Shown here one piece after another: positions 1 through 64,000 of a DNA stretch of 64,000 nucleotides; the first letter of the stretch is position 1, and every line of letters begins with the position of its first letter. Both the position numbers and the translations under genes were made by a program. Source of the stretch: Symbiodinium sp. CCMP2592 (Eukaryota; Sar; Dinophyceae; Suessiales; Symbiodiniaceae); the NCBI GenBank assembly GCA_905221615.1, contig CAJNDT010005323.1, positions 384,520 to 448,519 on the forward strand. Reading direction: 5' to 3'. The notes under the pieces were generated by a model. The model ran no database searches. It was not told the origin of the DNA and was given only the letters and a program-made list of their open reading frames with translations.

Positions 1-888
1 CAGGGCTGGCCGCGGCCATCTACGAAGAGATCCGGATCGAAAAGGATGCGAACCTGCCGGGGCTAATGCAGGGGCCTCAATAATTAGAATAGGGTTCCTT
101 TACAGGGGTCTGTAAGGGTGCTATAGTGTAGCAGCCTCGATCGTTAGAGTAAGGTTTTGGTGTATATCATACTATACATATCATAAGGAACCCTCAAAAT
201 GGTTTCGGTAGTTATTAAGGTCCCCATAGTACTGCTCACCGCGAGCCCCAAGAGTACGTCAAAGCTGAGGCTGTGCTTATCAAGCAGGGATGCCGTCACT
301 GCCAGCTGCTAGTCTCTGATCTCCACCCCAATTAAACGATGGTCGGGATCTGTCAGCCACGACAGAAACGATACAACCGTTCCCGGCCGTGCTCGGAAAG
401 GTGCTCCCATCTCTCTCTCTCTCTCTCTGTCTGTCTCTCTTCCAGGTGGAAGGCAGGGGCAGCATCCAGGCCCGCGCCCCGCCCGAGTCCGCGCACGCAC
501 AGCTCTTGGCGGGATCGGCTTCCCCCCGGAGATATTCTCCGGAGGGCTCGGCTTTACACGAACTTTCCAAAGAGGAACTCCCCCTCTGTGTGTGGGATAT
601 AAGTACTGCTTATTGGACACAAAACTACACAAAACTAAGTAAAGGCCAACAGCGGGTGCAGTACTCCGCCGGCCAAAGGGTCTCTCTCTCTCGCTCTCTA
701 GCACATGAGAATTCAATACGGACCTGCCGGTTCATGGGTGGCTACAAGTATATCTGCAAGTAACTGGCCTGTCCGTCCAGGGGCTTCTTCGCCCTCTCCG
801 GGTCTGCCAACCACGGCCGGACATCGGTTGCAATGGGCAGACCGAAGGCCTCAGGTCGCAGATCGCCGGGGTTAATTTGGGCTTATAA
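1..888. other. Non-coding stretch with a (CT)n tract
   Basis: I see no convincing coding sequence here. A CT microsatellite lies at about 411-440, followed by a TTCCAG that could resemble a splice acceptor, but no coherent exon follows it. Open frames here are short and compositionally random. Confidence 0.5.
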
Positions 889-957
889 TAGTAATAGTAG
901 CAAAAAAAATAATACTAATAATAATAGTAATAATAATAGTAATAATAATAATAATAG

Positions 958-994
<37 letters not shown>

Positions 995-1016
995 GATGAT
1001 AATGATAATGATTTTT
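889..1016. repeat. AAT/ATT trinucleotide microsatellite
   Basis: Nearly uninterrupted AAT triplets with occasional AGT, ACT and GAT variants. The conceptual translation is a poly-Asn run and is not evidence of a gene. Confidence 0.95.
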
Positions 1017-1238
1017 TGTCACCCACCTAGCACGGCAATGCCAGCTCCGCGGGGCTCTTAGGAGCAACGACGACTGGATATGCATTCAATGAATTATAAC
1101 AACCCCGGAAAGGAGTGCCAACCCAAGTGGGGCAAACAGCGAAAACAACAAGGTAAGGCCACGCAGTACAACGGTTGGCACTCCGCCGGAAACTTACGCC
1201 CTCAGCCAGCTTACACCAACTTTCGGGAAAACACACCT

Positions 1239-1346
1239 TATCATTGATAATGATAATAATAATGATAATAATAATAAGAAGAAGAAGAAGAATAATGATG
1301 ATAATGATAATGGTAATGATAATAATAATGATAATAATAATAAGAA

Positions 1347-1397
<51 letters not shown>

Positions 1398-1440
1398 TAA
1401 TAGCAATAATAATAATAATAACAATAATAATAATAATAAT
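1239..1440. repeat. AAT/GAT/AAG trinucleotide microsatellite
   Basis: A 200-bp imperfect triplet array moving from GAT/AAT through an AAG block into pure AAT. It lies only about 220 bp from the array at 889-1016. The intervening sequence is unique, so these are two separate expansions or one split array. Long poly-Ile, poly-Leu and poly-Tyr frames over it are artefacts. Confidence 0.95.
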
Positions 1441-1891
1441 GTAAAAGCTCTGGGTCGAGCAAGGCGAGGGGTTTACGCTTTCGCAGTTCGCGGTTCACGT
1501 TGGACTACACTGCCGGTTCACCCGAGTCGGGTTCAAAGCAGTTTAGGATTTGGTTTTTGTGGCTCCCGCATGGCAAGCCACAGCAAGCGGCTTTCAGGGT
1601 AAAGGGTTTTCGGACAGGCAATCTGCTGTCGAACCTCGCAGGGTGCTGTCCAATCCTGAAATCCCAAGGAAACCCCTCGGCATCCTTGGCACAGCTTCGG
1701 TGCTCGCTCTCGGAAGGAATTGGAAGGCAAGCTCAGAAAATGCCCTCTCGCAGGCTGGAAAGCCTGGCTTTGCTCATGACCCCAGTGTTTATTTTGCTTC
1801 ACGAGTATATTGCTCACAGAAAGGATGGGGCTCTGGGATACAATTGGGCAGTTAAGCTGGCCAGGCGTCGAAACCTTTTTCATGGACCGAA

Positions 1892-1896
1892 GCACA

Positions 1897-1947
<51 letters not shown>
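1892..1947. repeat. (CA)n microsatellite
   Basis: About 25 CA dinucleotides, nearly pure. Open frames crossing it on both strands contain His-Thr or Cys-Val runs and are not treated as genes. Confidence 0.95.
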
Positions 1948-3090
1948 TCTGCAAGCGAGCTGCCAGGCAATGGTAGACGTGCTCCGCCACGTGATCCCTG
2001 AGTATCGCTAGGGCTAGGCTGTAGACTTGCCACCCTTTCCGTGGATTGTCGCAGAAACCCAGTTCCGAGTAAGACTTTTCTCAATAGAAAACAGCAAGAG
2101 GCTAGCGCCTTCAGGGTGGGAAATGCCAGGGCAGAGCTACTCCAAAGAATCACTAGACTCCGCAGGTCCGGGAGCAAAGCCATACTCCCTGTCTTCATCT
2201 TATGTACACCTGTTTCCTGCAAAATAGTTCTGCACCAAGCCAGGGTAACTTGTGGATGAAGATCTGCAGCATCTGGCCCCCCAAGCGCTTGATGCTGCTG
2301 TCGCCTTTATGCCCATAGCCCTGCACTTGCAAACCGAAGCTCGCGCCAACCTCGGCCAACTTGGCACAGAGCTCTGCAGCCGTGCGATTTGTCACCGCGA
2401 GGGCGTCCTGTCACTGGCGATGACAGCATGAGGCCCCGACAACTGCACCCAACCAGCATCCCAATCCGCTTCCACAGCAGCGACGTTGCAGCTCAGGGAC
2501 CACACGACACCTTATACACCTAGGCCCTTGGCCACGCAGAATCAACAGAAACAGAAAGGCCCCTCCTCCAGCATTTTCGTCAGCAAGCCCTGAAAGGAAA
2601 GGTCGGTGCAGCCGTAGCCTTTTCGGAAGCAGGTCAAGGGCGGCGCCTGCGGCGACGGAAGCCACATTGCCGAAGGCACCACTACCGTCGCTACTACAAC
2701 GACTGCGACAGCCGAACGATAAAAGCGGAAGCGAAAAGCGAAACCAAGAACCCACTGCGGAAGGGTCATCACCCTGAGCCCTCCCCCCGCCTCAGAGCCA
2801 AAGGCAAAGAGAGTGGGAGATGCCGAAATGGCCAGGGAGCGAAACCAGGGGTCGTGATCCTGCGCACACACCCCCCGTGCCCCAACGCCCATTTAAGGGT
2901 TTAGGTGGGGACTCTCGCAACTCGGACCCTACAGGCGAGGTTGTCTGGGGTTTCGACTCTCACGACTCGCACAAGGCAGGCAGGATCCGAACGTCAGCTT
3001 CGGAGGTTTAGGCTTTCAGGATCTTTCAGGTTTAGGGATGCAGTAGCTCCGGCTAAAGTGAAGGCTTCTCGCTCTGTGTTTCCTGGGGTT
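1948..3090. other. No gene seen
   Basis: Unique, moderately GC-rich sequence with no repeat structure. Short overlapping frames on both strands lack coherent protein character. It lies downstream of the minus-strand exon candidates at 3.1-4.1 kb and could hold their 3' part, but I cannot support an exon. Confidence 0.4.
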
Positions 3091-3104
3091 GTTCAAGCCC
3101 GCGG

Positions 3105-3240
3105 TCCTGGCCATCCAGAGTGTTTTCTGTCTCGAAAGCCGCCTTTAGCTTGCCGATGGTCACTCCCTTGAAGTGTCCCGAGAAGATGCGGGGGAGAGGG
3201 GCGAAGGTGTCTGGCAGCTGGAAGGCATGCCTTGCGATCT
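3105..3240 (-). CDS. Candidate downstream exon of the same gene
   Basis: One minus-strand frame reads HAFQLPDTFAPLPRIFSGHF and continues GVTIGKLKAAFETEN, a coherent peptide with a plausible helix. This frame is too short to stand alone; I infer it from its quality and from its position and strand next to two other exon candidates. No stop codon or poly(A) context could be assigned. Confidence 0.35.
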
Positions 3241-3343
3241 CTGCCTTAGAGTCTTAGAGTGCCCATGAGTTTCGACGAAGCGTAAAATATTCTCATAATT
3301 CTGCTCCTCACGAAACGAGAGTCGAAAGGACGGATTCCGAAGC

Positions 3344-3600
3344 CTACTGCCGAAGGCCAGCCTGGACTTCGTAGAGAAGGGAAGCGCTGTTGTAGTGATG
3401 GTAGAAGACGCAGAAATCATCATCCATCTCCTGTTCTCGCTGCATCATCCGCTCGAAGCACACGGCAGCAAAGGCGGCGGTGTTGTCGGTGCCCACATTG
3501 CGCAAGATGGTCTCGGCGGCAGTGCTCCGCTTCTCTGTCCTCATGCAATTATGCTGCTTCTTGAAGCGGCTTTCAGGACGGAACCCCGGAACAACAAGAC
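3344..3600 (-). CDS. Candidate internal exon of the same gene
   Basis: The minus-strand peptide contains RSTAAETILRNVGTDNTAAF followed by an acidic stretch (MDDDFCVFYHHYN) and SASLLYEV. The composition and hydrophobic spacing look like a folded protein, unlike the other five frames. It follows the candidate first exon on the same strand. Both borders are guesses, because dinoflagellate introns often use non-canonical donors. Coherent sequence (LSFREEQNYENILRFVETHG) continues in another frame at about 3,250-3,330, so this may be several small exons or a frame-shifted relic. Confidence 0.4.
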
Positions 3601-3609
3601 ACAAGACTG

Positions 3610-4104
3610 TCAGTGCCCGAGGTTCGGATACTCCAATGTCCGGAGGGATTGGCAGGTCTTGTGGAGATTGACATCGCATTTTATTTCCCAGCCATCAGCA
3701 GTCAGTGACCCGTTCGCCGGCCTAGCTGGATCGTAGCCAGACCGGGCAGCTTTGGGTTTTACAACCTCGCGGGTTGCTGCCTCGATGGCCTCGTCGGGGA
3801 AATCGCTGACAGGTGGTGGCTCCGCCAGGGGGAGAGAAGCCAGCTCCGCCTTTTCCTTCGCATCCCCGATCGTGCTTTTTCCAGGCACCTCGACGGGCAG
3901 AGGGTCCGAAGGCGCGTCGCTAACCGCCGCGGCCGCAGCTGTGGCAGTGGAACACTCGGAGAGGGCATTTCTGATGAAGTCACTAGCCACGTCTAAGTCG
4001 CCGCAGCGCGCTGCCTCGCTCACCAACTTCAAATCTGCAGAGGGGAAAAGGGCGAGCAGCGCAAACCGGAGCTCTTTGTTCGCCAAGTTCGCAAGGCTAG
4101 GCAT
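3610..4104 (-). CDS. Candidate first exon of an unrecognised gene
   Basis: Read on the minus strand from an ATG at 4102-4104. The peptide starts MPSLANLANKELRFALLALF, forming leucine-rich helices with several acidic and basic residues. An Ala-rich, Pro-rich linker follows (through about 3,700). The open frame continues upstream for 56 codons, but that part has no protein-like character, so I chose the internal Met. The exon end is uncertain, anywhere from 3,690 to 3,610. The next coherent segments are at 3,345-3,600 and 3,110-3,240 in other frames, as expected of a multi-exon dinoflagellate gene. I do not recognise the family. Confidence 0.4.
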   Translation of the reverse strand: MPSLANLANKELRFALLALFPSADLKLVSEAARCGDLDVASDFIRNALSECSTATAAAAAVSDAPSDPLPVEVPGKSTIGDAKEKAELASLPLAEPPPVSDFPDEAIEAATREVVKPKAARSGYDPARPANGSLTADGWEIKCDVNLHKTCQSLRTLEYPNLGH

Positions 4105-4272
4105 GGCTCCTAGAACGCATCTGCTCGACCTCAAGGGATCCTCGTCATGTTTCTGAAGGTTTTGCTCTGGGGAAAGCCAACCTGAAAGTGTCTGCCAAGG
4201 CTGGTTCGGGCACAGCTGCTGAGGCATAGCAATGTGCATAAAGACATGACCACTTCCCCTTCGCAGAATCAA

Positions 4273-6300
4273 GGCAGTCGGGATGAAGCCGTTTCCCTAT
4301 GCCCCACCAGAGTTAAGTAGACCCCGCGTAATGCAGGCGAGCTGCTCCGACCATAACATCCTGTGGCAGCTGGTGGCATGTGCAAATGACGAGGCGAGCT
4401 GTAGGACTGTAACTTAACAAAAGACAGATCTGTAACAAACGAGCGGTTGTAGAGCCAGGTGCGGTGTGTTGACTCGTGATGGTGTAGCAGGGCAAAATCT
4501 AAGCACATATCGTTAGTTTCCACCCTCAGCGAAATGGCCTTCCGGGGGCCGGGGGCCCCACTCACAACAGAGACTCTCAACCCGCTCCAGAACCTCCAGA
4601 GGTGCCAGCAGCACAGCGCCATCCGCAAGACTCTCGGATGGGCCTGGGCCTGCGGATGAAAAGAAGCACAGCGTCTAGTAGACCGGTGACCTTCGCACAT
4701 CTTTGGTGTGCATGTACCACTCCATTTACACATGACTATGCATACACACTTGTGCCGGTGTGCGCAACTGAACCTGTACCATCAGTCTTTTTATCTACAT
4801 ACATTCATACATACATACGTACATACATACATACCTACACATACATGTGCGCATGTGCGTTTGTGGGTATACATCTAGGATCTAGGTACATCTGCACATC
4901 CACAACATTTGCCTGCCTACTTGTATGCAAAAACATGTATCTATTCCAGGTATCTACAAACAGCAAACACACAAAAGCTACCTGCCCCATCTCTACAGGT
5001 CGCATTCCATGAGAAGGAGATACTCCGACGATCCCAGCGCGAAGTCCTTGCCTCGCAGCCTCTCTGCCGTGGCCCGGGTAAACTCGGAGACCTCGGCTCG
5101 AAAAGAACGGCCTTTAGGGCCAGGGCTTGCGGAATGGGGCCAAGCTTTGATGTTTCCGGGCTTAGGGCCTTCAGGGTCTAGAGCCTACCTCAGAGCTTAT
5201 GTTTTGGGTTCTGGTTATTTGGGTCAAGGGTTCAGTGTTTATGGGTCTAGGACTCAAGACTAAGATCCAGTTTGGCCCAACAGAGTGCAACAAGAGAGCA
5301 AGAACACACCGGTCATGCCGGCAAAGCCCTCGCTGAGGTGCATGAAAGCACCCAGAGACCTGAAGTTGACATCATAACACGTACTGTACGACGCCGTGCG
5401 AGTATCTGCTCGTGTTGACATCCAGCCACTTGCGTAGCCCTGCCTTTAAACTGACAATGACGAACGATGACAAACCTTTGTACCAACAAGGACCTGGGCA
5501 TCGGCGAGAGGCCGAATTGTATTGGGGGTTGGCGCGAGCTCACACATGGTTCGTGGCTATGGCGCCAGTTGATCAAGAAACTAGCTCAGAGCTCGAAGCC
5601 CCCTGAACAAATAAGCAAATCAAAGATGCGCGGCACTTTTGGGCACCTGCGCGAGCAGATGTTGTGGTGAAACGGTTTTAGAAACTGGCGACAGCTAGGA
5701 GCTCGCCGCTGACTTCTGTCGTCAAGAACTCATGCCGACTTCTGCAAGATGAAGACCTCTGAGGGATACCTGAGAGCGCGAAGAATGATAGAGTTCCGGG
5801 TCTCAAGACAACGTTATACAAAACGAAAGGGAGATCGAAATACACCCAACCGACAAAAAAAGCGCTTCGTGACAGCATTGCCTCTCCTTTCCAAGCAAAA
5901 ACGGCTCGACAAGCATTTGCGAGTTCAAGAAAGATAGCTTCTGTCTGCGCAGTGTCGCTGCGAGTTTCCAGCAGCAGGGAACTCATGCGTTGATCCCTTT
6001 TTGTTGGAGACTTAGAGGGTCCTGCTCGTTGTGGCGTCCTCCACTTGTGGGCAGCCAGAAAGATGACGACTTGTTGGTCTTGTGTCACACTGAGCTGAAA
6101 GGGTGGCTATGTTACGTTTCTACAAGGTGCCAGAGGTATTGAAGCCAGGGCTGCTGCAAAATTCGGGCTTCCTGAGGGACCTTGTCCAGTAACAGTTTAC
6201 TACAACGAGGTGCTTACAGCGACGAAAATTTGCGAGACCCTTATAATGACTGCACGTGCGTGTTCATATGCACAAGTTTAAGAAAGCAGATTTAGGCACA
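4273..6300. other. Gene-poor stretch with a CATA microsatellite
   Basis: A CATA/ACATAC tetranucleotide tract lies at about 4,785-4,845. A minus-strand frame at 5,678-6,088 encodes a hydrophobic peptide but has no recognisable domain or splice context, and I do not call it. Nothing else is supported. Confidence 0.45.
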
Positions 6301-6307
6301 GAAAAAC

Positions 6308-6379
6308 AAACACACACACACACACACAAGCACCGAGAGAGAGGGAGGGAGAGAGAGAGAGAGAGAGAGGGTTTGAGAA

Positions 6380-6415
<36 letters not shown>

Positions 6416-6560
6416 TTGAGGAAGAGAAGAGCAAAGAGAGAGAGAGAGAGGGTTTGAGGAAGAGAAGAGCAAAGAGAGAGAGAGAGAGAGAGGGTTTGAG
6501 GAAGAGAAGAGCAAAGAGAGAGAGGGAGAGAGAGACAGAGAGAGAGAGAGAGGAAGACAG
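6308..6560. repeat. CA tract followed by a GA-rich minisatellite
   Basis: A short CA tract (6,308-6,328) leads into about 220 bp of GA repeats. The GA block is punctuated four times by GGGTTTGAG, at about 6,368, 6,411, 6,449 and 6,491, each followed by an AAGAGAAGAG segment. The spacing of about 40 bp shows a higher-order unit rather than a plain dinucleotide tract. Confidence 0.9.
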
Positions 6561-8130
6561 TGAGACGGGGACATGCTTTGCCTACTTTAACCTGTGGCCG
6601 CCGACACAAGCTGCCAGACAGCTGTCAGACATGGAGGCTACGTCCTCAGAAACAAGGTGCTCCTCGTACTGATGCTTGACAACGAACTTGTCCACGACCT
6701 CGCTCGGTTGATTTCAACAGCGAACGGTTAACAACACAGCCGATCTGAAGCCTTTCTGCAGGTGTTGTCAGAGCTTAGAAGCAAAACCACAAGCCACGAA
6801 ACTGGCACCGACAAACAGTGGTAGGATCGGCGGTAAGGGGAGGAGGAAGGAGTAGGGATACTACTGAAGACTCTTTGTTGCTTTGCACTAGCCGCAGCTT
6901 TTGCCTGAGACGCTGCCAATATCCGCAGAAAGCCTCAAAACAAGACCGTTCTTTTACCCACCTCGCCTGCAGCCCATCGGCCAGCGGGAGCGATGCTGAG
7001 GCCAAGAGAGCACCGGGTGCCATCTCGAGGGAAAGCCTGCGTACGACACTCGCATTGGGCCAGGTAAGGGCGGCGATGACAGTCTGACATGAAGAAAGAC
7101 AAAGTACACAGACATAAATCTCTATCAAAACGAAAAGAACAGATCACGGCCCAACAAACCTTTGCAGAACACATCACGGAGTACCACCTAATTCCCTCGT
7201 CAGTTGGTGTGCACCTCTTGCATTAGCACCGAGCATGCTAGAATCAGTTTCGGATATTGGGTTTCGGCTTTCACCTCTTTCCAACAGGTGGTTGGCGCGA
7301 CAGGTCCGCAGCCAATCATTCTGGGTCGTTAACGTTAACAGTTATGACCTCCAGTCACCCCAATGTTCCACGCGCAGCTGTGAGATCTCGTGCTCCTCGC
7401 AAAGACGGCCCCGCATATGACGTCAACTTCCCATTGGTGCGTCCCTTGTGCGACCCAGGTTTGAGCCTCACCGCTGCATCCAAATGCCCCCACACCGCAC
7501 GGATGTGATCCCACTGGCCGCACCATACCCTGACATTGAGGCCCAAAGCCGCGAGACTCCAACACGCAAAAACTACAAATGCAAACTGGTTAGTCTGTGT
7601 GGAGGTACCGCACTGCTGGCTGTGCAGAAGGAAATGCGTTTGGCGAGACCACACAAATGTAATACTGTATGGCCAGCCACCAAGTGCACATTGGGCCCGC
7701 AGTACAGTCTGGCATACCTGTCGTACTCGGAATGTTCATTTGTACGCCAGACACGCAAGGTGTGCCAACTAGGACTTGGGTTTTGCGATTGTGTGTCGAA
7801 GAGATCCTTGCATGTATCGCGCCCGGATCGTCTGCACGGGCTGCTTGCATTAAGCCCCGAAATTTCTTAAAAACCTGGACTTCAGAACTTGAAGTCGGCA
7901 CCTGCCAGCACTCGCAGATCCCCAAAGCCCTGCCTCCGGTGCAAGGAGCGGCGGCAATCCAGATCACAGGCCGGCCCCTGAGAAATATGCGTAATGGTAG
8001 CTAGTCTGTGTCTATGGACCTACTCATCTTTCTATCCGTTCTTACGTCTGTATCTCTCTCTCACCTGCGTCTACCAGCTTGTATAGCCAATATGCGTTGC
8101 ATCTCCTTTCTGATGTGTGCGTAGTGTAGC
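6561..8130. other. No gene seen
   Basis: Unique sequence without repeats. Several overlapping frames of 80-140 codons occur on both strands, none with recognisable motifs, so I list no gene. Confidence 0.4.
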
Positions 8131-8176
8131 TGGATGGATGGATGGATGCATGGATGGATGGGTGGATGGATGGATG
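8131..8176. repeat. (GGAT)n microsatellite
   Basis: About eleven GGAT units with two single-base variants (GCAT and GGGT). Confidence 0.95.
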
Positions 8177-8840
8177 CTCACGCTAGCTTCGATTCAGAGA
8201 ACCTTAAATCTTACGGTCATGAGAATCCTCAGACAGCAAGCCTGTCATCCACATTCAGCCACAAAACCTCGACATGTCACTGGAGATGCATCCACCAAAA
8301 CACGGCAGTAAAAGCGGCCTGTGGTATTCGAACAAGAGATGCTTCGCCAAAGCTGTCAAGACGCCTCACTCATGTCCAAAGCTGCGGACTTTGGGAGTTT
8401 TGGTTTAAGCCGTTCGGGGGACTATTCAAAGCATGACGCCCTGTGCAACAGCTTACATCAACACGCGGTTGTGGAGGCATGGCATTTTAGAAGAGGACCT
8501 GTAAGCTTCCAGCTCGTGACCTTAACACCCATGCATCTTTCGAAACCCCCAAACCGACAAAAGGGCCGAAAAGCAATCGGACCCTTCTGACATCCGGGCC
8601 CAACTCCCGAACCCATGTAGCCTGCTAATGGCTTCCTCTTGGCCATCTCTAAAATCCAAAGCAGCTTCTCCAAATCCGTCCGCTTATTACACCCGAAGGA
8701 ACACGTGTTTAAAACCCATACAAAGCCACGAGACCCTCCCTCTGAGTAGCTGAGTGCAGAGCTTGACATCCGCACATCGGTACTCCATGCGCTCAGCGTA
8801 GCCGTGGCGCTCCTGAGAAGCCGGGCTTTGATGACAACCC

Positions 8841-8951
8841 AGAGACTCCAATATTCCTTAACTAAGGAATATACCTTAAATTATAGTAGGATCTCTAATA
8901 TGATTTAGGAAATATTTAAATATTCCTTCATTAAGGGATATTGGAGTTTCT
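8841..8951. mobile_element. 111-bp foldback (MITE-like) element
   Basis: Two 32-bp arms (8,841-8,872 and 8,920-8,951) are inverted copies with 28 of 32 matches, beginning AGAGACTCCAATATTCC on the left. Each arm itself contains a smaller palindrome; in the left arm, ATATTCCTTA and TAAGGAATAT surround an AC centre. The 47-bp interior is AT-rich. The element is much more AT-rich than its surroundings. I see no open frame and no clear target duplication, so the superfamily is unknown. Confidence 0.7.
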
Positions 8952-10070
8952 GGCTAAGCTGCCTGTGACATCCGAAAATGGGGCCCTAGCGCCTGCTGAG
9001 TGCGTTTACGATGCTAGACGTGATCGCTCTCCAGTGACGCATTCAAGTTTATTTGGCTTGCGACATGTCACGAACAGGCATCCTGGAAATTGAGGACATG
9101 ACAGCTTCAGAGATGCAGAACTAAAAGTCCGAGGCACTGCGATGTCTTTGGCGGATGCCTTTGGGATTCGAGGCTCTGGAACAATCAAGTTTTGGAGAAT
9201 GTGGTAAGATTTCGGCCAGGTTACGAGTCAAGTGTGGGGTTCATGTCCTGGCATCTCCCATTTGAAGCCCTCCCTCGAAAACTTCGTCGAGCATCGACCC
9301 TCTTGCAAGCCTGAACAAACCCGTCGCCATCGTGCCCCAACTTACCCAGTAAATTCTGCGTGCGCTTGACCTTAAAAGCCCAAGCAGTTGGAATCCCAAA
9401 CCCGCAAGTCCTGAACCCGAAGCCCGTACTGTTCAACATGCCACCACCATGGACTCGCACAGGATGTCGAAGAGCAGGCAGCGGGAAAATCCGAAAGCCA
9501 GTGCGAAAATGCAGTCCTTCACAGGGTTACGAAGTCAAGCTTGGGACTTAGGGTCTGTAAGAGCACCTCACATGTCGGACACCCGCTGAGTTCAATGGTC
9601 TAAGCGTAAACCCCGCGACATCCTCGCTGTTTTGAACCTCGCAGTCTAAATCACCGTAAGCCCTACTCACCCCAACACTGAAACCCCAAAGTCAGTCTGA
9701 ACCCGAGACCTTGAGTCCAGAAGCCCCAATCCTGCCTCACCCAGACCCGAGCCCAGCGTCAGCAGCACGCCGCCGCGCGCGGCGCGGAGGGCCGGGCGCT
9801 GGGCCATGGCCTCAGCGAAACGAGGCCGGACACCCCTTTTTTGTTTAATCTTCGGCCTTTGAGAGCTTGGGCATTTACGCTCTCACAACTCGGACACAGC
9901 CAGGCGCTTGGGCATTTAGGGCCTCGGCGTTGCCGGGATGAGATGCAGGTTAGGTGCAAAGCATGTGGAGCAGTTCCTCCGGACGTTTATGGTTTCTGAT
10001 TCCGGTGACCTTAGACCCTCTGTCGGCACTTGCATTGTTACTTTGCAGTCGCCTTCGCAGTAGTAGTCGT
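8952..10070. other. No gene seen
   Basis: Unique sequence; frames of 60-80 codons only, none coherent. Confidence 0.4.
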
Positions 10071-10136
10071 CGGCGTCGTAGTCGTCGCCGTCGTGTGCTA
10101 GTCTGCTAGTCTGCTAGTCGTTGCCGTCAGCAGCTG
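10071..10136. repeat. GTC/GTCGTC-rich imperfect repeat
   Basis: Repeated GTCGTCG units, then three CTAGTCTG units. This is short and imperfect, on the plus strand. Confidence 0.7.
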
Positions 10137-10290
10137 GTGTCGTCGTAGGTGCAGCAAGTGTTGTGCGCAAAGAAATCGTGCGAACTCTTCGGGTACGGCC
10201 CAAGCCCTTTCAAACTCGAAGGCCCTGACATCCAGGCAAGGCACTTGCCATTCATCGAAAGTCAACCGCGTGTAGGGACAGGACCTCAGG
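10098..10290 (-). CDS. Weak exon candidate
   Basis: On the minus strand this reads YTRLTFDEWQVPCLDVRAFE and then FERAWAVPEEFARFLCAQHL, a coherent, aromatic-rich, amphipathic sequence. The plus strand over the same bases is also open and looks almost as protein-like, so strand assignment is uncertain. No family is recognised. Borders are arbitrary. Confidence 0.25.
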
Positions 10291-10831
10291 AGCAACCAGC
10301 TGGTCTGGCATCGACAACATGGCACCCAACCGGGAAGGGGGGACGGAGGGCGATCTGCGAATAAAGGCGGAAGGAAGATTGGCCTTACCCTTCCCACGGT
10401 CTCCCCACCGCTACACCTACGTAATTGCATTAAATATATCATTTTCGAATCACGCTTCCACACACCACTGTCAGCCAAGACGACAACCAAAGCCTCCCAC
10501 CTTCAAGCCACAGCAAGCAGACAAGCAGCCTTGAGCCTCTGGCAAGTGAGACAAAAACCAAGAGCAACCGGACAGACAGAGAAGACGACCACCAAAGGCC
10601 CCTACCTTGTGGAACACCGACATCCTGAGACCTCATGACCAGAAACCCCACCGTAAGCCGAGGAAGCTGCCCGGCACAGACGTCCGTGCGCTCGGAAGCC
10701 CAGCGAACAAGCCACGCCTCGAGGTACAGAGTCTCTCATGGCACTTACGCGCATTCTGTCTGTCTGCCTGTCTGCCTGGAACTGCGACCAGCACTGCCAG
10801 GCTTCTAGGCACTGCGGCAGATTTTGCTGTT

Positions 10832-11040
10832 CTACTTTACATGCAGGTGTCGTTCATCCAATAGGAGTTCCTTGGCCCAGGCACCGGGTCGTTCTCCAGC
10901 CGCCGAAGGTCCGCCAGCGCAGCAGACAGAGAAGCGGCGAAGGTCGGGGCCTCTGGCTAATTGTATCTCGGAGAGGAATCTTTGAAGCACTGCCACCATA
11001 CGCTGATCCGACTTCTTCAGGCCGACAAGAATGCAGTAGA
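10832..11040 (-). CDS. Weak exon candidate
   Basis: The minus-strand peptide includes LKKSDQRMVAVLQRFLSEIQ, then a Gly/Ala-rich turn and WAKELLLDERH. It has helical character and could belong with the candidate at 10.1-10.3 kb, which lies downstream on the same strand. No start, stop or splice evidence beyond the open frame, and no recognisable family. Confidence 0.28.
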
Positions 11041-11584
11041 ATATCATAGTAGGATACACGCGCGACTTCCGTCATCAGGTTTTTGCGGCTCCCATGATTC
11101 TATGCTTCTTGGGTTTGCCGTGTTCATACTGCTAGTCTTAGAATTCTCATTCAACGACTAGACCATGATCCTCGATGATGTTGTTACTTCTGCATCGAAC
11201 AGTATGCTTGGCAAAGCTGTCTGTCGAGATTGTTGCTATTCCCTCAACTTGAATCATACCCTAACCTTCCAGCCCTCAAGCCCCGACTCCCAAATGCTAA
11301 ACTTCATATCCAAAACCCTCAACACCACCCCAAACTCCGAACCCTGCAAAAGATTTTGGAAAGTTCATTATGGAAAGTGTACCAGCATCCTATTTCGATA
11401 AGTCAGGCCCGACCATGAAACCATACCAAACGCTGTAGAAGCCCAATCAAGGCTTTCCACAAAGCCTGATTGTTAAGGATTTCAGTGCCAATAACGTTAT
11501 GACCGACAATTTTGAGCGCAAGTTTCGGCCCAAACGCTTCGTTTTGCAAACTTGGCTCTGGGAATTTATATAAGCACCTCTACA

Positions 11585-11702
11585 AAAACCAAAACCCATT
11601 TTTGATAAACCCTAAAACGCCAAAACCCCAAAACCCGAAACCGTGAACATTGCAAACCCTAAACCCTAAACCCTAAATTCTAAACCCTAAACCCTAACCC
11701 CG
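11585..11702. repeat. Interstitial telomere-like array, CCCTAAA strand
   Basis: Degenerate AAACCC-rich sequence grades into five clean or nearly clean CCCTAAA units at about 11,650-11,700, one of them mutated to TTCTAAA. CCCTAAA is the complement of TTTAGGG, the plant-type telomere repeat also reported in dinoflagellates. Its orientation is that of a left chromosome end. See the opposite-strand array at 13.83 kb. Confidence 0.8.
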
Positions 11703-12783
11703 GTGCCTCGGCAGCCAGCGCTGCTCCGAAAGCTGCGGCCTCCTGGGCTCGAAAGCGGCGATACGCCTCCTGCAAGGCGTACGGCTTCTCTAGGGTCTTC
11801 CACAAGTTTGGCGGTTACAGGATTACTATAAGGGTTATACTACAGGGGTTCTTAGTAGGCTGCACTGAGGGGACTTAGAGTTGTCTATTTCTTTCTCTCT
11901 GTCTCACTCTCGCCCGGGCATGAGGGACCGTCAATCAAAGTCAAAATCTCACGGGCTTTAAGCTGTCTCTCTCTCTCTCTCTCCTTCTCTCTGTCTCTCC
12001 GCAGGTTTTGCGTTATCGAGTTTAGGGCTACTCGACGGTTTATGGTCCGACGGATTGCGCGCAGCGCTGAAGATGTAAACTTCCAAATCCTTCGACTCTG
12101 CTGCCTCGTTGCCTAAGGACTCGAATCTAATACAACCGCTTGAAAGGCTCGCTCTGCCGGCAATGGCCCATGACATCTGAGCCGGTGTGAACTGACGAAC
12201 GTCTTCATGACTTCCGTTCTCGCTACTACAATCAAAATAACTAACCAGTGGTTTTGGGGCTCCCTGGGCTCTTTAGCTCCTTTTTCAATAGGGATTATCA
12301 TCATCCCTGGCTCCTTAGCTCCTCCAATATCAAAGGTTAGATAATGTATCAACTCCATGTCCATAGGTATCATGGAAAGGAAAAGAGCAGAACTCAGGAA
12401 AGCCAAAACCCCTGAACCGTCATTGCGGCAGGCTCCGGGCTTTTTTTGCCCTAAACCCCAGCATACCCGAAGATGTTTCCGCCTCGCCCTCCACCACCGG
12501 CACCAGAAAGCTCGAAGGCGACAAACCCTGCCTTCGGTGTAGGGTTTGGGGTTTGGCACCGTTTCAGCATACGTTTGCCTCAGGCATAGGGCTTGAGTGC
12601 TTGCACGAGCAGGCCGAAAGGATGGGAGCCTTGTAACGGACATGCCCCAAGCCCATTGAGGGAAAGCCATGCTGCTGCTACCGCAAAAACCCAGCTTCTG
12701 CATCTTAGAGGCTCCGAGTGCAGTTCTAGGGCTCTGCCCCAGCTTGCACGTGCTTCGGCCTGTTCATGTGCGATGCTTGACGC

Positions 12784-12784
<1 letters not shown>
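11703..12784. other. Gene-poor stretch between telomere-like arrays
   Basis: Contains a short CT tract near 11,965-12,000. A minus-strand frame of 196 codons (12,113-12,703) is open but lacks coherent domains. No gene is supported. Confidence 0.4.
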
Positions 12785-12815
<31 letters not shown>

Positions 12816-12842
12816 CAAGCAAATAAGAAGAGAGAGAGAGCA
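12785..12842. repeat. (GA)n microsatellite
   Basis: Imperfect GAGA tract interrupted by AAGCAAATAAG. Confidence 0.9.
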
Positions 12843-13823
12843 ACGAAGACAAGAGCCAGCAAGCGAGGGAGTGAGGGATAGAGGTTTCCTGCCTTCGCTA
12901 TGCTCATCGTGATGTGCCAAAAGAGTTTGGGCGGTGTCTGCTACATTGTTCGGTCGCGAAGAAAACACTGAAAATTGTGGATTTTTGGTGCTCTAAGAAT
13001 TTAGGGATTTCTCGAAGGCTTCAGATGTTTGGCAGCTTCGCGGGTCTGGGGCCACAGCTTCTGAGCTCAGGTTGTGCATCATTCATCGAATGCTCGCTTT
13101 GAGCAGCTCACTTCGTCGAAGACGCTCTCACCTCTCATCTCTGCCATGACCAGCATCTCCATCAGGATTATCATTGACACACTCTTTCGCTTGAAGCTGT
13201 GGTGGTGGCGATGGCGGCCTGTCGCCCGAGCATCCAGAGAGTGGTGCCAAGGTCCTGAAGCCAAACGGGCGGGTTCACTTTCAAATCTGCCGTCTACTAC
13301 CGACTGTGGAAGAAACTCACAAAGTAGAACAGCCTTGTGCACTGCACTGTAGTCCGAACTGCTGCACGAAGTGAGGGCCAGTTCTCGACTTGTGTTTGGG
13401 GTTGAGGCACAACGGCGTGGTGCCTAAAGGTTGGAGAACACTAGAAGAGCAATTTTTTGAATTTAGGCGCCGGGGAAAGGTCGTTTGATCAATCCCTGAT
13501 CAGCTCTGCTCTTGGGTGCGAAGTAGAGATTTCAACAAAAGAGGCTCTGAACCTGTGTAGCCACACGACGTGTCTCGTCAGGGAACTGCAGAAATGCCGA
13601 GAATTGAGTGGCGGACCCGACCTGCCAATCTCGTACCAAACTCCTAGAGTCCAAGATCTCACTCTCCCGATCATACCCTGCCAGGTAACCCAAAACAGCA
13701 ACCCTACGAGTACTCTACTACTAGTAATCACAGACAGCCCGCAGAACCGAGGAGCCGCCGCCGCGCCGCGGCGCCCCGTCGCTGCCCTCAGACTGGTCTC
13801 GGCTTCGCGAAGACCTCAGCGGC
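12843..13823. other. No gene seen
   Basis: Unique sequence. Short frames on both strands only. It forms the right half of the 2.1-kb segment bounded by oppositely oriented telomere-like arrays. Confidence 0.4.
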
Positions 13824-13859
13824 TTAGGGTTTAGGGTTTAGGGTTTAGGGTTTAGGGTC
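13824..13859. repeat. Interstitial telomere-like array, TTTAGGG strand
   Basis: Four perfect TTTAGGG units preceded by CTTAGGG. The orientation is that of a right chromosome end, opposite to the array at 11.65 kb. The edges are sharp: GC-rich unique sequence on the left and GTCAGAG on the right. Confidence 0.92.
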
Positions 13860-15496
13860 AGAGATCGGGCGCTCTCAGGCGAAGGGCGAGGGGTTTAGTT
13901 TTGGGGGCTTGGGTGGAGGTGGGGTTCCTATGTTTGAGTTGGATCCGCTCTTTGCTTCTAAGAAAGGAGCCGAGGTTCTTACTTGGGCCGTCGGGCACAT
14001 ATACTGCAGCAGTAACAGGATGGATTACCAAGCGGGATGTTCAGGTACCTGCAGGCAGGGCTCAGAGCTTCCGTCACATACCATGTAAGTAGGCAAAACG
14101 GCTCAGAACCCTCCTCCACTCCTTCTAATGGCAGTAAGGGTTTTGGGATCCGCCTTTGCGGAAACATGTGTCTTTCTGCGGCTCGCCAGCTAGGACATGC
14201 CGGATTTCAAGGCCAGAAGACAGACACAGCGATAGAAACTCGACAGCCTGCCGATGTCAAAAACTGGAATAGCAAAAACCACTCATACTCACTTAGCAGT
14301 GCACACCCTGGAGCATCTGTGCATAAAAGCTGTCAAGCAGCCAAATGGACTGCTAGAAGCTCCACCACATGCATGTCTTGAGATTCAGGGTTTGGGATTC
14401 CTAGTTTGTGGAGGCCTTCTGGAGAGTCGATCTTTGTTTTTTTGGTGAGGTTCAAGCGCATTCTTGGATTACTGTCAGCACGCTCACGGAGGGGTGGCAC
14501 GTGCAACTCCGGTGCGTACCCAGGAAACCTGACCCTGTGCCGTGTAGCCGGGCGGCGCTGTCTTCGGAGAAGAAAATCTGGGAGCACCATGCTCGTCGCA
14601 TTCTAGCTAGCCCGCTAACAGCAGATTCACACAGCATCCTCGACTGCTGAGTCACAACAAGCTGGCTTGCAAGACTGCTTACGACGCGTCACGACCCAAA
14701 GCTGCAGCCCCTGCAGCGCTGCCGTCACGGCGCAGCTGCACTTCGGCCTAGCACGGAGTGCAATGTGGGGAGCACGATGGAACCTGGTTCTTCAACCCAG
14801 AGCGTGGTCATGCAGCAGCACATGCGACAGTTTTAAGGCTATTGTTAGGCCACTGGTCTCTGAGGTTCCGTTAGAACGGCATGGCAAGGACCGAAGGTCG
14901 TGTGAACCTCAAGCCCGGGCCTCGCTCCAGCGGCCGGTCTTGTCCAGAAGCTCGCGGTACCTTTGGACGTTTCAGAGCTCGATTCCTTCAGACCGATTCT
15001 GTTCCGCGCAGCTGCCCGGAAGTACGTATCGAAATGCTTTCTCCAGCTGTTCCGGCCGCACGTTCTGCACTGCCGTTGCTGAGTTGCTGATGCTAGCTGT
15101 CTATCTCGCTCAGACCGCCGAACACCAGTCTTGAATCCGACACAAAAACCGCAGCGAAGCCGCACATTTGTTTAAGCCGCACAAACCCCACAAAAACCTT
15201 GCTTCGTACGAGAAATGCATGGCAACATGCAGATTCTAGAATTCCGCAAGCACATCCTTGAGGAAGCCTAATTGAATAGAGGCGCAGCTCACCGCTGGCA
15301 TCTGCTGGATCCCGTTCTTCGGAGCCTCTCGTTTCGGTTTCTTGATGCAGGGACGCAGGTGTGCGGCACTTACACGAGCACTAGCCCAGGAGTAAAGGGC
15401 CCAGAGCTTCGGGTCAAGGAACTGGACTCTCGTGACCTTTTAGGACATGAGGCTTGGTTTTGTGTGTTTGCGCTTCCTGGGTCGCGGGATGTGCAT
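13860..15496. other. No gene seen
   Basis: Unique sequence with scattered frames of 60-155 codons on both strands. The 155-codon plus-strand frame at 14,667-15,134 is Ser/Cys-rich and not convincing. Confidence 0.4.
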
Positions 15497-15537
15497 CTCT
15501 CTCTCTCTCTCTCTCGCTCTCTCTGTCTCTCTCTCGC
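15497..15537. repeat. (CT)n microsatellite
   Basis: CTCTCT tract with single CGCT and TGTCT interruptions. Confidence 0.9.
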
Positions 15538-17230
15538 TGCTGTGCCATGGTTCAAGGCTTCCTTCGGTGTCGTTGGGGTATCACGCCCTGAAGCTGCAGA
15601 GCCCACCTGCAGGAGGGCATGAGCAAAATATGACTGGTGGAGAGTTTGCAGAAAGCGTCTTCACAGCCTACTGTGAGCTCAGTCCTGCGCTCAGGAAACA
15701 CATCTTTTGGGGGCCACGGGTTCTGTCATTCACTCTGCTTTGAGTTTTGCAGCCACGCAACCTCGTGCAGGACTACGGAACTGATCTTTCGAGGCGTGTT
15801 TTCTTGTACCGGGTCGAAGGTCCAGTTCTTGGCTTCATGTGTTTGATTTCTGGATTGTTCAGCTTAGGTCTTGATGTATAACAACCACGACGAGTAATCC
15901 TGGCAACTTAAACTCAAACACTTTCAGGCCTGCAATCAGCGGCTCCAACACCTTCCCACGGCTTTCGGTTCGGGGTGGCACAAGAGCCTGGTAGTGAGCT
16001 CATGGCACCCCCATGGTTTGGAAAGCCAGCCGCCGCCGGATGTGGAGGCCTACGACCCTCATGGACTGGTCGGGAGGTGTGGTCTCACTGGTCATCTGGT
16101 TACCAGGCCAGAGCTTCTCCCTCAACTCCAAGCTCTCAGACTTCTGCGATGAGCCCGGCGCAACATGGAATCGAGTCTCACCTCCATAGCTTCGTGGTAT
16201 CGAAGCCTCCGCTGCAGTAGGACCTAAGATCTCCCACGAGGAGCCCGAACGAAGAGCCCCGTCCCCACCGCTTGAATCTACAATGCAGGATCTCTTCTCC
16301 GGCCAAGACGCCGTCCAACCCGGATGGATCCATATCATCAAACCCTAAACCCGACAAGCTTATGTGCTGTTAATGTCTCTTATCCTCAGGCGAAAGCCAG
16401 AACGATCGAAACATTGCAGACTTCAACATGTCGAAGCCCTACTCCAATCTCCCAAGTCGCCGCGAGATTGTGCCTCGCCTCTTCCAACATTGGAAGTGCC
16501 TGGCTCGGCAAAGTCCCTGTAGGATTCTAACACAAAGGACCCAAGCGTTTCTAACCTGTCGGGTTTTGCTTGAAGTTTTCAACCGTCATGCTTACGCTGA
16601 GAACAATTCAAGGGGCAGGGATTCTCTCTTTCTCCCTTTTTCGCTCCTTCCTCGGGGTACGGGTGGGTTGGAAAGGGAAACTCTTTTAATCATGATAAAA
16701 ACTAGAAGACACTTGGCCCGAAAGCATCATTAGCGAAGAGTTTAGCGCTACGTTATAGAATCCAGCGCATAGAATTATAGAGTCATAGCGCGAAGTGCAT
16801 CTAATTATGAAGTATATGGCAATGCCGAGATCGATATTCTTGAAACTATGAACTTGACTCTACATGTTTTACTCTGCGTTCCTCAGTCGATGTTGTCAAA
16901 GCTGTCGAAGCAGTGTATAAACTTAAGTTAAGTATATGAAGTCAACTGCATACGGCGAAGTGCATAGAGTCAGGTGCATAAGTCAGGTGAATAAGTATCT
17001 AGAGTCATGGTGTCAAGTTGTTTCAGTGCAGCCAGGTCCGGTGGTCGGTGATCGTATTATAGTGCTGCGGTACGATCGAGGCAGGTAAAGAAGAGTCCTC
17101 AGTATGGTAAGATGCTGCAACATGTTCATCCCTTCGAGCAAAGCATGCGGGTCATGCATGTGCAATGAGAAAGCCTCTGCAATCGACGTAGAGATTCCGA
17201 GCCTGAATAAGTCATCGAGCAGGCACCGGC
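15538..17230. other. Gene-poor stretch with a GTCATAG-type motif
   Basis: No supported gene. Between about 16,735 and 17,005 the motif GCATAGAGTCA / TATAGAGTCATAG recurs irregularly. It resembles the AGAGTCATAG minisatellite at 19.1-19.26 kb, so the two may be diverged members of one family. Confidence 0.4.
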
Positions 17231-17249
17231 GACGCCTCATTGCAATACA

Positions 17250-17530
17250 CACTGACTCACGCAGGCAGGACCAACGGCGGCGATTCCCCATGAAGCGTCC
17301 TGCTCGGCAATGCGCCGCGATAGAGCTTCCAACAACTCCGCTTTGGAAAACTTGCGCCCGGCTGACTTCTGCTGCGCATCCGCCAGCGACAGCGAGCCCA
17401 CACGGCTGATCGCAAGTCCGCTTCCCGAGCTCGTCGCGGAGCCAGGCTTCGCCGTGCTCGGCACAGCCCTCTCGCAGCTCCTGCAGCTTTTGCTCCGACG
17501 CAGCAACAGCATCGACCTGACAGCAAAGAC
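17250..17530 (-). pseudogene. Diverged exon repeat, copy 1
   Basis: The minus strand encodes, in two frames, EHGEAWLRDELGKRT and then RKFSKAELLEALSRRIAEQD. A second, more decayed copy at 17.64-17.83 kb preserves the same order (GEHGETWLRAELRELTTRQL, then WRTLSKLELV). Comparing the copies suggests an ancestral peptide with an AEHGEAWLRDEL helix, a short linker and a K-LSKAELLEAL helix. That spacing is loosely like a SAP-type helix-extension-helix, but this is only a resemblance. The frame change here and a stop in copy 2 suggest both are relics, unless an intron lies between the halves. Confidence 0.4.
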
Positions 17531-17634
17531 TTCACGTGAAAGCACGAAGCATCTAACCTGGCCACGACACTGACGCCTCACTATATTACAAATTGACACA
17601 GACAATGATCAACGACATCGATTCCCCATGAAGC

Positions 17635-17832
17635 CGCCTCCTCGACAATGCACTATGATAGAGCTTATACCAATTCCAGCTTGGACAGCGTGCGCCAGGA
17701 CGAGCGCTGCGGCACGCCTGCAGCGGCAGCAAGCCCACACAACTGCCTGGTAGTTAGTTCCCGAAGCTCCGCACGGAGCCAGGTTTCACCGTGCTCGCCA
17801 AACCCTCTCGCAGACCATTCAGCTGCTGTGGC
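17635..17832 (-). pseudogene. Diverged exon repeat, copy 2
   Basis: Tandem relative of copy 1, about 360 bp further on in the same orientation. The DNA is alignable along roughly 190 bp, from a shared CATGAAGC on the plus strand to the CTCGCAGA/CTCGCAGC end. In-frame stops interrupt the second helix. It runs directly into the ACT triplet array. Confidence 0.4.
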
Positions 17833-17846
17833 GGCAACGCCATGGT

Positions 17847-17870
17847 ACTATGTACTCCTACTACTACTAT

Positions 17871-17932
<62 letters not shown>

Positions 17933-18057
17933 TTACTATTACTACCATCTACTAATACTACTATTACTACTATTACTACTATTACTACTCTTACTACTAT
18001 TACACTATTACTACTATATTACTACTATATTACTACTATTACTACTATTACTACTAC
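17847..18057. repeat. Long ACT/ATT triplet microsatellite
   Basis: About 210 bp of ACT triplets with interspersed ATT, the purest part at 17,860-17,935. Poly-Leu and poly-Tyr frames over it are artefacts. Confidence 0.95.
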
Positions 18058-18069
18058 ACCTTCATGCGC

Positions 18070-18940
18070 AGCAAAAGTGTTAACTTTACCTCGCGTTCGA
18101 ACACTCGACAACGCCAATCTCTGTGAAGGGTTGCAAATTTCACCTCAATGCACATCAAAAGTAATAACTTTACCTCGCGTTCGTGCGTTCGACCACGCCA
18201 ATCAATCCCTGTGAAGGGTTGCAAAATTCATCTCAATGCACATCAAAAGTAGCAACTTTACCTAGCGTTCGTGCATTCGACCATGCCAATCCCTGTGAAG
18301 GGTTGCAAAATGCCAATCCCTGTGAAGCGTTGCAAATTGCACCTCAATGCACCTAAAAGCGCTTCAAAGTAGCAACTTTACCTCGCGTTCGTGCACTCGA
18401 TCATGCCAATCCCTGTGAAGGGTTGCAAGTTCGTGCACTCGACCACGCCAATCCCTGTGAAGGGTTGCAAATTGCGCCTCGAAGCGCATCAAAAGTAGTA
18501 ACTTTACCTCGCGTTTGGGCGCTCGACCAAGCCAATCCCTGGGAAGGGTTGCGCGGGCACCGCAAAATGTGTAACTTTACCTAGCGTTTGGGCGCTCGAG
18601 GTGGCCAATCCCTGTGAAGGGTTCACCCGCGCGCCTATTAATTTAAAGAATGTGTAACTTTACCTAGCGTTTGGGCGCTCGAGGTGGCCAATCCCTGTGA
18701 AGGGTTCACCCGCGCGCCTATTAATTTAAAAAATGTGTAACTTTACCTAGCGTTTGGGCGCTCGCCCATGCCAATCCCTGGGAAGGGTTGCGCGGGCACC
18801 GCAAAATGTGTAACTTTACCTAGCGTTTGGGCGCTCGAGGTGGCCAATCCCTGTGAAGGGTTCACCTTCGCGCCTAAAATGTGTAACTTTACCTAGCGTT
18901 TGGGCGCTCGAGGTGGCCAATCCCTGTGAAGGGTTGCATT
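18070..18940. repeat. Hairpin-bearing tandem satellite, 12 units
   Basis: The core CCAATCCCTGTGAAGGGTTG recurs 12 times (about 18,115 to 18,935), paired with AACTTTACCTMGCGTT and GCGCTCGA or GTGCACTCGA blocks. The unit is typically 73-90 bp. Two successive units near 18,571, 18,654 and 18,737 are exactly 83 bp apart and nearly identical, including an ATTAATTTAAA linker. CAA-t-CCCT and AGGGTTG can pair around a GTGA loop, so each unit can form a small hairpin. Older, more diverged units lie at the left edge and homogenised units on the right, typical of unequal exchange. Confidence 0.9.
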
Positions 18941-18984
18941 CCCGATGGACGGGCACCCCTGGCTTTAGAAGAGAGATTAGATAC

Positions 18985-19262
18985 CGAGATGTAGAGAGTA
19001 TGTAGAGAGGTAGAGAGTAAGTCAGAGAGTAAGTCAGAGAGTAAGTCAGAGAGTAAGTCACAGAGTAAGTCAAGAGTAAGTCACAGAGTAAGTCACAGAG
19101 TAAGTCACAGAGTCATAGAGAGTCAAGGGAGTAAGCCACAGAGTTCTCAAGTTCATAGAGTCATAGAGTCATAGAGTAGTCAAGAGTAGTCAAGTTCGGT
19201 CTTAGAGTCATAGAGTCATAGAGTCATAGGGTCATAGAGTCGTAGACTCAAGTGTCAAGTCA
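18985..19262. repeat. AGAGTAAGTC / AGAGTCATAG minisatellite
   Basis: About ten AGAGTAAGTC-type units (roughly 11-13 bp) change at about 19,105 into GAGTCATAGA units of 9-10 bp. It abuts the 18-kb satellite. Confidence 0.9.
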
Positions 19263-22200
19263 TAAGGTCATGTGCTCGATTCTATGTTTGTCATCTATGT
19301 ACTTGTCTACCCGGCTCCGCACGGAAGAACCCTTCGCGACGCTTTCGGGAAAAACTCAAAGCCCGCAGGGAGCCAGATGAAAATTGAAAAGGATCAAGAA
19401 GAAATTATGTCCCACTCAAGATTTCAACAAGAAGCTCCTCACGTCCTACTATTTACCGCTACTGCATCTTGGGGTGCCGCGTCCTATTTTTGTACATAGG
19501 ATACGTCTGCTGCTGTAGCGCGGTGCATAGCCTTCGCCGACGTCCTATTATTTACAGAGGATTCGCCTGCCATGCAGCCAGAATTCATTGCAAATAATAC
19601 TAATGACACGGAACACTTTCTGCTCTCGGACTCTCGACAACCTTGTATCACAGCAGTACTTGAGAGGAGTTATTTCGCAAGCCACGACAAAGAAGGGTAG
19701 GTCGCCTTCGCCCGAAACGCGCCAGCACTTGGCGAAAAGTGCTCTCGTGCTGTTCTTCGAGCCGCCAGTACATGGTGGAAAACGATTTTCGTCGTGCTCC
19801 CAACTGTGTCTGAATCCCGCCAGTATTCGGGGGAAGGCAGTCGAGGCGTGGTTTGAATGCACAAGATCATGTGGGGAAAAACATCTTGGCAGTGTCCTGG
19901 TGGTCTCGTGCAGGTCTTTCGGGATCTCTTTTGATGGTCTCTTGGCGGTCTGCTGGTCCTGCTCGGTCGTCCTGGTATGTCCTGGTATGTCCTGGTCGGT
20001 GGTCGTTCTTCGTAGGTGGTAACATGCCGTAAACTTGAAAAAACACAAATGGCAACCAGTTGCGACCTGTGTTTTCACAAGCAATCCAAGGGTCATAGGG
20101 GCATGCTTCTTGTGGTCTTTCACTGTTTGGAGATCTCGGCTGGTAAAAATGTAGCACACCCTGATCAAGCTCAAAGTAATAACAATAGCGCTTTCGTCAC
20201 CCATCTGTAGTAATAGTAACAGTAAAGATAGTAAGCACCAAAACATAGCAATACGTACTCTCTTCCGACTCGTTCACGGCCTTTACATCACGATAGGGCT
20301 TTGAGACGCATAGCTGTTCGGACCTTCCTTTGCAGGGCGGTTCTCTTGAAATCGGCCGTGCTGTATCCTAGATTCCAACACTTTCGCGATAGCGTGAAAT
20401 TGCAACAGTTTCCACTCGGTTCTCTTCATGTCCTATAAGTTAAACCGTGCCGAAACAAGTTCTCGCACTTCCAAGCTCCTAAAAGCACCAGGCCCCAGGC
20501 ACCCGTGCCCAATTAGATGCATGGCAAACGCAAGAAGGCTTCAAGAAGGCTACGCTGCAGGTAACCTACTGCCATTGAGCACACGAGTGTGCAGGCCTTA
20601 TGTTTGCAAGCAAGAGCCTCTGCACACGGACCACGATAGTGAGGTGGGACTCGTCAAGCTCAAGAAACAGTGCCACATCCGAGAATCAAACCGTGCGATT
20701 GTTACAATCTCATGCGGTTCCTTCTCGAGAAGCCTCCGTCGCCAACAGACCTTCGACTTCCTAGCATGAGGAGCACCCATAAAGATCCGGCCTGCAGGAC
20801 TTCCCGGAAACCTCGGCAACATGAATGCAAGGCAGGCCCGCGAGACCTTTCAGGCTGAGCCCAAGTAGTGACACTAGCTGTTCCAAGCCTTTTCTGCATC
20901 GGACCTTCGCTGCCGCCCGCTAACCGGGCACAATTATTCAAACTGATCTCATTCTAAAGTGGCTTCAATTTTGGGAATTTCAGGCTTGTCAATGCCTAGG
21001 TCTCGAGTTTGGGCTTTGGGATGAACACTTCCAACACCTGCATCAGCTACAACGTGATCACTGCAATCATCGAGACTACCCGAACCGAACATCGACAACA
21101 ATACGATCGGGAAAGATTGCTGAGACGTACTGCGAAATCAAGGGGAGGAGCGGTTCCTCATGCAGCCAGGACTCTGTGTTCTGCTTCCTGCAGTTGCATG
21201 CGAGAGGGTCGTGCGTCATGCAGGGTGGTTCAGGATTGAGGTGTTGAGAGTCGTCGCTGTTCGCAAGCGATGTTATGTCAGAGAAGTGGAGTCGCCTCGC
21301 TGGCAAACGGCTTTTAAGGCCAAAGAGCGAAGTTGCTCATCCTTCAAATCTGGTGTGTGATTGCTCGCCTACCTGGAACGCCTCAAGTCTCCTGAGTCTT
21401 TTGCCCTGTTCACTGCTGATCTCTGCCCTCACAAGGGCCTGCATAGCACCGCGCTCGTAGAGAAGCGCGCCTTCATATCTGGTTAGCAGGGAAATGTGTG
21501 GCACTGCCATGCTCTTGACATTACACTGTCAAGTCTACAAGTAGCATTCCTTAACAGCCCAAGAGTTTGAACTCTAACGGGCAACGGCACGAGGAAGGGC
21601 GAGTTGCCAACGAATGCAGTCATCAGCCGAAGCAAACAAGCCTGTGCGGATTTCCCGGGTCCCGGACCGAGATCAAGATGTGCTGCCGGCTCGCCAGGCA
21701 CCAGGCTCAGGGCACTGCGGAAGCCTCAGACTGTGATTGACCTCATGATCATTTCTTGGTGCTAGACGGCTCTACTACATATCTAAGGCTACATCTGGGC
21801 TCAGCCAACACCCTGTCAGAACGACGAACCTCGAACCTCCGACGAGGAAGGCTTGATGCTCCAATCCATCTCCGGCACAAAAATGAGACACACCCCAGGC
21901 TCTGCCCAAGCAGCCCCTGACGGTCCAAACCAAGCCCTTGGATCCTTGAACACCCCTGGGCTCTAGCAGAAGCCGTCAACTCCCCCAAGACCCCCAATGC
22001 CTGAGAACCCTGCACTCCGCTTCCGAGCTGCTGCTTTCAGCCTCCGATGCCCGGGCCCGTGCCAGAAGGGCCTGGCCCAGCTGAACCCAAGCGGCGGACC
22101 TGAGATCAAAGGCTGATGAACAGACACAAACCAGGAGTTGTTTTGCCGCTTTTACCCTGCGTCTCTTAAAAGCAGCTTTTTGACAAATGCAGCTGTAGGG

Positions 22201-23300
22201 TCTTCTCATCCTCTCAAATTCAATGCACGGCCCCCCTCCCACCCACGGTTCAATCCTCCTCTTGTTTGGTTTTGGAGGATGAACAAGTACAGTTTACCAC
22301 AGCGTTGTCGAAGTGACGGCTTCCAAACTTCAAAACAGATGCTCACGCAAGACATGCAAAACTCTCACAACATCCCAATCCGACTGCCCAGGGTCTTCTG
22401 TGGATTCTTTGCCACTGCCGCCCGATAGCCTCGAGAAGCATTGGCATGATGTGCTCAGACGCATGCTTGCTACTCCGGAACGGCCGCTTCTGCATGGGAA
22501 GGAAGACCCTCAACCGAGAACCCCCAACGCGTTCCGGCCTGCCCTACCTTCTCTGCTGGTACTTGCAGACAAGGCGAAGAGTGCTGAGGGGACTCAGAAA
22601 CAACATCCAAGAGTCCTTCAGGATGTGTGGTTTGACAATGCATGATCTCCCCAATGTTAGACCAGCGCGCCCCCCACCAAGCACTGCGTGGCTTGTTCCA
22701 GCCAAACGCAGCTTGGCCACGGAACTCCTCGCTATCTGGCTCGTCTGGAAGGCCTGGGCCTCTCACCTTGGTGTCTCGAGTCTGGGGTGCCGCGGCAAAC
22801 ACGTACTACAGGTACTGCTTTTCGTTAGACTTGCAGGGCGGCTTTGGCCGTGTGCTGTGTGATGCAGCAGTATGGCACATGGCGACAAGCCGTGCAACTG
22901 AAATGAGTATATGGCCTTGAGAAAATGCCATCACAATCGACAAGACACTTCTTGACACTGGCATGCATGCACGCCCGTATGTTATTAAGCAAATAAGTAA
23001 GCGGTTACGTGGGGAAGCCAGGGAGCAAGCAAGCAGGCCGGCCAGCAAGGAAGTGAGAATGCAGCTATGTATGCCTACATGTCTATGTGTGTGTGACAAC
23101 CTGTCAAGGCTTGCAAAACTGCATAAACATGGAAGTTGCCATACATTAAATGTATGGCAGGGCTTCGGGGGTCGGACCGACACCAGCAGACTACGACGAA
23201 AACCTCTATAGTAGAAATACAAAAAAACAATCGCATCATAACCACCTAAGCAACGAGAACAGCAACAATGCAAACAGCGGAGCAGTTGACAGCACAGAGA
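19263..23300. other. Gene-poor stretch
   Basis: Four kilobases with no supported gene. A 232-codon minus-strand frame (19,548-20,246) is open, but its composition is irregular, and I judge it chance. A small CCTGGTATGT direct repeat lies near 19,970. No satellite or mobile element was recognised. Confidence 0.4.
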
Positions 23301-23304
23301 AAAA

Positions 23305-23373
23305 TGACAGAGAGAGAGAGAGAGAGCAGAGAGAAGAGAGAAGAGAGAGAAGAGAGAGACGAAAAAAAAAGAG

Positions 23374-23439
<66 letters not shown>

Positions 23440-23440
23440 A

Positions 23441-23493
<53 letters not shown>

Positions 23494-23530
23494 GAGAAAA
23501 AGAGCGAGAGAGAGAGAGATAGATGGATGG
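23305..23530. repeat. GA, CAGA and GGAT simple-repeat block
   Basis: (GA)n at about 23,310-23,404, then (CAGA)n to about 23,490 with a few CAAA units, GA again, and a short GGAT run ending at about 23,537. Confidence 0.95.
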
Positions 23531-25029
23531 ATGGATGTGCGTATGAGCCTTTGAATTACGCCAATAAACAGCTGAATGATGAACTTGTCATCTGTAGCGA
23601 TGCCGATCAAAGTGCATACGTATTAATTAACATGCACGCGTAGAAAACATCCGTAGCAACTGGCACATTTGCAAAGAAAATCGAGCCTCAAGCCATGATG
23701 GAGACAGTTCTTGCTCGAAGAAAAGGGCGGCCAGAGGCCTTACTCTCCCCTGCACCCCAAGCCAGTGCGGCAGAGCACGCCCTTGGCTTGGCATCTTCCA
23801 GCTCCTTCACGTCGCCATGAGGAACTTTACAGGTTTGGGATACGTTGCGACGTCGTACCGTTTCCTTCGTGGCTGTAAGCTCTCCCTCGTCGCCACTTTC
23901 GTGTGGCAGAGAAGTGCGGGACCATCTTTTTCTTTCTCTGGGGTCGAAAGGATTGGCAGGACCCACATTGCTCCAGGAGCGCTGAAGGGGCTCTCTCTCA
24001 CTCTCCCTCTCGCATGCGAACACGCACCTGTAGTTTCTTGCCTCCTTCCTGTCTGTCTGTCTGTCTGCCTGTCTGTCTCTCCGTCTGCTCTCCGCAATGC
24101 TTGTGTGAGGGCCCTGGCAAAGTAAAAACAGCAAGGTGGCGGTTCCAGGACATGGGTGTGGCACTGTAACAAAACCACCTCAGCCGAACCTCCAGTTTCG
24201 CGGGATTTCATCGGCAGTCTGCTGCATTCGATGGTCTCACCGGATGCAGACTCAATGACTTGCCCCCCCCAAGTTGTGTGAGGGCCCCCCGCAAAGGCTA
24301 GGGAGGGCCCACCCGACAATTTGGCCGGGACTGTCTTTTGTGTCGGTATCGTTGTGTGCGTATGCAAGATTCGAGAGCGCGGCAAAACATGTGTAAACAA
24401 ATAACTAAATAAGTATACATATATATATATATAAATACACATATAGGAACGCGAAAGCACGCGCAAAACTGCATGTAAGACACTATGAGCCTGAATCTCT
24501 TCTGGCGACGACTGGAGCACATAACTGCACGTAAGTTGCAAAATTTGCGTCCGACCCCGGATGGTTTTGGGTGTCCTAGAGATCATCGGCTTCAAGGATT
24601 GCTTAGCTCTTTGTTTTGGGGGGGTCGTGCAAGTCATTCTTGGGGGTGGCAAGTCAAAGAAATGACTTGCCCCCGCCCCCCTGCAAATGGGGCCCGCAAG
24701 ACATTCTCTAGGAGCAGGATGGAGCAGGGATACAAGACCCTTGCTACACTGTATGAGACACGACTCCAAAATCTCAATCGCAATCCTGGCTCTCAGCCCT
24801 CTTCCATCTGCACCCTGAGCCAACAGCATGGCCACGAAAAAACAACGGATCCTTGCTCAAAGCCGGGACCATCTGTCGGCTGGCAATCGTCTTCAACCTC
24901 ATGCCGCGTTGAAGAAAAAATTGCATTTTCGGCGGCGTTTGAGAGCTTTCTCCCTTGCGGGGTTCAAAACTCCAGCAGGCCTGCTTGGCATGTCAGTTCC
25001 TCGCCGTGTCAATGCCATTCAATCGGTCT
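23531..25029. other. Gene-poor stretch with short simple repeats
   Basis: A CTGT tract lies at about 24,048-24,080 and an AT tract at about 24,413-24,435. Near 24,260 and 24,660 the motif AATGACTTGCCCCC occurs twice. Long frames on both strands cross these repeats and are not credible. Confidence 0.4.
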
Positions 25030-25059
25030 TCAAGTTTTTATGCCGATCTCATGTCGGCT

Positions 25060-25245
25060 GGCCCGAAACCACAGCCTAGGGATGCGACTTTCTCCCGAAC
25101 GTGCATGCAATGTAAAATCCTTCTTTGCTGTCCTGGTAATGAACCCATCTAAAGCCGCTGTGTGCATTGCTTGCGACAGAAGTGCTTTGGCAAGCACCAG
25201 CCCTGCATTGACAGCGATAAGTGCACCTTGGTTGGACGACCGCAC
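25060..25245 (-). CDS. Candidate third exon of the same gene
   Basis: This minus-strand frame differs from the previous exon's: SNQGALIAVNAGLVLAKALL, then SQAMHTAALDGFITRTAKKD and FTLHARSGESRIP. The Ala/Leu-rich run could be a membrane-associated helix or an amphipathic helix. The frame change relative to the previous exon fits an intron between them. Confidence 0.42.
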
Positions 25246-25339
25246 GGTACTGAAAAGCAATGATTCTCATTTGCTTGCTGCGTGTTCCCACATGGACATT
25301 CATGTCCTCACGGCAGACTACAAGTTGTGCAAGAGATGA

Positions 25340-25594
25340 AACAAGCGAAACACAAGATGAGAACTCCGCGCATGCACCAAAAGCCAAGGAACCGCCTCCA
25401 GTCACCTTTTGCATGACACCGACATCCTTCCAACCCTGCCGAGGCGCGGCGCCAAACGCAAGCCGAGACACCCATGGCAGGTATTGGTATTTCCAATGCA
25501 GGGCGACCATAGGGCCCAAGGTCACAGGTTGTCTGGTCTTGGTGAACTTTGGTGTGATGCGAAGCTGCACCGCTAAAAGCTTCATCTCATGCAC
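25340..25594 (-). CDS. Candidate second exon of the same gene
   Basis: The peptide begins MHEMKLLAVQLRITPKFTKT and continues with TLGPMVALHWKYQYLPW and WKDVGVMQKVTGGGSLAFGA. Coherence fades around 25,340, where an exon border is likely. Hydrophobic and aromatic segments resemble the preceding exon. The 5' and 3' borders are estimates. Confidence 0.42.
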
Positions 25595-25785
25595 AACCTG
25601 GAACCTGCAGCAGCCGCGTGGTCCTAATCGGTAAGACCTAACGCGCGGGACCGCACGGAGTTACAGGCGGCATCACACGGACTACAAAACTGTGTCGCTG
25701 ACACATAAACATTGCCCTGAGAAGTCAAATCAACTCCGCACGGATGCGAGATGTATCAGTTGAGGCAGCGGAGTCTAAGCGCGAT

Positions 25786-26055
25786 TCAGGGAACCGAGCC
25801 CCCTGCTTCGCGCACATCGGCAGCGATTGATCTCCATACAGCGGCCATGCACCCAATAACACCAGCACTTCTGGCCATGGAATGCATAATAAGGCCGTAC
25901 GACTCGCACAGTGGCCCATGAAATGCTGACCTGACATGCATGACAATCGCTACAGCATTCCAGCGCTCGACAAAAACCGATACCAAGCTCCACGGCTCCA
26001 TAACTTGTGTGGGTTCTATGGCCTTGAGTCGTGGGGTAATGGTCTTGACTCGCAT
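25786..26055 (-). CDS. Candidate exon of an unrecognised gene
   Basis: Minus-strand frame from an ATG at 26,053-26,055, 89 codons. It contains VMEPWSLVSVFVERWNAVAI and later SYGLIMHSMARSAGVIGCMA and AAVWRSIAADVREAGG. The hydrophobic, helix-rich composition is coherent from end to end, and the alternative frames are poor. The ATG may be internal to a longer spliced message. Two more coherent minus-strand segments follow downstream, so I read this as the first visible exon of a multi-exon gene. No family is recognised. Confidence 0.45.
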   Translation of the reverse strand: MRVKTITPRLKAIEPTQVMEPWSLVSVFVERWNAVAIVMHVRSAFHGPLCESYGLIMHSMARSAGVIGCMAAVWRSIAADVREAGGSVP

Positions 26056-26437
26056 TTCGGGTCTTTCGTTGGATATTCCCAGGCCTGTGTCTTCCGCTCC
26101 GTGTGCTCAAATTCCTGGATGTAATCGCCGTCTGTTGGCAATACTAGAAGTATCATGCTCACTCGAATCCCATTCTTTGTGCAATCCCTAAGCCCTTGTC
26201 CGTTCTTGCCTTCTACGACTGTCAGTTCTTGCTCAATTCAATGCGCCATACCGAAAAATCACACCGGGGCACAGGGCACACCTCGGCGTCAAGTGCTGCC
26301 ATGGCCCCAACGAGCCGGCGGCCACTTTCCACCTTCCAAAAATTTTGCAGACCACGCCTACGCTTTACTGCTATCGTGTGCAAGGCACCAGCTGTCCACA
26401 GCTGTGAAGGAGGTGACTCGGAGGAGCCAATGTTTGG

Positions 26438-28249
26438 TTTTTTTTTTTTTTCCTCGGACCTTTTTGCAAGTCTCCCGGCGCGGTCCCAGTGCAGCAAGCT
26501 ACCGGAACCAACCAAAAGTCCAGAACCAACCAAACCCCCAACCTCCTAAGAACGAAGCGAAGCTCACCCCATGCGGGAGGTGAGAGGAGGCGCCTCCGAC
26601 GAGTCGGCAAGGACATCGCTCAAGAGAGGAGCCTCGCCATCGAGATTGGCAGTGTTGGAAATCGGAAGGGACAGCAGGCTGGCAGCGAAGGAGCGTGCAG
26701 CAGCGATGGAGAGAAGCCCAGACCATCGTGCGACAAAGGCGGCGACACACGCTGCGCGCTGGGACGCGGCGGCACTGCGTGCTCGCGCCCGCGCGAGCAA
26801 CCGAAGGAAGTCGGCAGCTTCGGCACTCCAGCGACCACCAACTTCAAGACCGAGGACAACCAGGCGACACCGACGGGCGTCGGCGAACTCAGGGTAGGTA
26901 CGTTCTTTGGCCCTGCGCGCCTCGGCCAAGGCCGCCCCGGCAGTGCTGCCGCGCCGGCGCCGGGGCGCACCAGCAGAAGTAAGTGGCGAGACGAGCGTAG
27001 TGTCAACGGCAAGCTGCGAGCCTCCCCACAACGGCAGCCCATTGGCGATCACCTCGATGCGGCGCTCATCATGCCTGGATGCCTGCAGGTTCAGGTCTCG
27101 AACTAGGACGTGTGTGGCGACTGCAGCACCGGCCTCACGGCAGACCCGAGCCGCTGCACGTTCGAGCGGTCCACCTCGTGCCCTGAGAACGCCAGACCGA
27201 GGACAGGCAGCGATGTGGTCACCCAGGGCATCCTGCGGACGCCCACAGCGGCATCGCGCAGGTGCAAGTGGCAAAGGGAGCCGCAAGCGACGGAGGAGTA
27301 GGACCCGGAAGAGCGCAGAGTCGAGGGCGAGCTCAGGAGCAACAGGTCGGACAGTGAGCAACCTGGCGGCGAAGGGGCCGGATTGTGAGTCGAGGAGTGC
27401 GAGTTCAGCAGGCCCGACGGCGCGGCGGTGCGCGACCGAGGCATGATCGTCGAGGGCGCGGGATGCAGAGCGCTGCCAGCCGCGGTAGGGGACATCAGGC
27501 TCGGCATCGTCAGCGGCGGGCGCCGGGCCAGGCTGGGGCAAGTCGGCCCACCGTGGGACCGCAAAGCCAGCCTCAGCAAGGGCGTCGGAAGCTTGTACTA
27601 GGTCCTGCACAGGCGACCAGTCAACGCCACGGCCATCGTCCAGGGCTTGCACCAAGGAAGTAGCAAGCGCGGCGTCCCGTACACGAAGGACGGCGACTGC
27701 GTCAGCCCAGGACGCCCAGAACGCTGCAGGCGCGTGCAAAGCAGCACTGCGCAAGCCAAGACCACCATGACGGAGGGCAAGTTGTGCAACACGGGCAGCG
27801 GCCGGTGGCAAGGGGGCAGGCCCCTCGGCAAGCAACAACGCACTCAAGGTTGTGAGTACACGAGCATCGTGTGTGCGTGCAAACTCCTGAGTCAGGCGAG
27901 GTGGAAGAGTGCGCAAGGCAAACTGGGCGCGAGGGGCAGCTGTGTAGAGAAGCAATAGCCACGAAACCTGAGTGTCACCGAGTCCGGGTAACGACGCGAG
28001 GAGAGCCTCGTGCCGATCAGCAAGGATTTGCAAGTGCCTCGCTACAAACCGCGGTTCCCCGAAAGGAGTACCTAGCAGCACGATACCGCGTGAAGAAGGC
28101 TCCAGGGCAGGGTCCCCGAACCACACACGGGCAGCCGGCGATAGCTCGCCCAGTCCCTGAGGGGTAAGGCCAGCGCCGTTCCAGATGGCGGTCTTATCTG
28201 TTTGGTTATGAGTCCCGGGGCCTAGTGCTGGTGGGCAGGTACTGGACAA
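26438..28249 (-). mobile_element. 5'-truncated non-LTR retroelement, copy A
   Basis: On the minus strand a 561-codon open frame (28,249-26,564) is followed by about 110 bp of 3' UTR and a run of 14 A (26,451-26,438). Family-like sequence begins around residue 18, just past where the RT YxDD box would be. The copy therefore looks like a 5'-truncated, poly(A)-tailed insertion made by target-primed reverse transcription. Coding capacity past the truncation is fully open, unlike every other copy in the window, so it is the youngest member here. Confidence 0.75.
26564..28249 (-). CDS. RT C-terminal half plus probable restriction-like endonuclease
   Basis: 561 codons. Residues 41-64 (VWFGD... GIVLLGTPFG) match the post-YxDD region of non-LTR reverse transcriptases. 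Residues 90-190 look like the thumb/connection region with a GGLGLRSAA block (162-170). A CRC...GDH...C knuckle (C333, C335, H345, C349) precedes a segment with ERRIEVIANGLPLWGG (395-410), LAVDTTLVSPL (413-423), AKERTYPE (447-454) and LEVGGRWS (468-475). By position and motif order this resembles the C-terminal restriction-like endonuclease of R2/NeSL-type elements, with E399, D416 and K448 as possible PD-(D/E)XK residues. That assignment is inference. The first 18 residues are probably flanking sequence, and catalytic RT boxes are missing, so the product could not act as an RT. Confidence 0.7.
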   Translation of the reverse strand: MSSTCPPALGPGTHNQTDKTAIWNGAGLTPQGLGELSPAARVWFGDPALEPSSRGIVLLGTPFGEPRFVARHLQILADRHEALLASLPGLGDTQVSWLLLLYTAAPRAQFALRTLPPRLTQEFARTHDARVLTTLSALLLAEGPAPLPPAAARVAQLALRHGGLGLRSAALHAPAAFWASWADAVAVLRVRDAALATSLVQALDDGRGVDWSPVQDLVQASDALAEAGFAVPRWADLPQPGPAPAADDAEPDVPYRGWQRSASRALDDHASVAHRRAVGPAELALLDSQSGPFAARLLTVRPVAPELALDSALFRVLLLRRLRLPLPLAPARCRCGRPQDALGDHIAACPRSGVLRARGGPLERAAARVCREAGAAVATHVLVRDLNLQASRHDERRIEVIANGLPLWGGSQLAVDTTLVSPLTSAGAPRRRRGSTAGAALAEARRAKERTYPEFADARRCRLVVLGLEVGGRWSAEAADFLRLLARARARSAAASQRAACVAAFVARWSGLLSIAAARSFAASLLSLPISNTANLDGEAPLLSDVLADSSEAPPLTSRMG

Positions 28250-28782
28250 GGTGCGGGCATCAAGGCATCAAGGGTCGTGAATGGCGCCAGGAGCACCACC
28301 CCTTTTTTCCCCCGCCTGGTGGCCCTAGGGCGACAGTGCCGTGCAATGTTGAGGCAGTATGTGCATTCATACTCTTGCAGTTGGCAAATCCAAATCTGCA
28401 GGGACACCTTCGTCGTCACACTCTCTCTGTCTATACTGGAAGTAGGGTGACTACTGCCGTGACCATTGGAAATGACTGTGGCTGTATGCCGAGCAGTTGC
28501 TCGATGTCTGGGGGGCTACCAACCACTTCGACGACGTTGGCGACGACGACTCCAATACTGCCACTTCTCAGCGTCATGTTTTCTACGGTTGTGCAGCGGC
28601 TTGGGTCTCCGGTTGGCTACGGTTTTTCGATGGCCTTGCTGAAAATGCGCCTTGGACGCATGTGACTCATGTGTTGACGCTGCTACCTGGTCGCTGATCC
28701 TCTTTTAATCACGATCGTCATCGTTGCACACCCATTTCAAGTTTCAGTTTGTTTTAATTGCCCAGGCGTTCTACCATATCAA
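28250..28782. other. Flank of retroelement copy A
   Basis: No gene. A motif TTGGCGACGACGACTCCA (about 28,536-28,553) followed by TACTGC recurs at about 32,063-32,086 beside another retroelement fragment. The stretch may be a remnant of a related insertion. Confidence 0.35.
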
Positions 28783-29577
28783 GTGGCATTGCGTTTTTCT
28801 TGGTTGCAAGTCGTCGGTGCTGGAGCAACGGTGCTCCCTCTGCATGTCTTGGGTCAGTTCTGTGCATGCCATGTGTGCTTGGAGCATAGCTTCCTCGGCA
28901 CTGGCCGCACTGCTTCGCCCCCTTGGTTTGCGTACGGGCCGAACTATCTGGACCTGCCGGCACCAGCTTGGTCCGTACGCCCTGGGAAGGCCTCTGTCTT
29001 GTCATCATTGTGGCAATGGTTATGGCAGGCAGACCTGTGCGACCGCTGCAATATTATTCTATCCCGCAGGTTATCTGGACTTTGGTTTGTTCCCACTTCC
29101 ATCTTCTTGCTGCCGTTGTCTCTGTTGTTTTGCTCTGCTTTGCATGGGGCCATGACGCTGGTGGCCCCATGCCCCACTGGGGTCTTGGCCCTCCGGGGTG
29201 GAGACAACGTGTGTGCCCGCCTCCTTGCTGGGGACACGAAGTTTTGTATCTCGCTCCCTCTCTCTTGCCTGCTTGGTTGCGAAAGGGTCTATGGCCCCGA
29301 CGGACCTTTGGCCCGAAGGCCTACCCCCCTGGTTCGCATCGGTCAGTCGGCTCGGCCCCTATTCGGGGATGAAAGAAGTGTTCCCCCGAGTGCCACTGTC
29401 AACCCTTCCCACAGAACACCCCTCCTAAACCGTGACCTGTCCGAAACCCCGTCACCTGTGGACATGGTGAAACCACTGTTGCGAGTACCCCCACCTGACC
29501 TGCCTCCCAACCTCACTCCGAACAGAACCTTGCGCAACTGCACTGCCTGTACCTGCCCACCCCCCCCTGAAGCCTGA
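28783..29577 (+). other. 264-codon open frame of unknown status
   Basis: This plus-strand frame has a Cys/Leu-rich first half and a Pro/Arg-rich second half ending in CPPPPEA. There is no recognisable domain, and two other frames here are partly open. The C-rich second half resembles low-complexity DNA rather than a protein. It may be an untranslated or 5' part of another retroelement. I do not call it a gene. Confidence 0.25.
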
Positions 29578-31670
29578 GTTGAGTCTCTCCGGGAGCAGGC
29601 ACACTTCAACACTGGGCTTGGAAAACCAAGCATCTTGCGGAACAACCCTAGTGACGACTGTCGTCCTGCTCCTCCCTTAGGACGCTTCCCTGGCCCAGGG
29701 CTCTCTCTCGCCCTCTCGCTCTTTCTTTCTCTGGTTATAAAGTTCGGGACTTCAACTGCACTTCCTCAAGAGCGTACACGTGGCATGCGTGGTGGCGCGC
29801 TATAAGTCAATATGAGGATGATGAACAGGTAAAATGTTACTGCCGGGGAACCGATATGAGAATCAATATGCAACTGGACATGAAACGTAAATGACACTGA
29901 AAACAAAGTCCGCGATTCGAGAATCATGTGGAATGGAAAGTGGGTGCGCAACAAGAAATAATGTTCCCTCTCACTTTACCGATGCCGTAGCTGCGAGGCC
30001 TAAGTTCGACTGAACGAACATTGATGACATTGGGTGGTGCAAACCAAAAAAAAACTACAAGAAATTGCAAAAGATGCCATGCTGAAGCGTTGAATCCGAG
30101 CTGGCCGCAGACGCCCAGTGTCTGGCTGCCTGCCACGAAAGCTTTCGGAGCGGCACCTACGGGCGAGATACCATGTTGACTTTGCCTCCATGATGTCCGC
30201 AGATCCCAGAAAATGCGCCTGATTTCGGCACGGTTGATCGTCAAATGAATCCCGGGTGGCATATGCTGCAGCCATAAGCACCACGCAACTGCGAAGCTGT
30301 GCACCAACATCGCGCTGCCGAAAATGTTCGACTGGCTGTCCAAGCATGGCCTGGTGGAACCACTGAAGGAAAACCGCTCGTGGGTTCATATATTGAATTT
30401 GCAGATATCACTGGGACACGCACGTGGATGAGTGCATCGCATTGGTCCCACCTCGCTGCCGGCGGGAATGGTCACGCTCTCTCCACAGCATGGCTCTCAG
30501 CTGCAAACTGCCTATCGCACGAAGCAGCTCTGGAACAGCCTGCCCGGATGGGGTCCGTATCGGGCGGGTCAAGCACGAGAGAACCATTAACCCCTTGCTA
30601 GGACGTCAACAAAAAGCTGGCCTGCCGAGCGCCAGGGGCCAGGTTGGCGTAAACATGTCGCAAATCCTGAGCGGTACAACAGCTTACCCGACAAGGAGCA
30701 ACTTCTTGTTCAATCCCTGCAACAAAGGTTTGACATGGGATGTCGGACGTGGCATTGAAACTGCCAACGTTGGCATGCTTTGGCCACACCTCGCACTGCG
30801 ACCCAGGTCGCCATAATTCTGCGACATTGGACCAAGGATGGGGTCAGCGGCGGCAAAACATAGGGTTGAAAACAAGAGGCCGCTGAACTCATGCAAACGC
30901 TGGCAGCTGTAGGGCGACGCGAAACGAGTCAATCCATCGAGCATCGCCGGGTTAACGCGACAAAACTGGACGCGAACCACCCTGCTGCGAAGGTGCAAAC
31001 AAAAAATGCATTCAAACTGGCTCGGGGCAGCTCCGCATCGAGCAAAACAGGTAGCACATGGAAGCACATCGTGCAAGGAACCGCATTTCACTTGCAGCCC
31101 CGCCACACCGCAACCCCCTAGTGCTGCACGTCGGTGCGGAGGCACACAAGCAGGCTGCAGGTGCAAACGAGCGCCATGCGCAAGGCGAAAAGTGAGCGAG
31201 TCAGTGGACGCATGTCGTCTTGCAGGTTAGCATTTACCATTTCATGCCCCCTCAGCTTTTCCAGCTGCTTAAACAGCGTCATTGTTCAACATCTGCCGGG
31301 GGCGATGTCGCCGAGGCAGAGTTGCAAGCCTTCCAAATGGCATCGTTATGCATCGTCATTTCAAGATACTGCCGCGGCATCGTGTTTCGCCTCATAGTAA
31401 TATATAGTAATATCCGAAGGGGCGGCGCCCATGGGCGGGCAGCGCAGGTATACGCCTCAAGCAAGGCCACGCACCTTGTGTTCACCCCTCGCCTTGCCCT
31501 CTCAGCCCTCGTCGGCCGGTGTCGGCCCTCCATGCAGCACACACCTCCCTCCGCCAAACCCCGCTGATGCTGATGATGCGCGCCCCTTGGGGGCTTCCGC
31601 AACCCACTCAAACATTGGCAAAACCAGCCCCAAAACCCGCCATAGCCTGGGGGAATGGCTGCGAAACGCG
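29578..31670. other. Gene-poor stretch inside the retroelement cluster
   Basis: Frames of up to 160 codons occur on both strands without recognisable motifs. A short CT tract lies near 29,700-29,735. Decayed retroelement sequence beyond recognition by eye is possible here. Confidence 0.35.
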
Positions 31671-31674
31671 CGTG

Positions 31675-31800
31675 CTTTCCGAGAAGCCTCCGGGCAAGCT
31701 CCCACACGGCCAATGGAGAAACGAGGGTCGTGTCCCCACAGCGACATGAGGCCGCACAGCGAGCCGTCGCTTCGCTGGTGATAAAAAATCGGGCATCGTT
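31675..31800 (-). pseudogene. Retroelement fragment, copy G
   Basis: The minus strand reads GLMSLWG in one frame and GDTTLVSPLAV in the next. Together these match GLPLWGG...VDTTLVSPL of copy A with a frameshift and small deletion between them. Sequence to either side is not alignable by eye. Confidence 0.5.
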
Positions 31801-32049
31801 CGGTCCCCGAACGCTTGCGTCCTGTGACATCTCGGCTAAACCGAGTATAGCCATCTAGCTATGCGCTAAAGCCACGACGGTCCCTGCCGCCGACCTTGCC
31901 TCATCGGGCACGACCCCCCTACCAAGAACGCCAACATCACGCGCAAGTGCCAGCAGGGTCGGCCAGTCACTTTGTTGAAAACGGCCACAGGCCGCAGCGT
32001 CCCCTGTCCGGCCATGCGCCGGACGAGAAGAACACATGGCTCCACAACT

Positions 32050-32905
32050 ATTTCGGCTTCGTTGGCGACGACGACTCCACTACTGCTGCTCGTTGGTTTT
32101 GTCCTTTTCTTTTTCTCCTGCAGCCCAAAGTCCCAAACGGAAGTGCCGACCTGGCCCTACGGAGGCGCACGCACCAAGGCACTAGCGAGGCCCCTGGCGG
32201 CTGCCAACAGGCGGGAAGCTGCCACCGCACGTCGGCGAGGACCTCGTGCAGATCCGGCGGCCCCCCGGCAACGTTACACTCGCCCGCGTGCGGGAGCTCC
32301 AACAGGGATGATCATGAGTCATAATACTTCTTGTTCCGAGCGGAAGGCTACACTACACACGAAAAGGGTATAGGGCAGAGGCGGCCACGTCGGCGACTCG
32401 AACACGTCTTCCAGATGTCTCGCCGCCGCGCTGCCTCCCCGTGTAGCGGCCCAAAGCACAGTGTCCACGCTTCTGCACAGTGGCCGCTGACACACACCAC
32501 CACCGCCCGGATCACCCAGCTACCGCTGCCTGGCACTCCTGAACGACATGTGCGCACGAAACACCGGACAAAGCGGGACGCGTCTTCACTCCAGCGGCCG
32601 CCTATCTCAGACCTGACAACCAGTAGTTTGTGAGGGCTCAATGCGGAAAGTGGTGCTATGGCATGGGACGCCACGGGGGTGCGAGAGCTTGTGACGTGTC
32701 GGGGGCAAGACCAACGTCGCGTCGCAGCAAAGGGCGCCGCCGGGAGCCCGTACACAACCAATGCGGCCGAACCGTTGCTAAGGGACCCGGCCCAACTGCC
32801 TCGATCCCGTGCCACCTGGATCCAAGCATCATCGGAGGCCGCTCCGCACGCATGCCAGTGCGGCATCGCTACAAGTATCCACGGCCCACCTCCGACGCTC
32901 CACAT
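32050..32905 (-). pseudogene. Retroelement fragment, copy B
   Basis: Minus strand. At about 32,460-32,610, LLVVRSEIGGRWSEDASRFV corresponds to LVVLGLEVGGRWSAEAADFL of copy A. About 200-270 bp further, NVAGGPPDLHEVLADV matches the element's C-terminus (NLDGEAPLLSDVLADS). The 3' side has an A-rich stretch (minus strand, about 32,120-32,097). Frameshifts and stops interrupt it. The upstream part to 32,905 is plausible but too decayed to align with confidence. Confidence 0.6.
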
Positions 32906-32980
32906 CCATGTAGGTCCCTGACTCCGCAGCGCGACTATGTCAACTTATCTCTTGCCTGCGAGGAGCACGCCGCGGCTCGG

Positions 32981-33226
32981 CGGCCCCCATCCCCGCGCCG
33001 AAGGAGGCTACAACGCGGAATCGGATGGCGAGAGCACCGCCGCGGGGTAGCTTGACACTCCCAGTCACTGAACACGTGCGTCGTGCGATACCAAGCAGCA
33101 CTTCGGCCCCCATCCCCGCGCCGAAGGAGGCTACAACGCGGAATCGGATGGCGAGAGCACCGCCGCGGGGTAGCTTGACACTCCCAGTCACTGAACACGT
33201 GCGTCGTGCGATACCAAGCAGCACTT
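32981..33226. repeat. Exact 123-bp tandem duplication
   Basis: Two adjacent copies (32,981-33,103 and 33,104-33,226), each beginning CGGCCCCCATCCCCGCGCCG, look identical by eye. 123 bp is 41 codons, so any frame through it is preserved; the minus strand gives a repeated 41-residue peptide. The identity implies a recent event. Confidence 0.95.
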
Positions 33227-34267
33227 CGTCAGCGAGGCATATGCTCAAAGTCACAACGGTGAAAAGCCCGAGCATCGGAAGCCCCATGCCGACCAGACAA
33301 CCGAACGACTCCAACAGCACTCACGCCAACCGGAGCGACGATTGTGAAGCTGCCTCTGCAACAGAGGGAAAGATGCAACCACTGCCTTTCCCAAGACCAG
33401 GGAGCAACTTCATTCAAACCGAGCTCTTTTCAATCATTTACGAAATGTCCACAAAACATCATTCCAAACACCGCTGTTTTTACGACGGAAAAACACGATG
33501 CAAACTACAAGCCGTACCATACAGCGCTATGACCGAACATGCTGGCATACCTGCCTAAAAGCTCGGTGTTCAAGCGCAACGGCCACCCGACCAAAGGTCC
33601 GAGGTTTACCTCGACTCACAACCCCGAAAAAAATTGGAGCACCGAATGTTCATCCTGAAGAAAACATTGGAGCACCGAATGTCCTCATCATCAAAGTAAG
33701 GACGAAGAGTCTTTTGTTGAGCAACTGTACGATCGTCCATGAAAATGGACATGACACCACTGCCGGTAACGTTGCCAGTACAGTCCGTCGCGCGATCAAC
33801 CAAATGGCACAACTCACAGGACCAAACGGACCCCCCTTGCGGCAACGTCCAGTTTGCACACTTCCGTCCCGTGCCATGCAGTCGTTTGCACGGGGACCTG
33901 GGGACCTTGATTTTTTTCGCGCAAGAAACAACGACGAAGACTGCCGCTTGACAATGGTAAGGGCGAAAACCAACCAATTGAAATCTTTTTCTTCGTCACG
34001 CCATCTTTCAGACAGTATCCGTGGTCCCAGTGCAGGAAATAGGTGACTTGTGGATGCCTCTGGCTCGGGCGAACACGATACTCCAAGTATCCGACCTACA
34101 GCGCGCGTGGCTGCCGTTGGCCTTGTGCGCGGCTCCGCGGGTTGCCCACGGCACGTGTATATACCTTGAGCTCGGCCAGGAGGTGCTCATGCGGCACCGA
34201 GCGCCTTGATTGCGAGGCTCGCCGGTAACAAGGTTTAGCTCGCAAGCTGCACGGGAACACGTGCACG
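33227..34267. other. No gene seen; small 36-bp direct repeat
   Basis: TTGGAGCACCGAATGT occurs at about 33,635 and 33,671. No coherent coding sequence. Confidence 0.4.
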
Positions 34268-34795
34268 ATGCGGCCGGTCGCCGTATGCTCTGGACATTCT
34301 GGACAGGGTCGCGGCACTCGCGGGCTTGCCATCATGTCTGGGTGGCGTGGACGTGCAAACTCAAAACGGACAGCGCCTGCTGCATATTACGCTGCGTGGT
34401 CTGATGCCTTTCCCGTTTTGGGTGCATGCCCGGCCCTCACAATTTCCTGTGCTCCAGCGCCGGCAGGACCCCGTCCGGCTTGCGCGCCCTCCAGGGCTCG
34501 CTCGCGGGATGAGTGGCTTTCGTGGGTGGCCTGGTGGATCCGGACGCCATACGAGGAAGGCTTGGGCGATTGTCCACATGGCTGGCAGCTGCAGCATCCG
34601 CGACGCATGCTGCTTTCATCCTCCTTTCCATCCGACCAAACCCTCCCGCGGTGGGAGCAGGGCTGATTGCTGTAGCCTCCTAGCCTGTGCTCACCTTGGC
34701 GCCCGCGGAAATGCAGATTGCCTTGTTGCGGAGGCCCTTATGGTTTTTTACAACACCTGCTTCAACGTCTGCGGCTACGTGTCCTCGTAGAGCTC
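34268..34795 (+). pseudogene. Retroelement fragment, copy F (opposite strand)
   Basis: This is the plus-strand relative of copy A. LPSCLGGVDVQ (one frame) matches the LALRHGGLGLRSA region. PAAYYAAWSDAFPVLGACPA (another frame) matches PAAFWASWADAVAVLRVRDA. Near 34,770, HLLQRLRLRVL matches VLLLRRLRLPL. Spacing between these blocks is close to that in copy A, so the fragment covers the middle of the element with frameshifts. It ends within a few bases of the 3' end of copy C, which runs the other way. Confidence 0.6.
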
Positions 34796-34796
34796 T

Positions 34797-35784
34797 CACT
34801 CATGCAGCCTATGGGGGACGTCACACGTGTGAGGTTGCACATCAACGGGAAGCTGGCACGGGCATCCGCCAGGACTTCGTGCAGTACGTGCAGTTCGAGC
34901 GCCTCACCGGCGACGCAAGCAGACGCAAGCCTCCCCAGTGGCGACGCCGGCTGCCCGGTACTGCGCCAGGAGGCGCAGGAAAGAGGCTGCTGCACCTCAC
35001 CCTCCGACTTTCATCCCGATTACGACAGGCCACGCACGTCTAGCGCCGTGGATTTCGGGGTACGTTCGGTGCCGTTTGCGTCGGGCTGCAGCCTGCACGG
35101 CAGCGGAGCGGGACGGGGTGACGGAGCTGACGATCGTGGCATCGATCGCGAGCTGTGCACCATGCCACATGGGCAAGCCATTGGCGACCACCTCGATGCG
35201 GCGTGAGGTGCTGACAAGCACGATGTTCATGTCGGGACCGAATGTTCCGCGCTGTCCGTGCCCCGGCCACCCGACACGCGCGAGCAATAGCATGCTCTAG
35301 CATCTCTAGCGGCAGAGCCCGGGAGGCAAGGAAACCGGACTTCAAAGAGCTGGCCCAGGCGTCCGAGGCAGGAGCACATGATAGCAAATGCGCGGAGCGC
35401 AGGGGAAACGGGAGCCGGAAGCGTCAGAGCAGTAAAATGCGGAGGTGCGCCGATGGGACGACGACTGGCGGGAAATCGGGAACGCCGTGAAAACACGGGC
35501 CGCATGAAACGCACAGGGTCGAGAAGACGCGCTCATCACAAGCGGAAGCGGCAGCGCATATGCTGCAGGCCGGGCTTGTTGTGGATGTTGTGGAGCCGGT
35601 GCAGCGGAGATTTCCCCCCAGAGTGGAGTAGTTCGAACAGTGCTCCAGTGCCAACGCGAGTGCCGACGCCGAACTGGAGGGGCATGCATGCTGCTTCAAA
35701 AGCCGCGGCGTAGTGTTGGGCTAAGGCACGCACAGCCATACGGCGGATGCGACGTGTTCCTACTTGTGCTCGCCAGGTGGCCAA
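34797..35784 (-). pseudogene. Retroelement fragment, copy C
   Basis: Minus strand. The 5' part has AFEAACMPLQFGVGTRVGTG (about 35,650-35,710), typical of the early RT palm region before motif A. Most of the RT is then missing. Next come LEMLEHAIARACRVAGAR and STSRRIEVVANGLPMWHGAQ followed by LAIDATIVSSV (about 35,100-35,210), then RTYPEIHGAR...VVIGMKVGG, and finally AGEALELHVLHEVLADA (about 34,850-34,900) at the C-terminus. Several frame changes. It retains RT-proximal sequence absent from copy A. Confidence 0.65.
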
Positions 35785-35799
35785 CCCAGATAACCCGCA

Positions 35800-36580
35800 C
35801 GGCGGCTAGCACAGGCTCCGGCAAGTCAGCGTTAGCAAACAACCCGCTGCTTTGTGCAGAAGCGCAAGGTCGCCCTGGTCATCCACTCGTCATGCCGGAT
35901 GGCCCCGCCGCCACACAGGCAGGCGCCGTGGCATGCCAGCTGCGGTGAATGCCGTGAGGGGCGACACCAGTGTGGTGTCAACGGCAAGCAGCACACCGCC
36001 CCACAAGGGCAGGCCGTTCGCGATGACTTCTCTGCGTCTCTCGTCTTAGCGGACAAGGACCGGGTGGAGATCACGCACAAGCACATCATGCATCGCGACA
36101 GCAGCGCCCGCCTCCCGGCATACTCTGCAGGCGGAGCCGACGCAACAGGAGATCTCCGAACGGCGGGGATTCCACGGCGAGTTCAGGCGAGGTGGGCCGT
36201 GCAGTACGGACCGTACATCGCCGCGCCAGGCCGCCATGGCCTAGGGCATATCCTCGGCTGATAAACTGCTGATAAACGGCCAAAGGTAGCCACAGAAGCG
36301 GAAACGTAGTTGAGTGTCGGTACCATTGCACGCCACACGGCCGGCACACGCGGGCGAGGGTATGCTCCAACAGTAGCGCCCGGGTGGGCAGGGCGCCCGA
36401 GGTGCTCGGAACCGATCTGGGAGAGCAGCAGAGCACGAAACGCTGGGGAAAGGTGTTTCCCCAACAGTGCTGGCACACACAACCGCACACTACTTCCTCC
36501 GCGGAGCTATTTGCTGCGACGCTACACGAGTTTCGCCGCTGTCGCACATGGGTTAGCCCCAGCCCGGTGCAGCTACGCAT
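35800..36580 (-). pseudogene. Retroelement fragment, copy D
   Basis: Minus strand. PTSPELAVESPPFGDLLLRR (about 36,120-36,200) matches PVAPELALDSALFRVLLLRR of copy A. VCREAGAAVAMHDVLVRDLH (about 36,060-36,120) matches VCREAGAAVATHVLVRDLNL. DERRREVIANGLPLWGG, then LLAVDTTLVSPLTA (about 35,950-36,040), match the endonuclease core, with a TAA just before DERR. Similarity ends near 35,900, and copy C starts immediately after. This is the best-preserved of the broken copies. Confidence 0.7.
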
Positions 36581-36659
36581 GACGGAGCTGCCCTGCTGAG
36601 GCGGAGCCGACTTGTCTGCCGCTTCGCGGCCGGCTGGCCCATAAGGACGTCGTGGTGTA

Positions 36660-37010
36660 GTTTTTGTTCCCCCTTCGGACCTTTTTGCACAACCGTCTCA
36701 AAACGCACGGTCCCCGTACACAGTCGTCCTCCGGGGCATCTTGCGCAGCACGGCCGGTTGTTGTAGCACTCACCTTTTGACCTTTTCACTGTCCAACGCA
36801 ACATGCAGTCCCCGTGCAAACCTGAAAGCAGACAGGTCAGACGCTCACACCAAGCGGCTGGCGAGAGTCGGCAATCAAGCACAGTCGACGAACATGTCGC
36901 TCAATAAAGGTAGCTCCCCATCGACATTCGCGGTGCCGCTGACAGCAGCGACAGGAGGCTTGCTGTGAAGGAGCGCGCTGCGGCGAAGGACAGGGCTTGC
37001 TCGCTACGTC
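36660..37010 (-). pseudogene. Retroelement 3' end, copy E
   Basis: Minus strand. ALSFAAARSFTASLLSL and, after a frame change, TANVDGELPLLSDMFVD match LLSIAAARSFAASLLSL... TANLDGEAPLLSDVLAD at the end of copy A. About 200 bp further, the minus strand carries the 15-mer TGCAAAAAGGTCCGA, identical to the one just before the A14 tail of copy A, followed by an A-rich tract. This marks the element's 3' terminus. Confidence 0.65.
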
Positions 37011-37080
37011 AGCCAGCAGCTCGTGCAAAACGGGTTCCGAACCCTCACCGCTGCACTCGAGAGGGAGGAGCAGCATAGAG
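37005..37080 (-). pseudogene. Retroelement C-terminal scrap, copy E2
   Basis: GEGSEPVLHELLADV on the minus strand matches the C-terminal ends of copies B and C (HEVLADV / HEVLADA). It is joined head-to-tail, in the same orientation, to copy E. Only this scrap is recognisable. Confidence 0.45.
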
Positions 37081-40000
37081 GCAGATAGAGCACGTTAGGC
37101 AGCGACGGCAATATTGCTAGGCGCCTGGGCGGCGAGCCGAAGGATGGCAAACACGCTCGCAGCACGCGCACAAGCAAGCAAGCGAACAAAAAGTTGGCGA
37201 GCCGGCAGCTGAGCAGGAACCCAAGCCTCGCAGAGGCAAAAAAATGCGCCAAGGAAAAAGGAAAAACAAAAAAATGTCCGACAAGCATCAGGCCAACGTC
37301 CATGCCAAAACCATATCATATGATGTCGCTTTCGCCCCGCCAGAAGTAAACTCCCTCATGACCACCTATTGTTAAGCAGCGGGTGTGTCCAGCACAACCA
37401 ATGCGTGCTGTCTTGCTCGGTTGACTAGGACCACGAACTGGACGGCCGTAAAAGGGCTGTGCGACAAAATGCAATAATGCGCTCTGGGCAGCGAGGAGGA
37501 CCAGCCTGTTCGTGACGGGGCAGTCGAGCCTCTTTCGCGTCGCGCGCTACGGTGTCAAGTTAGTTCAACATCGCATCAGCTCATGCGAAAAGCCGCAAAG
37601 CACCTGGGTCCGCGACACACACAGGCAACACAAACGGGGGAAAGGTGCACGTGACGGGTCGGCTAAAACACCGGTATCCATCACGTGATATGTACAACAC
37701 AAATGAAGCTGCCAGTGATGTACGTGCGTGACAGGGCCTTGCTGATTTCTACAACATTCTTGCAAAATGCCGAACCCACTGATCACGTCACCGCCTGAAA
37801 GAAGTGTTTTGGTCGTCAACTGTGTAGGCTGGCAAACCAATGCTGACAAGGACGGACGTGACAACGGTGGCCGCAGGAGCTAGGCGTATGTCAATGCACA
37901 CTGACCAACACAAGCCGAACAGCGTGCACAAAACGTGTGCAAGTACCGACATCTTCGTCAACAGCTCTTGCGGGATGAGCACAGGGGTCCAAGGCTTAAA
38001 ACACAACTGATGAACCAATCAATCAAAAACGCAAATGGAACGACTCGGTGAGGCAGCAACCCTGATACCGAGGGCGGCTCATTTTGACTGTAAAGGGCCT
38101 CTCCACACTCATCAGCCAAAGGAGCCTCATTCGGCAGGTGCAACTACTATCTTCCATCTGACAGTTGGCAACCCTCGGGGCGCCAGAAGCACTGAGAAAA
38201 CACGCACGACTGATCGAACGGATGGGCACTCAGGGTGCAGCGAAGAATGAAGCCCGCTGGGCAAGGGCAACCTTCCACGTCTTGCAATGAGGCTGCGAAC
38301 CAGAGGCATATTTCGGCGCGCCGTGCTCCCTTTCAGAACTCTTCTTAGGCTGAAATGATTATGATGCTGATGTTGCTGCTCCTTCTGGCGATGAAACTGA
38401 TTTCGGCACCGGGTAACATGATGATCACGCTGATGATGACGATGCAGACCATGACTACGGCTAATGCTACTACTGCCACTTCCGCTGCTTCTGCTCCCAC
38501 CGCGACTGCTACGGCAACTGCTGGCAGACCAATGTTGCAAATACAAGTGACCCTAATGAAATGTGGTACAATAGTTCTTTATGTTCTTTCAAGTTCATTC
38601 CTCAGGTGCCAAGGACTGTCTCCAAGATTATGATGGTTGCTCTTCAAACAACAGCAGTCAAGGTGACTGAGTGAGTTTCGAAAGGCTGACACATTCGCAG
38701 CAGGCCGTGTGCCAAAGCCGTCAGCCATAATGAGATGAGATACGAGCCCAGCATCGGATGAGGCGAGAGGGACGGCATCATCAGCAGAGGCAGGCTGCAC
38801 CAAGCGTCATGATCATCGGTTGGGGCTCCGCCCAGGCAGCTCACTGAGACGGCAATGCCTTCAACAGAAGCGGTCCGGTTCACTGATCTGGCCTTGCAGA
38901 CTTCGATCGCATCACCACCCGGCCTCTGCAGCATAAGAAAGTCACGAAACGACACGCTCCCATCGCTCCTTCGTGGATCTTCCGCTGCTTCAAATACATC
39001 GTTACGTGTGACGTGTGACGTTAAGCTTCGGACTGAAGGCAAACCCAGCAACATGGGGTGTTTCATCCGTTGGAGTTCTTCTTCGGAGGCTTCGGTCTTA
39101 TGGCTGCTGTGCCTATTTGCCAATGACCATTACCAACACCGTGACTCCACCTCAGTGAAGGGCTCAATTCGCCATCCCTCGCAGGCTTGAGACCCTTGAT
39201 CTGGGAACGGATCCGAATCTTCGATGGTTGTCCCATTGTAAGAGCTCTTGACATGAGGTGTGATGGCAGATCGCACGATTCTGGAAGCTTCGGATGTTTG
39301 GGGCATCGGACTCGGGAGTTCAGCTCGCTGGAGCAACAGGTGCAGTGAAAGGTAGCATCCCCTTGCTTTTACGTGTGGAACTAGTGCAGCAAGGTCTTGA
39401 GCAAACAAAAACAGACACGAAGCGAAGACAATGCGGAGACAATGACGCCAGCCAAGGCCAAGTCAAGGCGAAGCGAATCAGCCCCTGGCACATGCTGGAG
39501 TAAAGTGGCACCGAGGCGTGAAGCTTCTTCGCGGGTTTTAGAATTCAGGTTTCGGGCGCCGGATGCAGGGCATCAAGAACAGCAGAACACTGGTCATTGA
39601 GAGTCCAAGCTTCAAGATTCGGGGAGGGGAATGGCTTTCGGAGATCCCACACATGGATTTGCACCTCTGGCGGCCCACTCTGAACCTAAGCAGTGCATGG
39701 ACACCCGCACGCACAGACAAGTGATACAGTCTGCAGGCTCAGGCTCTGACCATACGAACTGCTGCAAAGTGCCAGGCAAGCACACGAATGCAGTCGAAAA
39801 GTCACTAAGCCACTAAGTAACCTTTCGTGAGTTTTGCATCACGGCGATAACCCACGAAACACATGATCTCCAGGCGAAGCTCAAAACAACCATTTTGAAG
39901 AATCCTTGCACGTTTCCAGCCTTAAAACGAAGCCGGCTGCGAGGCTTGAACCACGGCGACAACGATTAGATAGGAGGTTCCTAACTGCCCACTTATTTGC

Positions 40001-40891
40001 TGGAAGGACTTGCCGGTAGCTTGCTGCTTGTGACGTTTGTTTCCTTGTAGAGGTGCCTTTGCTGCCCCTGCCCCGCGGCCCTGCTTCAACTCAACCTACA
40101 GACTCTCTAGGCTTCGAATAATTTCGGTGTCTAAGCAACGGCTTTTCTTCGAATGTCGTCATGAATTTCCTGCTTGTTTGTCACTTATGTCTCACCCGTT
40201 TTGGGGCTCGTTTGCGTAGCTCCCACACATACTGTTGCGACTCGCCGTGGCTATCTGTGGCTGGATCTCAGGAACATGTCAAAAGTAAATGTTTGTAGTT
40301 CTTGCCTTATCTTATCTTGGATGATCTTTTGAATATTTTTTCCGAAAGCTTGTCTATTTCATCCGGGGTTGTATATGTTTCATGCTTGATGGGTTTGTGA
40401 TTGTTATCCGTTTGTCTGCTTTGTTGACTGCACAAGTTTTCGACGTCTTTTAACTAAATTTGTAATTGTGTTTAATTCCCTTGCATGAACCTTTTTTGCT
40501 AATTATGTTTGATTGTTCATATCTCCCTAAGTTGTTAATAATTGTTGTCTTTGCTTGAATTGCGTTCGTGGGTGCGGAGGTGGCCTGTGGCTGCCGCGGA
40601 CAGTGCACCGGGTCGGCCAATAAGGGAAGCCGAAGCAAGGCAGACGGAGAGAGGAGGCGAACACAACCAGAAAAACGAGTAAGAAGACAAGACGCAAGAA
40701 GACGGGCAGCAGCGCAACACGAGGAATAACAAGGCCAGCAATCCAAGGTCAGGTGAACGTGAAGGTCGCAGACGGTAAGTCTTTTGCAAGCACACAAGGT
40801 CCAAAACTTGTCCCGTCTGCACCGACCGTGTCAGGAGTGCTTGCCTTTTTACGGCTTGGTTGAGCTCACCAAACAGTCTTGCGGCAACGAG
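37081..40891. other. Gene-poor stretch
   Basis: No supported gene over 3.8 kb. A short ACTGCCACT/GCTACTACTG triplet-like block lies near 38,460-38,520. From about 40,230 to 40,560 the sequence is notably T-rich, unlike the rest of the window. Frames on both strands are short and incoherent. Confidence 0.4.
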
Positions 40892-41350
40892 TCAAAGCTG
40901 TATGGACCAGACCAGACACGTGTCCTTTGTTGACCTCTTCCATGCTTTTTCCCACAGCAACATATCAGTTTCGTCATCGCCGCTAGAAATGGTTCTCGAA
41001 TGGATTTGTTGCTTCACGTGATCTGAAATTCCCAGAAGTTGTTCGATGTCGAGCCTCGCCGGTTTCAACTTCGCATCCAACACTCCAGTCCCTGGAATGT
41101 CACCCGTTAGGGTTGCACCATCAATGATCTCTTGAGCTACACTCATATCGTCATACTGGATATCAGCGAGCATCTCCTGAAAGAGGAGAATCCGCTTCGG
41201 TTCCAAAATCTTCCGACGGTGCTCCGACATGCCAGCCTTCAGCTTGGCCTCTTCTGGCACCAGTTCTTTGGCCCTCTTGGACCATCGTGCAATGAAATCC
41301 TTTCTCTGTAGCCGCACTGCACTCGGTTTGTGCACCAGCTGTTCAATCAA
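40892..41350 (-). CDS. Retroelement-associated polyprotein fragment
   Basis: Minus-strand frame of 152 codons, highly coherent. It has a basic helix (VRLQRKDFIARWSKRAKELV), then EPKRILLFQEMLADIQYDDM, an acidic/aliphatic stretch with LTGDIPGTGVLDAKLKPARL, and a C-terminal WEKAWKRSTKD. The KRILLF...-I-YDD...-G-LTG...-G...K pattern resembles a region preceding the reverse transcriptase in large dinoflagellate retroelement polyproteins; I recall this as a family pattern and cannot verify it here. Upstream on the same strand (41,347-41,535) another frame, with LFAASHALNVVRKRTVPLEF, probably belongs to the same product after a frame break. No RT follows downstream, so the copy is partial. Confidence 0.45.
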   Translation of the reverse strand: MIEQLVHKPSAVRLQRKDFIARWSKRAKELVPEEAKLKAGMSEHRRKILEPKRILLFQEMLADIQYDDMSVAQEIIDGATLTGDIPGTGVLDAKLKPARLDIEQLLGISDHVKQQIHSRTISSGDDETDMLLWEKAWKRSTKDTCLVWSIQL

Positions 41351-41825
41351 TTCCTCCAGCGTTTTGTTGCTTTCGACAACTGGTGGAAAGGTGTGCTGGC
41401 ACTCGGGCCTTCAACCAAACCCTGGACTACACTAGCAGAAGGGCCACTAAACTCTAGCGGGACTGTGCGCTTGCGCACAACATTAAGTGCATGCGAGGCG
41501 GCAAACAAGGTCGATTGATTTCTCGGCCGCTCCATTGGTGCCGGCCAATAGCCGGATTGCTCTTGAGAGTTTTCAAGCTAAGGCGCAATCAAGCAACAAC
41601 TAAGGCATCTTGCAACCGAACAGTCGCAGGTTCATTGTCCAAAGATTTCAATTGTGGTGTGCCCCAAACTCTGCACAAAACGCATCACTTTTAACACCAA
41701 GTATCGCAAAGCTTCTTTGCTCTGGCACGGAATGCATGCAACTGAAGAAGTTGATGGTCGTGGCAACCCGCAGGCTGTTCAATCGCATAAAGGCCTACTT
41801 GCAGAAGCAGCAGTAAACTCTGTCA

Positions 41826-42654
41826 GCTGATATGGCACGTGATGCAGTTGCCAATGCTTTAAGGAAGCCTGTTATGCAGTTGCTTCCAACGCCACCGTCG
41901 AAGTCCGAGCAACTGCTTTACAAGCTTGCACATAAACCTTTTACTCCATGGTGTAAGAGCTGCGTTGCTTTCCGTTCGATCTCTGACAAGCCTCCTTTCG
42001 GTCACATGCACCTGCAAGCACTGCGATTGGGCTCTGACACGTAATCTCCACACCATTAAGCACAAGCTTATCGTCGATGGAATTCATCGTCAAGAGACGC
42101 GGCAGCCTCTGCCTCAACCTGTATGTGGTCACGACCCCTACGGTCGTTGCTGCACTTAATGCCCAAGGCACTCAGTTCCTCAACTCGCGGATGCATAAAC
42201 ACAATCAACTCCGCTTTGCCAGTGGCTTCTCGATGTTCTCAAGCGCAAGCCAATCCCACACGTTTCAATGACCATCCACGGCAGTGTCTAAGACCTGCGT
42301 GATCGTGGACCTGAAAGGCCAAGCACTTTCCACCATAAGCGTGGGGTCAATCATATGCGAAGACCTTCCGCGCCACACAAGGTGGCCTGTGCTGGCAATC
42401 TGCCAGCCAAACTGCAAACTTTCAACTTGCTCAAACAAGGTTGCGCGCAAAACCACACAAACATGCTGAGGAGCATGGACTCGGTGCTCGCTCCACTTTC
42501 TTCTCGCTGTGTTACACAACGGATGCTTGCTTCGGCTTCAACGCTCAAGCTTATGCCTTTGAAACCCATTGGAATCTGCACCGCTGCCGTCGTTATTCAA
42601 CCAAAAGCCTTGCAGGCCTCTGCACGGAAACCATTCTTGCTTGATCAAGCGCCC
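41826..42654 (+). pseudogene. Degenerate Ty1/copia-like integrase
   Basis: The plus strand carries fragments in changing frames. At 41,875-41,990, LLYKLAHKPFTPWCKSCVAF has the H...WC-x2-C pattern of the pre-integrase zinc region of copia elements. At about 42,100-42,230, SLCLNLYVVTTPTVVAALNA could be the start of the integrase core. At 42,460-42,645, FFSLCYTTDACFGFNAQAYA and then FETHWNLHRCRRYSTKSLAG look like the integrase C-terminal segment (xxNRF...TPFE...GRRY). Frameshifts separate all blocks. No LTRs or RT were found. Confidence 0.5.
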
Positions 42655-42659
42655 TAAGC

Positions 42660-43599
42660 TAACAGGGGCTGCGTAACATTGGCGATACACTGTTCTTTAA
42701 TGGCCACTAAACCGTGGCTGGCACTAACAGGGCAGATGTCCAGGTGTAGGAATATGCCTTCTGGAAGAAATGGTTTGTTGAAGAAAAATTTCTTGCAGAA
42801 AGCATTTGCTTTCTGCAGGAACAAAAAGACAATGTCTGTCCACAGGATCTGTTTGTTGTCTGTTGCAGGTGCAGTTTCAAGATCTGTAACATTCTTTGTG
42901 GAAACTTTTCAATTCCATGTCAGAACGCAAGCAAAGAAAACGCAAAAGAAAATGCAAGCTTCAGTCTTGCATTTTGCCAGCGGGCTGCAAGTTCTTGCAT
43001 TCCGATCAGAAGCAGACTGCAAAATTCTGCGCTTCGATTCTCTGGAAATTCGTCACATTCCAATTCTCTGGAAGTGGACTAAATTTCTTATCGAGGTTCC
43101 AGATTGACTTCTAACACTGGAGAAACTTTGTCTGCAGATGCAGAAAGCAAAAATTGGAAATGTTCGTGGCAGGACAAGCTGGAAACAGGCGGTTCTTGTA
43201 AAAGTTCAAGTTTGTCGAGAGTTCAAGTCTTTCCAGCTTCAACTTTTATTGCCAGGGCCCGTGCACAAGGGGTTTAACAGTGTTTCTGCTGAAAAGAAGC
43301 TCGGTTCAAAAGCCACCTTTGGTGCTACATTCATTGAATTTCTTGTTGTTGTTGTTGTTCTTCTTCTTCTTATTGTTGTTGTAGCCGCTATGGATCACAG
43401 CAGGCTGTGTAGCTTTGCTAACAAGGCTCTGGGAACCAACGCTAGAGGCTCGCAACGTGCCCCTTCTGCGAAGCTTAAGGGACCGTCCTCTTACTGAGCC
43501 ATAGCTGTTCCCGGAGCCGCGTGTCGCTGTGATATACCGGGTCCCAATTCCCGGGCCTCTGTCTGCAGTTATACAACCTTGGCATGAGGTAAGCGGTAG
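42660..43599. other. Non-coding stretch between retroelements
   Basis: No gene. A TTG/TTC triplet-like block lies at about 43,335-43,385. It probably includes the 5' flank, and perhaps the 5' UTR, of the LINE that follows. Confidence 0.4.
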
Positions 43600-45588
43600 T
43601 GGTTTTCACCTTTTCCGCAGGGTGAAAGGAGTCGGTTCGAGTTCTCTCTTTCCGGCGAAACTAGCGGACGGCGCAATCGCCAATGCACCAGCATTCATTT
43701 GAGCATTCGCAAGAAGGCCTTTCGCAAGGCTTGCAATAAGGTTCATAGAACACAAGAAAGCATCCCGTACCGGAATGGTACGTTGACGCCTGAACATCTG
43801 CGTCGCAGTGGACTCACCCCCCCCTCCCCTCCCCCCCTCCCAGTGCAGCCTAGCTCCACGATTTCTCCTTCAGGTCCCTCAGGTTTCTCCGCCAGTTTCC
43901 GCTCGCGCCCGAGAGGCGGTCGTGCCAGCAAGTCTCTTCGTGTTCTTTCCTGGAATGCAGGGCACCTTGGCATGCAACAATGGGCAGAAGTGAAGACATG
44001 GCTTCGCACGGAGGCCAAGTCAGTCTGTGACATTCTTGTCCTTCAGGAAACCCACTGGAGTGAGACAGCAGAATTTGATGTCGAAGGCTGGCACTGCGTA
44101 AGCTCCGCCACAAAAGGGGCTGCTCGAGCACCTAAAGGTAAAGCCACTTCAGGGCAACGCCCCAAGCAAGGCGCTGCCACGCAGCCGGCTGTTCACGACA
44201 CAAGCCGAGCGGACGGCGTCATGGTTCTTCTCTCTCCGCAGATAGACAAGAAGAAGATAAGATGGCGCGAGCAACGCCGGGGAAGGCTCATTCAGGTCAT
44301 CTTCCCGTGGCTTGGGGCTCGTGTGCATGTACTAGCGGTTTACCAACATGCCTGGTCTTCTAAGAAGACTCCACAGCAGAACAAGGATGACCGCTCACAC
44401 CTGCTCCGCGATCTGTCGGCTGCGATACGGGCCATTCCAGCGCGAGATACTTTTCTCTTGGCAGGAGACTTTAATGCTCGACTGACCCCGCAGGAGGGTC
44501 TGGTAGGTCAGTGTAGCACCAAGCCAGAGCAAACTCAGATGCAGGATGAATCGTTCCAAGCCTTAGTCTCCTCCCATCGGTTGGTAGCTCTTAACACATG
44601 GTCTAGTGGTGCAGGTCACACTTTCTTCCTGAATGGTCAGGGATCACAAATTGACTTCCTGCTCACTTCAGAAGCCTCGGCCAAGGGCCTGGCAAAGCAG
44701 TCTCGGCCGTGCAAGGATCTTCAGCTCGGCAAATGGAAGAGGGGCGGCCACCTTCCAGTCTTGGCTCAACTCAGACCCACCCAGCACTGGAATCTGCCAA
44801 AGCCTACTTGTCCTTCCACGACCTTTCATAAGGAAGCTCTAGAGACGGCTGTCCGTTCAGGTCTGCCAATAGCCGGTCGCATGCAAGACTGGGTGGGCCA
44901 GCGTCTGTCCTCTCGGACTCACACGCCTGATGAAGTTAATCAGGTACTGCTGGAGGCCTCTGCACTGTTTTTCCCCAAACCACGGCCTCAGCAAGCTCCT
45001 GAAACTGCTCAGCACCGTGCGACGCTGCGAATGTGGAGTCGAGTCGCTCATATTCGTTCTTTGCATGAGGACTCCATAACCACCTTATCCGACCTAGATC
45101 AGTCTTTGGAGGACCTGAATCGATGGCATAAGCAGGCTCTCTACTTAGCCAAGAAGGAACGACACCGAGCTTTCCAGGCTGAGGTCGATGAGGCGTGTGC
45201 CAGACACGATTCCTACATCGCACATAAGACCTTAAAGAAGCTCCGACCTTGGGAACCCCAAACTAAGGCACAGCTTCAGGGACCGGATGGTCTGCTGTTG
45301 GACTCTACCTCTGAGCTCCGCCTGCTTAGAGACCACGTGGAACAGGTCTTTGCCAGACATCCGCCACTCGCACACCAGGTGGACTCGCTGCCGGAAATCC
45401 CGGCTGGTCTGCTGGCCAAGCACATAGGCTCCATCAGACCGCACAAGGCGGTACCGCAAGGCTCTGCTCCGGCGGCTGCCTGGCGGCTCTGCTCGGCGGC
45501 TACGGGAGAGGCGCTAGCAGCATCGCTGCAATCTCGGGGGCAACGCCCATTGCATTGCCGGCGGCTGAGGTACTTCAGCCGCCCTTAA
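43600..45588 (+). CDS. LINE endonuclease and RT N-terminal region
   Basis: The frame is open from 43,600 with no obvious ATG; counting from a TTG at 43,699 gives 629 codons. Residues 5-35 (KKAFRKACNKVHRTQ... YRNG) form a basic leader, followed by a Pro/Ser linker. The endonuclease spans about residues 80-355: LSWNAG (83-88), LQETHW (115-120), AGDFNARL (255-262), QIDFLL (317-322) and GGHLPV (349-354). These correspond to the catalytic Asn, Glu, Asp/Asn, Asp and His positions of the exonuclease-endonuclease-phosphatase fold; the last is GGH rather than the usual SDH. A Lys/Glu-rich helical region follows to about residue 570, and IRPHKAVPQGSAPAAAW is the start of the RT fingers. The frame then runs into a stop at 45,586. 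Confidence 0.85.
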   Translation, partial: WFSPFPQGERSRFEFSLSGETSGRRNRQCTSIHLSIRKKAFRKACNKVHRTQESIPYRNGTLTPEHLRRSGLTPPSPPPLPVQPSSTISPSGPSGFSASFRSRPRGGRASKSLRVLSWNAGHLGMQQWAEVKTWLRTEAKSVCDILVLQETHWSETAEFDVEGWHCVSSATKGAARAPKGKATSGQRPKQGAATQPAVHDTSRADGVMVLLSPQIDKKKIRWREQRRGRLIQVIFPWLGARVHVLAVYQHAWSSKKTPQQNKDDRSHLLRDLSAAIRAIPARDTFLLAGDFNARLTPQEGLVGQCSTKPEQTQMQDESFQALVSSHRLVALNTWSSGAGHTFFLNGQGSQIDFLLTSEASAKGLAKQSRPCKDLQLGKWKRGGHLPVLAQLRPTQHWNLPKPTCPSTTFHKEALETAVRSGLPIAGRMQDWVGQRLSSRTHTPDEVNQVLLEASALFFPKPRPQQAPETAQHRATLRMWSRVAHIRSLHEDSITTLSDLDQSLEDLNRWHKQALYLAKKERHRAFQAEVDEACARHDSYIAHKTLKKLRPWEPQTKAQLQGPDGLLLDSTSELRLLRDHVEQVFARHPPLAHQVDSLPEIPAGLLAKHIGSIRPHKAVPQGSAPAAAWRLCSAATGEALAASLQSRGQRPLHCRRLRYFSRP

Positions 45589-46889
45589 AGGATGCTGACT
45601 TGTGTTTTATCCCAAAGCCTAACAAGCCGGCCACGAAGCCTGGCAATCTACGTCCCCTCGGCATCATTCGACCAGACGGCAAGGGCCTGGCGGGGGCTTG
45701 TAGAGATCAGCTGTCTCCCTACACGGCTGACTATCTTCGGGGTCTCCCACAATTTGCCTACCAGCCACATCGCGGTCTTTCAGATGCCTTGAGCAGGGTC
45801 GTTGGTCATGTCACTCAGGTACGCAATAACTGCCAGGAGGCCCGACGAACCAGGCATCAGCTTCACTCGGGACGAACTCGTCCCCAGCTAGTAGGTGGCA
45901 TCTGCTTTGCACTAGACTTGTCACAAGCCTTTGACATGGTGAGCAGAACAGACTTGCTTAGCACACTGCAGGAAGCGGGAGTCCCGCAAGACCTCATTGA
46001 CTTAGTTGCCTCATTGCATGCTGGCAGTGCTTACACGTTTCGCACCCAGGGTGAAGAGGACACGGTCCAGTCCACTGCGGGCATTAAACAGGGGTGTAAG
46101 CTTGCCCCCACACTTTTTTCCATGCTTACGGGCACCATCTTCCGGGAGCTCATAGCTCTTGTTGGGGTTCGAGCCGTGGTGGACTACCTCACGGGCTACG
46201 CAGATGACCTTACGGTTCACCGTGACATCCACTCAATGGAGGACCTGGGTCGCGCTCATGCTCTGATTGAGCAATTGTTGCAGTTGGTCCGTCGCCATGG
46301 ATTTGCTGTCAACGGTGCAAAATGCACTGTTATGGTCAAACTCGAGGGCCAACAGGCGCAACGCGCCATCTCCAAGCACACTTATTGGCGCACCGCGCCT
46401 GACGGAACCCGCCATAAGATGTGGAGACTGGGAGAGTCCAAGTCTCACGAGGGCTTTCCGCTGGTGACGTCCTTTAAGTATCTCGGCGTCACGCTCTCCT
46501 ACTCCAACTTCGAGAAGGCTACTCTCAAGTTCCGGTTGCAGGAGGGCAATGTGAAATTGCAGCAGGTACGCCGCTTCGTTCACAACAGACGAACGGCGGG
46601 GCCTGCATCGCGGTTGCACATTTGGCATAGCACTGTCTGGGCCACAGTGGCCTCTGGATTGGTGGATGTGGGCTTGACCCTAGAGACAGCTGAACTGTTG
46701 CGGGCTTGGCACGCTCGCAAAATTCGAGCTGTCCTGAACAAGCCAGCGCACCTGACACACATATCCACGGCTGACCTCTATGCCTCCCATAAGATCATGG
46801 ACCCTGTCCGTAAGCTGCAGGCGCGACAGGCCAATCGTGTCAAGCGCTTAGGTGCTCGCGCTTCTCCAGGCGGAGGCACTCTCTACTAG
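45516..46889 (+). CDS. LINE reverse transcriptase
   Basis: Family-like sequence starts at about 45,516, upstream of the TTG at 45,555, overlapping the previous frame. From 45,555: DLCFIPKPNKP and NLRPLGIIRPDGK (fingers), motif A DLSQAFDMV (D at 45,915), motif B GIKQGCKLAPTLF (about 46,080-46,118), motif C YADD (46,197-46,208), and a thumb/connection region with FKYLGVTLSY (about 46,470-46,500). Motif A Asp and both motif C Asp residues are present, so the catalytic centre is intact. The frame ends at TAG 46,887; the natural continuation is in the next frame from about 46,852. Confidence 0.88.
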   Translation, partial: SSIAAISGATPIALPAAEVLQPPLKDADLCFIPKPNKPATKPGNLRPLGIIRPDGKGLAGACRDQLSPYTADYLRGLPQFAYQPHRGLSDALSRVVGHVTQVRNNCQEARRTRHQLHSGRTRPQLVGGICFALDLSQAFDMVSRTDLLSTLQEAGVPQDLIDLVASLHAGSAYTFRTQGEEDTVQSTAGIKQGCKLAPTLFSMLTGTIFRELIALVGVRAVVDYLTGYADDLTVHRDIHSMEDLGRAHALIEQLLQLVRRHGFAVNGAKCTVMVKLEGQQAQRAISKHTYWRTAPDGTRHKMWRLGESKSHEGFPLVTSFKYLGVTLSYSNFEKATLKFRLQEGNVKLQQVRRFVHNRRTAGPASRLHIWHSTVWATVASGLVDVGLTLETAELLRAWHARKIRAVLNKPAHLTHISTADLYASHKIMDPVRKLQARQANRVKRLGARASPGGGTLY

Positions 46890-47538
46890 TTATGCAGACG
46901 TTCTGCAGCAACTTTCTAAGGACACATCACAGCAGGAGCCCCCCCCGGCCTTCGTGTGCCCGACGTGTGCTCAGGCCTTCGACACTAAGGTCGGTCTTCG
47001 CACCCACCAGGCCCGCAAGCATCCAGGCTCGGTCATCAGATATGTCCCTCGAGGCTTCTCCCACACCCTCTCTGTAGAAGGGCTCCCCAAGTGTGCGGCC
47101 TGCAACAGGCAATTCCCTGAGATGAAGGGCTTAAAGAACCACTTGCTATCAGGTGCCTGCACGGAGCCAGCTAGGCTACAGGAGCTGGATGACGCGGCGC
47201 ACCCTTCCTTGGATTTGCAGCATCAGTCCAGATTGCATCCCAGGCAGCAGCGCTTGCATGACACTTTAACAACACACACGGCTATGGAGCTCGGACGATC
47301 TGATGAGTCTTAGGACCTTATGTCACATTGCTTGCTGTGTGGGTTCTGGACCCCGGACAATACCAAGCTCAAGTCTCACATCCGGCAGACCCACAAACCT
47401 GAATGGGCGGCTCATGGCGCCACAGCTGCAACTCAGAGCAGCAAATCAGCGCAGGCGCTCGACAATCATAAACCCTACATGGTAGAAAAGAGAAAGGTGT
47501 TGCCTTATCATGTACGACTTGGCGACAGTGCATACTGA
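46852..47538 (+). CDS. LINE C-terminal zinc-finger region (one in-frame TAG)
   Basis: Starts in the frame after the RT (GTG at 46,852). Finger 1: C36-x2-C39-x12-H52-x4-H57 (FVCPTCAQAF...). Finger 2: C81-x2-C84-x12-H97-x5-C103, a CCHC variant. A TAG at 47,311-47,313 interrupts the frame; six bases later it resumes as MSHCLLCGFWTPDNTKLKSH with finger 3 (C-x2-C-x12-H-x4-H), ending at 47,538. Such fingers near LINE C-termini probably bind the RNA or the target. The last 20 residues do not look conserved, and the 3' end may be altered. Confidence 0.75.
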
Positions 47539-48090
47539 GCGGCGCGGATGGTGGTTGTAGGGAACAGAGACGAGAGCCCTCAAAGGAGCCTGTTACGGAT
47601 AAGAGGCAGCATCCAGCACAATGTCCGATCCTTTTTTAGATTCTGTTTTTTGCAGGTTCATGCACTTTCCCGCTGCCAGGGCGGACCGTTACGCAGGTAC
47701 ATGCCAGCAGTTGGCACAACAAGGCAACGCACCCACGCCACCGAAGTTGGAAACAGTAGAATCAAAGGAGAGCGCGCTTGCTTCTCGCTTGCTGCGTCAC
47801 ACTATGTTAACTTAACGCTTTTGGCCTGGTGCCGACGTGCATCTTGCTAGAGCACGAAGGGGCCTCGCAACAACTGGTGGTTCCAGTGGCGCGATTTGTT
47901 AAAGGCCGCCTAAAAATCAAGGTTTTGCAACCCCCCATTCTCAGCTTCTTTAAGAATGGGGGGTTGTCCAAGACTCCAAGCCATTGCCGGCAAGCCTGGC
48001 CTCTGGAGGTTACTGTCTGGGACCCGTCGCCCGTCCCCTAGAAAAGCTTTGGTTTCAGAGGACACGGAAGGCCTCGGCAAGGGCCTCCAT
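47539..48090. other. 3' flank of the LINE
   Basis: A plus-strand frame at 47,648-47,815 has a coherent peptide (YAGTCQQLAQQGNAPTPPKL and ETVESKESALASRLL) and could be a displaced part of the LINE C-terminus or an unrelated exon. It is not strong enough to call. A strong hairpin follows at 47,928. Confidence 0.35.
47928..47966. repeat. Perfect 13-bp inverted repeat (hairpin)
   Basis: CAACCCCCCATTC (47,928-47,940) and GAATGGGGGGTTG (47,954-47,966) are perfect complements around a 13-nt loop. No T-run follows, and it is not next to a called gene, so I do not interpret it as a terminator. Confidence 0.85.
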
Positions 48091-48092
48091 CT

Positions 48093-48640
48093 TCACAGAG
48101 ACAAGCACCACAGAGTTGAGCAAAAAGCTTTGGCGGTAACAGCGGTCATGTAAGAATCATGTCCTGCTTCAGCGAATTCGTTGCTCCACTGCGCACCACG
48201 GCAGAATAGGAACATTTGTTCTCTTTCCCCAGGCTTACACTTGAGGCACCTGCTCGCCCATTGGGCTGCATCCAGCCGCACTGTACGCACATGTCGCGCA
48301 CAATTCAGCTTACCAGAAAAACTTACACGTTTAGGAGTTACCCTTCATGCGGAGGATCTCTTGGAGATCTTCCGTGCTCAGCTCTTTCACGCGCTTCAAA
48401 AGCCTTGCACTTTCAAGACGATCCCAACCACCCATGCTGCAAGCTGTCCAGCCTCTGCTTCTTCTGCTTTGCGACTTTCAAGGCTTTCTGGGTTGCTTTG
48501 CTCTCTTCCTTAAGTGCTTTCTTGCGAGCCCGCAAACGCGCCAGACGTTGCTCCAGCGTCTCCTGGAGTGTAGCAGGGCCGAGGAGGATGTTCTGTCTGT
48601 CGTGTGGCACTTGTCGGTTGTCCATTCTGTTGGAAAAACT
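48093..48640 (-). pseudogene. Coiled-coil protein fragment, possibly retroelement-linked
   Basis: Minus strand. RQNILLGPATLQETLEQRLA, then RLRARKKALKEESKATQKAL and KVAKQKKQRL (about 48,590-48,440), form a basic coiled coil. After a frame change at about 48,420, ESARLLKRVKELSTEDLQEI and LRMKGNS* end near 48,330. A third segment, MRTVRLDAAQWASRCLKCKP (48,290 down to about 48,100), includes a CxxC and FAEAGHDSYMTAVTAKA. Frame changes suggest decay or introns. The pattern (basic coiled coil followed by L-x-DLQEIL) resembles small proteins repeated in dinoflagellate genomes, possibly structural proteins of retroelements; that link is inference. Confidence 0.4.
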
Positions 48641-49035
48641 TGCCCAAAAACTGCGCAGGAACGGGGCAGGACCAACTACAGCCTCTCTTCTATTGGGAAA
48701 ACCATTAGCGCAGGACCGTGCAGGACCACACTAGATGCAAAGCTGCAAGGTGGGGAGGGCGGTCCTGCAAAAACGCTGTGGGAGGATAGAATTATCTTCC
48801 AATAAAACAAGTTTGCAGGACCACGTGTTTTGCGGGCCTTCACACGGCTGATTACCGACAGCAGGCCTGAAGCACTGGCTTTGGGCTCCAGGCTGTTACT
48901 TGCAAACGATATCCAGGCAACGTCCTGCTCACTGTGCTGGGGCCAAACATCACTACTAGTGGTCTCCAGTCTGTCCCTCGTCAAACTCTCTATCCAAAAA
49001 AGCCGTTTACATCCGGACATGCTGGCCGCGCTAGC

Positions 49036-49252
49036 GCCCATGTGCTGGTTTTCCCATGGAAATCACGCTTTACGTCCCTCTACCTTTGGCCTTACGTCCC
49101 CCTATGGCGCGCCCACATGCTGGTTTTTGCCATGGAAATCACACTTTACGTCCCTCCACCTTTGGGCTTCCTTTGGGCTTACGTCCCCCTCTGGGGCGCC
49201 CACATGCTGGTTTTCCCATAGACATCACGCTTTACGTCCCTGCACCCCGCTT
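49036..49252. repeat. Three-copy tandem repeat, 72-88 bp
   Basis: Units begin GCCCAYRTGCTGGTTTT at about 49,036, 49,108 and 49,196. Each contains an ATCACRCTTTACGTCCCT block, and most repeat a TTACGTCCCC block. The middle unit carries an extra internal duplication of CTTTGGGCTT. Confidence 0.85.
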
Positions 49253-49428
49253 GGCTGTTTATAATATTAATAGCCAAACGGAGCGCGGGGAAGTAAGAAC
49301 TGAAGACCTTGAGGGCTCTAGCGTTGTACGGGGCACCCGTCTGTCAAGCGGGCCACACGTTACTCGTGTGCAATCACTGGAACGCTGGTGTTTTGTCACA
49401 GTTTGATGCCTTGTGGGTTTAGAGCTGT

Positions 49429-49606
49429 GAAAACACGCATAGTCTTTGCGCAAGGATGACATTCACAACATGTGCGAACAAAACGGACTGTACTCCGAAC
49501 GCAATCTCTCAGAGCGCGAAAACACGCATAGTCTTTGCGCAAGGATGACATTCACAACACGCGCGGACAAAACTGACTGTACTCCGAACGCAGTCTCTGA
49601 GAGCTC
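49429..49606. repeat. Two-copy 89-bp tandem repeat
   Basis: GAAAACACGCATAGTCTTTG starts at 49,429 and again at 49,518. The copies differ at a handful of positions (for example ATGTGCG versus CGCGCGG). Confidence 0.92.
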
Positions 49607-49679
49607 ACAGGCACACTTGAGACCTGGGCTGTCACGCAATCGAGATTTGAAGCTTGACGGACCTCAGAAACGAACTGCT

Positions 49680-50220
49680 TCAAGCTTCTCCGACCCACAA
49701 AGACGTCTTTCAAGAGCTTCTCCAAAGAACTTGCCAAGGCTGTCACTGAAGTTGAAGACTGTCACGGTTTAGGCTCTTTCTCCAAAGAACTTACCACGGC
49801 TGTCAACAGAGTTGAAGACTGTCACGGTCTAAGCTTTAAAGGTTTAGGGTTTTGGGGAGTTTGCTTCTTCAAAGAAGACTGTCACGCTTGCGGCGTTAGG
49901 GTTTAGGGATTGGGGGAGCTTCTTCAAAGACTTGCCAAGGCTGTGACGAAATCAAGACGGTGGGCATCAGAGCCTCAAAAACAAAGTGCTTGCCGAGGTT
50001 TAGGGTTTGCGGGGGTGCTTCAAAGACTTGCCAAGGCTGCGACTCGAGATGAAGACTGTGGGCATCAGAGCCTCAAAAAACAAGCTTCTTTAAAGAACTT
50101 GCCGAGGTTTAGGGTTAGGGGAGCTTCTTCAAAGACTTGCCAAGGCTGTGACGAGATGAAGAAAGACTGTGGGCATCAGAGCCTCAAAACAGAAAGTGGT
50201 GCTTCAAGCTTCTTGCAAGA
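49680..50220. repeat. Degenerate tandem repeat with telomere-like motifs
   Basis: The block CTTGCCAAGGCTGTGACGA, or variants, recurs at about 49,728, 49,788, 49,932, 50,025 and 50,135, together with GAAGACTGTGGGCATCAGAG and TTCTTCAAAGA. Between blocks, GTTTAGGGTTT or GTTAGGGTTTAGGG occurs four times. Unit length is 60-110 bp. Confidence 0.8.
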
Positions 50221-50282
50221 CTGTCTCGGTGGAGGCTGAGGATTCGGCCGGCATGCGGAAGCTCAACGAAGCGGGCGTCACA

Positions 50283-50304
50283 GACACACACACACACACA
50301 CACA
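50283..50304. repeat. Short (AC)n microsatellite
   Basis: Eleven CA/AC dinucleotides. Confidence 0.9.
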
Positions 50305-50559
50305 AGGACCAGGCACATTCAACATGTTTGCGCAAGGGCCGTGCTCATTTTTTGCGAGTGCAAAGCTTCAAAAACCAATCAAACTCTGACATGAGCATGA
50401 GCTTGTACCTTGTGAGTGCGTGCCGAGCTAGTACCTTGTACCTTGTGCGTGTGTGCGAGCTAGTTCAAGCCCGCTGTTGGTTCTGTGGGACACTAGCACA
50501 GGGATTCCGCGCAAACGCACGACCGCTTTGAAACAGCCGCTGCACTGCACAAGTGACAA

Positions 50560-50671
50560 GGGGTGGCACGCACGAAGCTCGAGATAAGCATGGCCACTGC
50601 GCAAGGGTGACACGCACAAACCACGAGATAAGCATGGCCACTGCGCAAGGGTGACACGCACAAACCACGTT
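50560..50671. repeat. 44-bp tandem repeat, first cluster
   Basis: GAGATAAGCATGGCCACTGC starts at 50,581 and 50,625 (44-bp period), each followed by GCAAGGGTGACACGCACAAA. A partial, more diverged unit precedes them. The same unit recurs at 52,190-52,268. Confidence 0.9.
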
Positions 50672-50863
50672 CATGCCTCAGTCTCAACAGCAGTTGGAAG
50701 CTTGACAGTCTGATGATGTCACTTTAGACCAGGGCCGCACAATCACGTCTGCTGCTTCCACTTTTGGCAAAGGCAAAATGCGGCCCTTAGGAAGCGGAAC
50801 GGCTTTTTGGAGGCAAAACCTCAGGCATTACCCCATAGACTGGGTTAGCCCAAAAGTTAACTA

Positions 50864-50901
50864 TTAGTTAAAATTTTGGCTGGAGCCAAAATTTTAACTA
50901 A
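50864..50901. repeat. Perfect 18-bp-arm palindrome inside the TIR element
   Basis: TTAGTTAAAATTTTGGCT (50,864-50,881) and its exact complement (50,884-50,901) flank a GG centre. It lies directly inside the left terminal repeat. Confidence 0.95.
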
Positions 50902-50952
50902 AAAAGGAACCCTACAGGAAGGACGCAGGGAGCAAAAAGGGAACACGTAGAT

Positions 50953-51031
50953 CTCCAAAATCACAGTTTTGAAATGGCGCTGTGATTTTGGATATGCTCA
51001 ACCTGCGATTTTGGATATCATATCCAAAATC
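50953..51031. repeat. TGTGATTTTGGAT inverted repeats, left cluster
   Basis: The motif TGTGATTTTGGAT and its complement ATCCAAAATCACA occur in both orientations. GATTTTGGATAT-C-ATATCCAAAATC (51,007-51,031) is a perfect palindrome with 12-bp arms and a one-base centre. Confidence 0.93.
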
Positions 51032-51068
51032 ACAGGATTTAGTGAACTCGTTTGGGCCCGGGCGAGGC

Positions 51069-51446
51069 CGAAGTTTCGACGAAACTTCGTCGAAGTTTCG
51101 GCCCCTCACTGGTCGAAGTTTGAAGGGTGCCAAGTCGAAGTTTGGTCGAAGTTTCGTCGAAAGTTCGACCCCCACAAGTCGAAGTTTCGACACCCTACCG
51201 GTCGAAGTTTCGATACCCTACCGGTCGAAGTTTCGACACCGAGGTCGAAGTTTGCAAGTTGTGATATTACGATTCACTGCAAGGGTTGCACTCTTAGTTG
51301 ATTGGTGTCGAAGTTTCGGCTCGAAACTTCGACTTGGGGTGTCGAAGTTTCGACCCAAGGGGGTGTCGAAATTTCGACCTGGGGGCGTCGAAACTTCGAC
51401 CCCCGAGGAGTCGAAGTTTCGACCCCTGGGGGTCGAAGTTTCGACC
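51069..51446. repeat. Array of GTCGAA/TTCGAC palindromes
   Basis: About 18 occurrences of GTCGAAGTTTCGAC or close variants, in both orientations (GTCGAAACTTCGAC). GTCGAA and TTCGAC are exact complements around a 2-nt centre, so every copy is a palindrome. Spacing is 10-25 bp, with C- or G-rich linkers such as CACCCTACCG and CCCCTGGGG. A 45-bp non-repetitive gap (51,257-51,303) splits it into two halves. The translated frame (VEVSTP-like) is a by-product. Confidence 0.95.
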
Positions 51447-51462
51447 CCTGCCGGGCCAGACC

Positions 51463-51629
51463 TAGATCCAAAATCGCAGGAATTCGGGAAGTGTGATTTT
51501 GGATTTAAATCCAAAATCACAGGTTGAAAATAAAACTGTGATTTTGGATCTGGGATCCAAAATATGGCGCTGTGATTTTGGAGAACTTGACGCTGGGATT
51601 TTGGATATCATATCCAAAATCACAGGATA
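51463..51629. repeat. TGTGATTTTGGAT inverted repeats, right cluster
   Basis: Contains a perfect 30-bp palindrome (51,492-51,521, 15-bp arms, TGTGATTTTGGATTT and its complement). It also has an imperfect one around GGATCTGGGATCC (about 51,537-51,564) and a second exact copy of the 25-bp GATTTTGGATAT palindrome (51,597-51,621). The clusters flank the GTCGAA array on both sides. Confidence 0.93.
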
Positions 51630-52189
51630 AGATAAATATCTTGAATTCCTGTGATCCAGGAGATCCCCCGGTGTTCTGGCAAAGATAACTTTCGGCCTAA
51701 CCCGGTCTATGGGGTAGCTGCCAAAACAAGGAGCTTCCGCAGTTTTAAGCCTCCGAAGGCAGGGTGCAAAATCACGTCTGCTGCTTCCACGTGTCACAAG
51801 GGCAAAACGCGGCCCTTAGGAAGCGGAACGGCTTTTTGGAGGCAAAACCTGGCATTAGCTGCCAAAAGAAGGGGCCTCCGCAGTTTAAGCCTCCAACGGC
51901 AGGGTGCAAAATCACGTCTGCTGCTTTCACTTCACATCTAGGGCGGCATCATCACTGCTGCTTCACTTTAGAGCCAGGGCGGCATGATCACGTCTGCTGC
52001 TTTCACTGTCGGGCAATGGCAGCCACATCACGTGTGCTACTTTCCGGTGCGTGGGCTTCTGAGCAAGTTCTACTGGCTTTCAACCCTGCCATTTCGCGCC
52101 GCGATTACATTTCATAGCAGCGGTCGCCTACCCAGATGATCTTCACATTGGCATTGAGCCACTTGCGAGGCACCCATTCAGCAACGCAC

Positions 52190-52268
52190 AAAACTGCGCA
52201 AGAGTGACACGCACAAACCAAGAGATAAGCATGGCCACTGCGCAAGGGTGACACGCACAAACCACGTC
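52190..52268. repeat. 44-bp repeat, second cluster
   Basis: Same unit as at 50,560-50,671 (GAGATAAGCATGGCCACTGC at 52,222), with a diverged unit before it. About 1.6 kb separates the clusters, and the transposon and its host repeat lie between them. Confidence 0.9.
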
Positions 52269-53124
52269 TCAAGCCTGAGCACCTGCCCTCTCAGAGACTG
52301 CCAAGACATAGGCACGCTGAAACCCGCACTTGCTTCACAAACAGGAGCGGTCCTGGGGGACGTGGCCTGGTACCCGTGCAGTAGTCTTATCAGGCACAGT
52401 GTGCTTATCGCCAGAGTGCCACATCGTTCACAGATGCAATCTGCTTGCCCACCAAAAGCGGAGCTGCCTCGGATAACAGCAGAGCAGCCGTTCCACATGC
52501 TCATCACCTCGAGCATAGAAGGTCATCAGATCAAGTTGCAAAGTGCAAGTTCCGGTCGCGGGGTCGTTCCGAATGGAGCGGCCCGAGATCATAGACGGCC
52601 CAACATGTGACATCGACAGTTGTTGCATTCCCTCCTGGCCAGAGTTTTATCGGCTCGTGGCTTCTCTCTCCTCCCCTTGCTCCTCGTGCCATGGAGCGCG
52701 TTTTGTACATAGGCTTGCTCCGCGAGGCATGTGCTGAGGTGAAGGCCGGGACCCTGTGCCGTCCTCTTTTGCTTTCCTCTGCCCTGTTCTAAACCATACG
52801 GCTTCAGTAACACGACCAGCGTCAGTGTCGAACATGTTCGTACAAAAGGTCGCACACATACCGTTGGTGGCACTGTGTTTACTGTTTGCAGAAGCTGTCT
52901 AGTGCCATCTGGGAGAGTCGGATGTAACTCACTCTGCTCTCAGGGCACGAATGTCAGAGCGCAACATGCGTAACTGAAGGGAAACAGGGCCCCCGCTGCG
53001 AAGTCGGCGCCTGCTCGCGATACCAGTTTGCACACCTGCCGTGCTGTCTCAGATCGGCTCCACCAAAGAAGCGTGATAAACGAAGCTCAATGACCTTCGA
53101 TCAGTTGCCTTCCACAAATGGCCC
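52269..53124. other. No gene seen
   Basis: Unique sequence; overlapping frames of 60-120 codons on both strands without coherent character. Confidence 0.4.
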
Positions 53125-54478
53125 ATGACAGTAGACTTGGCATCCCGCTGGGGGCCACGGTGCATGGAGTACTGGCAGTGGAAGATCTCAGCAGCTGTGC
53201 ACGTGGAATCTAAGCGGCAGCACAACATGCGAGGAGCACCGACCCCGAGCTGCCGGCGACCAGCTTCTCCTTCGAGAACTTCGCCACCAGCTCCGGCACC
53301 TCACACGAGGTCACGAGCGGTCCAACGCGACTTCTCTAAGCACCCACTCCCTCTCTTGGCGTTCCCGCCCGATTCAAAAGGGGAGCCTGAAAGCTGGTGG
53401 GTTCGTGCACCGACCCCTGCAGCGATGGAGAGAGGCAGGACGCGCCGAACCACAGATCCGCTGAAAGGCCTTGATGTGGCCAGAGGCCCGGTCTGCCGCC
53501 CGCACGTCCACGACCACGCACCTCAGTGTTTCAAAAGCAATCTTCGCATCCGCGACGTTTGCCAACTTTTCACCGGCCTGTGGCCCGGTCCTGAGGCGGA
53601 GGCTGCCCTGCGCGGAGGAGTTCGTCCACCTGCACGGAGGCAAGATGCCACGCGACGTGACACGACAATCACTCTCCGGGCTGCGCCTCCAGAGGCGCGA
53701 GCTTCTCCACCCCCTGGAGGAAACCCAATATGGAGGCGACGTCAAGAATTCAAGCAGATGCTGCCCCCGGCCGTCCTGGCTCAGGGGCACTTCGAGGTTC
53801 GGCCCCACGAGTCCGGCGCCAGTCGCAGGCCTGCTGCTCGGTTTTGCTGGGCCCGCAAGAGTCGAGCAACGAAACGACAACCATTCATTGGCGAAGGCCG
53901 TAAGTGAGTGGAGAAGAGTTGAAGAATGGAGCCAGCTCCAAAAATCTCTTCGAGCCCTTCACCGCGCTTGCAAGTGTCGAGCGTGCACAGCGCAGACCCT
54001 GAACGTGCCTCTCAGCGTGTTCGTGCCATCTTCTACCCCATTCATTCCGATCTCGTTCACTTGGTCTCGTAATTTCAGATCTCCCAATCCTTGTCTGCCC
54101 CGTCTGTCCGTGTGTCGCCGACATCTTTCGTTTCAGCCGCTGCAAAGGGACGCCACGCAACAGGCAGTCTGTGTGACGGTTCCGAGGGTACGGCTCATCA
54201 ATCGTCGGTCCGTGGACAGATGCCTGGTGAAGGTCGCGAGACGCTCCAAAGACCTCAAGCCCTGCGAGCGCAGGGTTGAGCCATCGGAAAGCAACAGCAA
54301 GATCGTCGGCCTGACTGATGCAGCCTTCGACAGGCCCAAGACTGCAGCCGAAACAGAGGCAGGGCAGCCTAGGAAGCCAAAGAAGGAGAGATGCTTTGAG
54401 TGCATGGGCCATGAATGTGCCGCAGGGAGCGAAGTGAGAAAGAAGCTGCCTAAGAGCTCCAAGTCCTTTTTATACTGA
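53125..54478. other. GC-rich stretch open on both strands; coding strand unresolved
   Basis: Plus-strand frames of 260 codons (53,125-53,907) and 335 codons (53,471-54,478) overlap minus-strand frames of 168, 175 and 143 codons. The minus strand contains locally coherent peptides (ANVADAKIAFETLRCVVVDV, ADDLAVAFRWLNPALAGLEV), and the plus-strand 335-codon frame is Arg/Ser/Pro-rich. Such mutual openness suggests genuine coding on one strand plus mirror openness, or merely GC bias. I favour minus-strand exons slightly. No family is recognised on either strand. Confidence 0.3.
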
Positions 54479-55025
54479 GGACGCGGCAAAGAGGCTGTTG
54501 GGGGAGGGCCCTGCCGCCAGGTTATGAGATCCCGTCTTTCTGCGGTCCCTTCGCTGACGCGCACCTGCGCTCGCTACCGGGCACCGCTAGTGGGGCCAAC
54601 TCATTCCCTGCGTACGGACTCCCATGTCTTGTGGAGCCTCACCAGCCCGGAACTTGCTGTCAAAGGCGGCAGATTCCTAACTAAGTGGGATTTGTGCAAT
54701 GAAACGTGTAAGCTTTGCGCATTATGGGAGACGGTGCGATCCACTGAAGGATTGAAGCTTGCGCGTATGCATTTGGTTGGTCTTCTGCTGCATGCACATG
54801 TGTTGGATTGTGGGGCGATATTTCTCGAGTGAACTCATTTGTTTGGCCGCGGATCTCATTATTCACACCGGGCTATCGCTGCCTCATCGTCCGCACGTCC
54901 GACTTGCCGACCATGGGAATGACTTGACACTCTAGTATAGCATTCCTGAGGGTTCCTTGATATCAGTGTACAACCCGAGAATGAGAATAAGACTGGAAAT
55001 CAGAGTAGTGTTGAATTAAGAGATC
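54479..55025. other. No gene seen
   Basis: Unique sequence with no repeats and no coherent frames. Confidence 0.4.
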
Positions 55026-55790
55026 TTACTGCAGGAATTGCAATTCTAGGACTTTGGGGCTTTTGATGGGTGTAGAGTGGTGAAGTTCGTGACGGCGAGG
55101 CGGGATGGTTTCCATCATTAGGCTCGGGCTTGAATCACTGCCACTATCAGCCAGCGGAAACCCTGAAGCTTTCTGAAATCTTAACGTGCGAACGATGGCT
55201 CCTTTGCAATTTTTGGTGCTGCGAGATTTCAAGCCGAACTGACGCCCCAGAGAAAACAGGCCATTGCTCTTCTTCATACGTGGTGTGTTTGAGTGCCGCA
55301 GCACACATAGCTCTCGCTGGTCAAGCAGGATCTGCGCATTCGCACTATGTTGACGACAGTCCAGCGATACCCCAAGTCCATGCTGTCGCCTGCAGTCCAA
55401 GCAAAGCATCATTTCCAAAAGATGTGCAAAACGTCGCCGGAGACGTCCCATCGCTCCAGCGTCCTGCAGCAGCTGAAAATCTGGGAGTGCCCTGGCGGCC
55501 CTGGCGCAAGTGAGCGATGCTTTGCAAGACCGTGATGTTTCAGCTCGCATCCGAGGCAGTGCCCACACCCTGCCCAGCTTCTTTTCTTGGAGAAGCTGGC
55601 GCTGGAGCTCTCTGAGCAGTTGGCGCCTCCTTTCGCTATCTGAGACTTGGCGAAAGGTGCGGCGAAATTCCAGGTCGTGAGCATCCACAGCCGCCAGCAT
55701 TGCCGCATGCTGCCTTTGTGGGCATTGCCACGGAGACCGGTGAGTGTTGTTCTCAGAGCACAATCTGATTTGACTCTTCCCATGTGACAT
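55026..55790 (-). CDS. Candidate coiled-coil exon, unrecognised
   Basis: Minus-strand frame of 254 codons. The convincing part is residues 22-84 (about 55,727-55,538): RQHAAMLAAVDAHDLEFRRT and SERRRQLLRELQRQLLQEKK, a charged helical segment with leucines suited to a coiled coil. The next section (LPDFQLLQDAGAMGRLRRRF, AHLLEMMLCLDCRRQ) is plausible, and the last third is Ser/Pro-rich and weak. The ATG at 55,790 is simply the first in frame; the true exon may start at about 55,730. No domain family is recognised. Confidence 0.4.
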   Translation of the reverse strand: MSHGKSQIRLCSENNTHRSPWQCPQRQHAAMLAAVDAHDLEFRRTFRQVSDSERRRQLLRELQRQLLQEKKLGRVWALPRMRAETSRSCKASLTCARAARALPDFQLLQDAGAMGRLRRRFAHLLEMMLCLDCRRQHGLGVSLDCRQHSANAQILLDQRELCVLRHSNTPRMKKSNGLFSLGRQFGLKSRSTKNCKGAIVRTLRFQKASGFPLADSGSDSSPSLMMETIPPRRHELHHSTPIKSPKVLELQFLQ

Positions 55791-55916
55791 CTCGGCCTGA
55801 GATCTCTGAATCGCTCTCCTATAACGATGCCGACAAATCCAAGCTCTGGTCGGCAGCCGCCCGAGTTTATTTTAACCTTCTCATCTCATGTCTTTGGTAT
55901 GCGCCTAATGTGACCC

Positions 55917-55983
55917 GAGGCAGATTCCGTGCAACAGACGGCCTCCCCCTCAGCCACGGCAGAACTTCGAGCGAGATCCTGGA
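55917..55983. repeat. Dispersed duplication, copy 1
   Basis: GAGGCAGATTCCGTGCAACA...CCCCTCAGCCACGG...CTTCGAGCGAGATC aligns with 57,467-57,556, which carries two insertions. The copies are 1.55 kb apart in the same orientation, on either side of the two-exon gene candidate. Confidence 0.75.
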
Positions 55984-56554
55984 GTCTCTGGAGTTGGAGA
56001 CTGAGTTGTTTGACGCAAAAGCTGAGGCCCCGGCTCGGGAGAATGTCCGTGAACGCCCAGCTTTTTCAGATGCTTGGAAGCCCAGTGACCGCTGGCCACT
56101 GAAACGACTTTCAGTTTGGGGTCTGTCCAGGTTGTGGACCCGTTCGAGCTTCCAAAGCACGTGTTTGCAACTTGGCATCCGTAGACTAAGCACCCGTGCA
56201 ATGGACTCTTCGAGCGAGCAAGTCTTGAGGCTCAATCCCTTGCCGTACCTTTCAGCGCCTTGTCTGTCAGAGAAGCGGCTGGCGGACATCATGGGGCGCC
56301 TGCACCTGCCCGAAGGTGGATGACCTCATGGAATGGCGGGTGACGTCCTGCGAGACGCGAAGTCCCAGGGCAGGGAGCTTTGTGCAGTTTTGCCTTTGAG
56401 AGAGCCGAGTGTAATCCATTGCATAGCAGCAAGTGCGTTTTCGTGAAAGCTGAGGTCTTGATACAGCACGTGTCCGAAACGGGCAGGTTGGACAGGCACG
56501 GGTTTGGTGGGCATCTCCTGTGCGACACACGAGGAGTCGTGCACATGAGTGACA

Positions 56555-57290
56555 ATGCGCAGGTCCGAGTCAATCGTTAGATTTTCGGCACAATGGAACC
56601 GCAACGGTGAAGATTCCGACGCCTTGGAGGGTGAACTGGCAGAGGATGGCAGGCAACGGAAGTTCTTCGAGTGTCTCTTGGCCGTTTACAAGCCTGATGC
56701 ACGGAAAGCAAGTTAAATCACCGAATGCACTTTTCTTCCCAGGCCGCTGGTGGTGCATGAGGCTGGCGTCAGCGGACAAAACCCATTTGCCAGAAAGTGA
56801 TGTCTGCGACATCGTCAGCGCGAACCTTGGAGCTCTCTTGGTGCACTGCCGCGACGTGGATGTTTCTGTGAGGACTCACGCGCACAGTCTTGTGAACAAC
56901 TATGGGCTTGGTGGCCTGCGTTTCGTAAAGCAGTGGATTGACGAAGCCATGCTTGGCCAGATGAAGGACTTGCTGCCAGAGTCCGCCGAAATCAGCAAAG
57001 AGGCTTTGGAGCAGGCAATGGATTGCGCAGGCCATCTTGCTGTCGTTCTGCGCGCTCCGACGAAGCCTCAGCGTCAGAAGTGGGTGGCCCTGCTGGTCAG
57101 AGCCCTCCAAATTGAGGAGTCATTCCAGGACCAATTCCAGAACGCGCTGATTTCTGATCTCAAGCTCCTGTGGCGAGTTGATGATGATCCCAGACGAAGC
57201 TATGCGGAAGCAGAGCAGCAACTGAAGGCTTTCTCAAAGCATGCCAACACGTATTTGCGAGAACAGATTTGGCGGCTCCGCAACTGCTGA
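56555..57290 (+). CDS. Two-exon gene candidate with a 31-nt intron
   Basis: Exon 1 runs from ATG 56,555 to 56,711, with an acidic, helical peptide (GEDSDALEGELAEDGRQRKF, FECLLAVYKPDARKA). GT at 56,712 and AG at 56,741-56,742, preceded by CTTTTCTTCCC, would define a 31-nt intron. Joining keeps phase (…ARKA-S-RWWCMRL…). Exon 2 (56,743-57,290) reads VSANLGALLVHCRDVDVSVR, WIDEAMLGQMKDLLPESAEI, LVRALQIEESFQDQFQNALI and ends at TGA. Total 234 aa, mostly helical, soluble, no membrane segment. I do not recognise the family. Upstream exons may exist. The intron is far shorter than usual, so an indel is an alternative explanation. Confidence 0.5.
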
Positions 57291-57376
57291 ATTCTGCCTC
57301 GCACGGATTTCTCAAAGCATGCCAAAAGGGATTTGCGTGGAGAGGTTTGGAGGCTCCACAACTGCTGAATTCTGTC
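57231..57376. repeat. 78-bp tandem duplication at the end of the gene
   Basis: TTCTCAAAGCATGCCAA starts at 57,231 and 57,309. Each copy ends in CAACTGCTGAATTCTG. The first copy contains the last coding residues and stop of the two-exon candidate, so the duplication copies its 3' end. Confidence 0.88.
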
Positions 57377-57466
57377 ACATTCTGTCTTACGCAGCCAAAC
57401 GCTCAACGAACATTACGAATGCGTCACGTATTGTAGCCTTCCCACCTCATTGCTTTGGCACGCCCC

Positions 57467-57556
57467 GAGACAGATTCCGTACAACAGCAAGCTCCCCGAG
57501 CTTACCCCTCAGCCACGGTACTCGTAGTGCTTCGAGATGCTTCGAGCGAGATCTTG
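57467..57556. repeat. Dispersed duplication, copy 2
   Basis: Partner of 55,917-55,983: GAGACAGATTCCGTACAACA, CCCCTCAGCCACGG and CTTCGAGCGAGATC are kept, with inserts between them. Confidence 0.75.
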
Positions 57557-60500
57557 GGTTTGGGTTGTTGGATGCAGAGCCGAGGCGCTGGAAGAATGTT
57601 TATGGATGAGTTGCTCGATGGTGATTGCGGTTAACGTGTTCATTGCAAGCAGCAAGCTCAACATGCAATTCGGGCTTTATGATCCGCACACTATCGCACA
57701 CTATTTCGACACCGAAGAGTGAGCAGATGAGCTGGGTGTTGATGGCTGAGCAATGTGTGGAGTGCAGCGCAACCTGGGAATCCCTGGGGCTGTATGCTGC
57801 TGGACGTGCTTTGCTTGCGAAGCTTTGTAAAGATTCTGGCTATTCTGTGAGAGTTTCCGTCGGATGAGCACCACGCACAGAAGTGTAGTCTTACATGGGG
57901 CCATTAGCACGCTTCATGCTAAATGTGCAGGCATCACCTCATTCGCTGCCGGTTTCGGCTTAAATTAGGGCCGCTCACGGTGCGCTTGTGGAGGCGCCCA
58001 CCGCGAGTGCCGGCCTCAGACCTGTGGACACGAACGGCGAGCGTGATAGAAGCAGAGCAGGTGACTTGCCGAATATTTTTGCGTCGAAGTGCGATAGCAA
58101 TTAGGACAAAGTTTAGAGTTAGATGAGATTTTCCGGGACAGTCGAAAGCGTGCAAAGGGGAGATTCTTAACACATTCCTCGAAGAGTCGCAAAGCAGCGA
58201 CTTGCGACCATATCCCAGACACATACTGACCGACACAGCTGCGCATGATTTGGCATTGTCAGATGATCTCACGGCCGAACTTCTACATGTTTGCGGCCGC
58301 CCAGGTCATGGCAGGGAATCAAGATTGGGCGTGGCCTGGTTGAAATCGCGTAAGGTGTAGGTTCTTGCACTGTGAGTGGTTGACATCTTTATGTTCAGCA
58401 ATCCGGGTCATTGTCATGGATGACGATGTTTTTTGTGTTGGCCGTTGGCTTGTCTTGGCTTGCGCGCATCCAAGTTCGATGCAAGCTTTCCCATGTCGTT
58501 GGGCTTGTTACGCACAGCTAGTGATTTCGGGGAGAACGACAAGAAAGTTGAAACTTCAGTACACATGTTGACGAACTTCGGCAGTCAGTGTTTGTTCGTT
58601 CGTGGTCCAGTTCGTGGCCGATGGCGGCTATAGCATTGCACCTGGTCATACTTCTTGGCTTGCAAGGGTTTTTTTGCCTTGCAGGTGCCCAAATTCGGGA
58701 TGTGTGAACCACACGCGGCTGGTCTTTGGTTCCAAGGTGCGGTCGCGGTGGGATGGTTCATGGTCCCCACACCTTCCAAATGCCCTTTAGGCTCGGGAGC
58801 TCGTGATTTGCCAAGTCTTATGATTTTTTTGGGTTGCTGTGAGGAGGGGGTTCTGGAAAACCTAAGTCAGGTTCCTGACCCTTTGAGCCCACGGTCATCT
58901 AAGTACCCACTGCAAGCAACCGCTTTTGGGCCAGGCATTGGCTCAAGAAGACATTCCGCCTTGCGCCCGAAAGTCTCAACCAGACTTCAGTAGCCAGGGT
59001 CGCGCGGAGAGTTATCGTGAGGGCTCACGCCCAGCAGACCTCCAACAATCACGAGATTGTCTGAGGTAGACCGCGACTGCGATTCGGTGGATTCCGATCA
59101 AGACGTTCGCAAGCTAATCGTCAGCGATCCATGTTCCCCAGTTAAGGTGAGCAATCTGAGTAATGATGGAGCGGTGCGCACGAAATGCGAACTCATTTTC
59201 CCAACAGGCCCTGCCAGGGCATGGAGGACGACAGGTCAGAGGTTTTTTGGGACTTCAGGCCTTGTAGGGTGGACAGGCCAGAAGAAAAGCGAGATTTTTC
59301 CTTGCAGTCCTGACCCCAGAGTTGGTGTTTGAAGGCGACGTGCCCCCAATGCGGGGCGTCTAAGGCCGGGATGCCATGGGTGTCAGTTGCGGTGTTGCGG
59401 ACTGTGGGACAGTAATTCGCCAGTCAGATTGTTTTCGTTAGTCATGCCATGGATTCTGAGAAGACTGATGCCGCATGAAATTCCGAGTTCCCACAGCCCT
59501 ATACTGCCGATGATGCGTAACTCCGCGCAGCCTAATCGATTCCCGAAGGCGCCTTGACCTTTTATGTAGCGTCGTACTGCAAGAAGCTTTGCTGTCTTCA
59601 ATCCCGACTGATGTGCCTCAAGTCGTACTCCTGTCTTAAGTTGTTGCTGCATCCTGCAAATGGCACAGCCCCGTACAAGTGCAGGCATCCGGTGGTGGCA
59701 GAGGTGGTGGCATGGACTTCTCCTCCTTCGCCGGCTTTGCACAGGCCGTGCTCTTTGGTTTTATGCATAAAAGACATCATACACGCTCTGGAGAATTTCA
59801 ACATCATGCAACCGGCAACTATTCGGAGGTTTTCTGCTCAGCAGTTGCCTGGGTTTCATTATTCTCGTTCTCACGAGTTGCGCAATTCAGGTCTGCGGTT
59901 ACCAAGGCTGTTGTTGCGGAGGTTCAGGTTGTTTCCTTCTGTACCACGCAAACGATTGCTTTGCAGGGCTCATGCCTTAAGCCCACGACCCCTCACAACG
60001 AGCCGAGTGCGCAGATGGGTATGTGCGCTGTAGACGCAAGGTCCGGAGATTTCGGAGTCTGGATAATGTTGACGGAGAATATCAATGAGGGGTCGGAAGC
60101 CCTGTTCTCTGAGCATGCACCTCCAATGCCCCTGTGCCTTAATTAGTGAAGGCCATGGCTGCAATGTCTGGCCAGGCATGGAGTTCAACAGAGTTTGGTT
60201 CTGTTTGGACACTGGGGTGTGTGGGACGTTGATCTTGCAGCCTGAGTGTTGAGAGTTGATATCCTCAAACCTGAGACCGAGACTGGAACCTATGCCTCCC
60301 AGAACATTCTTGTCATTGCAAGGCTCGCAGACAGAAAAACCGGGCATTACCGCAATGTTAAGGTGCCACTCATAGATGCTGCATTGACCGGCTTTGCTGA
60401 TGCTCCGCTTTAAACTAGTAGATGTGATTCCCGTCATTCCCTTCAGAGCACCGCCAATAGCAGGGCGGCATGGACGGAGACTGGCAATGTGCGGAGCCTG

Positions 60501-61199
60501 GCTACACTGAGTGTTTGGTGAGTTCTTGTGTGAGGAGAGAGCGCATACCAGGGTTCGCCAGACTGGAGCACGCTCAGAAGCCGCAGGGACTGTACTTCAA
60601 GAATCCTATCAGGAAAGTCTCCAGATGGTGAGGCATGCTTCGCACTGCCAGGCCCAAACGATTCGTGTATCAACCACAAGAGCATGGTGACCTGGCGGCT
60701 GCTCTTGGGATCTGAAGCAATTCGAGGTTTCTCAGATTGACCAGGAATCCTACAAAGGTCAGATAAACAAGACAAGATTCGATTGGGTAAGAATGGGTGT
60801 GCACTGCTTCTTACGTCATCTTTGGGACAGCATTGTGGAAATGGGTAACTGTGGACGTGGTTGGAAGCAGTATACGCCATGGGGTGAAAATGTCTGAATC
60901 TGGGCAATACATGACTGGATGTGTCTTGTATGGGTGAACAAATTTTTGGGGATGGTGGTCCTTCGTAATATAATAAAAACTTAGTAGGAGAAGTAGGAGA
61001 CTCGAGGGAAGGGGTTGACGCGGCGGGGAGGTCGTGCTGGTGTTCGTGTTGGTCATGCTGGTCGTGCTGCTCTACTTAGCAGTCATGTGTATATATCTAT
61101 CCCGCTGGGGGGTGGGAAGGAGGGTTGGACCGCAGGGTCCGTTTGGCGGGCCGCGGCGTGGAATCTAGGATCCAGGAACTCCTTGAACAAATCGAAGCT
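57557..61199. other. Gene-poor stretch
   Basis: No supported gene over 3.6 kb. Short frames such as 58,655-58,993 (plus) and 59,679-60,146 (plus, starting QASGGGRGGGMDFSSFAGFA) are locally peptide-like but isolated. No repeats or mobile elements were recognised. Confidence 0.4.
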
Positions 61200-61860
61200 G
61201 ATTTAGTAAGGGATACATATAGAGAACAGAATACCGTAACAAATACCCCCCTATGCATACCCCATAGACCGCCTTCTACAATACCCTGTGGAGTAACCTA
61301 GAGAACACCGTTTAGGCTGCCTTATAGAACAGTTTATAAAATTCCACTGATACATGGAATACCATTTGGAATACCCTGCAGAATACCTTATAGACGACCA
61401 CTCATACCTTGCATATGCCGTATAGAAAACCCATAGATTACTTTTAAAGATACCCTTTAGAATCCCCTTTGGAAGAGAGTACTCTACATGGGCCTGTGAA
61501 GAATCAGGAACCAAGCAGAGGAGCTTTACAACGACCTTATAGTATACACCCTTTGTATACCTTGACGGATTTAAAATAGAATACCCCATAACATACCCGC
61601 CTAAATATAGGCTACAGAATACCTTTTGTACAATGAAGCACCCGTGAGAAAACCTGAAAGCGTGCAACCTGCCTGATAGGTATAGAACGCCATCTGGAAT
61701 ACCCTGTAGTAGAATACCTTACAGAAGATGGCCTATGTAATATACCCTCTGCCTACCTTCAATATACCTTATAGATATCTTCTAGAATACCGTGTAGGAT
61801 ACCCTTTAGAACACGTTATAGGATATCCTATAGCATACCCTGTAGATAACGGTTAAAATG
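61200..61860. repeat. GAATACC-rich degenerate AT repeat
   Basis: GAATACC or close variants (GGAATACC, GAATACCTT, GATACCCT) recur more than a dozen times in 650 bp, with CCTTATAGA and CCTNTAGA blocks between them. There is no fixed period, consistent with an old, eroded short-unit repeat. It is sharply more AT-rich than its left flank. Confidence 0.75.
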
Positions 61861-61883
61861 AGGAAAATCAGGAGGAGCACACT

Positions 61884-62168
61884 TTTTTCTGAAGCGACAC
61901 CCTTCGGAAAATTTGGTGCTATCGAACCGCCCTGCTTGTTGTCCGTATTTGCCAAGCATACCACGGCGGTTCGATAGCATCAATTTGTGAAGCAAACCCT
62001 TCGGAAAATTTGGTGCTATCGAACTGCTGTCTAAGGTCTGGAAGATACAGCGGTTCCGATAGCAGCACGTTTTCTGAAGCGACACCCTTCAGAAAATTTG
62101 GTGCTATTGAACCGCCCTGTCGAATTTGCAACAGATAACACAGCGGTCCCCTAGCAACAGTTTTCTGA
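61884..62168. repeat. Three tandem hairpin units
   Basis: GAAGCGACACCCTTCGGAAA, then ATTTGGTGCTATCGAACCGC, begins unit 1 (about 61,890). Unit 2 begins at about 61,987 and unit 3 at about 62,076. Each is followed by an inverted tail. In unit 1, GCTATCGAACCGCC (61,918-61,931) pairs perfectly with GGCGGTTCGATAGC (61,965-61,978). Units 2 and 3 have imperfect equivalents. Confidence 0.85.
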
Positions 62169-62231
62169 AGGAAGCGGGTGAGGCGACAGCACGGATTTGG
62201 CATCTTTTGGACAAGTAGCTGAGTACATACC

Positions 62232-62380
62232 AACCCTATTGAGTTCAACAGGCCTTTTGAATTCAATAGGCATCCCGGATTGAAAATTGAAGATCTCACA
62301 GAAAAACGTTCCAGGGCCATCTTCAATCTTCAATCCGACAGCCCTATTGAATTCCAGAGGCCTATTGAACTCGATAGGGC
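62232..62380. mobile_element. Foldback element with ~67-bp arms
   Basis: The left arm (62,232-62,298: AACCCTATTGAGTTCAACAG...) and right arm (62,313-62,380) are inverted copies, roughly 85% identical, around a loop of about 14 nt. Each arm contains smaller palindromes around GAATTC (TTGAATTCAA in the left arm). No open frame and no clear target duplication. Either a small foldback transposon or a hairpin repeat related to the units just upstream. Confidence 0.75.
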
Positions 62381-62578
62381 TCCGGGACTGTGCGACGAGT
62401 ATCCCAAAGACCATCGACTATCAGTTCTCGTATGTAGTTGTTTTAGTACTGCACACTTACCTCTGTAGGGTTCAGAGTGTAGACATAGACACATACAGAG
62501 TAGGAGTAGTCTTTACAGTGAGGGGGAGAAGGTCAGGGGCACAATCGACATGATTTACACCAACACGGGTAGATAACT

Positions 62579-62629
62579 CGGGGGGTGGGGGGTGGGGTGG
62601 TGGGGGGGGGGGGGGGGGGGGGTACACTG

Positions 62630-62676
<47 letters not shown>

Positions 62677-62722
62677 CATATATATATATATACATACATA
62701 TATATATATATGTATATTCTAT
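62579..62722. repeat. G-run followed by TA/CATATA tract
   Basis: About 44 bp of almost pure G (22 in a row at the end) is followed within 10 bp by about 90 bp of TATATA and CATATA repeats. The G-run could form quadruplex-like structures and is also a place where assembly errors are likely. Confidence 0.92.
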
Positions 62723-62929
62723 TTGTATATATGTGAAGGCAAATGAATATGTGTTATGCATGTGTGTGTATATATATACATATATACATACATGGAGACA
62801 GACGAATACAGATTCTGCGGCAATCCGCGGCAGGTATTTGGAAAGCATGCTTCCTGCCCATCGTGTGGAACAGCGAGGCCGCCTGGAGCCTCCAAAAGAG
62901 ACGAGGGCCCTACGGGGACCCATGTACTA

Positions 62930-63010
62930 GAATATACTCGTACTTTCATATACCATAATATACTATACTACTTTACGATGTACTAGAATATACTTTAATA
63001 TACCATAACA
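62930..63010. repeat. ACTAGAATATACT direct repeat
   Basis: TACTAGAATATACT occurs at about 62,926 and 62,981, each followed by a TATACCATAA block. A related AT-rich repeat to the 61.2-61.86 kb region is possible. Confidence 0.6.
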
Positions 63011-63345
63011 ACAAACATACAGTACATTATCACTACTATGAATGTAGATAAGGTTGGGGTTTCGGCGAGCTCACGCGGGCGCAAGCAGGGCAAGTTGGGG
63101 TTCAACGTCTGTGACTCCCAGTGTTTAAAGTCAAACAGCTAAAACCTCAAGCTGCCCTTAACCCTGAATCCGTATCCCTCAGTCAGACTGCAAGGTGACC
63201 GGCAGGCTGTATCTTTCGAGCATGCGGCTTTGCTTCCAAGCGGCTCGAACTTTCCGACGCACCCCCGGCCTTCCTGGCAGCCATGGCGGAAGTCCCCGCA
63301 GCCGAAGTTCCCCAGGCCAGGCTTCCAGAACTGATACCAAGACGA

Positions 63346-63520
63346 GGGTGAGTATCATCACCATCATCATCATCACCAGCATCAGCATCAGCATCATTAC
63401 ATTAGCACCACCACTACCACCGTCATCATTAGTTTGGTCGTTGATGGGCATCATCTTCGTCATCCTCGCCAGCGCCGTTGCAGTTATCATCCTCATCACC
63501 ATCATCACCGGCCGTCATCA
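63346..63520. repeat. CAT/CATCAC triplet tract
   Basis: Imperfect CAT, CAC and CAG triplets on the plus strand. The Ile/Thr-rich and Met/Val-rich frames over it are artefacts. Confidence 0.85.
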
Positions 63521-63522
63521 AA

Positions 63523-63608
63523 CTCCGTTGAGGTAAGCTTGTGCTTGCAAGGCTTTGTATCGTCATCCTCCTCCGTTGAGGTAAGCTTGTGCTTGCAAGG
63601 CTTTGTGT
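63523..63608. repeat. Two-copy 48-bp tandem repeat
   Basis: CTCCGTTGAGGTAAGCTTGT starts at 63,523 and 63,571, each continuing GCTTGCAAGGCTTTGT. The copies are identical over 36 bp. GAGGTAAGC looks like a splice donor, present in both copies. Confidence 0.92.
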
Positions 63609-64000
63609 TGCCGGGCTGTGCAAGAAACAAGGTTTCATGTAGATGATACAAACTGTGCTTCGGCTCAGTGATGCCAAGAAGATTGCTGTGCAGCGGTGGT
63701 TCTCCAGGCCGAGAAAGATGAGCTCTTCTGCGCTTATGCCGCTATGATCCTGAAGGACATCCTTGCTCTAAGCCCTCACCTCAACCCGAGCAGGGAAAGC
63801 AAAATCGAACCGCAAGCCCTACTCGGCAAGTCTGATGCAGTGTAAGTCTGATGCATTGGGTGGTCAAAGGCAACCAAGCTGACTCAGAGCGTGCTTCAGC
63901 TTCCAAGACAACCCGGACCAGGGTGCGTCTCTCTTGCCCTAATGATACGGTCGACCGGGTGCAGGCAGTTTCAGAGCCTCAGTAGCCCAAGGACAAGCAT
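63609..64000. other. No gene seen
   Basis: Unique sequence to the window end with no coherent frame long enough to call. Confidence 0.35.

Follow-up and report, generated by a model that had tools for sequence, protein, structure and literature searches.

An 884-bp DNA element lies inserted in one unit of a tandem repeat in the 64-kb window (the whole stretch of Symbiodinium sp. CCMP2592 DNA that was analysed). The element, its borders and the corresponding empty site are the following:

50831..51714, forward strand: whole inserted element, 884 bp
50829..50830, unstranded: left copy of the target duplication, TA, 2 bp
51715..51716, unstranded: right copy of the target duplication, TA, 2 bp
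50831..50862, forward strand: left TIR, 32 nt, with the tip ACTGGG, the left end of 15/15 complete copies
51683..51714, reverse strand: right TIR, 32 nt, with the tip ACCGGG, the right end of 15/15 complete copies
51851..51863, forward strand: empty target site GGCATTAGCTGCC, located in the following unit of the host repeat

Including the TA, the ends span 50829-50862 and 51683-51716, are separated by 820 nt, and match in inverted orientation at 30 of 34 positions; an earlier reading of this DNA from its letters alone (the sequence-only reading) had recognized the inverted 34-bp ends and counted 29 matches. Among random TA-anchored pairs drawn from the window (up to 300,000 sampled), the best score was 28/34, and beyond the arm the inverted match ceases, with only 8 of the next 38 nt agreeing. 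When the window was scanned for inverted pairs with TA on both sides, five rows resulted, comprising the element ends twice, one pair inside the element and two of unrelated sequence, and the same scan of ten random controls yielded none. When fused through a single TA, the flanks align with the next host unit at 163 of 177 identical columns, and the joint is exactly the empty site GGCATTAGCTGCC (51851-51863). The host unit spacing is 143 bp once 886 bp are removed, and the next unit measures 140 bp. Because the fused flanks reproduce the neighbouring empty site, the 884-bp insertion is real and its borders are exact to the base, bearing out the sequence-only reading on the presence of the insertion, its base-exact borders, and its position in one repeat unit beside an empty one. 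Local folding without insertion, which that reading had also discounted, is rejected, as the fused flanks align to the empty next host unit.

The interior of the element is composed largely of short repeated and palindromic motifs:

50864..50901, unstranded: perfect 18-bp hairpin next to the left end, inside the stretch common with the left end of a giant relative
50953..51038, unstranded: left subterminal cluster of the 13-nt motif TCCAAAATCACAG, 4 copies in both orientations, at most 2 mismatches
51062..51448, unstranded: array of the 10-nt palindrome CGAA-NN-TTCG, 15 copies
51466..51628, unstranded: right subterminal cluster of the 13-nt motif TCCAAAATCACAG, 7 copies in both orientations, at most 2 mismatches

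From left to right, the order is TIR, hairpin, TCCAAAATCACAG cluster, CGAA-NN-TTCG array, TCCAAAATCACAG cluster, and TIR. The palindromes follow one another mostly at steps of 11 or 21-24 nt, with larger gaps of 56 and 83, and their array forms two inverted halves about a 66-nt centre (51241-51306). The element folds from end to end far above shuffled sequences, with z-scores of -22 as DNA and -26 as RNA (20 shuffles each). The subterminal motifs are putative protein-binding sites. In addition, the 9-mer CAAAATCAC occurs ten times in window positions 50956-51915, eight copies lying in the element's clusters and two in the adjoining host units, with none elsewhere in the window.

Several other features of the window were recorded. 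Two more palindrome-rich patches at 61876-62380, one of ~50-nt units at 88-97-nt steps and one a hairpin with 61-nt arms at 85%, belong, after the element itself, to the strongest-folding parts of the window. A degenerate array with a TACCCTATAGAA-like unit occupies 61210-61850, and its unit at 61258 matches the right tip of the element, TACCCCATAGACCG, over 14 nt, a striking likeness, yet probably one that arose by chance within the array. A 115-bp MITE-like hairpin at 8839-8953 has 34-nt arms (88%) and no obvious target duplication, and 32981-33228 is a perfect 123-bp tandem duplication (two copies, 100% matches). A LINE-type retroelement with overlapping ORFs lies at 43600-47313 on the forward strand, encoding an endonuclease domain (PF03372, E 1.7e-13), a reverse transcriptase (PF00078, E 2.1e-24) and a C2H2 finger; its protein had no match among phages. 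A 567-aa open frame on the reverse strand (26567-28267) has no Pfam match at E 0.001. The Pfam scan of the window took in seven of its 168 ORFs. The 21-nt dinoflagellate spliced-leader sequence occurs exactly 429 times in the genome (reversed control, 0), which marks the host as a dinoflagellate, with none in a scan of the window.

Further copies were sought in the whole genome (1,098,105,373 bases in 5,383 contigs). The 18-nt tip of the element, with one mismatch allowed, occurs 39 times, and the reversed control pattern 0 times. Pairing of the 39 tips by the analyst gave 15 inverted pairs, representing complete elements, and 9 single ends; the duplication table comprises the 15 complete copies, the nine single ends being left out. 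Two of these (C2005 and C557:11,246) have common flanks and were counted as one site, giving 15 copies at 14 sites. The complete copies fall into three size classes, namely two of 882-884 bp, six of 692-715 bp, and seven giants of 15.6-18.7 kb. All 8 short forms were read whole, six giants in two overlapping stretches each, and one giant (C5102) at its ends only; among the giants, ORFs and repeats were studied in the C557 copy only. The termini are CCCC...GGGG in 15/15 complete copies, and the six giants with flanking sequence read differ from one another in it. Each of the 15/15 copies has a target duplication of exactly 2 bp, and a third base is equal in 0/15. The duplicated dinucleotide is TA in 9 copies (8 sites), CA in 4, TT in 1 and TC in 1. 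The sequence-only reading had proposed checking the genome for further copies of the end pairs, and the 15 complete elements answer that check; its TA on both sides is correct at the window site and fails as a family rule, since 6/15 copies have CA, TT or TC. It had also named as support many TA-flanked copies together with a longer DDE-encoding relative: 15 copies and a giant with a candidate gene were found, with TA flanking only 9/15.

Among the short forms, the C5063 copy (G000:C5063) is full-length at 882 bp and 94.8% identical to the window element. Five 715-bp copies are mutually 99.3-100% identical. A simple left-right fusion does not account for the 692-715-bp class, as C2005 has 76 bp between the end blocks that come from neither, and the 715-bp class is a derivative distinct from the 884-bp one. 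The left arm is identical to that of the window element in 6/6 giants with ends read, and the right arm in 5/6, with one change in C140. Because the left and right arms of the giants equal the respective arms in the window, the four mismatches between the window arms mostly reflect an asymmetry fixed in the family and not decay.

The C557 giant (C557:1267647-1283329, ~15.7 kb, read in two stretches) matches the window element in three segments:

50829..51144, forward strand: match to the C557 giant, left end, query 1-316, 96.2%
51128..51423, forward strand: match to the C557 giant, middle array, query 300-595, 88%
51384..51717, forward strand: match to the C557 giant, right end, query 556-889, 95.8%

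Palindrome arrays are located near the left end, in the middle, and near the right end of the giants, and local alignments of the joints place the overlaps of the three segments in such arrays. The middle segment corresponds to a piece ~7.7 kb inside the giant; as it is only 88% identical to C557, the direct parent of the 884-bp element is not among the examined copies.

Across the left 8 kb, the five other giants are 97.1-99.4% identical to C557 in single alignments. The right halves are less uniform, with C5244 at 99.4% and the other four matching C557 in pieces of 86-99%, and extra sequence is present in the right halves of C381 (~2.9 kb) and C3391 (2.5 kb). The near-identity of the giants suggests recent movement. 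In the left half, substitutions are fewer in presumed coding than in non-coding sequence in 5/5 comparisons. In the right half, this holds in 2/5 only, the remaining 3/5 being reversed (2.4-2.6% vs 0.5-1.3%), apparently because one repetitive ORF diverges strongly in three copies. Nonsynonymous and synonymous counts per ORF were too few to show any selection. Three other ORFs of the giant, all on the reverse strand (L024:6184-7162, L025:1776-2669 and L025:4736-6520), have no Pfam match at curated cut-offs; the one at L025:1776-2669 is repetitive and strongly variable among giant copies.

The left half of the C557 giant contains a candidate transposase gene. On the minus strand, successive open stretches carry HGDDVP, GDLDY followed by CPLC, KFHLLQH, and WCFSGED, and all D-D-C(2)C-H(3)H-E motifs are found in open stretches presumed to be exons. 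The second stretch (the GDLDY/CPLC exon) matches at least 133 places in the genome (133 scored among 804 candidates); among the matches listed, 11 have exon identities of 98-100% and belong to the same family, and the others range from 36 to 52%. In 15/15 fetched relatives, C(2)C follows the invariant D of the GD motif by 19-20 residues; H(3)H was found in 13/15 and the E motif in 10/15, several frames ending before these motifs, while the frame of L067 is long enough to include H(3)H and lacks it. The first D motif is present in 2/2 relatives with frames long enough (HGDGVP and HGDETP). D and E residues of these motifs are assigned as putatively catalytic from position and conservation, and the gene is predicted to encode the transposase of the giant. 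It also shows what we take to be a resemblance to plant CACTA transposases around DYMH and WCFSGED, a lead only. The sequence-only reading had anticipated a longer relative with a DDE-type gene, and the giant holds such a candidate, with the D-D-C(2)C-H(3)H-E signature.

Pfam searches up to E 10 with 16 members (the 15 relatives and the C557 exon) found no transposase family; five families gave chance-like matches, each in one member among the 16, with a best E of 0.029. Two long frames matched nothing in Pfam up to E 10, and ten ORFs of the C557 giant matched no family at the curated cut-off, the best being RelB_leu_zip (E 1.1e-4, 22.5 bits vs 27). Annotation relying on Pfam would therefore label these genes hypothetical. 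Sequence searches of the PDB with the candidate transposase gave nothing below E 0.6, and one exon modelled from its sequence alone reached a mean pLDDT of 36, so that this model was discarded.

A second subfamily was recognized among the relatives. Beside the gene, four copies of the group at 36% exon identity agree with the C171 copy at 99.9-100% along 1.56 kb, and they end jointly at ACCCTGAGTCTGCTG (L081:3744 onward), with different flanks. The 18-nt ACCCTGAGTCTGCTG tip occurs 84 times in the genome at no more than one mismatch, 79 of them exact, and the control occurs 3 times. The opposite end and target duplication of the ACCCTGAGTCTGCTG subfamily were not found, and the 2-bp rule is therefore documented in one family only.

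The 884-bp element is very probably a non-autonomous deletion derivative of the ~15.7-kb DNA transposon family, mobilized in trans by the transposase of full-length copies. It has the properties of a MITE, including TIRs, a target duplication, no transposase gene, and ends in common with an autonomous-type giant; the non-autonomous status given to it by the sequence-only reading agrees with the match of its ends to a longer, gene-carrying giant. That reading had also described an interior unlike any known MITE, an oddity now accounted for by the palindrome arrays of the 15.7-kb relative, because the interior is built from the end and middle arrays of the giant. A parent carrying palindrome arrays at its two ends and its centre would have lost two internal segments, with the deletion joints inside arrays, so that the left end, middle array and right end remained; array-array recombination or replication slippage may have caused these deletions. 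The transposase presumably encoded by the candidate gene would recognize the 32-nt ends, perhaps aided by the two clusters of 13-nt motifs and the regularly spaced palindromes, and would excise the element and reinsert it with a 2-bp stagger, a cut-and-paste mode to which the anatomy points. The short forms, retaining all such sites, would ride along in trans.

An alternative scenario is that the short element is ancestral and the giants arose by gene capture between its ends. The two 884-class copies are indeed more diverged from each other (94.8% identical) than the left halves of the giants (97.1-99.4%), and the short form is therefore not young. However, the piece from ~7.7 kb inside the giant is explained by two deletions and not easily by capture, and the candidate gene is present in relatives from other subfamilies and is therefore older than the family of the 884-bp element, making this order of events quite unlikely. 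It is very unlikely that the interior is a satellite or hairpin-forming element of its own, nested within a plain MITE; the end-to-end folding of the interior, and the palindrome clusters of other sequence elsewhere in the window, would fit such nesting, but the same arrays recur in three regions of the giants (left end, middle and right end) and therefore belong to the family, not to a local insertion. A Tc1/mariner- or Stowaway-type MITE, targeting TA and moved by a Tc1/mariner transposase encoded elsewhere, would agree with the TA duplication at the window site and in 9/15 copies and with a short, palindromic element, but it is extremely improbable given the CA, TT or TC of 6/15 copies, ends that match those of a giant with C(2)C and H(3)H in its gene, motifs assigned to the CACTA-Transib group in the accessible part of PMC12730594, the lack of a Pfam transposase match in the scanned members, and the lack of a Tc1/mariner gene among the ten scanned ORFs of the C557 giant.

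The centre of the middle array occurs in both orientations among the giants. In C557, C5244 and C3391 this 83-nt centre runs forward, in C140, C1058 and C381 it is inverted (six giants), and its alignment score against the C557 centre is 166 in four of the other five giants and 161 in C5244. In C557 it is flanked by inverted arms of 71 nt at 90%, and inversion likely occurred via recombination between these arms. A central palindrome in both orientations offers a natural test system for the behaviour of palindromes in dinoflagellate chromatin.

Searches beyond the genome gave no match in phage and plasmid DNA collections, and none in Rfam at the gathering score. In viral contigs, most scans returned 0, and one returned 9 stretches, none of them confirmed. 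The element tip occurs 0 times in prokaryote contigs; the array motif was found there at three Nostoc loci, taken as chance because the two that were read are short tandem repeats of other make-up. Among the titles listed in literature searches, none describes the 884-bp element, which is weak evidence of absence; searches with its DNA motif words matched two papers at one word each, both unrelated by title, and those with peptide words gave none.

Dinoflagellate genomes are huge, and to our knowledge their cut-and-paste transposons are poorly catalogued. To the catalogue this family would contribute precisely defined ends, the parent element, a candidate transposase with at least 133 places in the genome, and near-identical copies, together with a case of a deletion derivative assembled from repeats inside its parent. 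The short element itself is of an ordinary kind, and the deletion-derivative type is already known; new are a giant, recently spreading group, a transposase that Pfam does not recognize, and a central palindrome in two orientations.

Among known systems, foldback elements (Tetris, Galileo) resemble the 884-bp element in their inverted end regions with internal repeats and their ORF-less copies, as far as described in the accessible part of PMC4079207. However, Tetris has 8-10-bp duplications according to the same portion of that source, whereas the duplication here is 2 bp, the inverted end spans 32 nt only, and the repeats are motifs of 10-13 nt; the element does not qualify as a foldback element. 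Introners share a non-autonomous nature, inverted ends and occurrence in dinoflagellate genomes. In the accessible part of PMC9860276, however, those of S. microadriaticum are described with duplications of 4 bp and a 3' splice site, whereas the 884-bp element is larger and has a 2-bp duplication; with this other duplication length, and no suitable GT seen by eye at the left border, an introner is also provisionally rejected. Nothing here speaks for DNA elimination of the kind known for ciliate TA-bounded eliminated sequences, so far as these are presented in the portion of PMC9942856 consulted, and this candidate was set aside. Tc1/mariner MITEs and Stowaway are likewise short, with TIRs and, at the window site, a TA duplication, but the duplication in this family is not confined to TA and the motifs of the parent gene are different ones. 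Strict TA targeting, as in Tc1/mariner, is excluded by the non-TA duplications in 6/15 copies, and the Tc1/mariner- or Stowaway-like assignment made by the sequence-only reading is abandoned on these and on the C(2)C and H(3)H of the candidate.

En/Spm elements have short motifs repeated near their ends and defective derivatives that arise by internal deletion, and the subterminal repeated motifs and the internal-deletion derivative described here resemble them in both respects. In the accessible part of PMC12730594, the CACTA/EnSpm-Mirage-Chapaev-Transib group is characterized by target duplications of 2-5 bp (2 bp in PlavakaA, TA in ESTA) and by C(2)C and H(3-4)H between the second D and the last E. 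The 2-bp duplication of 15/15 copies lies inside this published range, and the C(2)C (15/15), H(3)H (13/15) and E motif (10/15) of the relatives of the candidate gene conform to the published motif order as given there. On these motifs, the candidate enzyme likely belongs to the CACTA/EnSpm-Mirage-Chapaev-Transib group. The termini differ, being CCCC...GGGG here and CA...TG in most members, a mismatch that is not strictly defining because the same source gives CA...TG only 'in most cases' (PMC12730594). The family also differs from the CACTA group in having perfect-palindrome arrays not only at both ends but also in the middle, where both orientations occur, and in a candidate enzyme without a Pfam match. 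The giant transposon group may be a new superfamily. In its full form this proposal is tentative, possible rather than probable: giant dinoflagellate cut-and-paste transposons with a deeply diverged, Pfam-invisible transposase that would stand beside CACTA/EnSpm/Transib, recently active subfamilies with tens of near-identical copies, palindrome arrays at the ends, and an invertible middle switch that may govern gene-half expression or end pairing.
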